In this document: one piece after another, positions 1 through 57,337 of the stretch
How positions within the stretch are numbered: position 1 is the first letter of the stretch
How the letters are laid out: the number at the start of each line of letters is the position of its first letter
Source of the DNA: a virus
DNA: 57,337 nucleotides
Strand: one strand, 5' to 3'
Virus record (IMG/VR): IMGVR_UViG_3300042402_000779
Coordinates: 1 to 57,337 of that record
The notes under the pieces: generated by a model
Told to the model about the DNA's origin: nothing
The model's database searches: none
Seen by the model: only the letters and a program-made list of their open reading frames with translations
Made by a program: the position numbers and the translations under genes

Positions 1-2
1 TT

Positions 3-245
3 GACAATGTAAGTCTTGATAACTTTGCACATAACAGTTATTACACTTCTATGAGAGAATTCATTAATGAGTTACATAAGGAAGATGGTAGGGATACATT
101 TATGACATACATTAAAACAAGGAGTGGTGTACACATCATCACACAACCATTCAATACAATGAGATTCAAGGAAAGATATCCTGATGTTGATATTCAAAAG
201 AAAAATCCAACATTGCTTTATTTACCAAATAGTTTAGATATATGA
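3..245 (+). CDS. 3' end of an unrecognised phage gene (5' truncated by window edge)
   Basis: The reading frame is open from the first bases of the window to a TGA at 243-245, so only the last 80 codons are visible. A Met codon at 51 is in frame but need not be the start. The visible part is mixed charged and aromatic, with no signal peptide, membrane segment or known catalytic motif. The stop overlaps the start of the phosphoesterase gene by 4 nt (ATGA), so it belongs to the same operon as the RNA-repair-like genes that follow. I do not recognise the family; its position suggests a nucleic-acid-related job but nothing in the residues shows it. Confidence 0.6.
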   Translation, partial: DNVSLDNFAHNSYYTSMREFINELHKEDGRDTFMTYIKTRSGVHIITQPFNTMRFKERYPDVDIQKKNPTLLYLPNSLDI

Positions 246-892
246 AATTAGTTTTAGAAAAGGGTCAACGATTGTGGTTTACATCAGATACCCATTATTC
301 ACACGCAAACATTTGTTCAGCTACTACGACTTGGAAAGATGCTGATGATACGTCACGTCATTTCGATTCGATTGAAGACATGAATAACACCATCGTAAAC
401 AACATTAATGAAGTGGTTGGTGAGAATGATATTTTAATTCACTTGGGTGACTGGTCATTTGGTGGGTTTGATAAAATAGAAGAATTTAGAAATCAAATCA
501 ATTGTAAGAATATACACTTGGTATTAGGTAACCACGACCACCACATTCGTAAAAATAAAGAAAACATTCAGAGGTTATTTAATTCCATTCACGATTACTT
601 ATACCTTGACCTACGAATTCCAAATGGTAAATTCGTTGATAAGTTTTCATTTGTATGTATGCACTATCCAATTGCAAGTTGGGACAATATGAATGCTGGC
701 GTTATACATTTACATGGTCATTGCCACTTATATCTTGAACATCGTATTGCAGAAGGTAGGGCTATGGATGTCGGTATGGATGGTAACGGATTGTATCCAA
801 TTGGATTATCTGAAATCTTATCACTATTAAGTGACCGACCTATCAAGAAATTATGTTTACCTAAAGACCACCACGAAAAAAGACTATTATGA
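242..892 (+). CDS. calcineurin-like metallophosphoesterase
   Basis: 216 residues with the complete signature of the binuclear metallophosphoesterase superfamily in order: D16-x-H18, G69-D70, G96-N97-H98-D99, H141 (in MHYP) and H158-G-H160-C-H162. These residues normally bind two divalent metals and hydrolyse phosphomono- or diesters. There is no signal peptide, so it should act in the cytoplasm. The start codon overlaps the upstream stop, and the stop overlaps the kinase start by 4 nt, which implies translational coupling. Next to a P-loop kinase and an RNA ligase it is a candidate 3'-phosphatase or 2',3'-phosphodiesterase for healing RNA ends, as in the central domain of bacterial Pnkp. The fold is secure from the motifs; the substrate is inferred from neighbours. 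A general phage phosphodiesterase remains possible. Confidence 0.85.
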   Translation: MKLVLEKGQRLWFTSDTHYSHANICSATTTWKDADDTSRHFDSIEDMNNTIVNNINEVVGENDILIHLGDWSFGGFDKIEEFRNQINCKNIHLVLGNHDHHIRKNKENIQRLFNSIHDYLYLDLRIPNGKFVDKFSFVCMHYPIASWDNMNAGVIHLHGHCHLYLEHRIAEGRAMDVGMDGNGLYPIGLSEILSLLSDRPIKKLCLPKDHHEKRLL

Positions 893-1290
893 AAGAATTA
901 TTTTTATTAAGAGGAGTACCCGGTTCGGGAAAGTCAACGCTTGCTAAATCGTTGGGCGGTATTCACATGGAAGCCGACCAATACTTTATGGAAAATGGTG
1001 AGTACAAGTTTGACGCATCTAAAATTAAAAGTGCTCACGAGTATTGTCAAACACAAACACGAGCATGGATGTCTACTGATGGTACACAAGTGAACGTTGA
1101 CCGAATTGTTGTTTCGAATACATTTACCCAAGAGTGGGAGATGGAATATTACTTCAATTTGGCTAAAGAATTCGGCTATCGTGTTTATTCAATAATTGTT
1201 GAGAATAGACATGGTGGGATTAATGAACACGGATGTCCAGCGGATAAAGTAAAACAAATGTCAGACCGATTTGAAATTAAATTATGTTAG
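889..1290 (+). CDS. P-loop kinase (polynucleotide-kinase-like, AAA_33 type)
   Basis: 133 residues. A Walker A loop G-V-P-G-S-G-K15-S-T lies at residues 9-17, followed by an acidic D30 in the pattern xADQYF typical of small nucleic-acid or nucleotide kinases related to the T4 Pnk N-domain. The C-terminal stretch with HGCP and a final RFE resembles AAA_33/NEDD4BP2-type kinases. It would transfer the ATP gamma-phosphate to a 5'-OH end. The gene overlaps the phosphoesterase by 4 nt and the ligase by 7 nt, so the three are almost certainly co-expressed. No phosphatase domain is fused to it, unlike T4 Pnkp, where the phosphatase is a HAD domain. Kinase fold is secure; polynucleotide as substrate is inferred from context. 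Confidence 0.75.
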   Translation: MKELFLLRGVPGSGKSTLAKSLGGIHMEADQYFMENGEYKFDASKIKSAHEYCQTQTRAWMSTDGTQVNVDRIVVSNTFTQEWEMEYYFNLAKEFGYRVYSIIVENRHGGINEHGCPADKVKQMSDRFEIKLC

Positions 1291-2315
1291 AGTTATTAAA
1301 CAAATATCATAACGATGGTTTGTTGTACAAACAAACACATCCGACACTTCCTTTGACTATATGGAACTATACCGAGAAGGTACAATACGAAGGTTTGTGG
1401 GATGAGGTTACTTTGATGTGTCGTGGGTTGGTGACCGATTCTGAAGGTACTATTATAGCTAGACCTTTTAGGAAATTCTTTAATATGGAAGAGGGTAAAC
1501 ACGCTCCAACTTCTGAATTTGAAGTATATGAAAAAATGGATGGGTCGTTGGGTATATTCTTTTACTATGAAGGTAATCCCGTATTTGCTACCCGTGGGTC
1601 GTTTACTTCAGACCAAGCGATTAAGGGTAGAGAAATCCTAAATAAATACAATTGGCAGTACGGAACATATGAGGGTTACACTTACTTGTTCGAAATTATA
1701 TACCCTGAAAACCGAGTTGTAGTAAATTACAATGGGTTAGAAGAACTGATTGTTTTGGGTGTGATTGAAACCTCTACCGGTAAGGAATGTAAATATTCAG
1801 AAATGGAGAATGAGGGATTTGTACTCGTTAAAAAATACGATGGTATTAAAAATTACTCAACACTAAAGTCACTCATATCAAATGATGCTGAAGGATTTGT
1901 AGTTCGTTTCTCCAATGGAGACCGAATGAAAATTAAAGGTGAAGAGTATCTTCGTCTCCATAAGATTATGACCAATCTATCTACTACAGCAATATGGGAG
2001 TTGGTTTCGAGTGGTGGTAATATTGACAACATCCTTAAAGATGTTCCCGATGAGTTCTACAAGAAAGTTAAAATGTATGTAAGTAGCTTAAATTACGGAT
2101 ACTACCAATACTGGAATCAATTGGGTAAAACATATGATTACTTCAGATTTGGTAAGTATGGTGATATAGAAGTAGAACCAACCAAGAAAGAATTCGCAGA
2201 ACACATCAAAGACCATCACCCAATAGCTAAATCAATAATGTTTGCTATGTGGGATGATAAAGACTATGATAAGATAATTTGGAAAGCTTTAAAACCAAAA
2301 TTTGAAAAACTTTAA
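1284..2315 (+). CDS. T4 Rnl1-like RNA ligase
   Basis: 343 residues, close to T4 RNA ligase 1 (374). The nucleotidyl-lysine motif I is E-K84-M-D-G-S, with an upstream RGLV segment typical of Rnl1. Motif III/IIIa-like FEIIYPENR, motif IV EGFVVRF (residues 203-209) and motif V MKIK (215-218) follow in the usual order. The enzyme forms a ligase-AMP intermediate and seals 5'-phosphate to 3'-OH RNA ends. The start at 1284 overlaps the kinase stop. An intrinsic terminator begins 11 nt after the stop, so it ends the operon. Together with the upstream phosphoesterase and kinase it could repair tRNAs cut by host anticodon nucleases, as T4 Pnk and Rnl1 do. Family assignment is strong; biological target is inference. 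Confidence 0.88.
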   Translation: MLELLNKYHNDGLLYKQTHPTLPLTIWNYTEKVQYEGLWDEVTLMCRGLVTDSEGTIIARPFRKFFNMEEGKHAPTSEFEVYEKMDGSLGIFFYYEGNPVFATRGSFTSDQAIKGREILNKYNWQYGTYEGYTYLFEIIYPENRVVVNYNGLEELIVLGVIETSTGKECKYSEMENEGFVLVKKYDGIKNYSTLKSLISNDAEGFVVRFSNGDRMKIKGEEYLRLHKIMTNLSTTAIWELVSSGGNIDNILKDVPDEFYKKVKMYVSSLNYGYYQYWNQLGKTYDYFRFGKYGDIEVEPTKKEFAEHIKDHHPIAKSIMFAMWDDKDYDKIIWKALKPKFEKL

Positions 2316-2326
2316 AATAAAATGAA

Positions 2327-2354
2327 AAAGGGCTTGTATAAGTCCTTTTTTTTT
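2327..2354 (+). terminator. Rho-independent terminator after the RNA ligase
   Basis: A 9-bp stem (AAAGGGCTT with AAGTCCTTT, one G-T pair) closes a GTAT loop and runs into nine T residues. It sits 11 nt after the ligase stop, ending the RNA-repair operon. The -33-like element of the next promoter lies inside this hairpin. Confidence 0.85.
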
Positions 2355-2364
2355 ATTACATTTG
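2334..2364 (+). promoter_or_regulatory. Bacteroidota-type promoter for the UV endonuclease
   Basis: TTG (2334-2336), a 20-nt spacer, then TACATTTG (2357-2364), which fits the Bacteroidota -7 box TAnnTTTG exactly. Predicted transcription start is about 12 nt before the ATG at 2381. The upstream element overlaps the preceding terminator hairpin. Confidence 0.6.
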
Positions 2365-2380
2365 TATATAACTAAAAGAT

Positions 2381-3286
2381 ATGACACAATTAGGTTACTG
2401 CTGTATTAACATGACCCTTGGTAAGAACAAGATTACTACCAACCGGTCTATGATACGAAAAACATTTCTTGCCGAAGGTATTAGTAGGTCATCTGACCTT
2501 GCTCTACAAAACGCAAAAGACTTGGTAGAGATTATCAAGTGGAATCATACTAACGGATTTGGATTATTCCGTATGACCTCTGACCTTGTTCCATGGGCTA
2601 GTGAGTTTGAGCTCAATCAGATGCCAGACTATCAAAAGTTTTCCAATGTACTCAAGGGTGCAGGTACTTTGGCTAAATCATATGGCCAACGTATTACATC
2701 ACATCCTGGCCCATTCAACGTGTTGGTATCACCTAACGAGAAAGTTGTTGAGAACACCATCAAAGACCTTTCTCTACACGGAGAGCACTTTGACCTTATG
2801 GGATTAGAGAGAACTCCGTACAACCTAATTAACATACATTGTAATGGTGTGTATGGTGACAAGCAATCTGCTATGGATAGGTTTTGTAAAAACTTCGAAC
2901 GTCTGCCAGAATCAGTTCAGACTCGACTGACTGTTGAGAACGATGATAAGGCTAGTATGTATTCAGTCAAAGACCTTATGTACATCCACGAACGTATTGG
3001 TATTCCGATTGTCTTCGATTATCACCACCACACGTTTAATACAGGTGGACTGACTGAACAAGAAGCTCTCGAACTTGCTATGTCCACATGGGGTAACATC
3101 AAACCACTTGTTCATTATTCAGAGTCCAAGACCTTGGAAGACCCTACTGCTAAGCCACAAGCACACTCTGACTACATCTATTCAGAAATCAATACATATG
3201 GTCATAACCTTGACATTGACATTGAGGCTAAGATGAAAGAGCTGACTGTTTTAGATTATTTGTCTAAATTTGGTAAACACTCATAA
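2381..3286 (+). CDS. uvdE: UV damage endonuclease UvdE/UvsE
   Basis: 301 residues, the normal length for the family. It shows the family pattern along a TIM barrel: LGYCCINMTL at the N-terminus, FRMTSDLVPWAS, SHPGPFNVL (metal His), NIHCNGVYGDK (metal His), LTVENDD (metal Glu), FDYHHH (metal Asp/His), VHYSES and a late HSDYI. These supply the three-metal active site that nicks DNA 5' to pyrimidine dimers and other distortions. The product is cytoplasmic and starts alternative excision repair. T4 uses a different enzyme, the DenV glycosylase, for dimers. The gene has its own promoter just downstream of a terminator, so it is probably expressed independently of the RNA-repair operon. Identification is confident. 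Confidence 0.88.
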   Translation: MTQLGYCCINMTLGKNKITTNRSMIRKTFLAEGISRSSDLALQNAKDLVEIIKWNHTNGFGLFRMTSDLVPWASEFELNQMPDYQKFSNVLKGAGTLAKSYGQRITSHPGPFNVLVSPNEKVVENTIKDLSLHGEHFDLMGLERTPYNLINIHCNGVYGDKQSAMDRFCKNFERLPESVQTRLTVENDDKASMYSVKDLMYIHERIGIPIVFDYHHHTFNTGGLTEQEALELAMSTWGNIKPLVHYSESKTLEDPTAKPQAHSDYIYSEINTYGHNLDIDIEAKMKELTVLDYLSKFGKHS

Positions 3287-3338
3287 GGGCATAGTATGGG
3301 GAATGCTTGATAATATATCATTATTAACAATCTGCTTG

Positions 3339-3346
3339 ATATTTAT
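3339..3346 (+). promoter_or_regulatory. late-promoter-like box ATATTTAT
   Basis: Exact ATATTTAT, 110 nt upstream of the ATG at 3456, in a 169-nt gene-free stretch. No TTTG at the -33 distance. One of about fifteen copies found in leaders across the window. Confidence 0.35.
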
Positions 3347-3368
3347 GTTAGTCACAAGCAGCTTGTTT

Positions 3369-3409
3369 GCTTAAGCGTTAAGCGGTTATCATCAACTTGA
3401 TTGTGATAA
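3369..3409 (+). other. two small hairpins in the leader of the membrane protein gene
   Basis: GCTTAA-gcg-TTAAGC (3369-3383) is directly followed by TTATCA ... TGATAA (3386-3409, 12-nt loop). Neither is followed by a T run, so they do not look like terminators. They lie between the ATATTTAT box and the start at 3456. A role in mRNA stability or protein binding is possible but not shown. The rest of the 3287-3455 gap holds no convincing gene. Confidence 0.3.
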
Positions 3410-3455
3410 TAAGTACAGATTGGAAAGTTAATAAAATCAGGTTTTAGAAAAAATA

Positions 3456-4562
3456 ATGAAAAAGTTTTTAACAAGGGAAAATGGCTTTATCGTATTGATG
3501 GTTATCAGTACGTTTGCACTCGCCGGTTCAGCGGCTTATTATTCGGTATTTGGATTGAGTTCGCTCTTCGCAGGTGCTCGTACTGAAGTTATAATCATGG
3601 CTGGGGCTTTGGAGTTCTCTAAACTTATCCTTGCATCATACCTACATAATCATTGGAATAAAGCCGGTTGGATGAAATGGTATCTAACTCTCGCAGTCGG
3701 GGTTCTTATGTTAATCACATCGGCAGGTATCTATGGATTCTTAACATCAGCATATCAATCAACCGCTGATAAGTTAGGTGCTACTGACAAGTTAGTTAGT
3801 GTGGTCGAATTAAAGAAGGGTAGATTTCAAGAACAATTAACATACTACAATGATGAAAAAACTAAACTAAACGAATCAATCAATTCACTTCGTGGCGGTC
3901 TTGCTAACAATACTCAAAGTCGAGTTGATTCTCGTGGTAATGTAATAACAAGTACATCATCAGCTCAACGTAAATCATTAGAATCACAATTAACCACAGC
4001 CGTAGAACAACGAGAATCTATATCAAAAAAAATAGAAGTGTTATCAGACTCCGTTACAAGTTTGGAGTTAGAAATATTAGACCTACAAACCAATAACGAA
4101 GTAGCTGCTGAAGTAGGGCCGCTTCGCTATATGTCTGAAATAACAGGCAAACCAATGAATACCATAGTCAACTGGTTTACACTTTTGATTGTGTTTGTAT
4201 TTGACCCATTAGCCATATCGATGGTTATAGCTCTAAATAAATTAACTAAAAAGGAATCGCAAGATGACAAACTCAATATTGATGTTGATAACAATCATAC
4301 TAACGTTGTTGATAATGGGATTTCTACTATCAATACCATTGATGAAGAAGTACCACAGCCAGAAATTACAAATTCAGAACCAATCGATACAAACGGAGAA
4401 GATGCTCCGATTGAAGTTGAACAACCTAAAGTCGAAGTTAAAAAAGAAAAAGAAGAGGTAGTCTTCATACCCACGGATGATGATATTGCAAAAGAATTAT
4501 ATGGTGAGATTGACAAAGGTTTACCAAAAAAACAAACTGTACACAGATATAAACGAAAATAA
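3456..4562 (+). CDS. integral membrane protein with periplasmic or cytoplasmic coiled coil
   Basis: 368 residues. Hydrophobic helices lie at about residues 10-40, 46-68, 72-97 and 233-260. Between the third and fourth is a 110-residue heptad-rich coiled coil (about 105-215) with a Ser/Asn-rich break. The C-terminal 100 residues are acidic and then strongly basic at the very end, with no enzyme motif. The layout suggests a phage-made inner membrane protein with a large coiled-coil loop and a charged tail. I do not recognise a named family. The leader contains an ATATTTAT box and two hairpins. A role in superinfection exclusion, lysis control or membrane takeover would be guesswork. Confidence 0.75.
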   Translation: MKKFLTRENGFIVLMVISTFALAGSAAYYSVFGLSSLFAGARTEVIIMAGALEFSKLILASYLHNHWNKAGWMKWYLTLAVGVLMLITSAGIYGFLTSAYQSTADKLGATDKLVSVVELKKGRFQEQLTYYNDEKTKLNESINSLRGGLANNTQSRVDSRGNVITSTSSAQRKSLESQLTTAVEQRESISKKIEVLSDSVTSLELEILDLQTNNEVAAEVGPLRYMSEITGKPMNTIVNWFTLLIVFVFDPLAISMVIALNKLTKKESQDDKLNIDVDNNHTNVVDNGISTINTIDEEVPQPEITNSEPIDTNGEDAPIEVEQPKVEVKKEKEEVVFIPTDDDIAKELYGEIDKGLPKKQTVHRYKRK

Positions 4563-4594
4563 TTTGGAAAACTGAAATATTTTTCGTATATTTG
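4563..4594 (+). promoter_or_regulatory. Bacteroidota-type promoter for the ClpP-like protease operon
   Basis: TTTG (4563-4566), 20-nt spacer, TATATTTG (4587-4594): a full match to the Bacteroidota -33/-7 pattern. The ATG at 4629 lies about 30 nt downstream of the expected start site. Confidence 0.7.
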
Positions 4595-4628
4595 AATCAA
4601 TATAAAACAAAAAATAAAAGAAAACGAT

Positions 4629-5264
4629 ATGGATGAATTGTATGTAACTACCACCGGAGACACGACTAATATTAGATATGAAGATACCGATTCGGTTGGT
4701 AGAGATTCGGATAACCAACGTAAGTATTTCCGTGAGTTTGATTACGGAATTGATTTTACCGATAATGTTATACTCATCCAAGATGAGATTGTACATGGTT
4801 TAACTTTTGATATTATCTCTAAAGTTAGATTGATTCGCAAAATCAATCCAAATGCTGATACGATAAATGTCATGTTAAATTCACCAGGTGGTGATGTTGT
4901 AGAAACTCTTGCTTTGATTGATTACATTCATACTATGAAATCTCAAGGTATTACATTTAATATTATTTGTCGAGGTATGGCAATGTCAGCTGCTGCTTTA
5001 TTACTCGCTTCTGGTACGGGCGTTCGTAGTGCAAGTAAACACTCAAAAATTATGGTACACCAATTGTCTACATTTGCTATTGGTAAATTGAGTGATGTTA
5101 AATCAAACGCAAAATTCTCCGAACAACTTGAGGATGAATGTAATGAACTCATGAGTCAATTCACCAAAAAGGATAAAACGTATTGGGAAGAGAATCAAAA
5201 GTCAGATTATTTTTTAAATGCTCAACAAGCATTGGATTTAGGAATTATTGACCAAATTATTTAA
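4629..5264 (+). CDS. clpP: ClpP-like serine protease
   Basis: 211 residues, the size of bacterial ClpP. The family marks are present: LNSPGGDV, the nucleophile region GMAMS120A, MVH144Q, and the third triad residue D193 in KSDYFLNA, with Ser-His and His-Asp spacings like those of E. coli ClpP (S97/H122/D171). ClpP forms a barrel that degrades unfolded proteins fed by AAA+ partners; no partner ATPase is visible here. It is not the prohead protease, which is at 44405. It has its own host-type promoter and is followed by the HD gene after 3 nt. It could hijack the host ClpX/ClpC or act alone on small peptides. Family is confident, function in infection unknown. The N-terminal 45 residues are an extension without recognised motifs. 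Confidence 0.85.
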   Translation: MDELYVTTTGDTTNIRYEDTDSVGRDSDNQRKYFREFDYGIDFTDNVILIQDEIVHGLTFDIISKVRLIRKINPNADTINVMLNSPGGDVVETLALIDYIHTMKSQGITFNIICRGMAMSAAALLLASGTGVRSASKHSKIMVHQLSTFAIGKLSDVKSNAKFSEQLEDECNELMSQFTKKDKTYWEENQKSDYFLNAQQALDLGIIDQII

Positions 5265-5267
5265 TAT

Positions 5268-6050
5268 ATGATTAACTATTTTAGCGCAGAAGAATTGGTA
5301 TCGAACTACGAAAAATTCCGTTCTGTCATCAACAAAACATTCACTGGAGAAAGACTTGATGCTCTAAACAAAATGTACGACCACTTTGAGGAACGTATGA
5401 TTTACACCCCAGCATCATCTACTGAACATTTTCACAATGCTTTTCCAGGCGGCTACGTTGACCACGTTCTTCGTGTTACCAAGAACGCTCTGAAGATTTA
5501 TGACCTATACACGGAACTTGGAATGGGTCAGGGTGATTACACTCGTGAGAATGTTATATTTACAGCACTACATCACGACCTTGGTAAACTTGGTACTCCT
5601 GAAGAGGATTTGTACATCAAGAATGATTCTGAATGGCACGTAAAAAATCAAGGTAAGATTTACAAATATAATTCAAACATTCATTGGATGAATCTAACCG
5701 ATAGGACTTTTTACTTGTTGAATTATTTTGGAATTAAATGTACTCAAGAAGAGTGGATTGGTATTAAACTTACCGATGGTCTATATGATGAAAATAACAA
5801 AGAGTATTTTATCAAGTTTGATAAAGACCTTGCATTAAAAACTTCATTACCATTTGTAATGCATACTGCTGATTTATTCGCTGCTCGATTTGAAAACGAA
5901 CGATGGTTAAATGAAATGTCAGCTGAAAAGTCAACTCGTAATCCAAATGGTAGACCATCCGCAAAACCAAAACTTGCTGAAACCTTTACAAATGGTGGGT
6001 TTGGTACTACTGATGTGTTTGATGCGTTTAAAGATTTAATCGAAGACTAA
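5268..6050 (+). CDS. HD-domain phosphohydrolase
   Basis: 260 residues. The HD-superfamily metal-binding pattern is clear: H66 in GGYVDHVLRV, H102-H103-D104 in ALHHDLGKLG, and a later D in MHTADLFAAR. Such proteins hydrolyse nucleotides or cyclic nucleotides with a divalent metal. Phages use them as dNTPases, nucleotidases or defence-signal-degrading enzymes. Residues after about 225 are Pro/Gly/Asn-rich and probably flexible. It follows the ClpP-like gene by 3 nt and precedes the small membrane protein by 1 nt, so it is in the same transcription unit as the late sigma factor. The substrate cannot be told from sequence. Confidence 0.75.
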   Translation: MINYFSAEELVSNYEKFRSVINKTFTGERLDALNKMYDHFEERMIYTPASSTEHFHNAFPGGYVDHVLRVTKNALKIYDLYTELGMGQGDYTRENVIFTALHHDLGKLGTPEEDLYIKNDSEWHVKNQGKIYKYNSNIHWMNLTDRTFYLLNYFGIKCTQEEWIGIKLTDGLYDENNKEYFIKFDKDLALKTSLPFVMHTADLFAARFENERWLNEMSAEKSTRNPNGRPSAKPKLAETFTNGGFGTTDVFDAFKDLIED

Positions 6051-6051
6051 T

Positions 6052-6360
6052 ATGATTATTACTATTTTATTATTACTCGTTGTGTGTGTTTTATTATACT
6101 CAACATACAACCTATTAAACAAATATGAAGCCCTTGAAGCTGAATACGACATTTTGTATGCTGAATATGAAATGTCCGAAACTCAATTATCAAATATGGC
6201 AGGACACATTGATAATGCTATTGCTCGTATGAAAGAGATTGACAAAATTGGGTCGTTTGAAGCTGATGATGAGACCGGTTTTATTTTTAAGGAGATGTAT
6301 CAAATTGTAGAAGATTTAGAAGAATATTATGGCGAGACGAGCGGGCAAACCGAAGAGTAA
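6052..6360 (+). CDS. small membrane-anchored coiled-coil protein
   Basis: 102 residues. Residues 2-20 form one strongly hydrophobic helix, then about 50 residues of acidic coiled coil rich in Glu/Ala/Tyr and an acidic tail. It would be held in the inner membrane with the bulk on one side. Its last 32 nt overlap the start of the gp55-like gene, an unusually long overlap for this region. No known family is recognised. Confidence 0.65.
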   Translation: MIITILLLLVVCVLLYSTYNLLNKYEALEAEYDILYAEYEMSETQLSNMAGHIDNAIARMKEIDKIGSFEADDETGFIFKEMYQIVEDLEEYYGETSGQTEE

Positions 6361-7054
6361 AAGGTATTTTACATCAATCACCGAAATGGCCATAAATGCT
6401 TATAATAAGTGTGATGACCAACGGTTGAAAAATAAAATCTATAATAGGTTTATACACTACCCATTTGATAAGTTAGTTGAGAATGTAATTCACACATATA
6501 AAACTTATTATTTTGATGTACCTTATGAGGATGTTAAACAAAACGTAGTTGCATTCCTAAACGAAAAGATTCATAAGTTTAAGGGTGAAAATGGTAGAGC
6601 GTTTTCTTACTTTACGGTTATCGCAAGAAACTATCTTTTTAATGAGAACAATCAGAACTACGCTCAGTTCAAAGCTCGTGAAGACGTTGACTCAATTGAC
6701 ACATCACGAAACATTGTGAATGAAGTTTGGGAAACACAACATTCAGAAATGCAGTCTGACTTTATGGACTATTATGTCAGATACATGGACCATAACATTT
6801 ACAGCTTATTTGAAAAAGACCGAGATAGGAAAATTGCAGATGCTCTTACTGAATTATTCAGAACTCGAAAAAACCTATACTCATATAATAAAAAGGCTCT
6901 TTATATACTTATAAGAGAACGAACCGGTGTACAAACTCAATATATCACAAAGGTAGTTGGTAAGATGAAATCCATATATGTAATACTATATACCGACTAT
7001 AGCCGTGGTGATAATATTAGTATAACACACCGAATTGGAGAATTTAATGGATAG
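6329..7054 (+). CDS. gp55: gp55-like late-transcription sigma factor
   Basis: 241 residues with a basic N-terminus (MARRAGKPKSKR). Residues 87-115 carry the pattern ENG-R-AFSYFT-x-IARNYL followed by polar residues. This matches the sigma region 2 core of T4 gp55 and other phage late sigma factors (F..x..NPHAYITQ..FNAF in T4), where it contacts the RNA polymerase clamp and melts the -10 region. T4 gp55 recognises an extended -10 box without a -35. The window carries many ATATTTAT boxes without a -33 element, which would suit such a factor. The C-terminal half, with basic helices around 170-215, may hold DNA- or polymerase-binding parts. The start lies inside the preceding gene. Assignment rests on the region 2 pattern. 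Confidence 0.7.
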   Translation: MARRAGKPKSKRYFTSITEMAINAYNKCDDQRLKNKIYNRFIHYPFDKLVENVIHTYKTYYFDVPYEDVKQNVVAFLNEKIHKFKGENGRAFSYFTVIARNYLFNENNQNYAQFKAREDVDSIDTSRNIVNEVWETQHSEMQSDFMDYYVRYMDHNIYSLFEKDRDRKIADALTELFRTRKNLYSYNKKALYILIRERTGVQTQYITKVVGKMKSIYVILYTDYSRGDNISITHRIGEFNG

Positions 7055-7412
7055 ACACGAAGAAATATTTAAAGGTAAAACGTTTTCTGATTTAATGAAA
7101 GATGTTTATGAGAATCAGAAAAAGAAAGACCGACAAATAAAATTATTGATAGCACAACTTGAGCCGCTCGTTAGGAATCTTAACGATGCGGCTGTTGTCG
7201 TTCCACTCATTAAGGAATATCTCGATGTATCAGTTAAGAATGACGATGCTCTTATAAAGTTAGCCGCTATCGTACAACGTATGATGAAAGACAGCGCTGT
7301 TGCTGAAACTGGTGGATTTATATTATCTGATGAAGAGAAAAAGCAGTTAATGGCTGCTATGGATGAAGTTGAAAAAGACTTACCTAAACAATCAGACGAG
7401 GATGATGAATGA
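7047..7412 (+). CDS. small acidic helical protein (possible late co-activator)
   Basis: 121 residues from the ATG at 7047. An in-frame TTG at 7035 exists, but the ATG overlaps the gp55 stop in the usual way and follows GGAG. The protein is almost entirely helical by composition, with a basic first half, and ends in a very acidic DEDDE tail. No motif is recognised. Its place directly behind gp55 and its size similar to T4 gp33 (112 residues, the polymerase flap-binding co-activator) make gp33-like function a possibility, but I see no diagnostic residues. It could equally be a tail chaperone for the baseplate genes that follow. Confidence 0.65.
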   Translation: MDRHEEIFKGKTFSDLMKDVYENQKKKDRQIKLLIAQLEPLVRNLNDAAVVVPLIKEYLDVSVKNDDALIKLAAIVQRMMKDSAVAETGGFILSDEEKKQLMAAMDEVEKDLPKQSDEDDE

Positions 7413-8374
7413 AATTAGGTACAGTACAAAAAATAAACCTAAACGATAAAGACCCGAATTTAGTAAATTCAATTACAGTATCAAGTAATTCAGGTGGAGT
7501 TGGTAGTAACATAGAGTGCTATCCGCTATCTATGAATTTTAGACAAATTCCTGTAATCGGTGAACAAGTATACATAGTTGTAGGTTCAGACGCAGCATCA
7601 TCAGCTGTTGCTAGAAAAGCCAAAAACTATTATCTATCTCCCGTATCTTTACAATTCAATGTTAATCATAATTCATTACCCAAATTAAATTACCTACAAC
7701 CTGGTACATCTGCTGGGGCAGCTATAGTACAATCTTCAGCTGGTATTCCTGCTAGAGCATCAACCGACTCTTCAGTTAACTTTGGTAATGGATTCGTTGA
7801 ATCTCCAAACGTATCTCAACTCCAAGGGTTTCTTGGTGATGTTATTTTAGAAGGTCGATTTGGTCAATCTATAAGATTTGGGTACACTCCAAGGAATGTA
7901 AAAAAAACTGACATATTGGTAGATGGTGCTACCATTGAACCAACGTGGACATCGACAACTCCTGAATCACCAATTACAATATTTAGAAATGGAGCTGGTA
8001 TCAGTCGTGGATATAATAAGTTTGTAGTAGAAGATATCAACAAAGACGATACTTCGATATGGATGACATCTGCTCAAACAGTACCTCTTAAAACTCAAAC
8101 GTTACCAATAACGACAACTCCTATTTCTTTTTACAATAAACCACAATTGTTAATTAACTCTGGTCAAGTTGTTATAAACTCCAAAACTGATAGTGTAATT
8201 TTATCATCTAATAAAGATATAGTTTTAGCTACGCCTGCTAATGCTACAACAATAGATAAAATAATTGAAGCAATAGAAATATTGGCTCAAGGATTATATC
8301 CGACAGCAGTAGGTCCGACAGGCCCACATCCAAGGATTGCCGAAATACTTTTAAAAATAAAACAAGGTTTATAA
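7409..8374 (+). CDS. baseplate hub/central spike protein, gp5/VgrG-like
   Basis: 321 residues. The N-terminal 70 residues have the OB-fold pattern of gp5/gpV-type spikes (short beta strands, then IPVIGEQVYIVVGSD). The middle has GDVILEGRFGQSIRFG and later SPITIFRNG and EDINKDDTSIWMTS, a set conserved in hub proteins of T4-like marine phages as I remember them. The end carries short strand repeats (QVVINSKTDSVILSSNKDI), as in spike beta-helices. No lysozyme domain like that of T4 gp5 is present. It overlaps the previous gene by 4 nt and opens the baseplate cluster. The structural class is likely; exact equivalence to T4 gp5 is moderate. Confidence 0.6.
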   Translation: MKLGTVQKINLNDKDPNLVNSITVSSNSGGVGSNIECYPLSMNFRQIPVIGEQVYIVVGSDAASSAVARKAKNYYLSPVSLQFNVNHNSLPKLNYLQPGTSAGAAIVQSSAGIPARASTDSSVNFGNGFVESPNVSQLQGFLGDVILEGRFGQSIRFGYTPRNVKKTDILVDGATIEPTWTSTTPESPITIFRNGAGISRGYNKFVVEDINKDDTSIWMTSAQTVPLKTQTLPITTTPISFYNKPQLLINSGQVVINSKTDSVILSSNKDIVLATPANATTIDKIIEAIEILAQGLYPTAVGPTGPHPRIAEILLKIKQGL

Positions 8375-8375
8375 T

Positions 8376-8561
8376 ATGGCTCTTAATAAAACAGAACTCA
8401 AAAATGAAATAGCTACAAAACTTGAAGAGTTGAGAAAAAGACCTGGTGGTGGTTCTACTGAAGACTTTGCTAGGATTATAAGTGATGCGATTGATACTTA
8501 TATTAAAAAAGCTCGTATCAATAATAAAAATGGTGATGATACCGAAAACAAAATAAACTAA
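8376..8561 (+). CDS. small hypothetical baseplate-cluster protein
   Basis: 61 residues, charged and mostly helical, with one Gly-rich break (RPGGGST). It starts 1 nt after the hub gene stop, so it is translationally coupled to it. No motif or family is recognised. Small helical proteins at this place in T4-like clusters are often assembly factors, which is only context. Confidence 0.6.
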   Translation: MALNKTELKNEIATKLEELRKRPGGGSTEDFARIISDAIDTYIKKARINNKNGDDTENKIN

Positions 8562-8568
8562 AGTAAAG

Positions 8569-8576
8569 ATATTTAT
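8569..8576 (+). promoter_or_regulatory. late-promoter-like box ATATTTAT, 4 nt from an ATG
   Basis: The box in GATATTTATTACTATGG ends only 4 nt before the ATG at 8581. If it is a -7/-10 element the transcript would be leaderless or would start just inside the gene. The same arrangement with one C occurs before 31615. Confidence 0.45.
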
Positions 8577-8580
8577 TACT

Positions 8581-9060
8581 ATGGACACAAATAAACTATT
8601 TAAAGCGATTCAAATAATCGTTAAAGAGGAAGTAAAAAAGGAGATGGCTAAACGTGAAAAAGCTATCCGTGAATCCATTATTAACGAAATTAAATCCAAG
8701 CCGGTTAAAAAATCAATATTAGAAAAAGACCCGCTGGATGTTGAACATATATTTGAATCAACTCCAAAGAAAAAATCAAATGTATCATTTGGTGGTAAGT
8801 TCTCTGAACTTTTAAATGAGACCGCTGATAGTGGTGAATGGCGTAGTATTAATTCCATGGGTGGTGGTCGAGTATTTACTTCGAATATGGCACAAGGATT
8901 TGGTTCGGTTCAAAGCGGAGTATTAGAAAGTGCTGACGGTAAATCCGTATCAGTAGAACAACTTCAACAAACTGAAGCTGGTGCTGCTGTTGTTGACGCT
9001 CTTACAAAAGATTATTCAGCTTTGATGAAAGCCATTGATGCCAAGAAGAAAGGTATGTAA
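8581..9060 (+). CDS. hypothetical baseplate-cluster protein
   Basis: 159 residues. The first 45 are a Lys/Glu-rich amphipathic helix, the middle is low-complexity and Ser/Gly-rich, and the end is helical. No enzyme motif is present. The stop overlaps the gp25 start by 1 nt (TAATG). An alternative in-frame ATG at 8644 follows AAAAAGGAG; if the box at 8569-8576 is a promoter, that later start would have a normal leader. I keep 8581 because the first residues look like ordinary coding sequence. Position between hub and gp25 suggests a tail or baseplate assembly role. Confidence 0.6.
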   Translation: MDTNKLFKAIQIIVKEEVKKEMAKREKAIRESIINEIKSKPVKKSILEKDPLDVEHIFESTPKKKSNVSFGGKFSELLNETADSGEWRSINSMGGGRVFTSNMAQGFGSVQSGVLESADGKSVSVEQLQQTEAGAAVVDALTKDYSALMKAIDAKKKGM

Positions 9061-9494
9061 TGGCTACTCGTAGAGAATGGAAAATAAATCCACTTGATTT
9101 AAAAAGGAACACTGCTATTGGTGTTATGCTACCATTGGGTGGTGAACCTTTGTTTAAACTATCATATACCACGGAAGAACAATCCATCTCTAACTTAAAA
9201 AATTTGTTGTTAACTCGAAAGGGTGAACGCCCATTTCAACCATTCTTTGGTACTGATGTTTATTCATTATTATTTGAACAACTTACCGATGACCTTGAAG
9301 AGTCTTTATCAAATTCATTAACAGCTGATATAAAGTTTTGGTTACCATATATTATAATCAATTCGATTTTAATAAATGTAAATGAAGACACTAATAGAGT
9401 AAACATATCATTGAATTACAAAGTAACCGAAACTGGTGCTAATAGAAACATAACAATGAATATATCATCACAAGGAAGTATGACATTAGTTTAA
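9060..9494 (+). CDS. gp25: baseplate wedge protein gp25
   Basis: 144 residues, the length of T4 gp25 (132). It has the GPW/gp25 pattern: an N-terminal strand, then SISNLKNLLLTRKGERPFQPFFGTD and a second half of short strands. In contractile tails gp25 joins the gp6-gp7 core bundle of each wedge and starts sheath assembly. It overlaps the previous stop by 1 nt and is followed after 9 nt by gp6, the same order as in many T4-like phages. Confident. Confidence 0.9.
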   Translation: MATRREWKINPLDLKRNTAIGVMLPLGGEPLFKLSYTTEEQSISNLKNLLLTRKGERPFQPFFGTDVYSLLFEQLTDDLEESLSNSLTADIKFWLPYIIINSILINVNEDTNRVNISLNYKVTETGANRNITMNISSQGSMTLV

Positions 9495-9503
9495 GGAATA
9501 TAA

Positions 9504-11423
9504 ATGGCAGACAAAGTAAAAAAAGAAGTAAACTTAATTGGTCGTGATTTTGGTGACATAAGACAAAATCTTATAGACTTTACAAAGAACTACTTCCCAC
9601 AAACATATAATGATTTTAATGAGGCTTCGCCTGGAATGATGTTCATGGAAATGGCATCATATGTTGGTGATGTACTTTCATATTATACCGATGTTCAATT
9701 AAGAGAATCAATTCTTGAAGAAGCTCAAGAAAAGAAAAACGTATTTACGATAGCTCAATCATTGGGATACAAACCCAAACTAAATGTTCCAGCAAATACC
9801 ACGCTGAGTGTGTATCAGCTTGTACCATCAAAGGGTGTTGGTGATAACGTTTCTCCTGATTTCGATTATGCTCTTACTGTAAAAGAAGGTATGAAGGTAT
9901 CATCGGTATCAAATCCAAACGTGACATTTTCTACTATAGAGAAAGTAAATTTCAGCTTTTCATCATCGTATGACCCAACTGAAGTAACTGTTTATCAAAT
10001 TGACGAGACAACTAACGAGCCGGTTTATTATCTACTTAAAAAGTACGTCAAGGCTGTTAGTGGTGAAGAAAAAACTGCTACGTTTACATTTACAACTCCA
10101 AAAATTTATGATAAAATCAAAATAGAAGATGATGGTCTGATTGATGTTATAAAAATAACTGATGATGATGGTGACGTGTGGTCAAAGGTAGAGTACCTCG
10201 CTCAAGACACTATATTTGAACAAGTACCCAATACCACAGACTATTCTTTACAAATGTCAGTATACGCTTCGGAAACTCCGTATTTGCTAAGACTTAAAAA
10301 AGTACCAAAAAGATTTGTTACACGAATCGTTGATGATGGTTCTATTGATGTTCAATTTGGTGCTGGAGTATCATCAAATGCTGATGAAGAAATTTTACCA
10401 AACCCAAGTAATGTGGGTTCTGCTTTATATACAGCTACATCAAATCTTGACCAAGGAATTGACCCATCTAACTTCTTATATTCAAAGACGTATGGAGTTG
10501 CTCCTGCTAACACTACACTAACTGTTACATATAGAGTCGGTAATGGTGTTGTTGATAATGTACCATCTCAAGATTTAACACAAGTATCGGATTTAATTTT
10601 AGAAAATGATTCAAGTGACTTGGACAACACGGTTGTTAGAGTAGTTGAACGTTCGGTGGCTGTAACCAATGAAGCTGCTGCTGGTGGTGGTAAGTATGAA
10701 GAGGATATTGAAGACGTTCGTCAAAATGCTATATCATATTTTAGAGCCCAAAATAGAGCAGTAACTCGTGAGGACTATGTGTTAAGAGCATATGCAATGC
10801 CACCACAATTTGGGTCGGTTTCTAAAGCATACGTTGCTCCTGATTTTCAAGTATCAACATCTTTAGATGGAACTTACATTTCAAAAGGTGGTATTCCAAA
10901 TCCGTTAGCTATCAACTTCTATGTTCTTGGATATGACGCTAATCAAAGATTGAAAAACTTAAACACCGCAACAAAAGAAAATCTTAAAAACTATTTGTCA
11001 TATTATAGAATCCTAACCGATGCTGTTAATATTAAAAATGCTCATATTGTAAACGTTGGTATTGACTTTGAAATTATTGTATTACCAAATTACAATTCAA
11101 ATGAGGTTTTATTAAGATGTGTTGATGCTCTTAAAAAATATTTCCATATTGATAATATGCAAATTAATCAACCAATAAACTTATCAGATGTGTATGTATT
11201 ATTGGATGGTGTAAAAGGAGTTCAGAGTGTTATTAGACCGAATGAAAATGGTGAGGGTGGTCTACAAATAGTAAACAAATATGATGGGTTATATTCATCT
11301 AACAAATACGACATGAAAAATGCTACACGGAATGGTATGATATACCCACCAAAAGACCCTGCTATTTTTGAAGTAAAATATCCTGACACGGACATCCGTG
11401 GTAAGGTAGTTAGATTGTTTTAA
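9504..11423 (+). CDS. gp6: baseplate wedge protein gp6
   Basis: 639 residues, like T4 gp6 (660). The N-terminus (VNLIGRDFGDIRQNLIDFTKNYFPQ-type) and SPGMMFMEMASYVGDVLSYYTD are hallmarks of gp6/baseplate J-like proteins. Later, VTREDYVLRAYAMPPQFGSVSKAYV and a C-terminal domain match the family ring-forming part. gp6 dimers form the continuous inner ring of the baseplate. AAGGA precedes the ATG by 7 nt. Confident. Confidence 0.9.
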   Translation: MADKVKKEVNLIGRDFGDIRQNLIDFTKNYFPQTYNDFNEASPGMMFMEMASYVGDVLSYYTDVQLRESILEEAQEKKNVFTIAQSLGYKPKLNVPANTTLSVYQLVPSKGVGDNVSPDFDYALTVKEGMKVSSVSNPNVTFSTIEKVNFSFSSSYDPTEVTVYQIDETTNEPVYYLLKKYVKAVSGEEKTATFTFTTPKIYDKIKIEDDGLIDVIKITDDDGDVWSKVEYLAQDTIFEQVPNTTDYSLQMSVYASETPYLLRLKKVPKRFVTRIVDDGSIDVQFGAGVSSNADEEILPNPSNVGSALYTATSNLDQGIDPSNFLYSKTYGVAPANTTLTVTYRVGNGVVDNVPSQDLTQVSDLILENDSSDLDNTVVRVVERSVAVTNEAAAGGGKYEEDIEDVRQNAISYFRAQNRAVTREDYVLRAYAMPPQFGSVSKAYVAPDFQVSTSLDGTYISKGGIPNPLAINFYVLGYDANQRLKNLNTATKENLKNYLSYYRILTDAVNIKNAHIVNVGIDFEIIVLPNYNSNEVLLRCVDALKKYFHIDNMQINQPINLSDVYVLLDGVKGVQSVIRPNENGEGGLQIVNKYDGLYSSNKYDMKNATRNGMIYPPKDPAIFEVKYPDTDIRGKVVRLF

Positions 11424-11433
11424 GAGGTAAGAA

Positions 11434-13527
11434 ATGATTTATAGACTTTATCCAAAGAAAGACGCAACAATCTACGAAGATACACTTCGTAAGAATCAGA
11501 ACACCGGCAAGGATGAGATTCTTGAAGTTGTAAAATTATATGATACTGATAACACTACGTTGTTAGGAAACAGTCGTGTTTTATTACAATACGACTTATC
11601 AGAAATCAGTCAGTCTATCGTTGATGGTGATATCAGCGGAAATATAAAATATTATCTACACCTTGAATCTATTGATGAAACTGAAGTAGCTCCAAACTAC
11701 ACACTATATGTTTATCCAATCAAAGAATCTTGGGAAGAGGGTGTTGGTTCTGAACCAGATACCCCACACAACACTCAAGGTGTATCTTGGGTATATCGTG
11801 ATGGTGTTACTGAATGGAATATTGTAGAATCTAATTCGTTCAATGGTTTAAATGCTAATACTGTTCCAGGTCTGCTTGGTTATTATGATTTTATATCTAC
11901 AACATCCCCATTCCAACTTGTAGACCAAATCAATGGTATTAATGGCATAGCTCCTGTACTTCAAGTAAACAATGCTTACCATATGGAATTATCTGCGTCT
12001 TACTATGGTGGTGGTACTGCTAACCTTTCAGCTTCATTACAAAGTGGTTCTACATACTATGTAAATTTTGAAATAAACCCAAATACCATAGAAGCAATTG
12101 ACTTTAGAATTCAGAGACCGAGTGGTTTATATTTCACATCAAATGAGGTTACAAATTACACCTCATCTATCAGAACAGCATCTACACAATCAGTATCGTT
12201 TACACCAAATACCACCGGAAATCATAACATACAATTTACTTTCTTCGACCAAGACGCAAGTAATGGAGTAACTGCTACAATTGATAACTTCTTTTTGTAT
12301 AAACAACAAGAAGCGGGCGTACTGCTAAACGATACTTTTGTAATTACCGGCACACCTGCTTCCGCCAGTTACTTTTTAAGTGAACCAATCACAGGAAGTT
12401 TAGGTGAGGTTGCTACTATATTTGTTAGTCAAAGTAGACTAAACATGAGCGCTTCTAATTTTGGTGGAGCTACATTAGTTAAAAGATTTGAATTGTATGG
12501 TGGTGTTGGATATACCGCCAGTTTTAATTTGAATAGCGGTAATATGTTTGCTTCGTCATCCGATGCAAGTAGTTCAATAGCATTTTCAATATTAGAACCG
12601 GATGGTAGACAATTACAATCTACTGAAATAAATGGATACTCACAATATATAAGTGGGTCATCGCCACACACTTCAAGTTTTGTAGCATCACAAGATGGTT
12701 ATTACTTTTTTAGATGGACATACTTCAATGATACAGTTGGTGACGCTAGTGCTTCTTTGTCATCATTTTTATTAAGAACCGACCCGGCATTATACCCAAC
12801 TGGTTCATACTATACTGATAAGACATTTGAATCAAGATATAATGTAAATCAAGGTGGTGGTACTTGGTACACATCTTCATGGGGAACAAATACATCGTAT
12901 TCACAATCCTTTGATAGATACGTTCAAAATTTAAATGTTGAAGTTACCGACTACGTTAATGATTGGTTGGTTGGTGATAGAACTAACAATGGGTTTATTG
13001 TATTAAAAAGTAGAATTGATGAATCGTCTACAAAGAAATTTGGGTCGATGAAATATTTCTCAACTGATACTCATACGATATACCCACCGACCCTTGATAT
13101 TAGGTGGAATGACTTTACATTCACAACTGGTTCATTGTCACCTCTAGCAAGTGCAAGTGGTGCTGATGATATTATATTATATCTTAAAGGATTGACAACT
13201 GAATATAAAGAAAGCTCTAAAGCAAAAGTTAGAGTTTTTGGTAGAGAGAGATATGCTACAAGAACGTTCTCATCATCACCTACTAAAGTTGTAAAATACT
13301 TACCACAAACGACATATTACTCATTGGTAGATTCCGAAACCAATCAAGTAATTATTCCGTTCCATGATACTTATACAAAGATAAGTTGTGATTCAACCTC
13401 AAATTATTTTAATTTTTGGTTTAATGGGTTACAACCAGAAAGATTCTATAAGTTTGTATTTAAAGTTGTCATGAATGGTACTACAAAATACTATGATGAT
13501 AATTTTTATTTCAAAGTGGTTAAATAA
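11434..13527 (+). CDS. large structural protein with two carbohydrate-binding-like inserts
   Basis: 697 residues. The first about 135 and last about 230 residues look like one conserved tail protein: IYRLYPKKDATIYED at the start, and WNDFTFTTGSL followed by YLKGLTTEYKE and repeated strand pairs at the end. Between them are two similar Ser/Thr-rich beta domains (about residues 190-300 and 345-455). Each contains a pattern YxxxFxxNxxx ... FxxxxxGxHxxxFTxxD and a terminal SFLL/NFFL strand, like CBM4/9-type jelly rolls. They could bind host sugars. The gene lies between gp6 and the gp7-like protein, so it is probably a baseplate-peripheral protein. No Shine-Dalgarno problem: AAGAGGTAAGAA precedes the ATG. 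Confidence 0.6.
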   Translation: MIYRLYPKKDATIYEDTLRKNQNTGKDEILEVVKLYDTDNTTLLGNSRVLLQYDLSEISQSIVDGDISGNIKYYLHLESIDETEVAPNYTLYVYPIKESWEEGVGSEPDTPHNTQGVSWVYRDGVTEWNIVESNSFNGLNANTVPGLLGYYDFISTTSPFQLVDQINGINGIAPVLQVNNAYHMELSASYYGGGTANLSASLQSGSTYYVNFEINPNTIEAIDFRIQRPSGLYFTSNEVTNYTSSIRTASTQSVSFTPNTTGNHNIQFTFFDQDASNGVTATIDNFFLYKQQEAGVLLNDTFVITGTPASASYFLSEPITGSLGEVATIFVSQSRLNMSASNFGGATLVKRFELYGGVGYTASFNLNSGNMFASSSDASSSIAFSILEPDGRQLQSTEINGYSQYISGSSPHTSSFVASQDGYYFFRWTYFNDTVGDASASLSSFLLRTDPALYPTGSYYTDKTFESRYNVNQGGGTWYTSSWGTNTSYSQSFDRYVQNLNVEVTDYVNDWLVGDRTNNGFIVLKSRIDESSTKKFGSMKYFSTDTHTIYPPTLDIRWNDFTFTTGSLSPLASASGADDIILYLKGLTTEYKESSKAKVRVFGRERYATRTFSSSPTKVVKYLPQTTYYSLVDSETNQVIIPFHDTYTKISCDSTSNYFNFWFNGLQPERFYKFVFKVVMNGTTKYYDDNFYFKVVK

Positions 13528-13961
13528 TGGCAGTTGAAAGAAGTATTAAAAGGAATGGTAGGGGTCAGATAATATCATACCCCGTTTCATTTGATGAAAA
13601 TGGAACTCCGTTACAACAATACGGAAAGCTTGGTATTGGTGCTGGAGATTCAACGGATACTGAAAAATACACAAAGTATTCTTTTTTCAACGAATTCATA
13701 GATACAATTTCAGATGAGTTAAGACAAAAGCCAACCATTGTAAATATAAATCCGGCCCCAATATATACAACGGAAATTATAGTAACTGAAGAGGGTACTA
13801 CAACATCCAATACAAATACAGGTACAACTTCAGGTGGTATCGGTGTACCAATCGTATATCCACCATTTGGACAAGCTGGCGTTCAAAATGGACAACTCCG
13901 ACAATATCAAGGTGTGACTTATAGATGGAATGGTTACGCTTGGGAAACACAACAGGTTTAA
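13527..13961 (+). CDS. small structural protein
   Basis: 144 residues, start overlapping the previous stop by 1 nt. The middle (about 85-105) is Thr/Gly/Asn low complexity. The end (YRWNGYAWETQQV) is an aromatic GVTYRWNGYAWE-type motif that recurs at the tips of phage tail and fiber-associated proteins. The next gene starts 1 nt after its stop. It probably attaches to or assembles with the gp7-like protein. No named family. Confidence 0.6.
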   Translation: MAVERSIKRNGRGQIISYPVSFDENGTPLQQYGKLGIGAGDSTDTEKYTKYSFFNEFIDTISDELRQKPTIVNINPAPIYTTEIIVTEEGTTTSNTNTGTTSGGIGVPIVYPPFGQAGVQNGQLRQYQGVTYRWNGYAWETQQV

Positions 13962-13962
13962 T

Positions 13963-16900
13963 ATGTCATTAAATAGATTTACAAATATAGACGACATTAC
14001 GGGATATGTTCCGGTATTTGGTGAGACTATTCCATCAAGTAGTAAAGATGCCTTATCAAAAACAATATTAAAAATCACCGAAAATGATTTGAGAGGTGTT
14101 TACGATGAGGGTGATGTGGATACTGTTTCCGAACTACACATATACGCTGGTGAAAATCGTATACAATCCTACTATAGTAATCCGTTAGATTACATTGGGT
14201 CTAAACTATACATTCAGCCAGAAAAAGATATTAGAGATGCTGGAATTAATCAAGGTACATATTCTTTGGTTTATAATTTCCTACAAAGGTTTAATGGTAC
14301 TCCTAAAAATTCAGATGTAATTGTAAGTAGAATATCAGCCGATAGAACGGAATTAAAATTATCCTTTAAATCTCCAACATCTGGAAAAGCTAGTGCTGGT
14401 AACATTCCACAATTATCCTCTGGGTCAACCGGAGAGCTTGACATTGAGGATGAACTTGCGCCTGCTGAAAAAGATTTTAACTTATTAAATGAAGTCTACA
14501 ATACAAATAGTGTTCAAAACTCTTTTAATAGGTCTACCAATATTCATAGAGATTTTGTATTAAACTTTGGTGACAATAACCTATATGATGTTGTATCCAT
14601 GGAGTTTTTTGGCGCTCCTGTTGGTGTTGTAGAAACTGAATTACAATGTCCTCGTGGTACTTTCCAAAATGTAAGTACACGATTTCTAAAAACAAACCAC
14701 GCTGATTCTGATGGTGATTTTTTGTTCATAGAAATATTTACCCCACCTACAGTTATCGGTGGCTCTAACACAAATCAAGATTTAGCCGGAAAAGCAACTG
14801 GTCGTTTTTATTACTATAAATTAGAATCAACGGGTGTTAATGGTGGCTATGGGTTTACTCGTAAGGGTGGTTTGGTTGATGTGGATAATCTACCGGATGG
14901 TGTTTACGCTCCTGACTTGGAAACTAAAATATTAAATTTAACAGCCGGATTTGATAAGGTAACTTATTCAAGATTTGAAGCATCACCATCAAAGTACACT
15001 TCATTGATTGTTAAATTAACAAAACCATTAGGTAACGAAGTACAAGTCAGAAATAGCGTATCGGTATGTGGTCGTTTGTTAAAATCATATGTAGAAAAGA
15101 TTATAGTATTTCCGGAATCATCGGTGAGGCCGGATAGAGATGACTTTTCAGAACCAAACTTTGCTATAGATGTAACATCAAATTCGGGCAATTCAACCGA
15201 TTGGCAAACTTGGAATAGTTTGTTGGATGCTGATATGACAACATCCCAACAAATCATAAATCATTATTTTAGTGGGTCACTTGGTCAAACTAAATTAAAC
15301 ATAGACTATTCTGATTTTGCCAATTTTATACACTTCTCATCAGCAACCGAACGTGTTGATAATTTTGTGTATAAAATTAGACAAGTTGAAAATTACAATT
15401 CAAGAATAAATTTACTAACAGGTGTTAGTGGTTCTGAAGCAATAACAAACATATCTCAATCGATTGTTCGTAGAGATAGAATCATTGGTGGCTTTGACGA
15501 CTTCGAATCATGGATGTACTATGATGTAACTAAAAATAATTATACGTTTTGGTCATCATCGGCATACCAGATTGAACCATATCCAAAGGTATCAACATAT
15601 CCTCACGTTTTGAGACATCTTACAAGTTCACAAGCTGAATCTTGGTATGCTGGTGTTTATCAGTCAGCGTCTTTATATGATGAATTAAACGACTCTCGAT
15701 TAAGAAACTTTATTCCAATCCATCTACAAGAAGATGACACCAATTCCGACTACATCACATTTGTAGACATGATTGGTCAACACTTTGATGTTTATTGGAC
15801 TTACATAAAAGCTCTTACTGATATAAACAAACGTGAAGAGCATCCCAAAGATGGTATGCCTGATGAAGTTTTAAAATCAGTAGCACAATCGTTGGGGTGG
15901 CAATTATCAAATGGTTACTCGGATGTGAATCTTTGGAAATACGCTTTAGGGGTTGAGAATAATGGTACACTATATCAAACCGGCTCTTTACAATCTAAAG
16001 CTAGAGAACAAATTACCCACGAAACTTGGAGACGTATTGTAAATACAATTCCAATGTTGTATAAGACAAAAGGTACGGCTCGGTCAATAAAAGCTATTCT
16101 TGCATCATATGGTATCCCACAAGCATTTTTACAAATTCGTGAATGGGGTGGGCCTGCTATTAATGAAAAAAAGAATATCTATGAACATGAGAGATTCTTG
16201 TATAAACTTGAATTAAGTAAAGACCAGTATTCAACACATCCATGGGGAACTATAAATACTCAACGACCATCGACCATTGAAATTATTGGTAAAATGCCAA
16301 TGGGAGATTATCACATCATGCGATTGACAAGTGGTTCTGATTATCTTGATTATTTTTGGGACTATAACTCCAATTCAAAACAAGCACGAATTAGAGCGGG
16401 TATCAATGGTAGTAATATAATCAGTTCAAGTTATGTACCATACAAAACAAGACGTGACGTTGTATTCACAATAGCATCTTCAAGTCTATCAATAAATGCA
16501 GCTATGGTTGATGATTTTGGATTTATTTTGGCAAACCCAACAGCATCGACCTCAACATCAAATAGTACATTAAATTCTATATGGTCAGTTGCAAAAGCTA
16601 CGTTACAAGTTCCTGGTCCATACACATTCCCATCGAACAATTATACAGCAAGTGTTCAAGAAGTTAGATATTATACGAGTGTTTTAAGTAATGAGATTGT
16701 ACAAGAACACGCTAAAAATAGAGAAGCGTATTTTGCTGACGACAATACAACTGACCTGAATATGTTGACAGCATATGATAAGTTATTATACAGAATCTAT
16801 CCAGATAGTTCATTTAACTCATCATCTATTGTATCAGTTCATCCAAATCAAAAAGTAACACAAACCGACCAAGGTTCTATATTAAGTGCTTCATTTGTTA

Positions 16901-18111
16901 ATGTCTCATCATCAAATCTTGTTGGAGAGGTGGATACTCAATGGGTAACGATTCCATCGGTGGGTGCTCTGAATCTAATGAATAACAAAATTAGAATTGA
17001 GTCCGCTTCACTAAAAGGTGTACTAAACCCAGACTATAGTGTTGAGAAAAGTGAATACGATTATGCTCCTTTAGATTCAAATCTAATTGGAACATACTTT
17101 TCAACTGTTGATACAATCAACTATGACATATATAATTCCGAAGGTTATTTTGAAATTGATGATTGGGTTGGTGATTCTGATGAAAGATTCAATGATGACT
17201 ATCCGCTACTAAAATTCAAAGCTAGAAACTACTTTCAAAAGTATACAACCGGTACTGCTATTGATTTAATCATGGATATGTTAGCTCGTTATGATATGTC
17301 AGTATTCGAACAAATCAGACAACTACTGCCGGCTCGTGTTGATTGGCGTAAGGGAATTTTAATAGAACCACACGTTCTTGAGAGAAGCAAATACCGTAGA
17401 CCTCGTGGTATATCATACACTAAACATGACTACTCCGCTAATATTGGTAGAGTTTTACCATCAATAATAGCTTCAAGACAAGACTATGGTTTAAGAAGTG
17501 GTTCGTCCGATATAACTGATGGTACAATTGACCTATACAACTATCAATCCGCTACCTACAAATATTACATTGCTCAATTAAGTTCATCTGGTGAATACTT
17601 TACAACAACAAATGGTTATTGGGAATACATTCCAACCGGTAGTAGTGCTTTGAGAGCTAGACCATCTCAAAATGGTGGACAAGTTGTATCTTTATTTTAT
17701 AGTACGGCTGCTTCTGCTAGTTTTGGATTACCATACTCGTCTTCGTATAAAGCGGCTGAAGGCTCCGACTATCAAGGTCTTGCTCTTGAAAATTTAAAAT
17801 ATAATGGATGTAGAGTTAGTTCGGATTCATTAACAACCAATTCGCCTGATACACCTGATGGTGGTCCTGTAATTGTGGTTACAAAAGTAAAACCAAATAA
17901 ATTGGTATTCTCTACCACAACTGCAGGCGGTGGTGTTCTTGATGTGAAGAGTCCTACTGGAAAAGTTGTCAAGGCAATGAATCCTAAAAACTTGGTTGCT
18001 ACTAATTATAAAGGTAGTGGTTCTGCTAGTGCTGGTATAATTAAGTCTCAAGCAAGTCTATTTAAGGCAGAACCTATCAAGAATGTGAAAAGTAACATAC
18101 AAAGACTATAA
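13963..18111 (+). CDS. gp7: gp7-like baseplate wedge protein with tail protein I motif and LamG-like insert
   Basis: 1382 residues from the ATG at 13963, 1 nt after the previous stop; an in-frame ATG at 13930 would lie inside the preceding gene. T4 gp7 is 1032 residues. Residues about 600-720 carry the P2 gpI/tail protein I core: a VYWTYIKAL helix, LGW, then RRIVNTIPMLYKTKGT and SIKAILASYGIP. A beta-rich LamG/concanavalin-like insert follows at about 765-925, ending in VQEVRYYTSVLSNEIV. After it, ARYDMSVFEQIRQLLPARVDWRKGI marks a conserved closing domain. gp7 is the arm of each wedge and binds gp6, gp8, gp10 and gp53. Assignment to gp7 rests on the gpI-like core plus position after gp25-gp6; size is larger because of the inserts. 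Confidence 0.65.
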   Translation: MSLNRFTNIDDITGYVPVFGETIPSSSKDALSKTILKITENDLRGVYDEGDVDTVSELHIYAGENRIQSYYSNPLDYIGSKLYIQPEKDIRDAGINQGTYSLVYNFLQRFNGTPKNSDVIVSRISADRTELKLSFKSPTSGKASAGNIPQLSSGSTGELDIEDELAPAEKDFNLLNEVYNTNSVQNSFNRSTNIHRDFVLNFGDNNLYDVVSMEFFGAPVGVVETELQCPRGTFQNVSTRFLKTNHADSDGDFLFIEIFTPPTVIGGSNTNQDLAGKATGRFYYYKLESTGVNGGYGFTRKGGLVDVDNLPDGVYAPDLETKILNLTAGFDKVTYSRFEASPSKYTSLIVKLTKPLGNEVQVRNSVSVCGRLLKSYVEKIIVFPESSVRPDRDDFSEPNFAIDVTSNSGNSTDWQTWNSLLDADMTTSQQIINHYFSGSLGQTKLNIDYSDFANFIHFSSATERVDNFVYKIRQVENYNSRINLLTGVSGSEAITNISQSIVRRDRIIGGFDDFESWMYYDVTKNNYTFWSSSAYQIEPYPKVSTYPHVLRHLTSSQAESWYAGVYQSASLYDELNDSRLRNFIPIHLQEDDTNSDYITFVDMIGQHFDVYWTYIKALTDINKREEHPKDGMPDEVLKSVAQSLGWQLSNGYSDVNLWKYALGVENNGTLYQTGSLQSKAREQITHETWRRIVNTIPMLYKTKGTARSIKAILASYGIPQAFLQIREWGGPAINEKKNIYEHERFLYKLELSKDQYSTHPWGTINTQRPSTIEIIGKMPMGDYHIMRLTSGSDYLDYFWDYNSNSKQARIRAGINGSNIISSSYVPYKTRRDVVFTIASSSLSINAAMVDDFGFILANPTASTSTSNSTLNSIWSVAKATLQVPGPYTFPSNNYTASVQEVRYYTSVLSNEIVQEHAKNREAYFADDNTTDLNMLTAYDKLLYRIYPDSSFNSSSIVSVHPNQKVTQTDQGSILSASFVNVSSSNLVGEVDTQWVTIPSVGALNLMNNKIRIESASLKGVLNPDYSVEKSEYDYAPLDSNLIGTYFSTVDTINYDIYNSEGYFEIDDWVGDSDERFNDDYPLLKFKARNYFQKYTTGTAIDLIMDMLARYDMSVFEQIRQLLPARVDWRKGILIEPHVLERSKYRRPRGISYTKHDYSANIGRVLPSIIASRQDYGLRSGSSDITDGTIDLYNYQSATYKYYIAQLSSSGEYFTTTNGYWEYIPTGSSALRARPSQNGGQVVSLFYSTAASASFGLPYSSSYKAAEGSDYQGLALENLKYNGCRVSSDSLTTNSPDTPDGGPVIVVTKVKPNKLVFSTTTAGGGVLDVKSPTGKVVKAMNPKNLVATNYKGSGSASAGIIKSQASLFKAEPIKNVKSNIQRL

Positions 18112-18129
18112 CATAAAAAAGAAAAAACA

Positions 18130-18137
18130 ATATTTAT
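18130..18137 (+). promoter_or_regulatory. late-promoter-like box ATATTTAT
   Basis: Exact box in a 49-nt A/T-rich gap, 23 nt before the ATG at 18161 and followed by AGGAAAACAAC. No TTTG at the -33 distance. Confidence 0.5.
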
Positions 18138-18160
18138 ATTATATAAATTAGGAAAACAAC

Positions 18161-18832
18161 ATGGGATTTTTAGATAACTCATCAGTAACTGTAGACGCTA
18201 TCCTTACAAAAAAGGGTAGAGAGTTACTTGCACAAGGTCGTGACAAATTTCAAATTACTCAATTCGCATTAGCCGATGATGAGGTCGATTACGAATTATG
18301 GAATCCAGCCCATCCGCTAGGGACTGACTACTATGGTATTATCATTGAAAATATGCCTGTAGTTGAAGCCATCACGGATGAAAACTACTCGATGAAATAC
18401 AAGTTATTGTCTCTTCCAAAGACTACATTAAAACTACCATACATTCAAGCATCGGTAACAACTTTAACTTTGGATGAATCGGGTAGAACCGCTACAATTG
18501 ATTTGACAACCAAAAATGGTGGTAATGAAAATCTTGGATATACTGCAATCTTATTGAATTCGGACGCTGCAAGTATTTCGGGTAATCCTGGTGTTCCTGG
18601 TGGTGTTAATCCTATCGTGAACGTTTCTTCATATTCAAGAAACTTGACTCAAAGTGTTGTTGGTAAAAACCAAATCAAAATAACTACTAAAGTTCTTCCG
18701 ACAAGAACTGCTATTACAACTCGTATTGTTGTAATTGGTAACGAAACTGGTGGTAGAGTTGAAATTGATTTGACTGTGACTCCGATTAATGATGTAATCA
18801 CTGCAACAAGAACCACATCAACATTTTCATAA
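18161..18832 (+). CDS. conserved virion structural protein with Ig-like C-terminus
   Basis: 223 residues. The N-terminal half (MGFLDNSSVTVDAILTKKGR then LLAQGRDKFQITQFALADDE and GIIIENMPVVEA) is a pattern I recall from structural proteins of T4-like marine phages. The last about 110 residues are strand-rich with Thr/Asn/Val alternation and end TVTPIND, like an Ig-like surface domain. It starts a new group of structural genes behind an ATATTTAT box. Exact position in the virion is unknown; a baseplate or fiber connector role is likely. Confidence 0.65.
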   Translation: MGFLDNSSVTVDAILTKKGRELLAQGRDKFQITQFALADDEVDYELWNPAHPLGTDYYGIIIENMPVVEAITDENYSMKYKLLSLPKTTLKLPYIQASVTTLTLDESGRTATIDLTTKNGGNENLGYTAILLNSDAASISGNPGVPGGVNPIVNVSSYSRNLTQSVVGKNQIKITTKVLPTRTAITTRIVVIGNETGGRVEIDLTVTPINDVITATRTTSTFS

Positions 18833-18848
18833 TTAAGGAAGGAATAAA

Positions 18849-20048
18849 ATGCCAGTAGTAAGTTTAGGACAAGGACAAGGTGGAGCAGGTACAGGTGGAA
18901 CTATGTTTGGTGGTGCTCTATCAGGCGCAACATCAGCAGGTAATGCTCAACCATCAGCCGCAAGTCTATTAGCAAACGATATTAAACAAGATGCAACTCC
19001 AACTGTACCTGCGGGTGCTTATGATTATGGAAGTGGTAAAGTTTATAACGCATTCACTATTGAAGATGTAGTAGAAGGTGGTACTCAACGAGTAACTCGT
19101 GGATTGTGGAGTGGTAATGTTGCGGAATTAACAACATTCTTTACATCATCATATCAATCCTCTACTCAAAAACAATACTATTATGAAATCTATAATGGTA
19201 TTCCAACTGCTTCTGTATCAGAACCACAATTTGCAATAGCTTATGGTCATAGATTGGGTAGTGGTTCTTATGGTCAGAATGAGGATTCCCCATCTAAAGC
19301 AATCTATTCACAATTTCAACAAATCTTATTACCATCAAATCAAAGAACATTTACATTTGGCGGTGTTACTCAAGATGACGTTTATGTAATTGCTATCAAC
19401 AGAGCCAGATTAAAAGACAAACTTGATCCTGGAAACTGGGAACTTTGTATTTCGGGTTCACCTCATGGAGTTTTACGTTTAGTGGATGATAGTGGTGATA
19501 CAAACCAAACCGGAATCTCATCTGCTGCAAGTTATAATGTTGTAAGTGGTTCTCTATTGAATGGTGTGTATAGTACAGGTGTATATGGTGCTGTATATCC
19601 ACAACAAGGTATAATCGTTTTAAGTGCTACAAAATTAGATGCAAGTGCGTCAATGCTTACTGAAAGAAGTTCAAGTTCTGTAACTGCTTCTTTGACCGGT
19701 GGTGAAGATAGACACAACCATAAGAAGTTGTTCACAAGAATTAGTTCATCTGCTGTTTTAGTTGCTACTAATGGTTTCCAAGCGAGAAACGAAGAAGAAG
19801 TAAAATCAACATTCTTCTTTGTGAGAGCTAAAAACGCAGAATACAATTTTTCAAACAACCCATCATTTGTAACTGGTTCCAATGGTCAGTTAAAACAACA
19901 AACATTTGTTGGTGACCCTAAAGTATACATTACACAGGTTGGTCTTTACAATAATGACAATCAATTATTAGCTGTTGCTAAACTATCCAAGCCAATCTTA
20001 AAATCATTCTCGAATGAAATTTTGATTAAGGTTAAATTAGACTTTTAA
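18849..20048 (+). CDS. virion structural protein with shared C-terminal attachment module
   Basis: 399 residues. The first 60 residues are Gly/Ala/Ser-rich and flexible. The body is beta-rich. The last about 70 residues carry EYNFSNNPSF, YITQVGLYNN and LLAVAKLSKP before a final IKVKLDF strand. The same module ends the protein at 20636. It is preceded by AAGGAAGGAATAAA, the best ribosome-binding-site-like tract in this area. It probably belongs to a peripheral baseplate or fiber-attachment ring. No T4 name can be given from sequence alone. Confidence 0.65.
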   Translation: MPVVSLGQGQGGAGTGGTMFGGALSGATSAGNAQPSAASLLANDIKQDATPTVPAGAYDYGSGKVYNAFTIEDVVEGGTQRVTRGLWSGNVAELTTFFTSSYQSSTQKQYYYEIYNGIPTASVSEPQFAIAYGHRLGSGSYGQNEDSPSKAIYSQFQQILLPSNQRTFTFGGVTQDDVYVIAINRARLKDKLDPGNWELCISGSPHGVLRLVDDSGDTNQTGISSAASYNVVSGSLLNGVYSTGVYGAVYPQQGIIVLSATKLDASASMLTERSSSSVTASLTGGEDRHNHKKLFTRISSSAVLVATNGFQARNEEEVKSTFFFVRAKNAEYNFSNNPSFVTGSNGQLKQQTFVGDPKVYITQVGLYNNDNQLLAVAKLSKPILKSFSNEILIKVKLDF

Positions 20049-20060
20049 AGATGAACCCAA

Positions 20061-20636
20061 ATGGGAATGGTTTTCAAAAAAATATTTCGAGAGGGTATTC
20101 AACAACGACCCTTTGAAGCTCATAAACGATATGAGGTGACTGATGTTAATTATTCGTCATCATTCGAAATATCAATATTAAGAGCCATTTCTGATGGTGG
20201 TGTTTTATTAGATGTATCAAGTTCGGTGGCCGGAGTAAACGTACCCGACCCACGAATTATTAGTGGTTCTGGTGCTGCAAGTGATGAGCTAAATCATATA
20301 CCACAGCAGATTAATTGGTATTCACTTAACTCTACATTCTTTAAAAGAAGACGTGATATTACTTTATACGAAACTGCATCAATCATGTCCATACCACAAA
20401 ATAAATTTGGGGATGGTATAAAGCCGGAATCGGTTACTGTAACGGATAATAGCCATTATCCATCATCTTCTATTTCACTATCCGATATTAAGGTTGATGA
20501 AGAATATGGAATTCTAATATCAAATGAATTAACAAGTTCGGCGTATGTTAATACTCGTGATGTTCTCGTTTATTTAGATTTCAATGGTGATTTAAATGAC
20601 AGGTCTAACTATTCAAGTGAAAATAGGATTATCTAA
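20061..20636 (+). CDS. structural protein, putative fiber/baseplate connector
   Basis: 191 residues. A basic N-terminus (VFKKIFREGIQQRPFEAHKR) is followed by a beta-rich body; the middle has WYSLNSTFFKRRRDITLYE and SIPQNKFGDGIKPESVTVTD. The C-terminal strand DVLVYLDFNGDLNDRS looks like the beginning of a LamG-type sheet. The gene overlaps the next, LamG-containing gene by 1 nt. The two products may assemble together. No named family is recognised. Confidence 0.55.
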   Translation: MGMVFKKIFREGIQQRPFEAHKRYEVTDVNYSSSFEISILRAISDGGVLLDVSSSVAGVNVPDPRIISGSGAASDELNHIPQQINWYSLNSTFFKRRRDITLYETASIMSIPQNKFGDGIKPESVTVTDNSHYPSSSISLSDIKVDEEYGILISNELTSSAYVNTRDVLVYLDFNGDLNDRSNYSSENRII

Positions 20637-22060
20637 TGTCATATTCATTAAGAACAAACTATACAAACAACGTAACCAATTCTACATTAAGGGCGGATAC
20701 AAATCCATATGGGTCTGCTATTACAACCCGAGTAGTTACAGGAACACAAACAGGCGCATATCTATACAATGTAGCATATCTTCACCCTGACAGTGGTTAT
20801 GAGTTTACATCCGTTGGTGATATTTCTTTTGTCCTTGATGGTATGCCATATACAAATGGCTCTGGTGTTATCGGTGCTGTTTTAACAAATGGGTTAATAC
20901 TGATTCAAACAGTAAAGCTAAACCCCAACGTCATATATGGTTTAGTAATCAATGGAGCTGCTACAATAGCATCTGAACCAACTACATATAGTAGTACGAT
21001 TCCGGCTGGTGGAATAGCTTCAAATCCAAGCTTGGGTGTTGGTAATTTTTACAATTTTAACCAATACAACAATATCCAAATTAAACACAAACAAAATTTT
21101 AATATACTTAATAAAGTAGATAATTGGGCTGTTTCATTTTGGGCTAATATACCACTATCTCAATCATTGGCAGGTGTTGGAACTCAAACCATTTTACAAA
21201 AAAGAAACGTAGAAACTTATTTTGATTCGAATGGTATAGAACGAACTCAAAATAATAGTTCAGCTCAATACCCGTTTGATTTTTCACTTTATACGGAACA
21301 ACATCCAACCTTAGCGGGTCGAGTCTTTGTCAGAGCATCAGATGGTATATCTACTCTAAACATATCATCATCGACTGCTGTTAATGATGGCATGTTTCAC
21401 CACTACACTTTGAACAAAGTAGGAAATCAGTTATCACTATACATTGATGGTGTTAAACATACCAGTGGCTCATATTCGTTTGCTGAATTGGTTAGTAATG
21501 ATAGAGACATAATGATAGGTAGTGATACTTTGAGTCCCGATGGTTTGGGATTCTCTGGTTCAATAGCACAATTTAGAGTACATAGAAATGAATTATCATC
21601 AAGTGTAATATCATCATTGGCTGATAATTCTACAAGTGGTTCTGCTCTTCAACGAAAAGAAGTTGGATATGTTTTTTATAAACATGGTATGATTGTGGTA
21701 ACCGACCCGAGACCAAGGTATCAAAATATTTTTTTAGGTAATGGTGATTTTGATTATACAAACAAAGGGTTCGAATTAACTTACAAAGGTACAAAGCAAA
21801 TTGAAGAAGTATCAATTCTTTGTGAAATAAATCGTGATGAGTATAATGTATCATCAAACCCATCATTAAAATTAACATATGATGAAAATGAACCAAGACT
21901 AAAATCTATGGTAACTGGTTCCGACTTTAGACCATACATCACCCAAGTTGGATTATATAATGATTTTGGAGATTTGTTAGCAGTAGCTAAACTTGGAGCT
22001 CCATTAAAGAAACGACAAGATGTTGATGTTACAATCAATGTAAAATTTGATTTGGATTGA
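20636..22060 (+). CDS. LamG-domain tail/fiber protein
   Basis: 474 residues. Residues about 150-335 form a laminin-G-like (concanavalin-like) domain: DNWAVSFWANIPLSQS, then HHYTLNKVGNQLSLYIDGVK and FSGSIAQFRVHRNELSSSVI, the usual glycan-binding jelly roll. The C-terminal about 75 residues repeat the attachment module of the 18849 protein (EYNVSSNPSL, YITQVGLYND, LLAVAKLGAP). It likely displays a sugar-binding head on the baseplate rim while the C-terminal module anchors it. It starts on the stop codon of the previous gene. Confidence 0.7.
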   Translation: MSYSLRTNYTNNVTNSTLRADTNPYGSAITTRVVTGTQTGAYLYNVAYLHPDSGYEFTSVGDISFVLDGMPYTNGSGVIGAVLTNGLILIQTVKLNPNVIYGLVINGAATIASEPTTYSSTIPAGGIASNPSLGVGNFYNFNQYNNIQIKHKQNFNILNKVDNWAVSFWANIPLSQSLAGVGTQTILQKRNVETYFDSNGIERTQNNSSAQYPFDFSLYTEQHPTLAGRVFVRASDGISTLNISSSTAVNDGMFHHYTLNKVGNQLSLYIDGVKHTSGSYSFAELVSNDRDIMIGSDTLSPDGLGFSGSIAQFRVHRNELSSSVISSLADNSTSGSALQRKEVGYVFYKHGMIVVTDPRPRYQNIFLGNGDFDYTNKGFELTYKGTKQIEEVSILCEINRDEYNVSSNPSLKLTYDENEPRLKSMVTGSDFRPYITQVGLYNDFGDLLAVAKLGAPLKKRQDVDVTINVKFDLD

Positions 22061-22112
22061 TTATGACACATTTTATACAAAGAACTTTCAACGCTGGTTA
22101 AAAATTATAGTT

Positions 22113-22532
22113 ATGGCAAAAGGAAATTGGAGTCATATTCAAAAGACCAAAGGACACAAATCCGGTCTTGAGGATAAGATAAACGAACAACTACGAATTG
22201 TAGGAATTGATGGACAATATGAGCAACATGAGATTCAATATATTGTCCCAGCATCAAACCACACTTACAAGCCGGATTTTAAATTACCAAATGGTATTTA
22301 CATAGAATCCAAGGGTTGGTTTTTACCTGAAGATAGAAAAAAACATTTGTTGATAAAAGAACAACATCCTGAATTGGATATTCGATTTGTATTACAATCA
22401 CCAAATGGTAAAATCTACAAGGGGTCTAAAACTACTTATGCACAATGGTGTGATAAATATGGATTCAAGTGGGCCAAGAAGGAAATCCCACAGGAGTGGT
22501 TAGATGAAAAACCAATTGAATCTTTTTTTTGA
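22113..22532 (+). CDS. T7-type endonuclease I (Holliday junction resolvase)
   Basis: 139 residues from the ATG at 22113; an in-frame ATG at 22047 would overlap the previous gene and add unmatched residues. The protein resembles T7 gp3 along its whole length. The four catalytic positions have the same numbers as in T7 endonuclease I: E20 (SGLEDK), D55 (YKPDF), E65 and K67 (IESKG). The segments VPASNHTY and DRKKHLLIKEQHPELDIR are also typical. It cuts branched DNA, resolving recombination and replication junctions before packaging. T4 itself uses endonuclease VII (gp49) for this. The primase and SbcCD genes follow. Confidence 0.92.
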   Translation: MAKGNWSHIQKTKGHKSGLEDKINEQLRIVGIDGQYEQHEIQYIVPASNHTYKPDFKLPNGIYIESKGWFLPEDRKKHLLIKEQHPELDIRFVLQSPNGKIYKGSKTTYAQWCDKYGFKWAKKEIPQEWLDEKPIESFF

Positions 22533-22558
22533 TAATTCAAAATAATTTCGTATATTTA
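22528..22558 (+). promoter_or_regulatory. Bacteroidota-type promoter for the primase-SbcCD unit
   Basis: TTTG (22528-22531), 19-nt spacer, TATATTTA (22551-22558). The ATG at 22564 is 6 nt after the box, so the mRNA should be nearly leaderless. The TTTCGTATATTT core is shared with the promoter at 4563-4594. Confidence 0.6.
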
Positions 22559-22563
22559 ACCTA

Positions 22564-23496
22564 ATGGAAGATAGACTACTGGCTCTATTAGAACTCGTAT
22601 TAGGTAAATCGAAGAAAACTTCGGGTGACAATTATGCGTTCTATTCTCCGTTTGTAGACCACTACAAACCAAAGTTGGAAATTAATATACGAATTAATTC
22701 CAAGGGAGACAACCCATGGCATTGTTGGATTTCTGATGAAAAGGGTAAGACTATCAAATCCCTTTTTAAAAAGATTCGAGTATCAAAGCAAGTTTGGGAC
22801 GAGTACAATTACATATTCAGTAAGGTTAGTAGATATAGTATAACTGATAATGTTAACGACATTACTCACGTTGAATTACCACGAGAGTTTATACCCCTAT
22901 ATAAAAAACAAAATACAATACAATACAAACACGCTCTAAACTATGTACTTAATCGTGGTATAACCCCCGAACAAATTGTGAAGTACAACATAGGGTATTG
23001 TGAATCGGGAGAATATAATGAAAAGATTATTATACCATCTTATGACGAGAATGGTAAACTCAACTTCTTTGTTGGTAGGTCATTTTACGAAACCAAATTT
23101 AAACACAAGAATCCAAAGGTTTCAAAAGACATCGTTGGTTTTGATTTATTTGTCAACTGGAATATTCCATTGGTATTGTGTGAGGGTGCTTTTGATGCTA
23201 TTGCAATTCGTAGGAACGCCGTTCCGTTATTTGGTAAAACAATACCATCGAGTCTTGAAAAGAAAATCATAGACCACAAAGTAAGTAAAGTATACATATG
23301 TCTCGATTCGGATGCTCTGAAAAACGCAATTAAATTTGCTGAAAAATTCATGAACTATGGAATCGAAACTTATCTTGTGGATTTAGGTGAAGATGACCCA
23401 AACGAGATGGGTTATGAAAAAATTAACAAAGAAATTTATAATACAACTCCAATGAATCTTCAGAAACTAATGGAGTATAAATTATTTCGCGTATGA
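22564..23496 (+). CDS. gp61: DNA primase (gp61/DnaG-like, Toprim)
   Basis: 310 residues, close to T4 gp61 (342). The Toprim core is clear: LVLCE207GAFDAIA for motif 1, then ICLD248SD250A for motif 2 and DDPNEMG near the end. A preceding segment (LNRGITPEQIVKYNIGYC) is the typical primase linker before the catalytic core. Residues 25-70 sit where gp61/DnaG carries a zinc ribbon, but the cysteine pairs are gone (FYSPFVDHYKPKLEINIR then WHCW), so zinc binding is doubtful. It makes RNA primers for lagging-strand synthesis with a gp41-like helicase that is not in this window. It overlaps the SbcCD gene by 4 nt. Confidence 0.8.
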   Translation: MEDRLLALLELVLGKSKKTSGDNYAFYSPFVDHYKPKLEINIRINSKGDNPWHCWISDEKGKTIKSLFKKIRVSKQVWDEYNYIFSKVSRYSITDNVNDITHVELPREFIPLYKKQNTIQYKHALNYVLNRGITPEQIVKYNIGYCESGEYNEKIIIPSYDENGKLNFFVGRSFYETKFKHKNPKVSKDIVGFDLFVNWNIPLVLCEGAFDAIAIRRNAVPLFGKTIPSSLEKKIIDHKVSKVYICLDSDALKNAIKFAEKFMNYGIETYLVDLGEDDPNEMGYEKINKEIYNTTPMNLQKLMEYKLFRV

Positions 23497-26400
23497 GAAA
23501 AGCAAAGAAATTAAACATTACGTCACCAATTGGTAAAATATATCATGTAGCTGATATTCATATTAGAAACTTAAAAAGACACGCTGAGTATAGTGTAGTG
23601 TTTGATAGATTGTATGAATACATAAAGTCCACCATGAACCCCAACGATATTATTGTGGTAGCTGGTGATGTGGTTCATGCCAAAACTGATATGACTCCTG
23701 AAGTTATAGAAATGACTCAAAAGTTTTTGAAGTCATTGGCTGATTTGCTACCAACAATTCTAATACCGGGAAACCACGATGCTAATCTGAACAATCCAAC
23801 TCGAATGGATGCGCTTCAGCCAATTGTGAACGCATTAGACCATTCTAATTTATTTTATTTAAGAGATACTGGCGTATGGCAGACTTTGGATGGTGAATAC
23901 ACATTTTCACACCAATCGGTATTTGATGAGGCAAAAGGATTTATACCATCTTCAGAAATAAAAGATAGTACCAAAATTGCTTTATTCCATGGGGCTGTTG
24001 ATAAAATACAAACCGAACATGGATTTGAAATCGAAAATAAAAATATTAATGCAGAATCGTTTGATGGGTATGATATTGTTTTATTAGGAGACATCCACGT
24101 TCCAAACAATGCTGTGTGTGGTAACAAACGTATTATGTATCCGGGTTCGTTGATTATGCAAAATCACAGCGAGTCTTTGTATCCGGAACATGGATTATTA
24201 GTTTGGGATGTTGAAAGTCGTACTCATGAATTTGTTACTATAGAAAACGATTTTGGATACGTCACTATTGATGTTGAAGATGGCGTAATAACAAACAAAC
24301 CAAAATTACCAACAAAATCACGAATGAGGTTAAGGGTAAAAGATACCAAACAATCTGATTTGAATGGGTTAGTTGCCGAACTTAAAAAAGAAACTAAAAT
24401 TGAAGAACTGACTATTCAGAAAATTGTAAGTCGTAATTCACAAAATGGGGGGCAACAAATAACATTACAAAATGTAAGAGATGTTGCTTTCCAAAACAAA
24501 TTGATTGAGGACTATCTGACAACCTACGACCAAATTTCAGATGACCAACTTCAGATTGTAAAGTCAATCAACAACGACATAAACGCGAAGTTGGGGTCAA
24601 ATCATACGATGAAAAATTCTATTTGGACTCCTGTTAGATTTGAGTTTTCAAATATGTTTTCATATGGTCCTAATAACGTAATTGACTTTACAAACATGAA
24701 GGGTGCTTATGGTATCTTTGCTCCAAACGCAAGTGGTAAGTCTACCCTATGGGATGCTCTTGCGTTTTGTATCTTTGATAAATGTTCTCGTACCTCAAAA
24801 GCCGAGGATGTAATGAATTACTCAAAAATGTCATTTGAGTGTAAGTTTACATTCGATGTAAATGGTGAAGAGTATGTTATTGAAAGAGCTGCAAAGAAAA
24901 GTCCAAAACGTGGTACTGTAAAGGTTGATGTTGATTTTTACAAATTAGTAAATGGTGTAAAGGAATCCTTAAATGGTGAACAACGTAGGGATACTAACTT
25001 TATCATCCGTGATTACGTTGGTACATATGATGACTTTGTACTGACTGCCATGTCAACACAATCAAACAATAGTGGATTCATTGATAAATCACAAAAGGAA
25101 CGTAAAGAACTTCTTGCTCAATTCTTGGACATGGATGTATTTGAAGATTTGTATCAAGTTGCAAGTGAAGAGATTAAAGAACTATCAGCCCTACTGAAAG
25201 ATTATAAGAATCAAGATTTGCCAGGTCAACTTGCAGATTCCCAAACTACCTTAACGTCAATCACGGGGTCATTGACCGAACTCCAAACAAAAAAAGACGA
25301 GTTAGAATCAAAACAACTTGATATACAAACTCAAATATCAGATTACATTATGACTCTAAAGCCGGTTGAGGATATAGAGGGTCTTCAATCACTCGAAACA
25401 AAGCTTGGTCAAGTTGTTGAAAAACTTGAAAAACACCAAGAAGAATGTAACTCGATTAAAATTGAGCTTGATGATGTTGAAGAGAAACGTAAGATGGTTT
25501 CTGAAAAACTTATTGAACTTGATGTTGATAAGTTAAAAGAAATGGATACTGAATGGCAGCGTTGGAATACTATCGAATCTGACATTCGTATTGACCAAGA
25601 CCGAATCGACTCGGAGATAAAACACAAACAAAAACACTTGGATGGGATTGGTTCGTTAACGTTTGATGATAATTGTGAACATTGTATTCAGAACAAGAAT
25701 ACACCATTTGCTAAACAAGCTGACACTTTACAAAAAGAAATCAGAGAGTTAGCTTTGATTGGTGTGACACGACTTGGTGAGTTAGAAACTGCTATCGAGA
25801 ACAAAGAAAAATACAATGTAAAAGACTCATTAGAAAAAGTTTCTAAATTAAAAGACATGGATGTTAAGTTGTCCAAGTTAAGTTATGAAACTTCTAAAAA
25901 CTACGATTCTTGTAATTCACTACTCATGACATATAGTCGTGAGATTGATACTTTGATTGAAACCATCGGCCGTGCTAAAATGCAGGAAAAGGCAGTTGAG
26001 TTCAATGCTCAAGTGATGATGAATGTAAATTCTCTTAAAATCACACAAACCGAAATTTCTTCTCAAATTCAAGATATCAACAATGAAATAATGTCCGTTT
26101 ATAGTGATATAAAAATTGCCGAAAAAACAATAGAAATGGTAAATCAATCCATTGGTAAACTTCAACATATGGAAGCCAAATATGATGGGTATGAATACTA
26201 TTTGAAATGTGTTAAACGTGATGGAGTTCCATATCAGTTAATTTCTGAAATCTTACCAAAACTTGAAATCGAAATCAATAACATATTACAACCAATTGTA
26301 GACTTTCAAATCTTGTTAAACACCGATGGTAAAAATATTAATTCATACATTTGTTATGGGGATGATAAAGTATGGCCTTTGGAGTTAACAAGTGGTATGG

Positions 26401-26663
26401 AAAAATTTGTTAGTTCAATTGCTATTAGAACTGCTCTGATTAACGTATCAAACTTACCACGACCAAACTTTATTGCAATTGACGAAGGATTTGGGTCACT
26501 TGACACGGACAACTTTAATTCACTCTATTTATTATTTGATTACTTAAAGACACAATTTGATTTTATTATTACAATATCTCATATTGACAAGACGAGAGAC
26601 ATGGTAGACCAAATTATAGATATCAATAAAGTGAAGGGGTTTTCATCTATTAGATATTTATAA
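23493..26663 (+). CDS. gp47-gp46: fused SbcD-SbcC (gp47-gp46) recombination nuclease/ATPase
   Basis: 1056 residues in one frame. The N-terminal about 370 residues are an Mre11/SbcD nuclease: D21-I-H23, GD59VVHAK, GN94H95D96, LFHG and LGDIHVP. From about residue 385 an SbcC/Rad50 ATPase begins: Walker A APNASGK416ST, Q-loop region, coiled coil, zinc hook C728-E-H-C731, coiled coil back, signature LTSGMEKF and Walker B FIAID997E998GFGSLD. In T4 and related phages these are two genes (47 and 46). The complex processes DNA ends for recombination-dependent replication. An in-frame ATG at 24609, near the domain junction, could give a separate ATPase, but no strong ribosome site precedes it. Both functions are confident. 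Confidence 0.93.
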   Translation: MRKAKKLNITSPIGKIYHVADIHIRNLKRHAEYSVVFDRLYEYIKSTMNPNDIIVVAGDVVHAKTDMTPEVIEMTQKFLKSLADLLPTILIPGNHDANLNNPTRMDALQPIVNALDHSNLFYLRDTGVWQTLDGEYTFSHQSVFDEAKGFIPSSEIKDSTKIALFHGAVDKIQTEHGFEIENKNINAESFDGYDIVLLGDIHVPNNAVCGNKRIMYPGSLIMQNHSESLYPEHGLLVWDVESRTHEFVTIENDFGYVTIDVEDGVITNKPKLPTKSRMRLRVKDTKQSDLNGLVAELKKETKIEELTIQKIVSRNSQNGGQQITLQNVRDVAFQNKLIEDYLTTYDQISDDQLQIVKSINNDINAKLGSNHTMKNSIWTPVRFEFSNMFSYGPNNVIDFTNMKGAYGIFAPNASGKSTLWDALAFCIFDKCSRTSKAEDVMNYSKMSFECKFTFDVNGEEYVIERAAKKSPKRGTVKVDVDFYKLVNGVKESLNGEQRRDTNFIIRDYVGTYDDFVLTAMSTQSNNSGFIDKSQKERKELLAQFLDMDVFEDLYQVASEEIKELSALLKDYKNQDLPGQLADSQTTLTSITGSLTELQTKKDELESKQLDIQTQISDYIMTLKPVEDIEGLQSLETKLGQVVEKLEKHQEECNSIKIELDDVEEKRKMVSEKLIELDVDKLKEMDTEWQRWNTIESDIRIDQDRIDSEIKHKQKHLDGIGSLTFDDNCEHCIQNKNTPFAKQADTLQKEIRELALIGVTRLGELETAIENKEKYNVKDSLEKVSKLKDMDVKLSKLSYETSKNYDSCNSLLMTYSREIDTLIETIGRAKMQEKAVEFNAQVMMNVNSLKITQTEISSQIQDINNEIMSVYSDIKIAEKTIEMVNQSIGKLQHMEAKYDGYEYYLKCVKRDGVPYQLISEILPKLEIEINNILQPIVDFQILLNTDGKNINSYICYGDDKVWPLELTSGMEKFVSSIAIRTALINVSNLPRPNFIAIDEGFGSLDTDNFNSLYLLFDYLKTQFDFIITISHIDKTRDMVDQIIDINKVKGFSSIRYL

Positions 26664-26681
26664 GAAAGTTGGAGTTAATTA

Positions 26682-29600
26682 ATGGCTTTAGAACTCAAAG
26701 TAAAGAGTAAAGAGAACCTAAAAGATATAGACGTATACATCGAAGATACTTCCGTAGATTCGGCTGAATACTTTGCAATCGTGGATTTCCCCACCTATTT
26801 GGGTGAGGGAAAATCTTCTATTAAAGTTCGTGGTAACTCCAAGAATCTTGAAGACAATACTGAAATTGACATCGAGGTATTGGACCAATCGGGTCGACCT
26901 GTCTATTGGGAAATTTCTGATATCAAGGATGAAGATGAAACTCGATTGATATCAATTTGGGTTTATGCAAATAGAAACGACAAATATGATACGGCTCCTG
27001 GAGTTGGTGAAGTTATTTTTGTAGGAACTGCTGCAAATGTACCATCAAATTGGAATGGTCGTTCTAATATCAGATGGTCTCGTAAAGTCCCAATCAGAGT
27101 GGACTTACCATCCACATCAAGAATTGTATTTGATAGGACTTCATTACCAAAATGTACAATATCAGCATCAGTTGAAACTTTTGTAAATATACCATCAACG
27201 AGTGGTAGTTTAAATGCTGTAACAGCATCATCGCTTGTATACTACAAAAAATCAAATTGGGGTGACCAAATCTCAATAGAACGTGTTAGTGGTACGTCTT
27301 TCAATGGTGAAATGAAAAGCGGTTCAATCTATTTAGATTTTGGTACGACTACATTATTTCCGAGACTAACTGGCCAATCGCAACCAACTCGATTCACATC
27401 AAGTATTACTGATGTTTACTCTACGAACGTATTACGGATTCAATCACCAATAACTCAAAGTGATAATAGAAGTTCTAAATCAGTTCATACATACGACTAT
27501 TCAGATGGTGTGGTTTCTGCTAGTATTTCTTATTATTCAACCGCATCATATGTAGCAACTCAAAACCAAGTTTCCTTTGCTAATATCACATTAACAAATC
27601 TTGAACCATCGGTTGGTAGTGTTTATTCAATAAACACATTAATAAAATCAAAAGGGCTGTCTGGTGATTTCCAAATCATTGGAAGCACCAGAGTTCCATT
27701 AACAGGTAGTCAGTATTTTAGAGTTCCAATTCCAACCGAACATCTAAACGACCCAAAGACTGTTAAACTACAATTTTTAAATGTCAATGGTGATATATCA
27801 GATTATTCATTAATAGTAGATAATATTGTATTTCCTGGCGGTAACGTTTATATCGCAGGTAACCAATCTATAATCACAGGTTCATTTTATATTGGAAACA
27901 CAATTGGAAGTGGTATAGAACTTGCTGGAGTATCGAGTGGATTTTTACGTTCGGTTGGATATGAAGGACAAACATCAGCGTCACTTGGAATTGGACCTGG
28001 TGGGTTTATAATCTATAGTGGTAGTGGTGCTCTACAAGTTGGTGCTGATACACTTCAAGGTGTTGGTATGCAGTTGGTGGGGCCAAATGATAACGCTCAC
28101 TTAATATTCTCGACTGAAGATGGTGGTAGTCTTGATATTAAAGCTGAAAAATTCTTCATTGGTACAACCGGGTCACAATTCATAAGTGGGTCTGAAGGTA
28201 ATATTGAAATTAGTTCATCGTTATTTCACCTTGACCCTCAAAACAATTTATTGATAATTGGGGCTGATGCTGTAATCAACGCAAATTTATCGGTCAACCA
28301 ATTATTTACACCCGCCACAATTGGTGGTGCTCCATCGAATATAAACAACGCATCATCTTCAATAACTTCACAAGGTTTTGCCAAATTTGTATCAGCAAGT
28401 ATTGGTGGTTGGAGTGTAAACACTGGAAGTATTTTTAGTACAAACCTTGATATCAATTCAAGTGGTAAAATTCAAACACGAGATTTCGCAAGTGGAGTTA
28501 AGGGTTGGAAGATTGGTCAAGATGGTAAAGCCGAATTTGAAAACATATCAGTCAGAGGTACATTAAAAACAACAACCTTTGAGAAAGAATCAGTAAACGC
28601 TGTTGGTGGTCAATTATACATTGCTAACTCAACAACATTAAGTGGTTCGGCTGTAGTTACGGCTACAACCATATCATCATCGATAATTACTTCATCTACA
28701 AGTTTACCAAGTGGATTTGGTAACGAAATTGGTAAAGACTATGTTAACTATAGTGGTACTGATTATCTATTAGTATCAAAAACAGATTCAACTCATTTTA
28801 CAATTGGTACTCCAATATATGCTAATGCTGCTTTAGCTACCTTATATTACTCACAAAGTAATACAAATACAAGTATAACAGTAACTGCGTCTCGTCAAAT
28901 ACAGACATTGGTAAATACATATCTTCAAGCACAAACGGATTTAAAAAACGATTACTATGGTAATGAATCCGATTTTGAAGTAAATAACTATACAGCACAA
29001 TTACCATCATCAAACATACCCACGTCTTCGTTTGTCGGTAATTTGTTGGACTTGATTACGTCACCACCATCACCCATATTTCTCGATGGTGGTAGTCCGA
29101 GTGAAAATGCTCGTGGTAATATAACAACTATATCGGCCGGTGTTATTACGATAGCGTTTGACGCAGGATACACGTTTGACCCAAATGCTGCTCCAATAAG
29201 TACCGGTACAAAAATCGCTATATCGTATACGTCAGCTTCGTACTCTTCATCAATAACCTCATCAAATATAGTATCTACGTTGGGTGGGTCATTTCCTGTG
29301 TCAATAGCTGAGAAGGGTAGAATTACATTTGATGCTGGTGGCACTACACGAACATATCCTATTCTTGAAAGAATAAATGCTGCAAACATAAAAATTGATA
29401 CATCTTCAATTCAAGCACCATTACAAACAACTTACACTTCAAGTGTAATTATTTATTCAAGTTCTACAAATACATCTGCGACTATAACAGCCGGAAGCCA
29501 GAGTAATATTGATACGCTTTATACAACCATATCACCCTCGGCAAGTATTTTTGTTGTAGACAACGTTACGGGATTTGTTAATGGTGAAATTCTTGTTCTT

Positions 29601-31085
29601 AAAAAAGTAACGGATACTGGATTTGCTACTGAATACGTTTTAGTAAACACATCATCGAGATTAGACCCATCAAGTGGAACTGACTTTAAAGGATATCTAT
29701 ACGTTACTCGTTCATATGGTTATGGTATCACGGGAGATTCATCATCATTAGGTGATGCTCCTGCCATTTCACAATCATATGAGGCTGGTCAAGTTTTAGT
29801 ATCTACTGGTAAATTAAACACCGGGTTTATTCGTATAAATGCAAATCCAAATGACCAAGCTACCCCGTATATGGATATTGTGGAACGAACTGGTAGTGGA
29901 ATTTATGATGTTGAGTTAAAAGCACGTTTGGGTGACTTGAGTGGTTTGGCTGGAAGTAATATGGTATTTGGTAATCCAAATCCGGGATTTGGTCTTGCTA
30001 CTGATAATGTGTATCTTCAAGGTGGTATAACCGCTACGTTTGGTTCTATTGGTGGTTATGGTATTTCAACAAATACAATCAGTTCATCCAATGGAAATAT
30101 CATATTAAGAGACAATGGTCAGATTACAGCATCCGCTGCTTTGATTAGTGGTAGTGATGTTACAATTGCTGTTGATAACTTTGTATTGAACTCAACAAAC
30201 TTTAAAGTAAAATCCAATGGTGATATCACAGCATCAAATGCTTTACTGAATGGTGGACAAATTGGTGGGTTTAGATTAACCGATACTGCGATATCTTCAT
30301 CAAATGGATTATTATCTTTAAAATCAAATGGGCAAGTAACTGCATCAAATGCTTTATTGGATGGTGGTATTGTTGGTGGATTTGTTCTAAATCAAACGTC
30401 AATAAGTTCGTCCGCTAAACAAATATCAGGTTCATTTTCCACTCCAAATTTGGCATTAAAATCGAATGGACAAATTACAGGGTCAAACGTACTTATAGCT
30501 CGTGTTATTGAAGGTACTTACTACACGCTCATAGACACCACAAATGGTTTGGTCGATGCAAGAAATGTTGGTAGACAAATTGTAAGTGATTATCATGGTA
30601 TGACATTAGTAGGACAAGATACACCTGTGTATGTAAGTTCATCTGATTTGTATTTTCCAGTGCATATACTTCCTGGTGAAAATAAACTATTATGGGCGTT
30701 TACATTGTATGGTGCTAAAGGTGGAGCAAGTGCAGTAACACATGGCAGTCGAATAACAATATCAAAAGCAATCACAGGTTCATCTACAACTGATAGTTTA
30801 TTTGATACTTGGGAAAATGAAACGATACTTGGTACATATACAATAGCATCATCAGCAGCATTTCCTGAAAGAAGTTTTTCGGGAAATGTATATCCAACAG
30901 GAATGGAAATTCCATCAGACTTTCAAGGTAAGTATTGTTTGATAAAAGTTTTAGGTTATTCAAATGTATCAAGTGGTACGCCTGATGGGAATACTAAAAC
31001 TTATATACGAAATGTAACTTTAACCGCTACACGAGCATTCTCCGCCGTGTATAACGGATTTAATGAAGCCTCGTTGCCATCGTAA
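26682..31085 (+). CDS. large tail fiber protein with tandem fiber repeats
   Basis: 1467 residues, Ser/Thr/Gly/Asn-rich with few Cys. The N-terminal about 130 residues (ALELKVKSKENLKDIDVYIE-type, VYWEISDIKDED) likely attach to the baseplate. A glycan-binding-like beta domain sits around 160-390. A first shaft repeat starts near 570 (IGGWSVNTGSI ... GKIQT), and three close repeats follow at about 1122, 1193 and 1229, each of the form (I/V)GGxxxxxxxISSSxxxxxLxxNGQ(I/V)T(A/G)SxxL. The C-terminal 200 residues (VIEGTYYTLIDTTNGLVDAR onward) form the probable distal receptor-binding head. TTGGAGTTAATTA precedes the ATG. Fiber identity is well supported; the receptor is unknown. Confidence 0.8.
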   Translation: MALELKVKSKENLKDIDVYIEDTSVDSAEYFAIVDFPTYLGEGKSSIKVRGNSKNLEDNTEIDIEVLDQSGRPVYWEISDIKDEDETRLISIWVYANRNDKYDTAPGVGEVIFVGTAANVPSNWNGRSNIRWSRKVPIRVDLPSTSRIVFDRTSLPKCTISASVETFVNIPSTSGSLNAVTASSLVYYKKSNWGDQISIERVSGTSFNGEMKSGSIYLDFGTTTLFPRLTGQSQPTRFTSSITDVYSTNVLRIQSPITQSDNRSSKSVHTYDYSDGVVSASISYYSTASYVATQNQVSFANITLTNLEPSVGSVYSINTLIKSKGLSGDFQIIGSTRVPLTGSQYFRVPIPTEHLNDPKTVKLQFLNVNGDISDYSLIVDNIVFPGGNVYIAGNQSIITGSFYIGNTIGSGIELAGVSSGFLRSVGYEGQTSASLGIGPGGFIIYSGSGALQVGADTLQGVGMQLVGPNDNAHLIFSTEDGGSLDIKAEKFFIGTTGSQFISGSEGNIEISSSLFHLDPQNNLLIIGADAVINANLSVNQLFTPATIGGAPSNINNASSSITSQGFAKFVSASIGGWSVNTGSIFSTNLDINSSGKIQTRDFASGVKGWKIGQDGKAEFENISVRGTLKTTTFEKESVNAVGGQLYIANSTTLSGSAVVTATTISSSIITSSTSLPSGFGNEIGKDYVNYSGTDYLLVSKTDSTHFTIGTPIYANAALATLYYSQSNTNTSITVTASRQIQTLVNTYLQAQTDLKNDYYGNESDFEVNNYTAQLPSSNIPTSSFVGNLLDLITSPPSPIFLDGGSPSENARGNITTISAGVITIAFDAGYTFDPNAAPISTGTKIAISYTSASYSSSITSSNIVSTLGGSFPVSIAEKGRITFDAGGTTRTYPILERINAANIKIDTSSIQAPLQTTYTSSVIIYSSSTNTSATITAGSQSNIDTLYTTISPSASIFVVDNVTGFVNGEILVLKKVTDTGFATEYVLVNTSSRLDPSSGTDFKGYLYVTRSYGYGITGDSSSLGDAPAISQSYEAGQVLVSTGKLNTGFIRINANPNDQATPYMDIVERTGSGIYDVELKARLGDLSGLAGSNMVFGNPNPGFGLATDNVYLQGGITATFGSIGGYGISTNTISSSNGNIILRDNGQITASAALISGSDVTIAVDNFVLNSTNFKVKSNGDITASNALLNGGQIGGFRLTDTAISSSNGLLSLKSNGQVTASNALLDGGIVGGFVLNQTSISSSAKQISGSFSTPNLALKSNGQITGSNVLIARVIEGTYYTLIDTTNGLVDARNVGRQIVSDYHGMTLVGQDTPVYVSSSDLYFPVHILPGENKLLWAFTLYGAKGGASAVTHGSRITISKAITGSSTTDSLFDTWENETILGTYTIASSAAFPERSFSGNVYPTGMEIPSDFQGKYCLIKVLGYSNVSSGTPDGNTKTYIRNVTLTATRAFSAVYNGFNEASLPS

Positions 31086-31103
31086 ATATAAAGGAAATTT
31101 AAT

Positions 31104-31589
31104 ATGACAGAATTCGCTAAATCGGGAACATATTCGGCCGGACTTTATTCGAAGTTTTATGACACTAATATATTTGGAGCTGATACAAGCTGGACTTCAT
31201 ACACTCCAGAGTGGTCAAGTGCTGGAACACAACCATCAATTGGTAATGGTAGTAGAACTGGTAAATACAAAGTAATTGGTAAAACTTGTTTTGTGAGAGG
31301 TAATATAGTAATGGGTTCGACTACCACATTTGGTACGGGCGAGTGGTATGTGTCAATGCCACTTACAGCATCAAACGCTGATGCTATTTTGATGACTGCA
31401 CAATTATTAGATAATTTAAGTGCTTGGTACAATGCAACCATAAATGGTGCTCGTGCTGGGTTTAGTTATAAAACAGCAATACAATACCAAGCGACTGGTG
31501 GAACTGCTAATGATGTAAACGCAACTCAACCATTTACATGGGTAAGTGGTGATAGATTTCTTTGGAATGGTTCATATGAGATTGCATAG
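31104..31589 (+). CDS. small fiber-tip / receptor-binding protein
   Basis: 161 residues. The pattern W-x-x-YTPEWSSAGTQPSIGNG, then GKYKVIGKTCFVRGNIVMGS and GTGEWYVSMP, is that of the small trimeric C1q/TNF-like head domains found at fiber tips and in prophage tail proteins. It lies right after the large fiber gene with AAGGAAATTTAAT before its ATG, so it may cap that fiber or bind the receptor. The fold is inferred from the pattern, not demonstrated. Confidence 0.65.
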   Translation: MTEFAKSGTYSAGLYSKFYDTNIFGADTSWTSYTPEWSSAGTQPSIGNGSRTGKYKVIGKTCFVRGNIVMGSTTTFGTGEWYVSMPLTASNADAILMTAQLLDNLSAWYNATINGARAGFSYKTAIQYQATGGTANDVNATQPFTWVSGDRFLWNGSYEIA

Positions 31590-31602
31590 AATTATAAAAT
31601 AG

Positions 31603-31610
31603 ATACTTAT
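31603..31610 (+). promoter_or_regulatory. late-promoter-like box variant ATACTTAT, 4 nt from an ATG
   Basis: GATACTTATTATTATGG repeats the arrangement seen at 8568-8583, with the box ending 4 nt before the ATG at 31615. Confidence 0.4.
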
Positions 31611-31614
31611 TATT

Positions 31615-34077
31615 ATGGGAAATATAATTAAAGAATGGGTTAAGTCCGTAATCGTTGAAGCTAATATTAAACGAGAGGTTGTTGTTTATGCTGGTAGATT
31701 CCAACCATTTCACAATGGTCACTATGCAACATACTCACATCTTGTTAAAAAATTTGGTAAAGAAAATGTCTTTATAGGTACTTCAAATCAACAAGGTGGG
31801 CCGAGACATCCATTTAATTTCAAAGAGAAACGTGAGATAATGGTAAAGATGTTTAACATCCCATCATCACAAATTGTTCAAGTAAAAAATCCATATGCTC
31901 CGACTGAAGTCATTTCAAAATTTGACGAAAGTTCTACCGCTTTTATCACTGTAGTTGGTGAGAAAGATGAAGCAAGGTTAGGTGGTAAGTATTTTAAAAA
32001 ATACGATGGTAACCCTGAATTTGGATATAAAGAGCATGGATATGTTTATGTATCACCAAAACAACCAAATGCTATAAGCGGAACGGATGTTAGGAACTGG
32101 TTATCAGCGTCTGAAGATTCTCAAAGAAAAGCTGGATTTAAAAAAGCTTATCCAAAATTTGACCCTAAAATTTACAATCTGATTTCAACTCGATTATTAA
32201 AAGTGGAATCGATAATGGAAGAGTTCTTTAAAAGATTTGACATCAAGTCTTTGTTAGAAGGAGCTACATATGGAGCTGAAGCTGGTGAACCCGACACCAT
32301 GTTTGTTATGCCGGGAAAAACTCGAAAACTTGGAGTAAAAAATCCCGGTCAAAAGGATGATGTCTGGTTTGTAAATGGTGGTTACACTCAAATGCACTTT
32401 CCAAAAGCTGATGTTATCATTTCACCCGATGCTAAAGGTAGTTCTGATTACTATCAATATTCTTCCAAAAGAAATATTAGAAATAATACTGATTTAGAAA
32501 TACCACCCGTAAGTGATGATTTCACCACAGCCCAATCGGGAAGAAAAGAAGTTGATGTTCAAGATTTAAAAAAAGAACATGCGATTCGAATTGGGTATGA
32601 AATCATAGAATATTCCATTGGAAAATTACCCCTTACTGAAAACTCCACAAGTATAGCTTATAATTTAGGTATGGAATTTTTAAACTTTTTAGATGAGGAT
32701 ATTACTATTCCAATTAACATAGGTGACACTGTACTTGGTGGTAAATTTAAAAACAAAAGAGTAGTCGTAAAATCAATTGGTAAAAATGAAAAGGGTGATA
32801 TCACAATTAATGATAAACCACTTCTTAAATTCAGATTGATTGATAAACTTGACGAAGGTATGTTAATGGAAGGTGGTGCTTATGGACATATGGCTCACCC
32901 ATTTGATACTGAAATGAATCTCACGTTTGGTGATTTAAAACAAATCATTAGTGGTGCTTTAAATGGTGAGTTGGAACTTGCCAGAGAAAAAACCGATGGT
33001 CAAGCTCTTGCCATTTCATGGAGAGATGATAAGGGTGGGTTGATTGCTGCTAGAAATAAAGGACATCTTGCTAATCGTGGTGAGAAAGCTCTTGATATTA
33101 GTGGAGTTGCAAGTAAGTTCCAAGGTCGTGGTGGTCTTACCGATGCTTACAACTTTGCCATGAAAGATTTGACATCGGCTATTAAAAGTTTGTCAAAGGC
33201 TCAACGAGATAAGATATTTAAACAAGGTGCAAAGTTCATGAACCTTGAAGTAATATGGCCTACGTCCGTTAACGTAATCCCATATGGCCAACCTCTTTTG
33301 GTATTTCATAATACAACCGAATATGATGAGAGTGGTGTGGCTATTGGTGCTGAGCAAAGTGATGCTAAAGTATTGGCTGGTATGATTAAACAAGTTAATG
33401 CTGACGTTCAATCAAAATATACAATCCAAGGCCCACCTGTACAACAATTACCAAAGTCACAAAAACTTACATCATTAAAGTCAAAGTTTGAATCTCAACT
33501 TGGTAAGTTGCAAAAGCAATTCAATTTAAAAGATACGGATGGTGTAGCTGAATATCACCAGAGATGGTGGGAAAATTATGTTGATACAAAATCACCATCT
33601 ACAATTGACAACAAAACAAAAATGGGTCTTGTAAAACGATGGGCTTTCTACGACAAGTCATTCCGATTGGATAGTAAAAATATAACCGATTCTAAAGTAT
33701 TAGAATGGGCTCAAGGTGTCGACAAGAATGACCATGCTAAAATTGCAAAAGATAACATTAGACCATTTGAAGATATTTTCTTGGGTGTGGGTGCCGAGGT
33801 TCTTTCGTTTATGTCATCTGTATTGACCGTCAACCCCGATACAGCCGTTCGTAACATGAAAGACCGACTTGACCAAACAATCAAAGATGTTCAGAAATTA
33901 GGTGACCCTAAAAAGATTGCAAAATTAAGATTAGAATTAGAAAGACTTGCTGCTATTGGTGGTAAAGATAAGATTGTACCAAATGAGGGTATTGTCTTTG
34001 TTTATAAAGGAAACACTTACAAACTCACTGGCACATTTGCACCATTGAATCAGATACTTGGTCTTTTCTATGAATAA
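31615..34077 (+). CDS. NMNAT-like nucleotidyltransferase fused to a KxDG ligase-like domain
   Basis: 820 residues. Residues 20-195 are a cytidylyltransferase/NMNAT-type domain with GRFQPFH33NGH36 and the second motif ISGTDVR (154-160), followed by helices ending near 205. A linker region (about 205-420) contains a small SH3/KOW-like unit (IGDTVLGGKFKNKRVVVKSI). From about 430 a second catalytic domain starts: E-K459-T-D-G-Q as nucleotidyl-lysine motif I, FMNLEVIWP as motif III-like, EGIVFVYKG and YKLTG as motif IV/V-like. That order fits covalent nucleotidyltransferases (ATP or NAD ligases). The first domain would make NAD or a similar dinucleotide; the second would adenylylate or seal nucleic acid. 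[IL]-x-E|G sequences (LLEGATYGAE, LMEGGAYGHM) flank the parts. Motifs are seen; activities and coupling are inferred. Confidence 0.75.
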   Translation: MGNIIKEWVKSVIVEANIKREVVVYAGRFQPFHNGHYATYSHLVKKFGKENVFIGTSNQQGGPRHPFNFKEKREIMVKMFNIPSSQIVQVKNPYAPTEVISKFDESSTAFITVVGEKDEARLGGKYFKKYDGNPEFGYKEHGYVYVSPKQPNAISGTDVRNWLSASEDSQRKAGFKKAYPKFDPKIYNLISTRLLKVESIMEEFFKRFDIKSLLEGATYGAEAGEPDTMFVMPGKTRKLGVKNPGQKDDVWFVNGGYTQMHFPKADVIISPDAKGSSDYYQYSSKRNIRNNTDLEIPPVSDDFTTAQSGRKEVDVQDLKKEHAIRIGYEIIEYSIGKLPLTENSTSIAYNLGMEFLNFLDEDITIPINIGDTVLGGKFKNKRVVVKSIGKNEKGDITINDKPLLKFRLIDKLDEGMLMEGGAYGHMAHPFDTEMNLTFGDLKQIISGALNGELELAREKTDGQALAISWRDDKGGLIAARNKGHLANRGEKALDISGVASKFQGRGGLTDAYNFAMKDLTSAIKSLSKAQRDKIFKQGAKFMNLEVIWPTSVNVIPYGQPLLVFHNTTEYDESGVAIGAEQSDAKVLAGMIKQVNADVQSKYTIQGPPVQQLPKSQKLTSLKSKFESQLGKLQKQFNLKDTDGVAEYHQRWWENYVDTKSPSTIDNKTKMGLVKRWAFYDKSFRLDSKNITDSKVLEWAQGVDKNDHAKIAKDNIRPFEDIFLGVGAEVLSFMSSVLTVNPDTAVRNMKDRLDQTIKDVQKLGDPKKIAKLRLELERLAAIGGKDKIVPNEGIVFVYKGNTYKLTGTFAPLNQILGLFYE

Positions 34078-34083
34078 TTTTTT

Positions 34084-34091
34084 ATATTTAT
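34084..34091 (+). promoter_or_regulatory. late-promoter-like box ATATTTAT
   Basis: Exact box in TTTTTTATATTTATATAATG, 20 nt before the ATG at 34111, in a 33-nt gap. Confidence 0.5.
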
Positions 34092-34110
34092 ATAATGAAA
34101 CAAAAAAGTT

Positions 34111-34713
34111 ATGGCAAACGATAAATTAAAAAATGTAAAAGCGGTCAAAGAGATGTTGGCCGGAACTCACAAAACACAAACTCGTAAAAGTATTACATTT
34201 GGTGAAAGTGTTGACTATGTAAAACGTGAAGTTGGTGAACAATGGTCAGACGAAGAGGGTAATTTGTGGGAACAAAAAAAAGGTTACAAAGTTAAACTTG
34301 GTAAACTTTCAGATTTAAGAAATGAACTAAAAACATTTCCAAATTGTCCAAAAGAAACGTGCACTTGTAAAAAACCATCAAGAGCTGATGAGAAAATGAA
34401 AGCTTTTCATGGTATGTGTTTGGATTGTGTAATTGATATGGAACATCAGTTGCAAATTCAAGGTAAGTACGAAGAATACGAACGTGAGAAAATATTAAAC
34501 AATGCAAAAGCTTGGTTAAAACAAGCTGAAGTTGAAAAAGAAGTTTTAAAAGCCGGATTAAGAACTCAATATATAAATGAAGATGGTTCATTTGAAGATT
34601 GGTCTGGTGGTATGTCATTTGAGGAATTTGAAGCAAAGTTAGATTCCGATTTTGAAAAATTTAGAACCGAATTTATAGCAAAATTAGAAAACCCAACCGA
34701 AACTAACGTATAG
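34111..34713 (+). CDS. conserved phage protein with four-cysteine zinc-binding motif
   Basis: 200 residues. The N-terminus ANDKLKNVKAVKEMLAGTHK then TQTRKSITFGE is a pattern I associate with uncharacterised proteins of T4-like marine phages. Residues about 80-110 hold CPKETCTC ... GMCLDC, enough cysteines to bind one zinc. The rest is helical and charged. No catalytic residues are apparent. It may bind nucleic acid or a structural partner; position among virion and mosaic genes hints at a late function. Function unknown. Confidence 0.65.
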   Translation: MANDKLKNVKAVKEMLAGTHKTQTRKSITFGESVDYVKREVGEQWSDEEGNLWEQKKGYKVKLGKLSDLRNELKTFPNCPKETCTCKKPSRADEKMKAFHGMCLDCVIDMEHQLQIQGKYEEYEREKILNNAKAWLKQAEVEKEVLKAGLRTQYINEDGSFEDWSGGMSFEEFEAKLDSDFEKFRTEFIAKLENPTETNV

Positions 34714-34737
34714 AATACGAAAGTGTAATAAACTACC

Positions 34738-34745
34738 TATTTATT
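34738..34745 (+). promoter_or_regulatory. late-promoter-like box (C)TATTTATT
   Basis: CCTATTTATTTC, 18 nt before the ATG at 34764, followed by GAGGGAGACATATT. The C in front replaces the first A of the commoner box; the same variant occurs at 48557 and 52104. Confidence 0.45.
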
Positions 34746-34763
34746 TCTTGAGGGAGACATATT

Positions 34764-35234
34764 ATGAGATTAAAATCACTTATAACCGAATCTAAAAAAG
34801 TCAATGAATCCACCATGGGTGAAATTGATATTATGGTTCAAGAAGCAGAAACCTTTCAAGATTTCGTAAAGGAATTTAAAAAAGAATTTCCAAACTTTGA
34901 TTTGACCAAAGACGCTCTTGTCTGGTTAAAGGGTATGTATACCAACAATAAAAGAAATGAATCGGTAATCAAAGAATCCAACTATAAAGTTTACCACAAT
35001 ACATATACTTCAGCGATTCAAACCGCATTGGAATATGCTAAAAAAGCTGGGTACGACTTTGATGATGACGAAACTTCACGAGAAATTGGATTAGGTCCAA
35101 AAAAACCATCGGAAGGAAAAACCAATAGATTTATAATCTCCCTTACAAAAGGTGGTAAACCACAACGTAAAGCTTTACAAATTCAAGTATACGGAATGCG
35201 TAACGCATATGAACTGAACGTTTATATTTCATAA
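34764..35234 (+). CDS. putative internal head protein with cleavable N-terminus
   Basis: 156 residues. It begins MRLKSLITESKKVNES, a leader style shared with the capsid protein (MKINNILNES) and the genes at 45890 and 46201. Three positions fit the T4 prohead protease rule (hydrophobic-x-E, then A/G/S): VNE15|S16, VQE27|A28 and IKE71|S72. After residue 72 a compact domain follows (YKVYHNTYTSAIQTALEYAK, then GGKPQRKALQIQVYGM), a pattern I recall as a stand-alone unit in marine phage proteins. I infer that the N-terminal part is a prohead targeting or scaffold segment and the C-terminal 85 residues are the mature peptide. Cleavage is inferred, not shown. Confidence 0.6.
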   Translation: MRLKSLITESKKVNESTMGEIDIMVQEAETFQDFVKEFKKEFPNFDLTKDALVWLKGMYTNNKRNESVIKESNYKVYHNTYTSAIQTALEYAKKAGYDFDDDETSREIGLGPKKPSEGKTNRFIISLTKGGKPQRKALQIQVYGMRNAYELNVYIS

Positions 35235-35242
35235 GGAATCTA

Positions 35243-37372
35243 ATGGGTACTAAAAAAGATTTATATGTTAAGTTGGTAGAATCTCTCCAAAAATTACAAG
35301 AAGAAAACGAACCCACAAACCCAGCTCTTTGGTCAAGAGCCGTTGCTGCTGCTAAAGCTAAATATGATGTGTATCCATCTGCGTATGCTAACGCATTTGC
35401 TTCTAAATGGTACAAAGAAAAAGGTGGTAGTTGGAAAACCAAAAAAGAATCTATAAGTGAAGATAGCCCATGTTGGGATGGCTATAAACAAGTGGGTATG
35501 AAAATGAAAAACGGAAAACAAGTACCAAATTGTGTACAAGAAGGTTCTACATTTAAAATTACAAATACAATTACTAAAAAAGAATGGGCTAAAACGCCAA
35601 AGGATTATAAATCGGTAATTGATGGTGTACATTATGTAATGAAGATGACCGATAAAGGCACAGCATTAGTTCCTGTTAAGATTGTTGAAATGACAGTAAC
35701 CGAAGCAAATGTTGGTGATTTCGAGATTGGTGATTTTGTTCATTTTAAATCTAAAAACAAAACCGGAATGGTAATGAAGATTAGTGGTAACAAAGTTACT
35801 ATTAATACCCTTAATGGACCTTTTACTGGTGATATTAAAGATATTCAAGTTTTATATCAAGATGGTGTTGAAGAATCACACAGCGGTGACCCAAATGACC
35901 GATATGTTGTTAGACCATGTAAGAATCCAAAAGAACCATGGGCTGTATGGGAAGGTGAAGTTAGGGTAAAGGGATTCGCTACCAAAGAAGAAGCCCAAGC
36001 ATTTGCAGACGCAAAAAACAAAGAACAATTTGGTGAGGTTACTGATTCTGAAGAAGAAGATTTTCATATGAAGCTTGACAAGTTGGTTCATTCCACATTT
36101 GGTATGAGTCCTGACGAAGAAAAGAACGAAGCAACTACATCAGATGTAATCAAAGATTTAGATAAAGTAAAAAATGATTTACTTAAAAAAATCGAGGTAT
36201 TGATTGCTAAAAAGAAAAAACTTTATTCCGATGTTGACATCGAATCTCCAATGAGTGATGATGAAAAAAAACTGGATAAAGAAATTGCAGATTTATTCTC
36301 AAAAATCAATCAATTAGTTCTTCAGAAACGAAACTTGAAAAAAGAATCTGTAACTGAAGGTAATGCTTTTACCGGCGCTTTGTTTAAAGCTCGTCAAGAA
36401 GGATTGACCGAATTCGAATTTAACGGAAAAATGTATCCTGTTAAAAAGCTCGATGAGGAATCTGATGAAAAAGAAGAAAAGTTAGAAGAATCAAAAACTA
36501 ACATTCTTAAAAAAATCATCAAAGAAGAATATCACGCTATTAAATCATTCATGGAACAAAATGGTATGGAGATTGGTAAAGTCTATTCTAATCCCGTAGC
36601 AAAATCATTCATCAAAGAAGATGAAGAAGAAGTTGTTGATGAGTATGATGTTGAAAACTATGAAGAGACTGTTGATTTCAAAGAGTTTTTAGAATCTTAC
36701 ATGAAATCTGAAAGAGCCGAATTGCGAGAGTTGAAATTTAAATCAGCCGGCGTTAAAGAATTACTTACTACAATTTTCAACAATAAAAATCTATTACCTA
36801 AACTTGGATTTAAGACATTCAAAGAAGTTCTTGAATTCATAAAGTTTGGTGACCAAGAAGAACAAGCTGAACTCGAAACAAAACTTAAAAAGTTAGGCGT
36901 TCAAGTTCCTGTTTTTGAATCCAATCTAAAAGAAATGAATCTTGCTTCGGCTGGAGTTAAAGAAGTGTTGAAACAATTATATTCTGATAAGAAGCTTGTA
37001 CAATATTTGGGATTCAAAGACTTTAAAGGTGCTGTCTACTTTATCAAAAATGGTATGTGGTCAGACTTTGAAGAACTCCGTGATGATATTGCAAAATACA
37101 AAAAACAATTGGGTGAGGCTGAATACCAAGGTCGTAAAGTAAAACTTGGTAAGATTATGCAGGGTGATGTTAAGAAGTTCAAAGTATACGTTAAAAACGA
37201 CAAAGGTAATGTTGTTAAAGTAAACTTTGGTCAAGGTGGTGATGCTAAAGGTGGTACTATGAGAATTCGTAAGAATAATCCAGAGGCTAGAGCATCATTC
37301 AGAGCACGTCACAATTGTGATAGTCCAGGTCCAAGATGGAAGGCTCGTTATTGGTCTTGTAAAAAGTGGTAA
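35243..37372 (+). CDS. mosaic multi-domain protein, putative virion-internal polyprotein
   Basis: 709 residues made of unrelated small units. In order: an Ala/Tyr-rich helical domain (about 25-65, NPALWSRAVAAAKAKY), a SPCWDGYKQVG...VPNC zinc-like unit (74-99), an alpha/beta unit (101-150), a KOW/SH3-like unit (155-208), a DUF2188-like unit with RYVVRPCKNP (215-260), a coiled region, an EGNAF unit (373-410), two SAGVKE repeats (about 497-550 and 565-622), and a basic domain ending RASFRARHNCDSPGPRWKAR then YWSCKKW (626-709). Junctions coincide with [V/I/L]xE sequences: ISE73, VQE100|G, VTE154|A, VEE211|S, VTE372|G, LGE625|A. This is the cleavage rule of the T4-type prohead protease encoded at 44405. 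I infer processing into several peptides packaged with the DNA. Confidence 0.65.
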   Translation: MGTKKDLYVKLVESLQKLQEENEPTNPALWSRAVAAAKAKYDVYPSAYANAFASKWYKEKGGSWKTKKESISEDSPCWDGYKQVGMKMKNGKQVPNCVQEGSTFKITNTITKKEWAKTPKDYKSVIDGVHYVMKMTDKGTALVPVKIVEMTVTEANVGDFEIGDFVHFKSKNKTGMVMKISGNKVTINTLNGPFTGDIKDIQVLYQDGVEESHSGDPNDRYVVRPCKNPKEPWAVWEGEVRVKGFATKEEAQAFADAKNKEQFGEVTDSEEEDFHMKLDKLVHSTFGMSPDEEKNEATTSDVIKDLDKVKNDLLKKIEVLIAKKKKLYSDVDIESPMSDDEKKLDKEIADLFSKINQLVLQKRNLKKESVTEGNAFTGALFKARQEGLTEFEFNGKMYPVKKLDEESDEKEEKLEESKTNILKKIIKEEYHAIKSFMEQNGMEIGKVYSNPVAKSFIKEDEEEVVDEYDVENYEETVDFKEFLESYMKSERAELRELKFKSAGVKELLTTIFNNKNLLPKLGFKTFKEVLEFIKFGDQEEQAELETKLKKLGVQVPVFESNLKEMNLASAGVKEVLKQLYSDKKLVQYLGFKDFKGAVYFIKNGMWSDFEELRDDIAKYKKQLGEAEYQGRKVKLGKIMQGDVKKFKVYVKNDKGNVVKVNFGQGGDAKGGTMRIRKNNPEARASFRARHNCDSPGPRWKARYWSCKKW

Positions 37373-37390
37373 TTTATTAATTTGAAAACA

Positions 37391-37398
37391 ATACTTAT
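37391..37398 (+). promoter_or_regulatory. late-promoter-like box variant ATACTTAT within an inverted repeat
   Basis: ATACTTAT lies inside ACAATACTTATTGT (37388-37401), 16 nt before the ATG at 37414. The perfect inverted repeat may be coincidental or a small hairpin. Confidence 0.35.
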
Positions 37399-37413
37399 TG
37401 TAAACAAGTTTTG

Positions 37414-38361
37414 ATGAAGGTTTACCACGTCTACATAATTCGTAACAGAGAACCAGAGACATTTGAATTAATAACTCATATGTATTCTTGTATAAATCAC
37501 AGGAACGTCAACCCAGATGTTCCATTGTCTTTAATAACGGATTCAAAAACAAAAGAATTCTACGATAAATGGAAAATCACAAGTTTATATGACGAAGTGA
37601 TTACAAATTTCTTTGACGACTACCCATATGATAGAATATCTCATAATTTTTGGGCGTCTCCAAAGATTTGGGCTATGGGTAAGTTAAAAGCTCCATTTAT
37701 TATACTCGATACTGATTTACTATTACACAATCCGTTAAGTACATACACAAATTGTGACCTTGCGTATCTACATAGAGAGACTAGCGTCTCATATCCAAAC
37801 ATTTTTGATGTACATGGGCCGGAAGGGTTTGTTTGGGACGATGATATGTTGAAATCGTTCAGAAACACCCAACCGATGAATTGTGCTGTAATTGGTATGT
37901 TTAATGATTCGTTCAAATCTGATTTTGTGAAACGTTATTTTGATTTTGTATTGGATTCGAGTGGTGATGTATCATATGCTACCGAACATTCACATAGAAT
38001 GCAACCATTATCATCAGCACAAATAATGATGGAACAATGGTTCATCGCTGCTCTTGCTAATTATTGGACATATGTTTTAAATGTTCCAATAAAAACACAA
38101 GCGGTGTGTAAAGTTTTGTATTCATCTGAAGGATTCTTTACATATGATATGGATATGGGTCATGATGTTGCTTCTCCTGAATTAAACAATACATTGTATC
38201 ACTTATGGGGCGCTAAACAATATCAAAACGACAAAACCCATGAACTACACATCTCAACCCGAGATATGTTATATGGTGGTAAACACCTTGTCGAGTCGAG
38301 TTCTCATTATAACATTCTAAAAGAACCATTTGACAAATTGTTGACCGATTTATTTAATTAA
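37414..38361 (+). CDS. putative glycosyltransferase (GT-A, DxD)
   Basis: 315 residues from the ATG at 37414; a TTG three bases earlier is less likely. A Rossmann-like start (KVYHVYIIRN) and the metal/sugar-nucleotide motif ILDTDLLLHN (DxD) around residue 95-100 point to a GT-A glycosyltransferase-like enzyme. Later MNCAVIGMF, QWFIAALA and a final LYHLWG fit acceptor-side features of these enzymes. No membrane segment is present. It lies between the mosaic protein and small membrane genes, inside the late region, so it could modify a virion protein, host surface sugars or modified DNA bases. The family is likely; the substrate is unknown. Confidence 0.65.
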   Translation: MKVYHVYIIRNREPETFELITHMYSCINHRNVNPDVPLSLITDSKTKEFYDKWKITSLYDEVITNFFDDYPYDRISHNFWASPKIWAMGKLKAPFIILDTDLLLHNPLSTYTNCDLAYLHRETSVSYPNIFDVHGPEGFVWDDDMLKSFRNTQPMNCAVIGMFNDSFKSDFVKRYFDFVLDSSGDVSYATEHSHRMQPLSSAQIMMEQWFIAALANYWTYVLNVPIKTQAVCKVLYSSEGFFTYDMDMGHDVASPELNNTLYHLWGAKQYQNDKTHELHISTRDMLYGGKHLVESSSHYNILKEPFDKLLTDLFN

Positions 38362-38371
38362 TTAAAAATCA

Positions 38372-38379
38372 ATATTTAT
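38372..38379 (+). promoter_or_regulatory. late-promoter-like box ATATTTAT
   Basis: Exact box, 17 nt before the ATG at 38397, in AATATTTATTTTAAAATAGG. No -33 TTTG. Confidence 0.5.
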
Positions 38380-38396
38380 TTTAAAATAGGAATATT

Positions 38397-38690
38397 ATGA
38401 AAACACTAACAAAAATTTGGAATTGGATTTTGGGTAAGACAAACATTGACGAAAAGGTCATGGAAACTGTATCCCAAGTTAAAAAAGAAGTTGAAGTTGT
38501 TAAAGAACAAATCAACGTTGTAGAAAAAAAAGTTGTTGAGACTAAAGCTGCTGTAAAAGAAGTTAAAAAGTCAGCTAACAAACCTAAAGGTTCTGCAAAT
38601 GCTTCTGCCGGTCAAGTTAAACCAAAGAAGAGATACTATCCAAAGAAAAAAGGCTCATCTGCAGCCTCTGCTGGTAAAGTAACCAAGTAA
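38397..38690 (+). CDS. small coiled-coil protein with Lys-rich tail
   Basis: 97 residues. A short amphipathic N-terminus (TLTKIWNWILGK) is followed by about 40 residues of Val/Lys/Glu heptads and a Lys/Ala/Ser/Gly-rich, strongly basic tail (PKKRYYPKKKG). The tail could bind DNA or an acidic membrane surface. Its stop overlaps the next start by 1 nt. It opens the group of small membrane-related genes before the terminase. No family recognised. Confidence 0.6.
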   Translation: MKTLTKIWNWILGKTNIDEKVMETVSQVKKEVEVVKEQINVVEKKVVETKAAVKEVKKSANKPKGSANASAGQVKPKKRYYPKKKGSSAASAGKVTK

Positions 38691-39031
38691 TGAAACTTAA
38701 ATCACTACACATTGTAATCATTGTAGCGGTGGGTCTTTTGTTGGCTCAACATTTATTCATGTCAAATTCTTATAAGAAAGAGTACATGAAGATGCTCAAA
38801 CAACAAGAAGAAACTGCCAAACAAGAAATCCAAAGATTGCAGAGTAGTGTGGATTCATTGAAAGTTGTAAACTCTGAAATTGATAAAGAGATTGCAAAAG
38901 TGGATGCACAGCTTGATGCAAAAGATTCTCAAATTAAAAAACTAAAGAAACAACATGAAAAAGACGTTGCTAAGTTTAATTCTATGTCTGATGACGAGCT
39001 CACATCTGCTTTCACAGACGCATTCAAGTGA
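38690..39031 (+). CDS. membrane-anchored coiled-coil protein, i-spanin-like
   Basis: 113 residues. One N-terminal hydrophobic helix (about residues 7-24) with positive residues before it predicts an inner membrane anchor with the bulk in the periplasm. The remainder is a long coiled coil rich in Lys/Gln/Glu. This is the layout of Rz-type i-spanins. The next gene begins inside its last 77 nt in another frame and has a signal peptide, again like spanin pairs. No holin or endolysin is recognised next to it. The lysis role is inferred from architecture only. Confidence 0.5.
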   Translation: MKLKSLHIVIIVAVGLLLAQHLFMSNSYKKEYMKMLKQQEETAKQEIQRLQSSVDSLKVVNSEIDKEIAKVDAQLDAKDSQIKKLKKQHEKDVAKFNSMSDDELTSAFTDAFK

Positions 39032-39362
39032 TTCTACTCTAATTGCAGTTCCAAGACACACTTTGGAAAAAGCATTGGTCATAAAGGCTAAGTACGAACT
39101 ATGTGATGCTGAACTAATCCTTGTAAAGGATAAGGTTGTATTGCTGGAAAAAAAAATCGAATTAAAAGATTCACAAATTGTGAACTTAAATAAGATTGTA
39201 AAAGATGTAGAATCTATTGTTGTTGAAAAAGACAAAATCATAGAGATAAAAGAATCTGAAATCAAAGTTTTAAAATCAGAAAAACGAAAAAAGTATTTTA
39301 GTGGATTAGCGACCGGTGGTAGTATTGGTATTTTGGCTATGACATTGATATTTTTATTATAA
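38955..39362 (+). CDS. exported coiled-coil protein with C-terminal membrane helix, spanin-like
   Basis: 135 residues, starting inside the preceding gene in the +1 frame. Residues 1-21 form a typical signal peptide (MKKTLLSLILCLMTSSHLLS). The centre is a coiled coil (about 40-108), and the last 20 residues are hydrophobic (GLATGGSIGILAMTLIFLL). A clear lipobox is lacking: Cys11 is not in the usual [LVI][ASTVI][GAS]C context, so it does not fit a classic o-spanin. Signal peptide plus C-terminal helix is closer to a u-spanin-like bridging protein. Partner of the 38690 protein is a reasonable guess. Confidence 0.5.
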   Translation: MKKTLLSLILCLMTSSHLLSQTHSSDSTLIAVPRHTLEKALVIKAKYELCDAELILVKDKVVLLEKKIELKDSQIVNLNKIVKDVESIVVEKDKIIEIKESEIKVLKSEKRKKYFSGLATGGSIGILAMTLIFLL

Positions 39363-39371
39363 AAATTACCT

Positions 39372-40946
39372 ATGGCAAAAACTTTAAAGGAAATGATAAG
39401 GGAAGAGTACATTAAGTGTGCGAAAGACCCTGTATATTTCTTTAAAAAGTATTGTTACATCCAACACCCACACCGAGGTAAGATTCTATTTAATTTGTAT
39501 CCGTTCCAAGAAGACTTGATGACGGACTTCAACGATAATAGATTTAACGTAATCCTAAAATCACGTCAGTTAGGTATCTCGACATTATCCGCTGGATATT
39601 CATTGTGGTTGATGTTGTTTCATGAAGATAAAAACATATTGGTAATTGCAACTAAACAAGAAGTAGCGAAAAACCTTGTTACAAAAGTTAGATTCATGCA
39701 CGATAGTTTACCAAGTTGGTTAAAGAGTGAAACTGTCGAAGATAATAAATTATCATTAAGATTACGGAATGGTTCTCAAATTAAAGCAACGTCTGCCGCA
39801 GGTGATGCTGGTCGTTCTGAAGCATTGTCAATGTTGATTATTGACGAGGCTGCGTTTATTCAAAATATTGAGGATATTTGGACATCTGCTCAATCAACCC
39901 TTTCTACTGGTGGTAAAGCTATCGTACTTTCAACTCCAAATGGTGTTGGTAACTGGTTCCACAAGATTTGGTTGAAGGGTGAGAATGGTGATAGTTGGAA
40001 TCCGATTAAACTTCACTGGACTGTACACCCTGAACGAAATCAAAAGTGGAGAGATGACCAAACCAAACTCCTTGGTGATAAAGGTGCTGCCCAAGAATGT
40101 GATTGTGACTTCATCAGTTCAGGTTACACAGTTGTTGACCCATCTATTTTAACATGGTATACTGAAACCTATATAAAAGACCCTGTGGAAAAACGTGGGT
40201 TTGATAGTAACTATTGGATATGGGAATATCCGAATTATTCTCGTGATTATGTAGTTGTAGCTGACGTTGCCCGTGGTGATGGGCAAGACTATTCGGCATT
40301 TCACGTTATAGATGTAGAGACAGTCGAACAAGTAGCCGAATATAAAGGTAAAATTGAAACCAAACAATTTGGTGCCATGTTAACTTCTATTGCTGCTGAA
40401 TGGAACAACGCAATGTTAGTGATTGAAAACGCAAATATTGGTTGGGCTGTAATTCAAGAAGTAATTGACCGAAATTATACCAATCTATATTATTCATATC
40501 GTGAAGTTGGATATGTTGACGAGGATGTTCATCTTCGTAAAGGTTGGGACTTGAAAAAGAAAGAGGACATGGTTCCTGGTTTTTCTATGACATCAAGAAC
40601 TCGACCACTTGTGATATCAAAGTTAGATACTTACATGAGAGAAAAGGCACCAATCATTCATTCTAAAAGATTGATTGATGAATTGTTTGTTTTTATTTGG
40701 AATGGGTCAAGAGCGGAAGCTCAACAAGGATATAATGATGACTTGGTAATGTCATTCTCCACAGGTCTTTGGGTAAGGGATACTGCATTAAAATTAAGAC
40801 AACAGGGTATTGATTTAACAAGAACAGCTCTGACTCACATTGGAAAATCAAACACAGGTGCTTACAATTCAAGACTTGGTAATAAAAATCCATGGGTTGT
40901 TAAGGATGGTCATGGTAACGACCTTGACATGACTTGGATTCTTTAA
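39372..40946 (+). CDS. gp17: terminase large subunit gp17
   Basis: 524 residues (T4 gp17 is 610). The ATPase has K63-S-R-Q-L-G-I-S-T as the P-loop region, LIID158E159AAF as Walker B plus catalytic Glu, and STPNG as motif III. The C-terminal RNase H-like nuclease has VADVARGDGQDYSAF, VIENANIGW and YNDDLVMS, supplying the acidic metal ligands. The usual Lys near the end of Walker A (SRQLGKTT in T4) is Ile here; K63 at the front may replace it, as in the deviant P-loop of lambda gpA. The enzyme cuts concatemers and pumps DNA into proheads through the portal. The portal gene follows directly. Confidence 0.93.
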   Translation: MAKTLKEMIREEYIKCAKDPVYFFKKYCYIQHPHRGKILFNLYPFQEDLMTDFNDNRFNVILKSRQLGISTLSAGYSLWLMLFHEDKNILVIATKQEVAKNLVTKVRFMHDSLPSWLKSETVEDNKLSLRLRNGSQIKATSAAGDAGRSEALSMLIIDEAAFIQNIEDIWTSAQSTLSTGGKAIVLSTPNGVGNWFHKIWLKGENGDSWNPIKLHWTVHPERNQKWRDDQTKLLGDKGAAQECDCDFISSGYTVVDPSILTWYTETYIKDPVEKRGFDSNYWIWEYPNYSRDYVVVADVARGDGQDYSAFHVIDVETVEQVAEYKGKIETKQFGAMLTSIAAEWNNAMLVIENANIGWAVIQEVIDRNYTNLYYSYREVGYVDEDVHLRKGWDLKKKEDMVPGFSMTSRTRPLVISKLDTYMREKAPIIHSKRLIDELFVFIWNGSRAEAQQGYNDDLVMSFSTGLWVRDTALKLRQQGIDLTRTALTHIGKSNTGAYNSRLGNKNPWVVKDGHGNDLDMTWIL

Positions 40947-40979
40947 TTTGGTAGTTAAGTTTATTTTTTGTATATTTAT
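40947..40979 (+). promoter_or_regulatory. promoter before the portal gene, with both host-like and late-like elements
   Basis: TTTG (40947-40950), 20-nt spacer, TATATTTA (40971-40978), which also contains the ATATTTAT box (40972-40979). The ATG at 41015 is about 35 nt downstream. Confidence 0.6.
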
Positions 40980-41014
40980 AACTTGTAAGAGTATACAAAT
41001 TAGAGAAACACAAT

Positions 41015-42868
41015 ATGGCAGATAATTCAATATATGGTAGACTGAAAAAATTATTCAACACCCAAGTAGTCGTTAGACGAATTGGTAAGGATAAAGTTCA
41101 GACTGTCGATACTCAAAGACTCCAATCTCAAGGTAATATGAGACAAAGCTCGTATTATGACCGATTTGGTAGACTACATTCGTCTCGTAGAAACTGGGAA
41201 ACCTATAATCAACAATTCAATTACTATTCTAATAAATTGGAATTGTATACCGATTATGAATCTATGGACAAAGACTCAATCATCGCTTCGGTTCTTGATA
41301 TTTACTCCGATGAATGTACTTTAAAAAATGACATGGGTGATGTTTTACGAATCAAATCATCCGATGAGAATCTAAAGAAAGTTCTTCACAATTTATTTTA
41401 CGATGTTCTGAATATTGAATTCAACCTATGGGCTTGGATTCGTGGTATGAACAAGTATGGTGATTACTACTTACACCTTGACATTGAACCTGAAGTTGGT
41501 ATTGTAAACGTATCACCAATGTCTACATACGAAGTAGAACGTGTTGAAGGATTCAATCCTGACAATCCGTATGAAGTTAAGTTTAAATTAAGTTCAATGT
41601 CATCCGCTCCAAACTCATATAACATTATGGGTAAAGCTAGAGAGGGTGTTGAATTTGATTTCTATCAAGTAGCTCACTTCAGACTTATGGCTGACTCAAA
41701 CTTCTTACCATATGGTCGTTCTATGTTAGAGCCAGCTCGTAAGACTTGGAAACAATTAACTCTTATGGAAGATGCTATGATGATTCATCGTATCATGAGA
41801 GCTCCCGAGAAAAGAATCTTCAAAATTGACGTTGGTAATATCCCACCTGGTGAAGTTGACCAACACATGAGGAACATCATTGACCAAATGAAGAAAGTTC
41901 CATACATCGACCAGAATACCGGTGACTACAACCTTAAATTCAATATGCAGAATATGTTGGAAGACTATTATCTTCCTGTAAGAGGTGGTCAAAGTGGAAC
42001 TGAAATCGATTCGTTGAGTGGTATGGAGTTCGGTGGTATTGATGATATCGAATATTTAAAAAATAGAATGATGGCTGCTTTAAAAGTTCCTAAAGCATTC
42101 ATCGGATACGAAGAAGGTGTTGAAGGTAAAGCTACACTTGCTCAACAAGACATTAGATTTGCACGTACTGTTGAACGTATCCAAAAAATTGCTGTTTCTG
42201 AACTTACAAAGATTGCAATAGTTCACTTATATACTCAAGGTTACGAAGGTGCTGACCTTGTAAACTTTGAATTGGAGTTAACGACTCCATCTGTTATCTA
42301 CGAACAAGAGAAAGCCGCTCTTTGGACTGAAAAAACAAGTTTAGTTAGTTCAATGAAAGAGTTAAAAATGATTTCTCAAGAATGGATGTATAAAAACATC
42401 TTTAATATGTCAGATGATGAGTGGAAACTCGAACAAGCTAAAGTTATCAATGACTTAAAACTTGGTTTCAGACAAGAACAAATCGTAAATGAAGGTAATG
42501 ATCCTGTTAAAACTGGTGAATCCTTTGGTACACCACATGATTTGGCTGTAGTATCACAACAACCTGCTGAAGAAGAGGGTGGTTCACCGGAAGGTGGATT
42601 TGAAGGTGCTGGTAGACCAACTGAAGGTGGTACATATGGTACTGATGATGCTAATATGGGTCGTGACCCGTTGGGTAAAAAGACCGATGTTGGTACTGAT
42701 TCAGCATATCACACATTTAGAGGTTCGCCGAACACATTAGAGTCCTTAAAAAAGTCTATGAGTAAGGTTAAGACCAAAAAAATGATAATTGAATCGTTAA
42801 AAACTGAAGAAGAACCAAAAGAGTTTGATATGTTGGATGAATCTAACTTGTTAGACGATACGATTTGA
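41015..42868 (+). CDS. gp20: portal protein gp20
   Basis: 617 residues (T4 gp20 is 524). The N-terminal wing and clip regions carry SIIASVLDIYSDECT-like and ARKTWKQLTLMEDAMMIHRI patterns, with PEKRIFKIDVGNIPPGEVDQ and KVPKAFIGYEEGVEGKATLA further on; these are characteristic gp20 segments. The last about 130 residues are a Gly/Pro/Glu-rich tail ending in acidic and charged sequences, longer than in T4. Twelve copies form the unique vertex through which DNA enters, and prohead assembly starts on it. It follows terminase with only a promoter between. Confident. Confidence 0.92.
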   Translation: MADNSIYGRLKKLFNTQVVVRRIGKDKVQTVDTQRLQSQGNMRQSSYYDRFGRLHSSRRNWETYNQQFNYYSNKLELYTDYESMDKDSIIASVLDIYSDECTLKNDMGDVLRIKSSDENLKKVLHNLFYDVLNIEFNLWAWIRGMNKYGDYYLHLDIEPEVGIVNVSPMSTYEVERVEGFNPDNPYEVKFKLSSMSSAPNSYNIMGKAREGVEFDFYQVAHFRLMADSNFLPYGRSMLEPARKTWKQLTLMEDAMMIHRIMRAPEKRIFKIDVGNIPPGEVDQHMRNIIDQMKKVPYIDQNTGDYNLKFNMQNMLEDYYLPVRGGQSGTEIDSLSGMEFGGIDDIEYLKNRMMAALKVPKAFIGYEEGVEGKATLAQQDIRFARTVERIQKIAVSELTKIAIVHLYTQGYEGADLVNFELELTTPSVIYEQEKAALWTEKTSLVSSMKELKMISQEWMYKNIFNMSDDEWKLEQAKVINDLKLGFRQEQIVNEGNDPVKTGESFGTPHDLAVVSQQPAEEEGGSPEGGFEGAGRPTEGGTYGTDDANMGRDPLGKKTDVGTDSAYHTFRGSPNTLESLKKSMSKVKTKKMIIESLKTEEEPKEFDMLDESNLLDDTI

Positions 42869-42879
42869 GTATAAGTGTA

Positions 42880-42887
42880 ATATTTAT
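42880..42887 (+). promoter_or_regulatory. late-promoter-like box ATATTTAT
   Basis: Exact box in GTAATATTTATAAAG, 28 nt before the ATG at 42916. A TTTG occurs only 12 nt upstream, too close for a -33 element. Confidence 0.5.
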
Positions 42888-42915
42888 AAAGTAGAAACAA
42901 AAGAGAAAGTTTAAG

Positions 42916-43764
42916 ATGACGAAACTTAAACATAGTAAATTTAAGAATACGGGTATCCTATTTGAATTACTCGTAAGACAAATCGCTTCAGACACATTAG
43001 CGGGTAAAGACTCTCTTGCCCTTGAAATTATTAAAAAACATTTCAAAAAAGGAAGCGAATTAAGTAAAGAATTGAAATTATATCAATCTCTGACAAAGGA
43101 AACCTTTGATTCACAATATAAAGCTCAAGAATTTGTAAATATTATTTTACAAGAACGTGGGTCGTTGACCGAGACTACTTTGAAGAGACAAAAATACAAC
43201 TTAATTAAATCCATCAAAGAATCTTTTGTGATGGAAGACTTTTTTAAGTATCGTGTATCAAACTATAAGCAATTGGCTTCTATATACAAAGTGTTTGAGT
43301 ACACACAATCGGTTTCACCAAAAGAATACGTTGATTGTAAAACGAATATCCTTGAAACCATCACTACAAAAGATGTAGAAATCATTTCAGAATCAGCAAC
43401 TACCAAAGAATACGCTGAACAACCTAAAGAGGTTCGTATGTTGGCTTACAAATTCTTGGTTGATTCGTTTAATTCAAAATATACAACACTTTCAGAATCT
43501 CAAAAAAAGGTACTTCGTAATTATATCAATAATGTCGATAATTCTAACAATTTGAGAAAGTTTGTGTTATCTGAAGTTAAAAAGTTAAAGTCCGAATTTG
43601 CTAAAGTAAAGGTTACTGATAAGGTTGCAAGTATTAAGGTAAATGAGACTGTTAATTTAATTGATAATATTTCAAATTCAAAGGTAATCAACGAAAATCA
43701 AATTTTATCGTTGTTAAGATACCATGAATTGTTACAAGAATTAAGGAGAGTATCTAATGTCTAA
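42916..43764 (+). CDS. conserved head-region protein of unknown function
   Basis: 282 residues, almost entirely helical and rich in Lys/Ser/Glu. The start TKLKHSKFKNTGILFELLVRQ is a pattern I associate with proteins downstream of the portal gene in T4-like marine phages. No enzyme motif or membrane segment is present. Position between portal and prohead protease suggests a prohead core or assembly role, as for T4 gp67/gp68, but length and sequence do not match those. The stop overlaps the next start by 8 nt. Confidence 0.65.
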   Translation: MTKLKHSKFKNTGILFELLVRQIASDTLAGKDSLALEIIKKHFKKGSELSKELKLYQSLTKETFDSQYKAQEFVNIILQERGSLTETTLKRQKYNLIKSIKESFVMEDFFKYRVSNYKQLASIYKVFEYTQSVSPKEYVDCKTNILETITTKDVEIISESATTKEYAEQPKEVRMLAYKFLVDSFNSKYTTLSESQKKVLRNYINNVDNSNNLRKFVLSEVKKLKSEFAKVKVTDKVASIKVNETVNLIDNISNSKVINENQILSLLRYHELLQELRRVSNV

Positions 43765-44260
43765 ATTTTTATTAGAACAACTTGACTTAAAATTTAAGCA
43801 ATTCGAAGAAGAAGAGCTTGAAGAGGCAAATGTCACTGGAAATATGGATGGTGGCGCTGGACCCCCACGGACTCCGAACGCATTTGCCAAATCACAAGAT
43901 GAAGACGATTTAGACACAGACCACATTGAGGTGTTGGGTTACAAAAAGTCCAAAAAAGAAAAGCAACACTTTGAAGCTATTTCTCGTATGGAAACTCAAC
44001 TTGAAAGTCTAATCGAAGCCACTTATAGGGCATATAAAAAAGACGAAACACTTTCTGCTAAAAAGAAAGTGAATTTGGCTATCAAAGAAATCAATCGAAA
44101 ATTGTATGAGGTTGAACAATTGGTAAACCAGAACACAAAATTAAAAACCGAAATGGGTGTAGACCAAGGTCAGTATTGGGAATCAACTAAAATGAGATTT
44201 TCAAAGATTTCGGAAAGAATGTTAAAGATTTCTCGTAAAATTAAAGAATTGGGTGCTTAA
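43757..44260 (+). CDS. putative prohead core protein (gp68-like position)
   Basis: 167 residues. An acidic N-terminal helix (KFKQFEEEELEEANVTG) is followed by a Gly/Pro-rich break and a long coiled coil (about 70-165), with alternating Lys and Glu. T4 gp68 (141 residues) is a similar small helical core protein placed between portal and protease. An LEE|A step near residue 24 fits the prohead protease rule. Assignment is by position and composition only. Confidence 0.55.
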   Translation: MSKFLLEQLDLKFKQFEEEELEEANVTGNMDGGAGPPRTPNAFAKSQDEDDLDTDHIEVLGYKKSKKEKQHFEAISRMETQLESLIEATYRAYKKDETLSAKKKVNLAIKEINRKLYEVEQLVNQNTKLKTEMGVDQGQYWESTKMRFSKISERMLKISRKIKELGA

Positions 44261-44261
44261 T

Positions 44262-44405
44262 ATGTCTTGCGGATGTAACAAAAATAAAAATTTAAAGGAA
44301 GCTCTTGAAGTCGATGACCTTGAGCAAGTCCGTTATATAATCCGTAGAGAAATTGCAAGAATATTCTTTGATTTATATCGTAAAAGACAAGTTTGGGAGA
44401 AATAA
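44262..44405 (+). CDS. very small Cys-containing protein
   Basis: 47 residues, starting 1 nt after the previous stop and ending on the first base of the protease start (TAATG). It begins MSCGCNKNKN, then a helical segment with EQVRYIIRREIARIFFDLYR. Two cysteines in CGC could bind metal or form disulphides. The tight 1-nt spacing on both sides and coding-like composition support a real gene. T4 has the small core protein gp67 in this interval, but there is no sequence match I can see. Confidence 0.6.
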   Translation: MSCGCNKNKNLKEALEVDDLEQVRYIIRREIARIFFDLYRKRQVWEK

Positions 44406-45043
44406 TGAAACAATTATTAATAGATGTTAGTTTATTTGAGATTACACCTCAAATGTTGAAAGAATCACACGATAAAAGTGGTAGATTCATTGTAAGTGGT
44501 GTACTTCAGAGAGCTAATGCTAAAAACCAAAATGGTAGAGTCTATCCCAAAGAAATCCTTGAACGAGAACTCGAAAAATACAAGGGTAGAGAGATTAGAG
44601 AGAATAGAGCTTATGGCGAACTCGACCACCCTGAATCATCGGTAGTTGAATTGAAGAATACTTCACATATCATTCGTGATGTGTGGTGGAATGGTGATGA
44701 TGTTGTTGGTCAGGTGGAAATATTAAATACACCTGCTGGTAAAATCTTACAAGAACTGGTTAAGGCTGGTTGTACTGTTGGTATTTCATCAAGGGGTATG
44801 GGTTCTGTTAAACAAATCAAAGAAGATGGTACTGTTGCTGTTGAAAACGACTTCGAATTGATTTGTTGGGACTTTGTATCAAATCCATCAACTCAAGGTG
44901 CTTTTTTGAGACCTACAAATGAAGGTGTCATTAAAGAAAGTGTTCAAAGAAAACAAACTAATTATACTAAAGCTAATACCATCATGAGAGATATCATTTG
45001 TGAAGTTGGTGGTTATTGCGAATGTGATTTTGGAGTAAAATAA
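44405..45043 (+). CDS. gp21: prohead core protease gp21
   Basis: 212 residues, equal to T4 gp21 (212). I take the ATG at 44405, which overlaps the previous stop; a TTG at 44393 would add four residues inside it. The catalytic His is H75 in GELDHPE, and the nucleophile region is GIS128S129RGMGS, the standard pattern of the herpesvirus-like prohead serine proteases. It sits in the scaffold, cuts capsid, scaffold and internal proteins after Glu in [L/I/V]-x-E|[A/G/S], then destroys itself. Many proteins in this window carry matching sites. A C-terminal CEVGGYCECDF stretch is unusual for the family. Confident. Confidence 0.9.
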   Translation: MKQLLIDVSLFEITPQMLKESHDKSGRFIVSGVLQRANAKNQNGRVYPKEILERELEKYKGREIRENRAYGELDHPESSVVELKNTSHIIRDVWWNGDDVVGQVEILNTPAGKILQELVKAGCTVGISSRGMGSVKQIKEDGTVAVENDFELICWDFVSNPSTQGAFLRPTNEGVIKESVQRKQTNYTKANTIMRDIICEVGGYCECDFGVK

Positions 45044-45044
45044 A

Positions 45045-45893
45045 ATGAAAATGATGTCATTATTAAAAGAAGATGTTAGTAAATATACTAATGCTGGTAT
45101 TAGCAAATTTGCAGTAGCGATTGCTTCATTAACTACAACAAGACCTGATGCAGTTCAAAAATTCGTTGATACTAACGAGTTGAATATTGAAAAATTATAC
45201 CAATTTCTTAAAAAAAGTAAGCTAGATGGTAAAATGGATTTTGTAACTGCACTTGTAGGTAAACCTAATAATCCTATCCAAAGGAAAATGATTAAAATGT
45301 TTTCTGAATCAGTAAACGAAGAACAAGACCACGAAGTGAAAATGTCTCAAAACTCATTAGATTCAATTATCAAGTACGCTACTGAATTGAAGCAAAAAAT
45401 GGGTGAGATGGAAAAAGATATTCCTGCTTGGATTCAAGACCACATCACTAATGCTGAAAACTACATTTCACAGGCATCTTCAAACTACCATGAATATAGT
45501 GGTGTTAATGAAAACTCAATCAATGAAATGAACCCAGCCGTTAATAAACTTGTTCACAAACTTTTAAGTAAAGAATTGAATGGGTTACGAGTTGGTGGTG
45601 CTAATCACCAATACGCATTAATGCACATTTTGATTGGTGCTTTAAGAGACGCTAATTTCTCTGCAGCTATTAAGAATGTTCCAAAGATATTTCCTAAAGC
45701 TAAATACGAAGGTGACCCTATGGGTGAACAAGACCTTGAGGATATGTACGAATATGAAATCGGTCCAAAAATTGCTTCTATGGCAAAGTGGGATGGTAAG
45801 GATATCGTAGATGCTGTTGGGTTTTATGTATCAATGACAATTGGTAGACCGATGGGTCAGAAAGTTGAACAACTTGTTGAAGGAAAAAAATGA
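45045..45893 (+). CDS. putative internal head protein
   Basis: 282 residues. N-terminal MKMMSLLKEDVSK resembles the leaders of the other internal-protein candidates. Residues 88-93 contain ESVNEE, encoded by the same 14 bases found in the 46201 gene. A helical part (about 100-145) and a compact C-terminal domain (160-280, LVHKLLSKELNGLRVGGANH, then MGEQDLEDMYEYEIGPKIA) follow. The protein ends LVEGKK. E93 follows the first candidate site, so cleavage there is less certain. It lies between protease and scaffold, supporting a place in the prohead core. No named family. Confidence 0.55.
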   Translation: MKMMSLLKEDVSKYTNAGISKFAVAIASLTTTRPDAVQKFVDTNELNIEKLYQFLKKSKLDGKMDFVTALVGKPNNPIQRKMIKMFSESVNEEQDHEVKMSQNSLDSIIKYATELKQKMGEMEKDIPAWIQDHITNAENYISQASSNYHEYSGVNENSINEMNPAVNKLVHKLLSKELNGLRVGGANHQYALMHILIGALRDANFSAAIKNVPKIFPKAKYEGDPMGEQDLEDMYEYEIGPKIASMAKWDGKDIVDAVGFYVSMTIGRPMGQKVEQLVEGKK

Positions 45894-46177
45894 AACTAAA
45901 ATCATTACTTGAATCTAAAAAGACAATCAACGAAGCTTCTGAAGTTAAGTTCAACGAGATTGACCAACTGAAACAAAAACAAATCAAAGCATTTGAAAAT
46001 GTTATTGGTGGTAAACACACTGCTATCTTTGATGGTATTCACGGAATGATTGTGGATATCAAAAAACCATCAATGGGTGGTTCATATAGATTTGATTCAG
46101 CCGACCTCAAACAATTATTGGCACTCAAGATTCGTTGGGTCGAAGGTGATAAAGATGGTGTTTCAATCGGATTTTAA
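45890..46177 (+). CDS. small putative internal head protein
   Basis: 95 residues; the start overlaps the previous stop by 4 nt. The leader MKLKSLLESKKTINEAS contains INE15|A16, which fits the prohead protease rule. Cleavage would leave an 80-residue alpha/beta domain (AFENVIGGKHTAIFDGIHGM, then LLALKIRWVEGDK). The leader closely matches the 34764 protein. No enzyme motif is seen. Confidence 0.55.
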   Translation: MKLKSLLESKKTINEASEVKFNEIDQLKQKQIKAFENVIGGKHTAIFDGIHGMIVDIKKPSMGGSYRFDSADLKQLLALKIRWVEGDKDGVSIGF

Positions 46178-46200
46178 TTTTAAAACAAACGGATAATAAA

Positions 46201-47772
46201 ATGAAAAAGTTAAAAGACTTATTAAAAGAATCTCAAGAATTAGATTACCGCAGAATGAATGTTGGTGAAGAAGATGCTCAAGGAATGACCAAAGAAGAAA
46301 AACGTGCATTCGTTGAAGCCGTTGCTGCATATCGTCAATTAGGTGAGATGATTTCTCACAAAGGTAATCTTGCTGAAATTCACGATTCAATCAAAGGGAT
46401 TGTTGAAAACGCAAATTCAATTACTTTAAAAGAAACTGGTGATTGGTTTGATAGAGTAACTGTTCAGAGACACATGAAATCTATGAATGAATCATTCAAG
46501 GTTTTCTCAAACACAATCAAAGAGGTTTCTACTTTACAACAACGAATGGAATCTGCTTATGATGAGATTGGTGAAGTTCTTGGTAAATACTATGAAATCA
46601 AAGAAGGTAACGAGTTTGGTGCCGAAAGAGCAAAAGCTATTGCTGCTGGCGAAGATTCGTTTGAGGTTGATGGTAAGTCATTCAAAGTGACTGGTGTTGA
46701 TGATGAAGACAAAAAGAACGCTGAAGAGTTTGCTAATGAGTCTATGAAGTTGACTTCTTTATTGAAGAAAGAAGAACTTAAAGGTAACCAAGACAAAATT
46801 GATTTTGACGATGATGGTGAAATTGAAGCATCTGACTTGGCTGCGTTAAGAGCCGGTAAGAAAAAAGATGAATCAGTAAACGAAGGTAAGAAAAGATTCA
46901 AAACTGGATATGGTATTGGTAAAGCTAAATATGTAATCTCTCACCACAATGGTGTTGATAAACATGATGATGGTAGTGATTTCTATGGTATCTCAATCTA
47001 TAATAACCAAAAAGATTTTGAAAAAGGAAAGCAAGATTTTTTATCAAAAGGATATGTTGCCGAATCAGTAAACGAGGCATTTAGTGATAATAAAAACCTT
47101 AACTACATAATGAAGGGTAGAAAAGTTACAAATGTGGCGTATGATAGTGATTTTGGATTTGCTGTTATTTTGGATAATGGTAAATATGTTCTATTTAATA
47201 CACATAGTGCTAGACCAGGTCAGTCAAAAGATATGGAATTTGAATCAGTAAACGAAGGATTATCACCAGAGATTGCAAAACACATGAGTTCTATTCATAA
47301 AGGATTTGTTTCGGTAACCATGGATGGTGTAATGGTTTATGAAACCCCAGCTGCTGCTAAAAAAGCTTCTGACTTCTTAAATTCAAAACAAATCGCAGCT
47401 ACAGCCAATGGTAAAACATTATATATCGAATCAGTAGTAAAAAAATCTAATATTAACGAAGTATCAGCTGCCACACTCTTAAAGTCAGTTGCTAAAGGTG
47501 AATCTTCTCGTGTTCAAGGTGTGAAGATATCAAAAGCAATGGCTGAACACTTTTTGTTTTGGTTGCGTACATCTCCTTATGGTAAAAAGTATGATTCATT
47601 ACCATTCCATATGTTGTTTACTGCTGCTTTCAATTGGGGACTTCATAGATACATGGACCCTGCTTTGAAAGGTGAATATGAAACATTGAAAAAAGTTGCT
47701 ATTGAAATGGAAAAGAAACGCCGTGAGATGAAAAAACAAATGGCTAATAGCATCGCTCCCAAAAGAAAGTAA
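46201..47772 (+). CDS. multi-domain putative virion-internal polyprotein with ESVNE linkers
   Basis: 523 residues. Part 1 (1-135) is helical, with a leader MKKLKDLLKES. Part 2 (136-228) starts GNEFGAERAKAIAAG and shares this unit with the 35243 protein; it also has an EF-hand-like acidic stretch (DFDDDGEIEASDL). Parts 3 (229-292), 4 (293-352) and 5 (353-420) are three different small domains. Part 6 (421-523) is helical and basic. The junctions read IKE135|G, VNE228|G, VNE292|A, VNE352|G and INE420|V; all but the last fit the T4-type prohead protease rule. I infer that protein is cut by the neighbouring gp21 into about five peptides kept in the capsid. No domain has a recognised enzymatic motif. 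Confidence 0.65.
   Translation: MKKLKDLLKESQELDYRRMNVGEEDAQGMTKEEKRAFVEAVAAYRQLGEMISHKGNLAEIHDSIKGIVENANSITLKETGDWFDRVTVQRHMKSMNESFKVFSNTIKEVSTLQQRMESAYDEIGEVLGKYYEIKEGNEFGAERAKAIAAGEDSFEVDGKSFKVTGVDDEDKKNAEEFANESMKLTSLLKKEELKGNQDKIDFDDDGEIEASDLAALRAGKKKDESVNEGKKRFKTGYGIGKAKYVISHHNGVDKHDDGSDFYGISIYNNQKDFEKGKQDFLSKGYVAESVNEAFSDNKNLNYIMKGRKVTNVAYDSDFGFAVILDNGKYVLFNTHSARPGQSKDMEFESVNEGLSPEIAKHMSSIHKGFVSVTMDGVMVYETPAAAKKASDFLNSKQIAATANGKTLYIESVVKKSNINEVSAATLLKSVAKGESSRVQGVKISKAMAEHFLFWLRTSPYGKKYDSLPFHMLFTAAFNWGLHRYMDPALKGEYETLKKVAIEMEKKRREMKKQMANSIAPKRK
46870..47255 (+). repeat. three direct copies of GAATCAGTAAACGA inside the polyprotein gene
   Basis: GAATCAGTAAACGA occurs at 46870-46883, 47062-47075 and 47242-47255, always encoding ESVNE with the same codons. 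Further copies lie at 45306-45319 in the 45045 gene and, with one change (GATTCAGTAAACGA), at 47939-47952 in the 47777 gene. Identity at third codon positions suggests copying at DNA level rather than convergent protein motifs. Confidence 0.75.
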
Positions 47773-47776
47773 TAAA

Positions 47777-48175
47777 ATGAGTAATACCGACATACTACAA
47801 CAATTATCATTGGATTTTTCAAAGTTTATAAAAAACAATCTATCTGATATTAAAAAGTTAAGTCCTCAACAACAAAAACACATTGGTGGGTTGTTCATGG
47901 ATTTTAAAGATGGATTGGATTCTATAAGTGAAAATACCGATTCAGTAAACGAAGCATATTGGGACCAAAAACGAAACGATACTGTTAGAAAAACTATGCC
48001 AGGATATGTTGGAGTTAAATTTGCTAAAGTTGCTTCTGAAGAAGATTTGGATTTGATGATTCGTTTAAAACAAGCAAATTCAGAACACGCTAACGCAATG
48101 TTACCAAATATAAAGTCAATGGACTACTTGTACAAAAAATACAAAATCAGTTCCAAAAAAGGTATTGAACAATAA
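47777..48175 (+). CDS. small putative internal head protein
   Basis: 132 residues, starting 4 nt after the polyprotein gene. The first 58 residues are helical (SLDFSKFIKNNLSDIKKLSP); then SENTDSVNE59|A60 gives a candidate prohead protease site using nearly the same 14-base sequence as in the neighbour. The C-terminal 73 residues form a basic helical domain that would be the mature part. No known family. A terminator follows after 35 nt. Confidence 0.55.
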   Translation: MSNTDILQQLSLDFSKFIKNNLSDIKKLSPQQQKHIGGLFMDFKDGLDSISENTDSVNEAYWDQKRNDTVRKTMPGYVGVKFAKVASEEDLDLMIRLKQANSEHANAMLPNIKSMDYLYKKYKISSKKGIEQ

Positions 48176-48179
48176 ACAA

Positions 48180-48210
48180 TTGATTTTATAAAAAAGATTT
48201 TCATATTTAT
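48180..48210 (+). promoter_or_regulatory. promoter candidate upstream of the bS21 gene
   Basis: TTG (48180-48182), 19-nt spacer, CATATTTA (48202-48209), containing ATATTTAT (48203-48210). A start 4-6 nt downstream would fall within the left arm of the terminator hairpin at 48211. Confidence 0.45.
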
Positions 48211-48247
48211 ATACACCTATCAGTAACATGGTAGGTGTATTTTTTTT
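48211..48247 (+). terminator. strong terminator hairpin directly before the bS21 gene
   Basis: An 11-bp stem (ATACACCTATC with GGTAGGTGTAT, one G-T pair) and an 8-nt loop run into eight T residues (48240-48247). Only 11 nt separate the T run from the bS21 ATG at 48259. It ends transcripts of the internal-protein genes or acts as an attenuator for bS21. Confidence 0.85.
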
Positions 48248-48258
48248 AACAAGAATTT

Positions 48259-48519
48259 ATGAATAGAAAAAACGACAATTTTAAAAAGAAGAAAAAGGGC
48301 CGTAAGGATGATATGTTCATGTACGGAAACGCCCTTGGTGTGAAAGTAGTGGATGGTAACTTGGAAGCTGCCATTCGGTTATTAAAACGAACTGTTAAAG
48401 ATAGTGGTATGATGGATATCTTACGAGATAAGAAAGAATACACTAAACCAACAACACTTCGTAGAAAACAAAAAGAAGATGCTCAACGCAGAGAGTATAT
48501 TCGAAGAATAAACGAATAA
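48259..48519 (+). CDS. rpsU: ribosomal protein bS21 homologue
   Basis: 86 residues. The core matches bS21: residues 28-70 read GVKVVDGNLEAAIRLLKRTV, a Gly/Met turn, a LRDKKEY helix, and the hallmark KPTT (63-66) followed by basic helix residues. E. coli bS21 has the same order (VKVREN ... RRFKR ... EFYEKPTT). The N-terminal 25 residues are a Lys/Arg-rich extension not found in the cellular protein. The C-terminal helix ends early (YIRRINE). bS21 binds the 30S platform near the 3' end of 16S rRNA. A phage copy could replace the host protein on ribosomes during infection. The gene lies just behind a terminator hairpin and has no Shine-Dalgarno-like tract (AACAAGAATTT before ATG). Confidence 0.85.
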   Translation: MNRKNDNFKKKKKGRKDDMFMYGNALGVKVVDGNLEAAIRLLKRTVKDSGMMDILRDKKEYTKPTTLRRKQKEDAQRREYIRRINE

Positions 48520-48556
48520 TAATGGTAAACACTTTATCGTTTCAGAAAAAGTAACC

Positions 48557-48565
48557 CTATTTATT
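48557..48565 (+). promoter_or_regulatory. late-promoter-like box CTATTTATT before the scaffold gene
   Basis: CCCTATTTATTTT, 107 nt before the ATG at 48673. The long leader that follows holds two hairpins. Confidence 0.4.
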
Positions 48566-48573
48566 TTAAAAAT

Positions 48574-48638
48574 ATCACTCCCCAATGAGTGATTACTATT
48601 ATTTGAAAAAATATTCAATTAAGATTCTCAATAATCTT
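48574..48638 (+). other. two hairpins in the scaffold gene leader
   Basis: ATCACTC-cccaat-GAGTGAT (48574-48593) and AAGATT-ctcaat-AATCTT (48621-48638). Neither has a T run, so they are not simple terminators. They lie between the candidate promoter at 48557 and the ATG at 48673, and could stabilise the abundant scaffold/capsid mRNA. Confidence 0.4.
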
Positions 48639-48672
48639 ATTATCCAAAAAGCTTAATTTAGGAGAAAAACAA

Positions 48673-49644
48673 ATGAAATCAGATTTGTTAAAAGAAGCTA
48701 TCGCTGATGCCAAAGCCGTTAAGGAAACTGCATTAGCTAACGCTAAAATGGCTCTTGAAGAAGCATTTACTCCAAAACTACAATCTATGTTGTCTCATAA
48801 GATTGCTGAAGAGTTGGAAGAGGAAGACGAAGAAGAAGTTGCTGACGAAATGGACGCTGCTGCTACTATGGACGAACCTGCTGAAGACGAAATGGCTACT
48901 GAAGAAGACGAAATGGGTGTTGAAGAAGAAGAGGAAATGTATTCTGAAGAGGGTGAAGAAGACATGACAATGGACATGGATTCTGAAGAAGATGGTGAAG
49001 AGTACGATGTTACTGGCGACGAGGAAGAAGAGACTGAAGAAGACGATTTAGACCTCGAAGCTGTAATCAGAGAACTTGAAGACGCTATGGCCGGTGAAGA
49101 AGAAGTTTCTGAAGAAGATGAAATGGGTGAAGAACCTGTTGCTGAAGAAGAAATGGAAGACGAGCCCGTTGCTGAGGAAGAAGAACTTGATATCAATGAA
49201 ATTATCAGAGCCTTGAAAGAAATGGATGGCGAAGAAGAGACTGTTGAAGAAGAGGAAACTCAAGAATCATGGAACGAGGAAAAAGAAGAAGAATTGGCTG
49301 AAGCTTACAACGTTATCACTTCTTTGAAGAAAACCATTAACGAGGTGAATCTTTTGAACGCTAAATTGTTATACACTAACAAATTGTTCAGAACATTCGA
49401 CTTGAACGAAAATCAAAAGATGAAAGTTATCGAGAACTTCGATAGAGCTGCATCTTTGAGAGAAGTTAAATTAGTTTACGCTACATTGGGTGAAAACTTA
49501 AATGTTGCAAGAAAAAACAAAACTGTTGTAAAAGAATCACTTGCTTCTAAACCTATGAAGTCATCTGCTCCTAAAAAAGAAATTCTTTCTGAAGGTGCTG
49601 CTGTTGCTGAAAGATTTAAGAAGTTAGCTGGTTTAAACAAATAA
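48673..49644 (+). CDS. gp22: prohead scaffold/core protein gp22
   Basis: 323 residues (T4 gp22 is 269). It starts as an amphipathic helix (SDLLKEAIADAKAVKETALA), then has an extremely acidic Glu/Asp/Met segment from about 48 to 205, and a conserved C-terminal core: LKKTINEVNLLNAKLLYTNK, NENQKMKVIENFDRA and EVKLVYATLGENL, typical of gp22. The end contains LSE307|G308 before AAVAERFKKLAGL, a fitting prohead protease site. It forms the inner scaffold around which the capsid assembles and is cut to small peptides. AGGAGAAAAACAA precedes the ATG. The acidic insert is longer than in T4. Confident from position before gp23 and the core. Confidence 0.85.
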   Translation: MKSDLLKEAIADAKAVKETALANAKMALEEAFTPKLQSMLSHKIAEELEEEDEEEVADEMDAAATMDEPAEDEMATEEDEMGVEEEEEMYSEEGEEDMTMDMDSEEDGEEYDVTGDEEEETEEDDLDLEAVIRELEDAMAGEEEVSEEDEMGEEPVAEEEMEDEPVAEEEELDINEIIRALKEMDGEEETVEEEETQESWNEEKEEELAEAYNVITSLKKTINEVNLLNAKLLYTNKLFRTFDLNENQKMKVIENFDRAASLREVKLVYATLGENLNVARKNKTVVKESLASKPMKSSAPKKEILSEGAAVAERFKKLAGLNK

Positions 49645-49675
49645 TTTAAAACCAAAAGAAAAAAGGAAAAATAAG

Positions 49676-51310
49676 ATGAAAATCAATAACATTTTGAATG
49701 AATCTGCTGGTTTCAACAAAAGAATGACCGAAGAGACTAAAGGTATCGTAGCTAAATGGGCTAAGACCGGTCTTTTGGAAGGTATCAAGTCTGACTTCGA
49801 AAGAAGTGGCATGGCTACTTTGTTGGAAAACCAAGCAAAACAATTGGTATCTGAAGCTTCAAGCACAGGTACTTCTGCTAACTCTGAAGAATGGGCTGGT
49901 GTAGCTCTTCCTTTAGTAAGACGTATTTTCTCTGAAATCGCTGCTAAAGAATTCGTTAGTGTACAACCTATGAACTTACCATCAGGTCTTGTATTCTATT
50001 TGGATTTCAAATATGGTACAGGTCAACCTGGTTTCACTACCGGTTCTGGTAAAGATTCACAAGCTGACTCTGTATTCGGTATCACCGAAACTGGTTCTGC
50101 TGCTGTTGGTGGTCTTTATGGTGCTGGTCGTTTCGGTTACACTATCAACGAAGCTAGTGCACAACTGAATAAAGCTGCTAACTTGACTACTGCTGCTAAC
50201 TTTATCACTGGTTCTGTAACTGATGCTGATATTGATTACGATACAGCGTTTTCTCAATCAGTATTGGTTGGCGCAACTGGTGTCATCAAGGTACAATATT
50301 CAGCATCTCGTGACTTGACTGATGTTGACCTTGAAGGTGTACGTGCGTTCCAACTTTACTCAACTTCATCTGCTATTGTTAACTACCCACAATTCACTAA
50401 AGTGAATGCTCAAGGTTTGGTAACAACTATCGTTAAAGTTGCTGACCCATTATCAATCAATGGTGTTAAATACCAAAAACAACCGACTGACATCACTCGT
50501 GGTGACTTCGAACAAACCACTTCAGGTTTCGCTGCAAACCCTGAAACTGACCTTGGTATTCCTGAATTAAACGTTGAGCTTCGTTCAGTTCCTATCGTTG
50601 CTAAGACTCGTAAGTTGAAAGCACAATGGACTCCTGAATTTGCTCAAGACTTGAACGCTTACCACTCAATTGACGCTGAAGCTGAATTGACTTCAATGTT
50701 GTCTGAATATGTATCTCAAGAAATCGATTTCGAAATCTTGGATATGTTGATGCAGAACGCATTGACTACAGGTTACTGGTCAGCTAAAGTTGGTTACGAG
50801 TGGAATGGTTCAGGTTTCGCACAATCAGCTGCTAACTACACTGCTTACATTCAAGGTACTTGGTTCGCTACATTGGGTACTGTACTTCAGAGAGTTTCTA
50901 ACCAAATCCATGCTAAAACCATGAGAGGTGGAGCTAACTTTATGGTAGTATCTCCTGATGTTGCTACAATCCTTGAGTCTATCCCAGGATATGCTGCTAA
51001 TGGAACTGGTGCTGAAATGTCATTCGCTATGGGTGTATCACAAGTAGGTTCGTTCGCTAACCGCTACACTGTGTACAAAAACCCTTACATGACTACTAAC
51101 CAAATCTTGTTAGGTTTCAAAGGTGCTCAATTCTTGGAAACTGGTGCTGTATACGCTCCTTACATTCCATTAATCATGACTCCTTTGGTGTATGACCCGA
51201 AAAACTTCCAACCTCGTAAGGGTGTTATGACTCGTTACGCGAAGGAAATGATTCGTGGTGAGTTCTATGGTAAGGTATACGTTCATGGTCTTGAGACTTT
51301 GGGCGCCTAA
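49676..51310 (+). CDS. gp23: major capsid protein gp23
   Basis: 544 residues (T4 gp23 is 521). The N-terminal 60 residues are a helical propeptide ending QLVSE60|A61, which fits the prohead protease rule and the T4 cleavage (LTE|A at residue 65). The mature HK97-fold protein begins with ALPLVRRIFSEIAAKEFVSV, then QPMNLPSG and VFYLDFKYG, close to T4 VQPMNSPTG. ELRSVPIVAKTRKLKAQWTP then EFAQDLNAYHSIDAEAEL and the final PRKGVMTRYAKEMIRGEFYG are also characteristic. It forms the hexameric shell. Codons are strongly biased, as expected for the most abundant product. A strong terminator follows 25 nt after the stop. No separate gp24 vertex protein is seen. Confident. Confidence 0.96.
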   Translation: MKINNILNESAGFNKRMTEETKGIVAKWAKTGLLEGIKSDFERSGMATLLENQAKQLVSEASSTGTSANSEEWAGVALPLVRRIFSEIAAKEFVSVQPMNLPSGLVFYLDFKYGTGQPGFTTGSGKDSQADSVFGITETGSAAVGGLYGAGRFGYTINEASAQLNKAANLTTAANFITGSVTDADIDYDTAFSQSVLVGATGVIKVQYSASRDLTDVDLEGVRAFQLYSTSSAIVNYPQFTKVNAQGLVTTIVKVADPLSINGVKYQKQPTDITRGDFEQTTSGFAANPETDLGIPELNVELRSVPIVAKTRKLKAQWTPEFAQDLNAYHSIDAEAELTSMLSEYVSQEIDFEILDMLMQNALTTGYWSAKVGYEWNGSGFAQSAANYTAYIQGTWFATLGTVLQRVSNQIHAKTMRGGANFMVVSPDVATILESIPGYAANGTGAEMSFAMGVSQVGSFANRYTVYKNPYMTTNQILLGFKGAQFLETGAVYAPYIPLIMTPLVYDPKNFQPRKGVMTRYAKEMIRGEFYGKVYVHGLETLGA

Positions 51311-51335
51311 TCATTAGGATAACTGATTTTTGAAG

Positions 51336-51363
51336 AAGGGGGTCGATTTCGACCCCCTTTTTT
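51336..51363 (+). terminator. strong Rho-independent terminator after the capsid gene
   Basis: A 10-bp GC-rich stem (AAGGGGGTCG with CGACCCCCTT) with an ATTT loop runs into six T residues. It ends the head-gene transcripts. Confidence 0.95.
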
Positions 51364-51375
51364 ATTGCCATAGGG

Positions 51376-51383
51376 ATATTTAT
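51376..51383 (+). promoter_or_regulatory. late-promoter-like box ATATTTAT before phoH
   Basis: Exact box in GGGATATTTATTCTTATA, 13 nt after the capsid terminator and 26 nt before the ATG at 51410. No -33 TTTG. Confidence 0.55.
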
Positions 51384-51409
51384 TCTTATAAAAGAAGGTT
51401 TACGAAAAT

Positions 51410-52081
51410 ATGGAGAACAATATGCCCGACAATATTCAAAAAAGAGTTCCGAAAAATGATATTAAGTTTTCGATAACCTTATCTGACGAACAGAAAGCTG
51501 CAAAAGCACAAATAATCGAGACTCCGTTTAATTTTATTATTGGTAAAGCCGGTAGTGGTAAGACGTTGCTCGCCTGTCAGATTGCATTGGATTTATTTTT
51601 TAAGAGACAAGTTAATAAAATCATAATGACACGACCCACTGTATCAAATGAGGACAATGGGTTTCTTCCTGGTTCATTGGAAGAGAAATTAGAACCATGG
51701 TTAGTTCCAATTCGTGATAATATGAGAAAAGTTTACAACAAACCTGATATTTTAGAAAGAATGGAAAAGGATGGTAACCTTGAGTTGGTTTCATTGACCC
51801 ATTTTAGGGGTAGAACGTTTGATAACGCTGTGTGTATTGTTGATGAGTTTCAAAATTTAACAAAACAACAACTTCAGATGGTATTGGCTCGACTTGGTAA
51901 AGGTTCTACCATGATTTTATGTGGTGATTCCCAACAAATCGACTTAAAATATCAAAATGATTCCGCAATCCATGAAGTTCCTAAACTAAAGGGAAGTAAA
52001 TACGCTTATACTGTTGTTCTTAAAGATAATCACCGACATGAAGCGTTAGATGACATATTAATGTTATTGGCTTCATTTTAA
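51410..52081 (+). CDS. phoH: PhoH-like P-loop ATPase
   Basis: 223 residues. Walker A is G45-K-A-G-S-G-K51-T52, and Walker B CIVDEFQNL, with MTRPTVSNEDNGFLPGSLEE between them and ILCGDSQQIDL after them: the full PhoH pattern. PhoH proteins are RNA-helicase-like ATPases widespread in marine phages; their exact role is unsettled, and a link to RNA metabolism is usual. It has its own box and lies alone between the capsid terminator and the fiber cluster. A second in-frame ATG at 51422 is possible as a start. Confident in family. Confidence 0.92.
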   Translation: MENNMPDNIQKRVPKNDIKFSITLSDEQKAAKAQIIETPFNFIIGKAGSGKTLLACQIALDLFFKRQVNKIIMTRPTVSNEDNGFLPGSLEEKLEPWLVPIRDNMRKVYNKPDILERMEKDGNLELVSLTHFRGRTFDNAVCIVDEFQNLTKQQLQMVLARLGKGSTMILCGDSQQIDLKYQNDSAIHEVPKLKGSKYAYTVVLKDNHRHEALDDILMLLASF

Positions 52082-52100
52082 AATCAGTTCCGTATAAATC

Positions 52101-52124
52101 TTACTATTTATTTAGAGATAGTAA
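52101..52124 (+). promoter_or_regulatory. late-promoter-like box (C)TATTTATT inside an inverted repeat
   Basis: CTATTTATT (52104-52112) lies at the left arm of TTACTAT ... ATAGTAA (52101-52107 with 52118-52124). The ATG at 52149 is about 36 nt downstream, preceded by GAGGAAAACATA. Confidence 0.45.
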
Positions 52125-52148
52125 TACAAATTATATGAGGAAAACATA

Positions 52149-55100
52149 ATGCCGGATTACAGCGGTTCTTTTAGCGGCTCTTTTCAAGGGACAATTAGTG
52201 GTTCACTACTTGGTAGCGGTATATTATCATCGTCTACTCAAATAGATTTTACATCTATCCCAAATAAACCTGCGCAAAATCAGTACATAACTCCGTTTCA
52301 ATCAAATCAGATACGAGCTTTAACTGAATTTAAACAAGGTAGTGTTTTAACGCCGGGAACATTCCCATACTTCTCTGCCTCAATGCAAGATAGAGTTGTA
52401 TCTGTATCTCAAAACGTAACAACACTTTCAAGTTCAATATTAACGACTGTATCTAATTTATCAAGCTCTATAGCTTCAAGAATGACTGCTATTGAACTTG
52501 ATGTTGATGTCACAGGTTCAGATGCACAAAATCTATCATTTAATTCATCAACATATGCGCTTAGTATATCAAATGGTAATTCGGTAGATTTATCAAGTTT
52601 AGCTGGTGGTGGTAGTGGTGGTTCTGGATTAGCAATCACCGCATCATATACGGGTAGTGTTTTATCACAAAATATTAGAAGTATTGATTTTACTGGTAGC
52701 GGTGTTAGTGTTACAAACGTTGGTAACGCAATAACTGTTTTAGTAACTAGAGCTGATAGTGTATCTAATGCAGCAACCGCTTCTTACATTAGTCCAACGT
52801 TTATATCCGCTTCGGTTGCTGCTGCTGGGTTTGGTGGTGGTTCTGATGCTGCTTTATCTCAATCTACAAACCCATTAACAACTTTCGATGGAAATCGTGT
52901 TGTTTCTAATACAAGTTTGCCTGCTGGTATTTATAATACTAATTTTGGTACAAGTGGGTCACTTGCTAATTTTATTGAAAAAGTATTTTTCCCAAATAGT
53001 GTTCCTGTAATTACAACTACCGGATTTACAATTCAAGAATTTGAAGCAAGCGGTTCGGTTGTGGGTACAGTATCTGCTACTGATGCTGAAGCTCAATCTA
53101 TAACATTTAGAACATCAAGTTTATATACTGCTAATTATTTTAGAATATCATCCGCTGGTCAAATTACATTAAATACAAAATCGACATCATCAATGAACAC
53201 GGATTCAACTCCAGGTTCAGGTTCTCATCCATTTTTAGTTGAGGCCGTTGATACATTTAATGGAGTCGGTTCTCAAACAATTTATATTCGTGTTAACCCA
53301 AATACGGCTCCGGTTTGGAGACAAACCTCAACCAATGGTAGTATTATTACCAGTTATACCGCATCGCTCAACGAAAATTCAGCACCTGGTACTAAATTTA
53401 CTGTTTATTTTACTGATGCTGAAAATGATACAATTACTATAAACGCATCATCAATACCATCAGCGTTCTCCGCTACAATTAATCCTACGAACGTTGTAAT
53501 TAGTCAAGTAACCGCTTCGTTGGATTATGAGGCAACTTCAAGTTATTCTTTCACCATGACAGTGCAAGACCAACACTATACAAGTGGTGATGATACTACG
53601 TCAATTACATCTCTACCGGTATTGATTCAAGTTACCGATAACATAAGTCCAATAGTTAATAATCAGACTTTAACTGCTATAAATGAAAACTCATCAAATG
53701 GTACTACTGTTGGTTCTATAACTGCTACTGATTCTGAAGGTGACACAATTGTATTTAGTAATTTTACATTATTATCAGCTTACCTGAATTCCGTTGGAAC
53801 AAACGTAACATCATCATTAGGTGGTACTTCATTATATGACCCACACGCTGACCCATTCCAATGTTCATCGGGTGGAACTGTAACTCGTAAAAATGGTGTG
53901 TATTTAAATTCAGATGTTGCTGATAGATATGTTTACTTGGTAACTATTAGTGATGCCTATAACACTACAACCGATACTGCCGAAATAACAATACCAATTG
54001 ACGCTGATGCTTCTTCAACTATTGGTTCTGATACACAAACATATTATATTGTAGAATCTGCTGTATCTGGTGCTGATTTAACTACAAATACAAATGGATA
54101 TACCGCAGGTAGTGTTACATTTTCGTCAGCAGTATCTCAAATGTGGAAAGTAAATAGTGTTCCTGCTGGATATGTTAGATTTACTAACGGAACTACTCAA
54201 TATACAGGTTCCACCTCACTTGGTCTTGAACTTGCTAATAATATAAGTGGTTCTATATACACATCGGGCTCTACCTTACAAATACAAATTACCGCATCTG
54301 AAACTTCATTTGAAACTACAAAACAATATAGAACTCATACATTAAAAGTGACTCCAAATTTGGCATATGGTGTTACATTTAGTACGGCATCATATAGTTC
54401 AAACTGGAATACAAACGGAGCTAGACCAAGTAACTATTTGGCCGTAATATCATTTGGGGAATATCAAGTAGGAATTGGTGACACTGTAAACCATTCAACT
54501 TTCCAATTAGTATCATCTTCTGCCGGATTTAGTAGACTTCAAAGTGGTGATAACTATTATATTTACGCCAACTCAAATATTTCAGCTGGAACTTACACGT
54601 TTAGTGCTAGTATTGCCGATAGTTTCGGTAAAATTGGTAGTAGTTCCGCTACATTCACAGTAGCACAAGCATCGACTGGCTCTCTTACTACAAACGGAAC
54701 ATTCTATGTAATTGAAACTGCTAGGAGTGGTGCTTTTATTTATACAAGTACAAATGGTAGAACTGGTACTCAAGGTGATTTGGGTGTTACTTACTCACCA
54801 CAATACAATTCGGCCGCAGTTGCTTCATTTACATCATCAAACGCACTTGTTAGTGTAACAACTGCTGGTGCTTTGTCGATAGGACAAAATGTGAGTGGGT
54901 CGTATACTTCGGGCCAAACTTTTACATCAACTATAACTTTCCGTGACCAATACAATAATATTGGTAGTGGTAGTATTACAATTAACGTTGCTCCGAATAG
55001 TGTACCAACTGCATCATTTACTCCAATAGCTGCAAACTTAACCGCTTCGATATCAGCAAATACCGGCCTTATAAGTGCAAGTATAAGTGATATGGAAACT

Positions 55101-55859
55101 GATACTCCATTCTCTATGTCATTGGGTGGAACGAATGCTGCTGATTTGTATTTAGTACCACAAAACGCAAATTCATCATCATATGTTATAAAGAATGTAT
55201 CTACAATATCAACCGGACAAACATTGACATACGATGCTACAATTAAAGATGTTCATGGAAAAACACGAACATACTCATCAAACACGATAACTATCGCAGA
55301 CCCCGTTGCTCTTGTTTATGCTTATGGTTGGAGTGGTGGTTCTGCCGCAAGTGAAGCTACGGCTATTGCATCTTTAGGTGATAATGGGGCTGATGGTATT
55401 GCTATTGATAGTGGTTCGGTAATTGCTATGTTCCAAAGTGGTTCGTTGGGTAGTACGTTTACACCATCATATATTGGTGGCGCTTGTACCCTATATAAGA
55501 GTTCATCATTGACAAACCTGTCAGATACATCTGCTACCGGATTGTCAACACTTGGATACTTGAACTTTAGTTCGACCTCACAGCGAGTTTTAATATTATT
55601 TGCTTCAGCTTCTAATTTAGGTGGTAAGCCGGCTTCTATGTATGATAGTGCTCCGCCTGACCCAACGGGAACTCCAAACGAATACTATGTATATGCTAAA
55701 GATGCTGCTATTCCTGGAACAATGGGTACTGGTATTTACTATTTTAACTTACAAACACCACATCAAGGTTACTCTCGTTGGGGAATGATTTTCGGTGAAG
55801 GTAAAAACAATAACAACACAAGATACTATTTGATGCCAGATTCGGCATCTGCACCATAA
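52149..55859 (+). CDS. giant tail fiber/adhesin with cadherin-like repeats
   Basis: 1236 residues, Ser/Thr/Asn-rich. The N-terminus has repeated SGSF/SGSL units (residues 5-25) and a coiled LSSSILTTVSNLSSSIASR segment (about 95-115), typical of trimeric fibers. At least three cadherin-like domains follow (about 281-385, 384-500, 497-620), each with (N/I)xxP near the start and xENSxxG(T/S) or ATDxExxxI calcium-site patterns. Further Ig/cadherin-like units run to about 1050. The last about 180 residues (VYAYGWSGGSAASEATAIAS to LMPDSASAP) are a different, Gly/Tyr-rich head, likely for receptor binding. Domain type is well supported; the target is unknown. Confidence 0.75.
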   Translation: MPDYSGSFSGSFQGTISGSLLGSGILSSSTQIDFTSIPNKPAQNQYITPFQSNQIRALTEFKQGSVLTPGTFPYFSASMQDRVVSVSQNVTTLSSSILTTVSNLSSSIASRMTAIELDVDVTGSDAQNLSFNSSTYALSISNGNSVDLSSLAGGGSGGSGLAITASYTGSVLSQNIRSIDFTGSGVSVTNVGNAITVLVTRADSVSNAATASYISPTFISASVAAAGFGGGSDAALSQSTNPLTTFDGNRVVSNTSLPAGIYNTNFGTSGSLANFIEKVFFPNSVPVITTTGFTIQEFEASGSVVGTVSATDAEAQSITFRTSSLYTANYFRISSAGQITLNTKSTSSMNTDSTPGSGSHPFLVEAVDTFNGVGSQTIYIRVNPNTAPVWRQTSTNGSIITSYTASLNENSAPGTKFTVYFTDAENDTITINASSIPSAFSATINPTNVVISQVTASLDYEATSSYSFTMTVQDQHYTSGDDTTSITSLPVLIQVTDNISPIVNNQTLTAINENSSNGTTVGSITATDSEGDTIVFSNFTLLSAYLNSVGTNVTSSLGGTSLYDPHADPFQCSSGGTVTRKNGVYLNSDVADRYVYLVTISDAYNTTTDTAEITIPIDADASSTIGSDTQTYYIVESAVSGADLTTNTNGYTAGSVTFSSAVSQMWKVNSVPAGYVRFTNGTTQYTGSTSLGLELANNISGSIYTSGSTLQIQITASETSFETTKQYRTHTLKVTPNLAYGVTFSTASYSSNWNTNGARPSNYLAVISFGEYQVGIGDTVNHSTFQLVSSSAGFSRLQSGDNYYIYANSNISAGTYTFSASIADSFGKIGSSSATFTVAQASTGSLTTNGTFYVIETARSGAFIYTSTNGRTGTQGDLGVTYSPQYNSAAVASFTSSNALVSVTTAGALSIGQNVSGSYTSGQTFTSTITFRDQYNNIGSGSITINVAPNSVPTASFTPIAANLTASISANTGLISASISDMETDTPFSMSLGGTNAADLYLVPQNANSSSYVIKNVSTISTGQTLTYDATIKDVHGKTRTYSSNTITIADPVALVYAYGWSGGSAASEATAIASLGDNGADGIAIDSGSVIAMFQSGSLGSTFTPSYIGGACTLYKSSSLTNLSDTSATGLSTLGYLNFSSTSQRVLILFASASNLGGKPASMYDSAPPDPTGTPNEYYVYAKDAAIPGTMGTGIYYFNLQTPHQGYSRWGMIFGEGKNNNNTRYYLMPDSASAP

Positions 55860-55873
55860 GGAGACAATATAGA

Positions 55874-56464
55874 ATGGCAACTACAGTAGGCGATATTTAT
55901 ATTAGAGGTGGGCTATCCGGTTCATTCACCGATATTAGTTATGTACAAGGTGGTTGGATTACTGTTGCGTCATCCTCTACCATGTACTCCCTATACCATG
56001 ACCGATTAAAAGATGGTCAAATTATATACATTCAGAATTCGGATTCATTATATAAGGTAACAAAGTATATTGCATTTGAAACCCCTGGATATGGTGGACT
56101 TATTGATTCTGCTTCGTTTACATCATTTACCTTTCCAGGTGGTGCTGTGGCTGGAACTATATCAAGTTCTGCTCAAATTGCATCTGATATAAGTGGTGCT
56201 TTTGTATCTTTATCATCATCAATTGCTTCAAGATTTGATACACTTGGTGGTGTTGGTGGTATATTTGCATTAACAGGTTCATTCTATTCAACAACAAACA
56301 ACATTCAAATAACAGGTTCACTGTCAGTATCAAGTGGGTCTTTCGAAGGATTTAAAGTTGACAATGTTGGTAGAACAATTATAGGTGATAGTTCAAACTT
56401 GAATTTACAACCAATTGAAGGTGGAATATTATATTCTTCATCATTGTTTTATTTAGGAATGTAA
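55874..56464 (+). CDS. tail fiber-associated protein
   Basis: 196 residues. The start (TTVGDIYIRGGLSGSFTDIS) is a small beta domain. The middle has GTISSSAQIASD and LSSSIASRFDTLGG, motifs shared with the neighbouring giant fiber, followed by strand repeats (ITGSLSVSSGSFEGFKVDN). It is probably a fiber segment or hinge that assembles with the flanking fiber proteins. GGAGACAATATAGA precedes the ATG. No named family. Confidence 0.6.
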   Translation: MATTVGDIYIRGGLSGSFTDISYVQGGWITVASSSTMYSLYHDRLKDGQIIYIQNSDSLYKVTKYIAFETPGYGGLIDSASFTSFTFPGGAVAGTISSSAQIASDISGAFVSLSSSIASRFDTLGGVGGIFALTGSFYSTTNNIQITGSLSVSSGSFEGFKVDNVGRTIIGDSSNLNLQPIEGGILYSSSLFYLGM

Positions 56465-56471
56465 TATTTAT
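56464..56471 (+). promoter_or_regulatory. late-promoter-like box ATATTTAT
   Basis: Exact box beginning on the last base of the preceding stop codon (GTAATATTTATTCTTG), 56 nt before the ATG at 56528. No -33 TTTG. Confidence 0.45.
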
Positions 56472-56496
56472 TCTTGTATACAAAACACATATGTCA

Positions 56497-56514
56497 ATTT
56501 TAATCGATTAAAAT
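56497..56514 (+). other. 18-bp perfect palindrome in the fiber gene leader
   Basis: ATTTTAATCGATTAAAAT is a perfect palindrome, 13 nt before the ATG at 56528 and directly before AGGAGAAATTTAA. It could be a dimeric regulator site or a small RNA hairpin next to the ribosome site. Confidence 0.5.
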
Positions 56515-56527
56515 AGGAGAAATTTAA

Positions 56528-57337
56528 ATGGCAACATGGAAAAGAGTCATAGTATCAGGCGATAATGCTTCATTATTGAGCTTCGCTGGTACTGGTATTT
56601 TGTCTGGGTCTGGCGCTGTGACCGCCGTGAGTGACACGACAACAATTGATTTAACACTATCAAGTGGTACTATTAGTGGTGCTGTAGTATCCGGTTCAAT
56701 TGACCAAGGTCAGTTAGCTACTGCTGCTGTAATAACTGCTAAAATTGCCGATGGTGCTGTTACAAATGCTAAAATTGCATCGTCTTCAGTTGACCAAGGT
56801 CAATTGGCTGCTGGTGCTGTAATAAGTGCTAAAATTGCTGACAACGCTGTAGTAAGTTCTAAAATTGCTGCCGGTAACGTAGTTGCTGCTGCATTGGCTA
56901 CTGATTCTGTAGAGACTGCCAAAATTAAAGATTTAAACGTAACTACTGCTAAGATTGCTGACGCTGCTATTACGAATCTTAAAATCGCATCATCTTCAGT
57001 TCAAAACGGACACCTTGTAGCATCTACTGTTACTATCGGTTCTACTTCAGTAACCCTTGGTACAACGGCTACATCGCTTGCTGGTTTAATAAGTGTAGCT
57101 TCGGCTAACTTCGTTGGTAACTTAACAGGTTCTGCTTCAAATGCTACATCGGCTTCCTTTGCTACATTAGCAATGACCGCTAACTCGGCTACAAGTGCTA
57201 CAAGTGCTACATCGGCTTCTTACGCTAACTTGACAAACGTAAATGGTGATATCACTGTTACTGCTGCTGGTACTGCTACAATTGCTAACTCGGCTGTAAC
57301 TACTGCTAAAATTAACGATAGTGCTATCACGAGTGCT
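56528..57337 (+). CDS. repeat-rich tail fiber protein (3' truncated by window edge)
   Basis: 270 codons without a stop, running off the window. It begins ATWKRVIVSGDNASLLSF, then from about residue 60 shows imperfect repeats (A/S)-K-I-A-x-x-(A/S)-V-x-x-(A/G) with DQGQLA spacers, at least eight copies, typical of beta-solenoid or collagen-like fiber shafts. Later ATSATSATSASYA and NGDITVTAAGTATIANSA repeats continue the style. AGGAGAAATTTAA precedes the ATG, and an ATATTTAT box and a palindrome lie upstream. The distal receptor-binding part is outside the window. Confidence 0.75.
   Translation, partial: MATWKRVIVSGDNASLLSFAGTGILSGSGAVTAVSDTTTIDLTLSSGTISGAVVSGSIDQGQLATAAVITAKIADGAVTNAKIASSSVDQGQLAAGAVISAKIADNAVVSSKIAAGNVVAAALATDSVETAKIKDLNVTTAKIADAAITNLKIASSSVQNGHLVASTVTIGSTSVTLGTTATSLAGLISVASANFVGNLTGSASNATSASFATLAMTANSATSATSATSASYANLTNVNGDITVTAAGTATIANSAVTTAKINDSAITSA

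Follow-up and report, generated by a model that had tools for sequence, protein, structure and literature searches.

The window analyzed here, a linear 57,337-base IMG/VR virus record, opens with four closely packed genes: the 3′ end of a gene that we call UP, followed by genes for a calcineurin-type phosphoesterase (MPE), a P-loop kinase (KIN) and an Rnl1-type ATP-dependent RNA ligase (RNL) (Table 1). According to an earlier note, overlaps of 4 and 7 nt link the last three, which end at a single terminator, and the ORF coordinates, all on the plus strand, match this exactly (MPE/KIN, 889-892; KIN/RNL, 1284-1290), with a hairpin and U run after the ligase gene. The hairpin (-13.8 kcal/mol, z -4.9 relative to shuffles) is a probable operon terminator; the terminator pattern alone was found at one site, against a mean of 1.8 in shuffles. 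UP, which the earlier note overlooked, overlaps MPE by 4 nt (ATGA, 242-245), and the whole gene is carried by another contig of the same phage, L169, that is 99.7% identical to the window over 6.9 kb. Just 5′ of the operon, the L169 contig has an HSP20 gene (L169:4963-5310; PF00011, 7e-14). In the window, a UvdE-type UV endonuclease gene (2381-3286; PF03851, 1e-60) lies directly past the operon, beyond the terminator, and an HD-domain protein, a possible phosphohydrolase, is encoded further on (5268-6050; phrog_28876, 6.5e-11). A scan of all 57,337 nt found no tRNA genes, and Hen1 was not found in the first 8 kb.

Table 1. Features of the operon in the window, with the complete UP gene of contig L169.
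Feature	Coordinates	Strand	Size	Matches and remarks
UP, partial 3′ end	3..245	+		phrog_14949; truncated by contig edge
MPE, calcineurin-type phosphoesterase	242..892	+	216 aa	PF00149, phrog_547
KIN, P-loop kinase	889..1290	+	133 aa	PF13671, phrog_2071
RNL, Rnl1-type ATP-dependent RNA ligase	1284..2315	+	343 aa	PF09511, phrog_562
Hairpin and U run, probable operon terminator	2324..2351	+	12-bp stem	
UP, full length	L169:5378-6004		208 aa	phrog_14949, 8.3e-32

The three family assignments of the earlier note were borne out by profile matches and by intact catalytic motifs. RNL matches PF09511 (7.4e-17; 62.4 bits, curated cut-off 28.3), phrog_562 (7.5e-72) and the T4 Rnl1 structure 2c5u (5e-17), and it carries the nucleotidyltransferase motifs of the Rnl1 family: among 52 non-redundant homologs R47, K64, K84, E137, K216, and K218 are invariant and E203 is kept in 98%, K84 being the adenylation lysine within KMDGS (KxDGS motif). 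Its score of 74.4 bits is below the cut-off of the NCBIfam equivalog TIGR02308 (T4 RnlA family; 242.25), and RNL is therefore an Rnl1-family relative, not T4 RnlA itself. The label “RNA ligase and tail fiber protein attachment catalyst,” used by PHROG and GenBank, would allow RNL to be a tail-fibre attachment factor like T4 gp63 and the cassette to serve virion assembly, a reading that we find scarcely credible given that the catalytic residues of RNL are all conserved and that the genes constantly found near it encode end-healing enzymes, not tail components.

KIN matches PF13671 (2.2e-9), phrog_2071 (4.1e-39) and the polynucleotide kinase family phrog_505 (1.1e-6), and T4 Pnk was among the top matches in a profile search of PDB sequences (6e-4). 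Of 72 non-redundant homologs, 99% or more retain the Walker A motif G9xPGSGKST (P11, 96%), D30, R107, and R127. An AlphaFold2 model (pLDDT 83) has T4 polynucleotide kinase as its best match (Z 14.8 over 130 residues, 2.6 Å), followed by the kinase of bacterial Pnkp (Z 13.6) and by seryl-tRNA kinase, the first match outside the PNK families (Z 12.4). The predicted model thus combines a T4 Pnk-like fold with a Walker A motif and the catalytic aspartate D30, and places KIN nearer to the kinase domain of T4 Pnk than to that of bacterial Pnkp. Not every active-site residue can be paired: KIN shows no clear equivalent of Arg38 of T4 Pnk, F33 lying nearby in the sequence alignment, and R107 or R127 is a tentative candidate for the lid arginine (Arg126 in T4 Pnk). 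The motif run ADxYF...AH...NRHG...HGxP may resemble that of the kinase domain of human N4BP2. Human N4BP2 is a PNK-domain protein (PMC6598757). KIN is a single domain that ends at 133 aa and lacks the C-terminal HAD 3′-phosphatase domain of T4-type Pnkp; on the predicted fold, we propose that it is a stand-alone polynucleotide 5′-OH kinase.

MPE is a calcineurin-type metallophosphoesterase, with a PF00149 match above the cut-off (1.3e-9; 39.2 bits vs. 21.5), a phrog_547 match (3.8e-44) and a binuclear metal site; of 61 non-redundant homologs, 97% retain the metal- and phosphate-site residues D16, H18, D70, N97, H98, H141, H160, and H162. The earlier note had paired a Pnkp-style phosphatase with a T4-style ligase in separate chains; the separate chains and the Rnl1-type ligase stand, but the Pnkp-style phosphatase does not. 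Aligned to the MPE of bacterial Pnkp, the MPE profile reached an hhalign probability of only 7.5, over the GD...GNHD stretch alone and against a Pnkp profile of three sequences, while the control alignment of Pnkp MPE to PPP-like MPE reached 99.2. The GDxVDRGP signature of PPP-like enzymes is replaced by GDWSFGG. The predicted model of MPE (pLDDT 91) best matches 1xm7, aq_1665 (Z 17.7), an uncharacterized protein that is its nearest solved relative, and then LpxH (Z 12); no family of known RNA function ranked above these two in the fold search, and bacterial Pnkp MPE is absent from the match list, an absence that excludes nothing. By sequence comparison and predicted structure, then, MPE groups with aq_1665, outside the Pnkp phosphatase subfamily.

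The neighborhood survey that the earlier note had proposed found the trio conserved in relatives, so that the refuting outcome named in that note did not occur. At least 80% of the concatenated trio was recovered at one place in 82 GenBank phage records. Named phages with the trio, in various gene orders, are Justusliebigvirus phi92, Plateaulakevirus, Thalassavirus, Saclayvirus, the Pseudomonas phages NoPa and Pyxpy02, and Vibrio phage pv27. Linkage was counted over loci made non-redundant at 90% identity, within 6 kb and on the same strand. Loci anchored on MPE have KIN in 34/41 and any ligase in 30/41 (21/23 and 18/23 where full flanks are available), those anchored on KIN have MPE in 33/49 and a ligase in 40/49, and those anchored on RNL have MPE in 27/34 and KIN in 19/34. 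Phage loci share ancestry, so that these counts are inflated and do not represent independent events. A stronger argument than the counts is that linkage is kept while gene order is reshuffled: MPE-KIN-RNL, RNL-MPE-KIN, MPE-RNL-KIN, and RNL-KIN-MPE all occur in phages of Bacteroidota and Gammaproteobacteria, and in rV5 the ligase adjoins the kinase and MPE from the opposite strand. Hence, MPE, KIN, and a ligase form a conserved phage module. The kinase of Agrobacterium phage Atu_ph02 is a stand-alone gene with neither MPE nor ligase nearby.

As a control, kinase-family loci in bacterial and archaeal genomes were surveyed, and 3/80 had MPE (one) or RNL (two). These three “cellular” rows fall inside the phage clade of the kinase tree and are therefore probably viral contigs; among the neighbors of the remaining loci of this 80-locus control no repair theme was seen. 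In the same tree, the KIN of the window groups with support (95/88) in a set made up of 68 phage rows and four “bacterial” ones, 59 bacterial rows form a separate clade (100/100), and the kinases of proteobacterial phages fall elsewhere with poorly resolved placement. The idea that the KIN family is confined to RNA repair was rejected, given that its bacterial homologs are solitary genes and no repair gene recurs beside them; since its cellular members show no linkage to RNA repair, the family may have other roles as well. Bacteroidota and other bacteria with such a stand-alone homolog, repair genes not being adjacent, make up loci L190-L265.

The sealing gene of the module is exchangeable, another feature that the earlier note overlooked. 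The commonest neighbor families at KIN loci are MPE (30/46) and a second type of ligase (PF09414 with PF21189, phrog_968; 30/46), with the Rnl1 type lower down (12/46). Counted by ligase, 28/46 KIN loci have the second type, either with no Rnl1-type ligase nearby or together with one, and some ligase is present in at least 38/46. In many relatives, a PF09414-type ligase thus replaces Rnl1. Some phages have both types (L185:7708-8372 and L079-type loci), one example being Acinetobacter phage Acibel004. Interrupted ligase genes were also seen. At L079:6863-8908 (also in L075 and L077) an RNA ligase gene is split by a homing endonuclease-like ORF of 320 aa (7351-8313) that sits inside the conserved FEIIYPENRIVV stretch, and no Rfam intron was found at this interrupted gene; at L069:2665-4661 a second-type ligase is split by a GIY-YIG-like ORF (2940-3725).

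The identity of the ligases also bears on whether the cassette might mend DNA ends or nicks instead of RNA. T4 Pnk is active on DNA as well as RNA, DNA ligase genes are near in some genomes, and a UV endonuclease gene is near in this one. However, the partner ligases are RNA ligases drawn from two different families, and the UvdE gene lies beyond the operon terminator, so that we judge DNA repair very improbable.

The activity of MPE is less readily assigned than those of its partners, since the MPE superfamily spans many substrates, which counts against a 3′-healing role. The histidine of the GNHD motif permits 2′,3′-cyclic phosphodiesterase activity, as work on CthPnkp, Rv0805, and YfcE indicates, and it is common across the superfamily, making it permissive and not diagnostic. 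This histidine is present and conserved in MPE. In YfcE the motif is GNCD, while other subclasses have GNHD (PMC4320098). An alternative that we consider unlikely, though less so than DNA repair or virion assembly, is that KIN and RNL mend RNA while MPE is a counter-signalling phosphodiesterase acting on cyclic nucleotides, NAD or dinucleoside polyphosphates, and another enzyme heals the 3′ end. Calcineurin-like phosphodiesterases are among the means by which phages counter nucleotide signals (Iyer 2021, PMC7824862), and the subfamily of MPE differs from that of Pnkp. Moreover, in Flavobacterium phage immuto an MPE 71% identical to that of the window (L005:3471-4151) directly follows four tRNA genes, with KIN and RNL not nearby; this is the closest named relative of MPE. 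Against this, KIN is near the MPE subfamily in the great majority of MPE-anchored loci (34/41), and a module whose kinase lacks a phosphatase domain needs a 3′ healer. Because KIN lacks that domain, MPE is likely the enzyme that heals 3′ ends, whether 2′,3′-cyclic phosphate or 3′-phosphate.

Known repair systems share parts of this arrangement. T4 Pnkp and Rnl1 resemble it in the Rnl1-type ligase (2c5u, 5e-17) and the Pnk-fold kinase (Z 14.8), but the T4 kinase carries a HAD phosphatase domain, in place of which the phage cassette has a separate calcineurin-type enzyme. Bacterial Pnkp of the Clostridium thermocellum type, which acts with Hen1, has the same three kinds of activity and likewise a binuclear MPE, not a HAD phosphatase; it differs in that a single chain holds the kinase, then the MPE and then the ligase, whereas here there are three genes in the order MPE-KIN-RNL, and in having another MPE subfamily and another ligase type than the Rnl1 type found here. 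Pairs of bacterial Pnkp with Hen1 occur in L266, L274, and L276. The MPE subfamily, the affinity of the kinase and the ligase type led us to reject the cassette as a split bacterial Pnkp, and “Pnkp-like,” applied to MPE, denotes an analogy of role, provided that this role is correct, but no common lineage. The bacterial Pnkp1-Rnl-Hen1 complex also consists of cooperating RNA repair enzymes in separate chains, but there a HAD phosphatase is part of the kinase chain and a methyltransferase participates, unlike in the phage trio (PMC4411300). The phage family phrog_8238 (737 positions), in which kinase, MPE, and ligase are matched in successive parts, has the same three components and an Rnl1-like ligase end (4e-17); it is one fused chain, however, and its MPE part resembles the MPE of the window only weakly (0.001). 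A search of 296 genomes of the phylum Bacteroidota did not recover this fused protein; what it found was confined to bacterial Pnkp, MPEs of the PPP-like kind, and Rnl1-type ligases. In bacterial loci L275 and L280, an Rnl1-type ligase adjoins a T4-like PNK-HAD protein; thus, phage KIN and MPE would together replace PNK-HAD.

Taken as a whole, the cassette is probably a phage operon for healing and sealing RNA ends, with MPE, KIN, and RNL as its parts. A metal-independent host nuclease would cut RNA, probably in the tRNA anticodon loop, leaving a 2′,3′-cyclic phosphate or 3′-phosphate and a 5′-OH. We infer a division of labor in which MPE would remove the 3′ phosphate (the least certain step), KIN would phosphorylate the 5′-OH using ATP, and RNL would adenylate the 5′ phosphate and then seal the ends. 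Translation of the overlapping genes is probably coupled. tRNA is proposed as the target by analogy with T4, whose Pnkp and Rnl1 mend tRNA that a nuclease has cut (work cited in PMC11042736). The cassette may plausibly reverse tRNA cleavage by host defences, as the earlier note had suggested, and counter-defence would then be its purpose.

An extension of this RNA-repair operon to four genes seems doubtful, if worth considering: UP would be a primase-like nucleotidyltransferase that restores lost nucleotides ahead of sealing, and MPE would define a new subfamily of RNA 3′-end-healing enzymes (aq_1665 / phrog_547) working with any ligase that the phage happens to encode. UP was first found in 50 loci, a sample drawn with MPE, KIN and RNL as anchors, and in most of these it adjoins one of the three; it lies within 30 nt of or overlaps RNL in 18/27 adjacent pairs and MPE in 11/20. 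When loci were anchored on UP, a trio member was within 6 kb in 13/29 non-redundant loci (9/13 with full flanks), and the tie of UP is therefore looser than that of the trio. UP relatives also occur in Lak megaphages, in Cellulophaga and Tenacibaculum phages and in a crAss-like phage where a gene annotated as RNA ligase lies about 1.6 kb away; the relative in Cellulophaga phage phi17:2 has a gene for a tRNA nucleotidyltransferase next to it. D127xD129 and GxH172 of UP are invariant and D191 is kept in at least 90%, and all are still present in distant members; they recall the DxD, (S/G)xH, and later D of the archaeo-eukaryotic primase superfamily, a pattern that alone is weak evidence. Profile searches of Pfam and PDB sequences gave no match and hhalign to one PF09250 protein gave 0.2, leaving a primase assignment by profile unsupported.

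Elements of this picture are already published. Phage kinases and phosphoesterases are known to accompany RNA ligases, and the phosphatase of a few jumbo phages may be a calcineurin-like or an HD domain (Iyer et al. 2021, PMC7824862). Pseudomonas phage Adele (Pakpunavirus) encodes a putative 5′-kinase without a 3′-phosphatase domain, which with two RNA ligases could restore cleaved tRNA (PMC12846349, 2025). Both phage RNA repair and a phage kinase short of the phosphatase domain have thus been described. Pakpunavirus kinases are among the KIN matches; the 3′-end healer is unnamed in that report, while here we propose the nearby MPE. In the open-access literature we found no description of a single system in which an MPE-KIN pair is combined with interchangeable ligases.

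The proposed reading offers a function that can be tested for two large phage families, annotated merely as “phosphoesterase” and “ATPase,” and makes MPE the probable missing 3′-end healer for many phages whose kinase is short of T4’s phosphatase domain. It also presents RNA repair as modular, the healing pair being constant while the ligase is swapped. If its purpose is confirmed, the cassette would mark phages likely to be resistant to tRNA-cutting defences.
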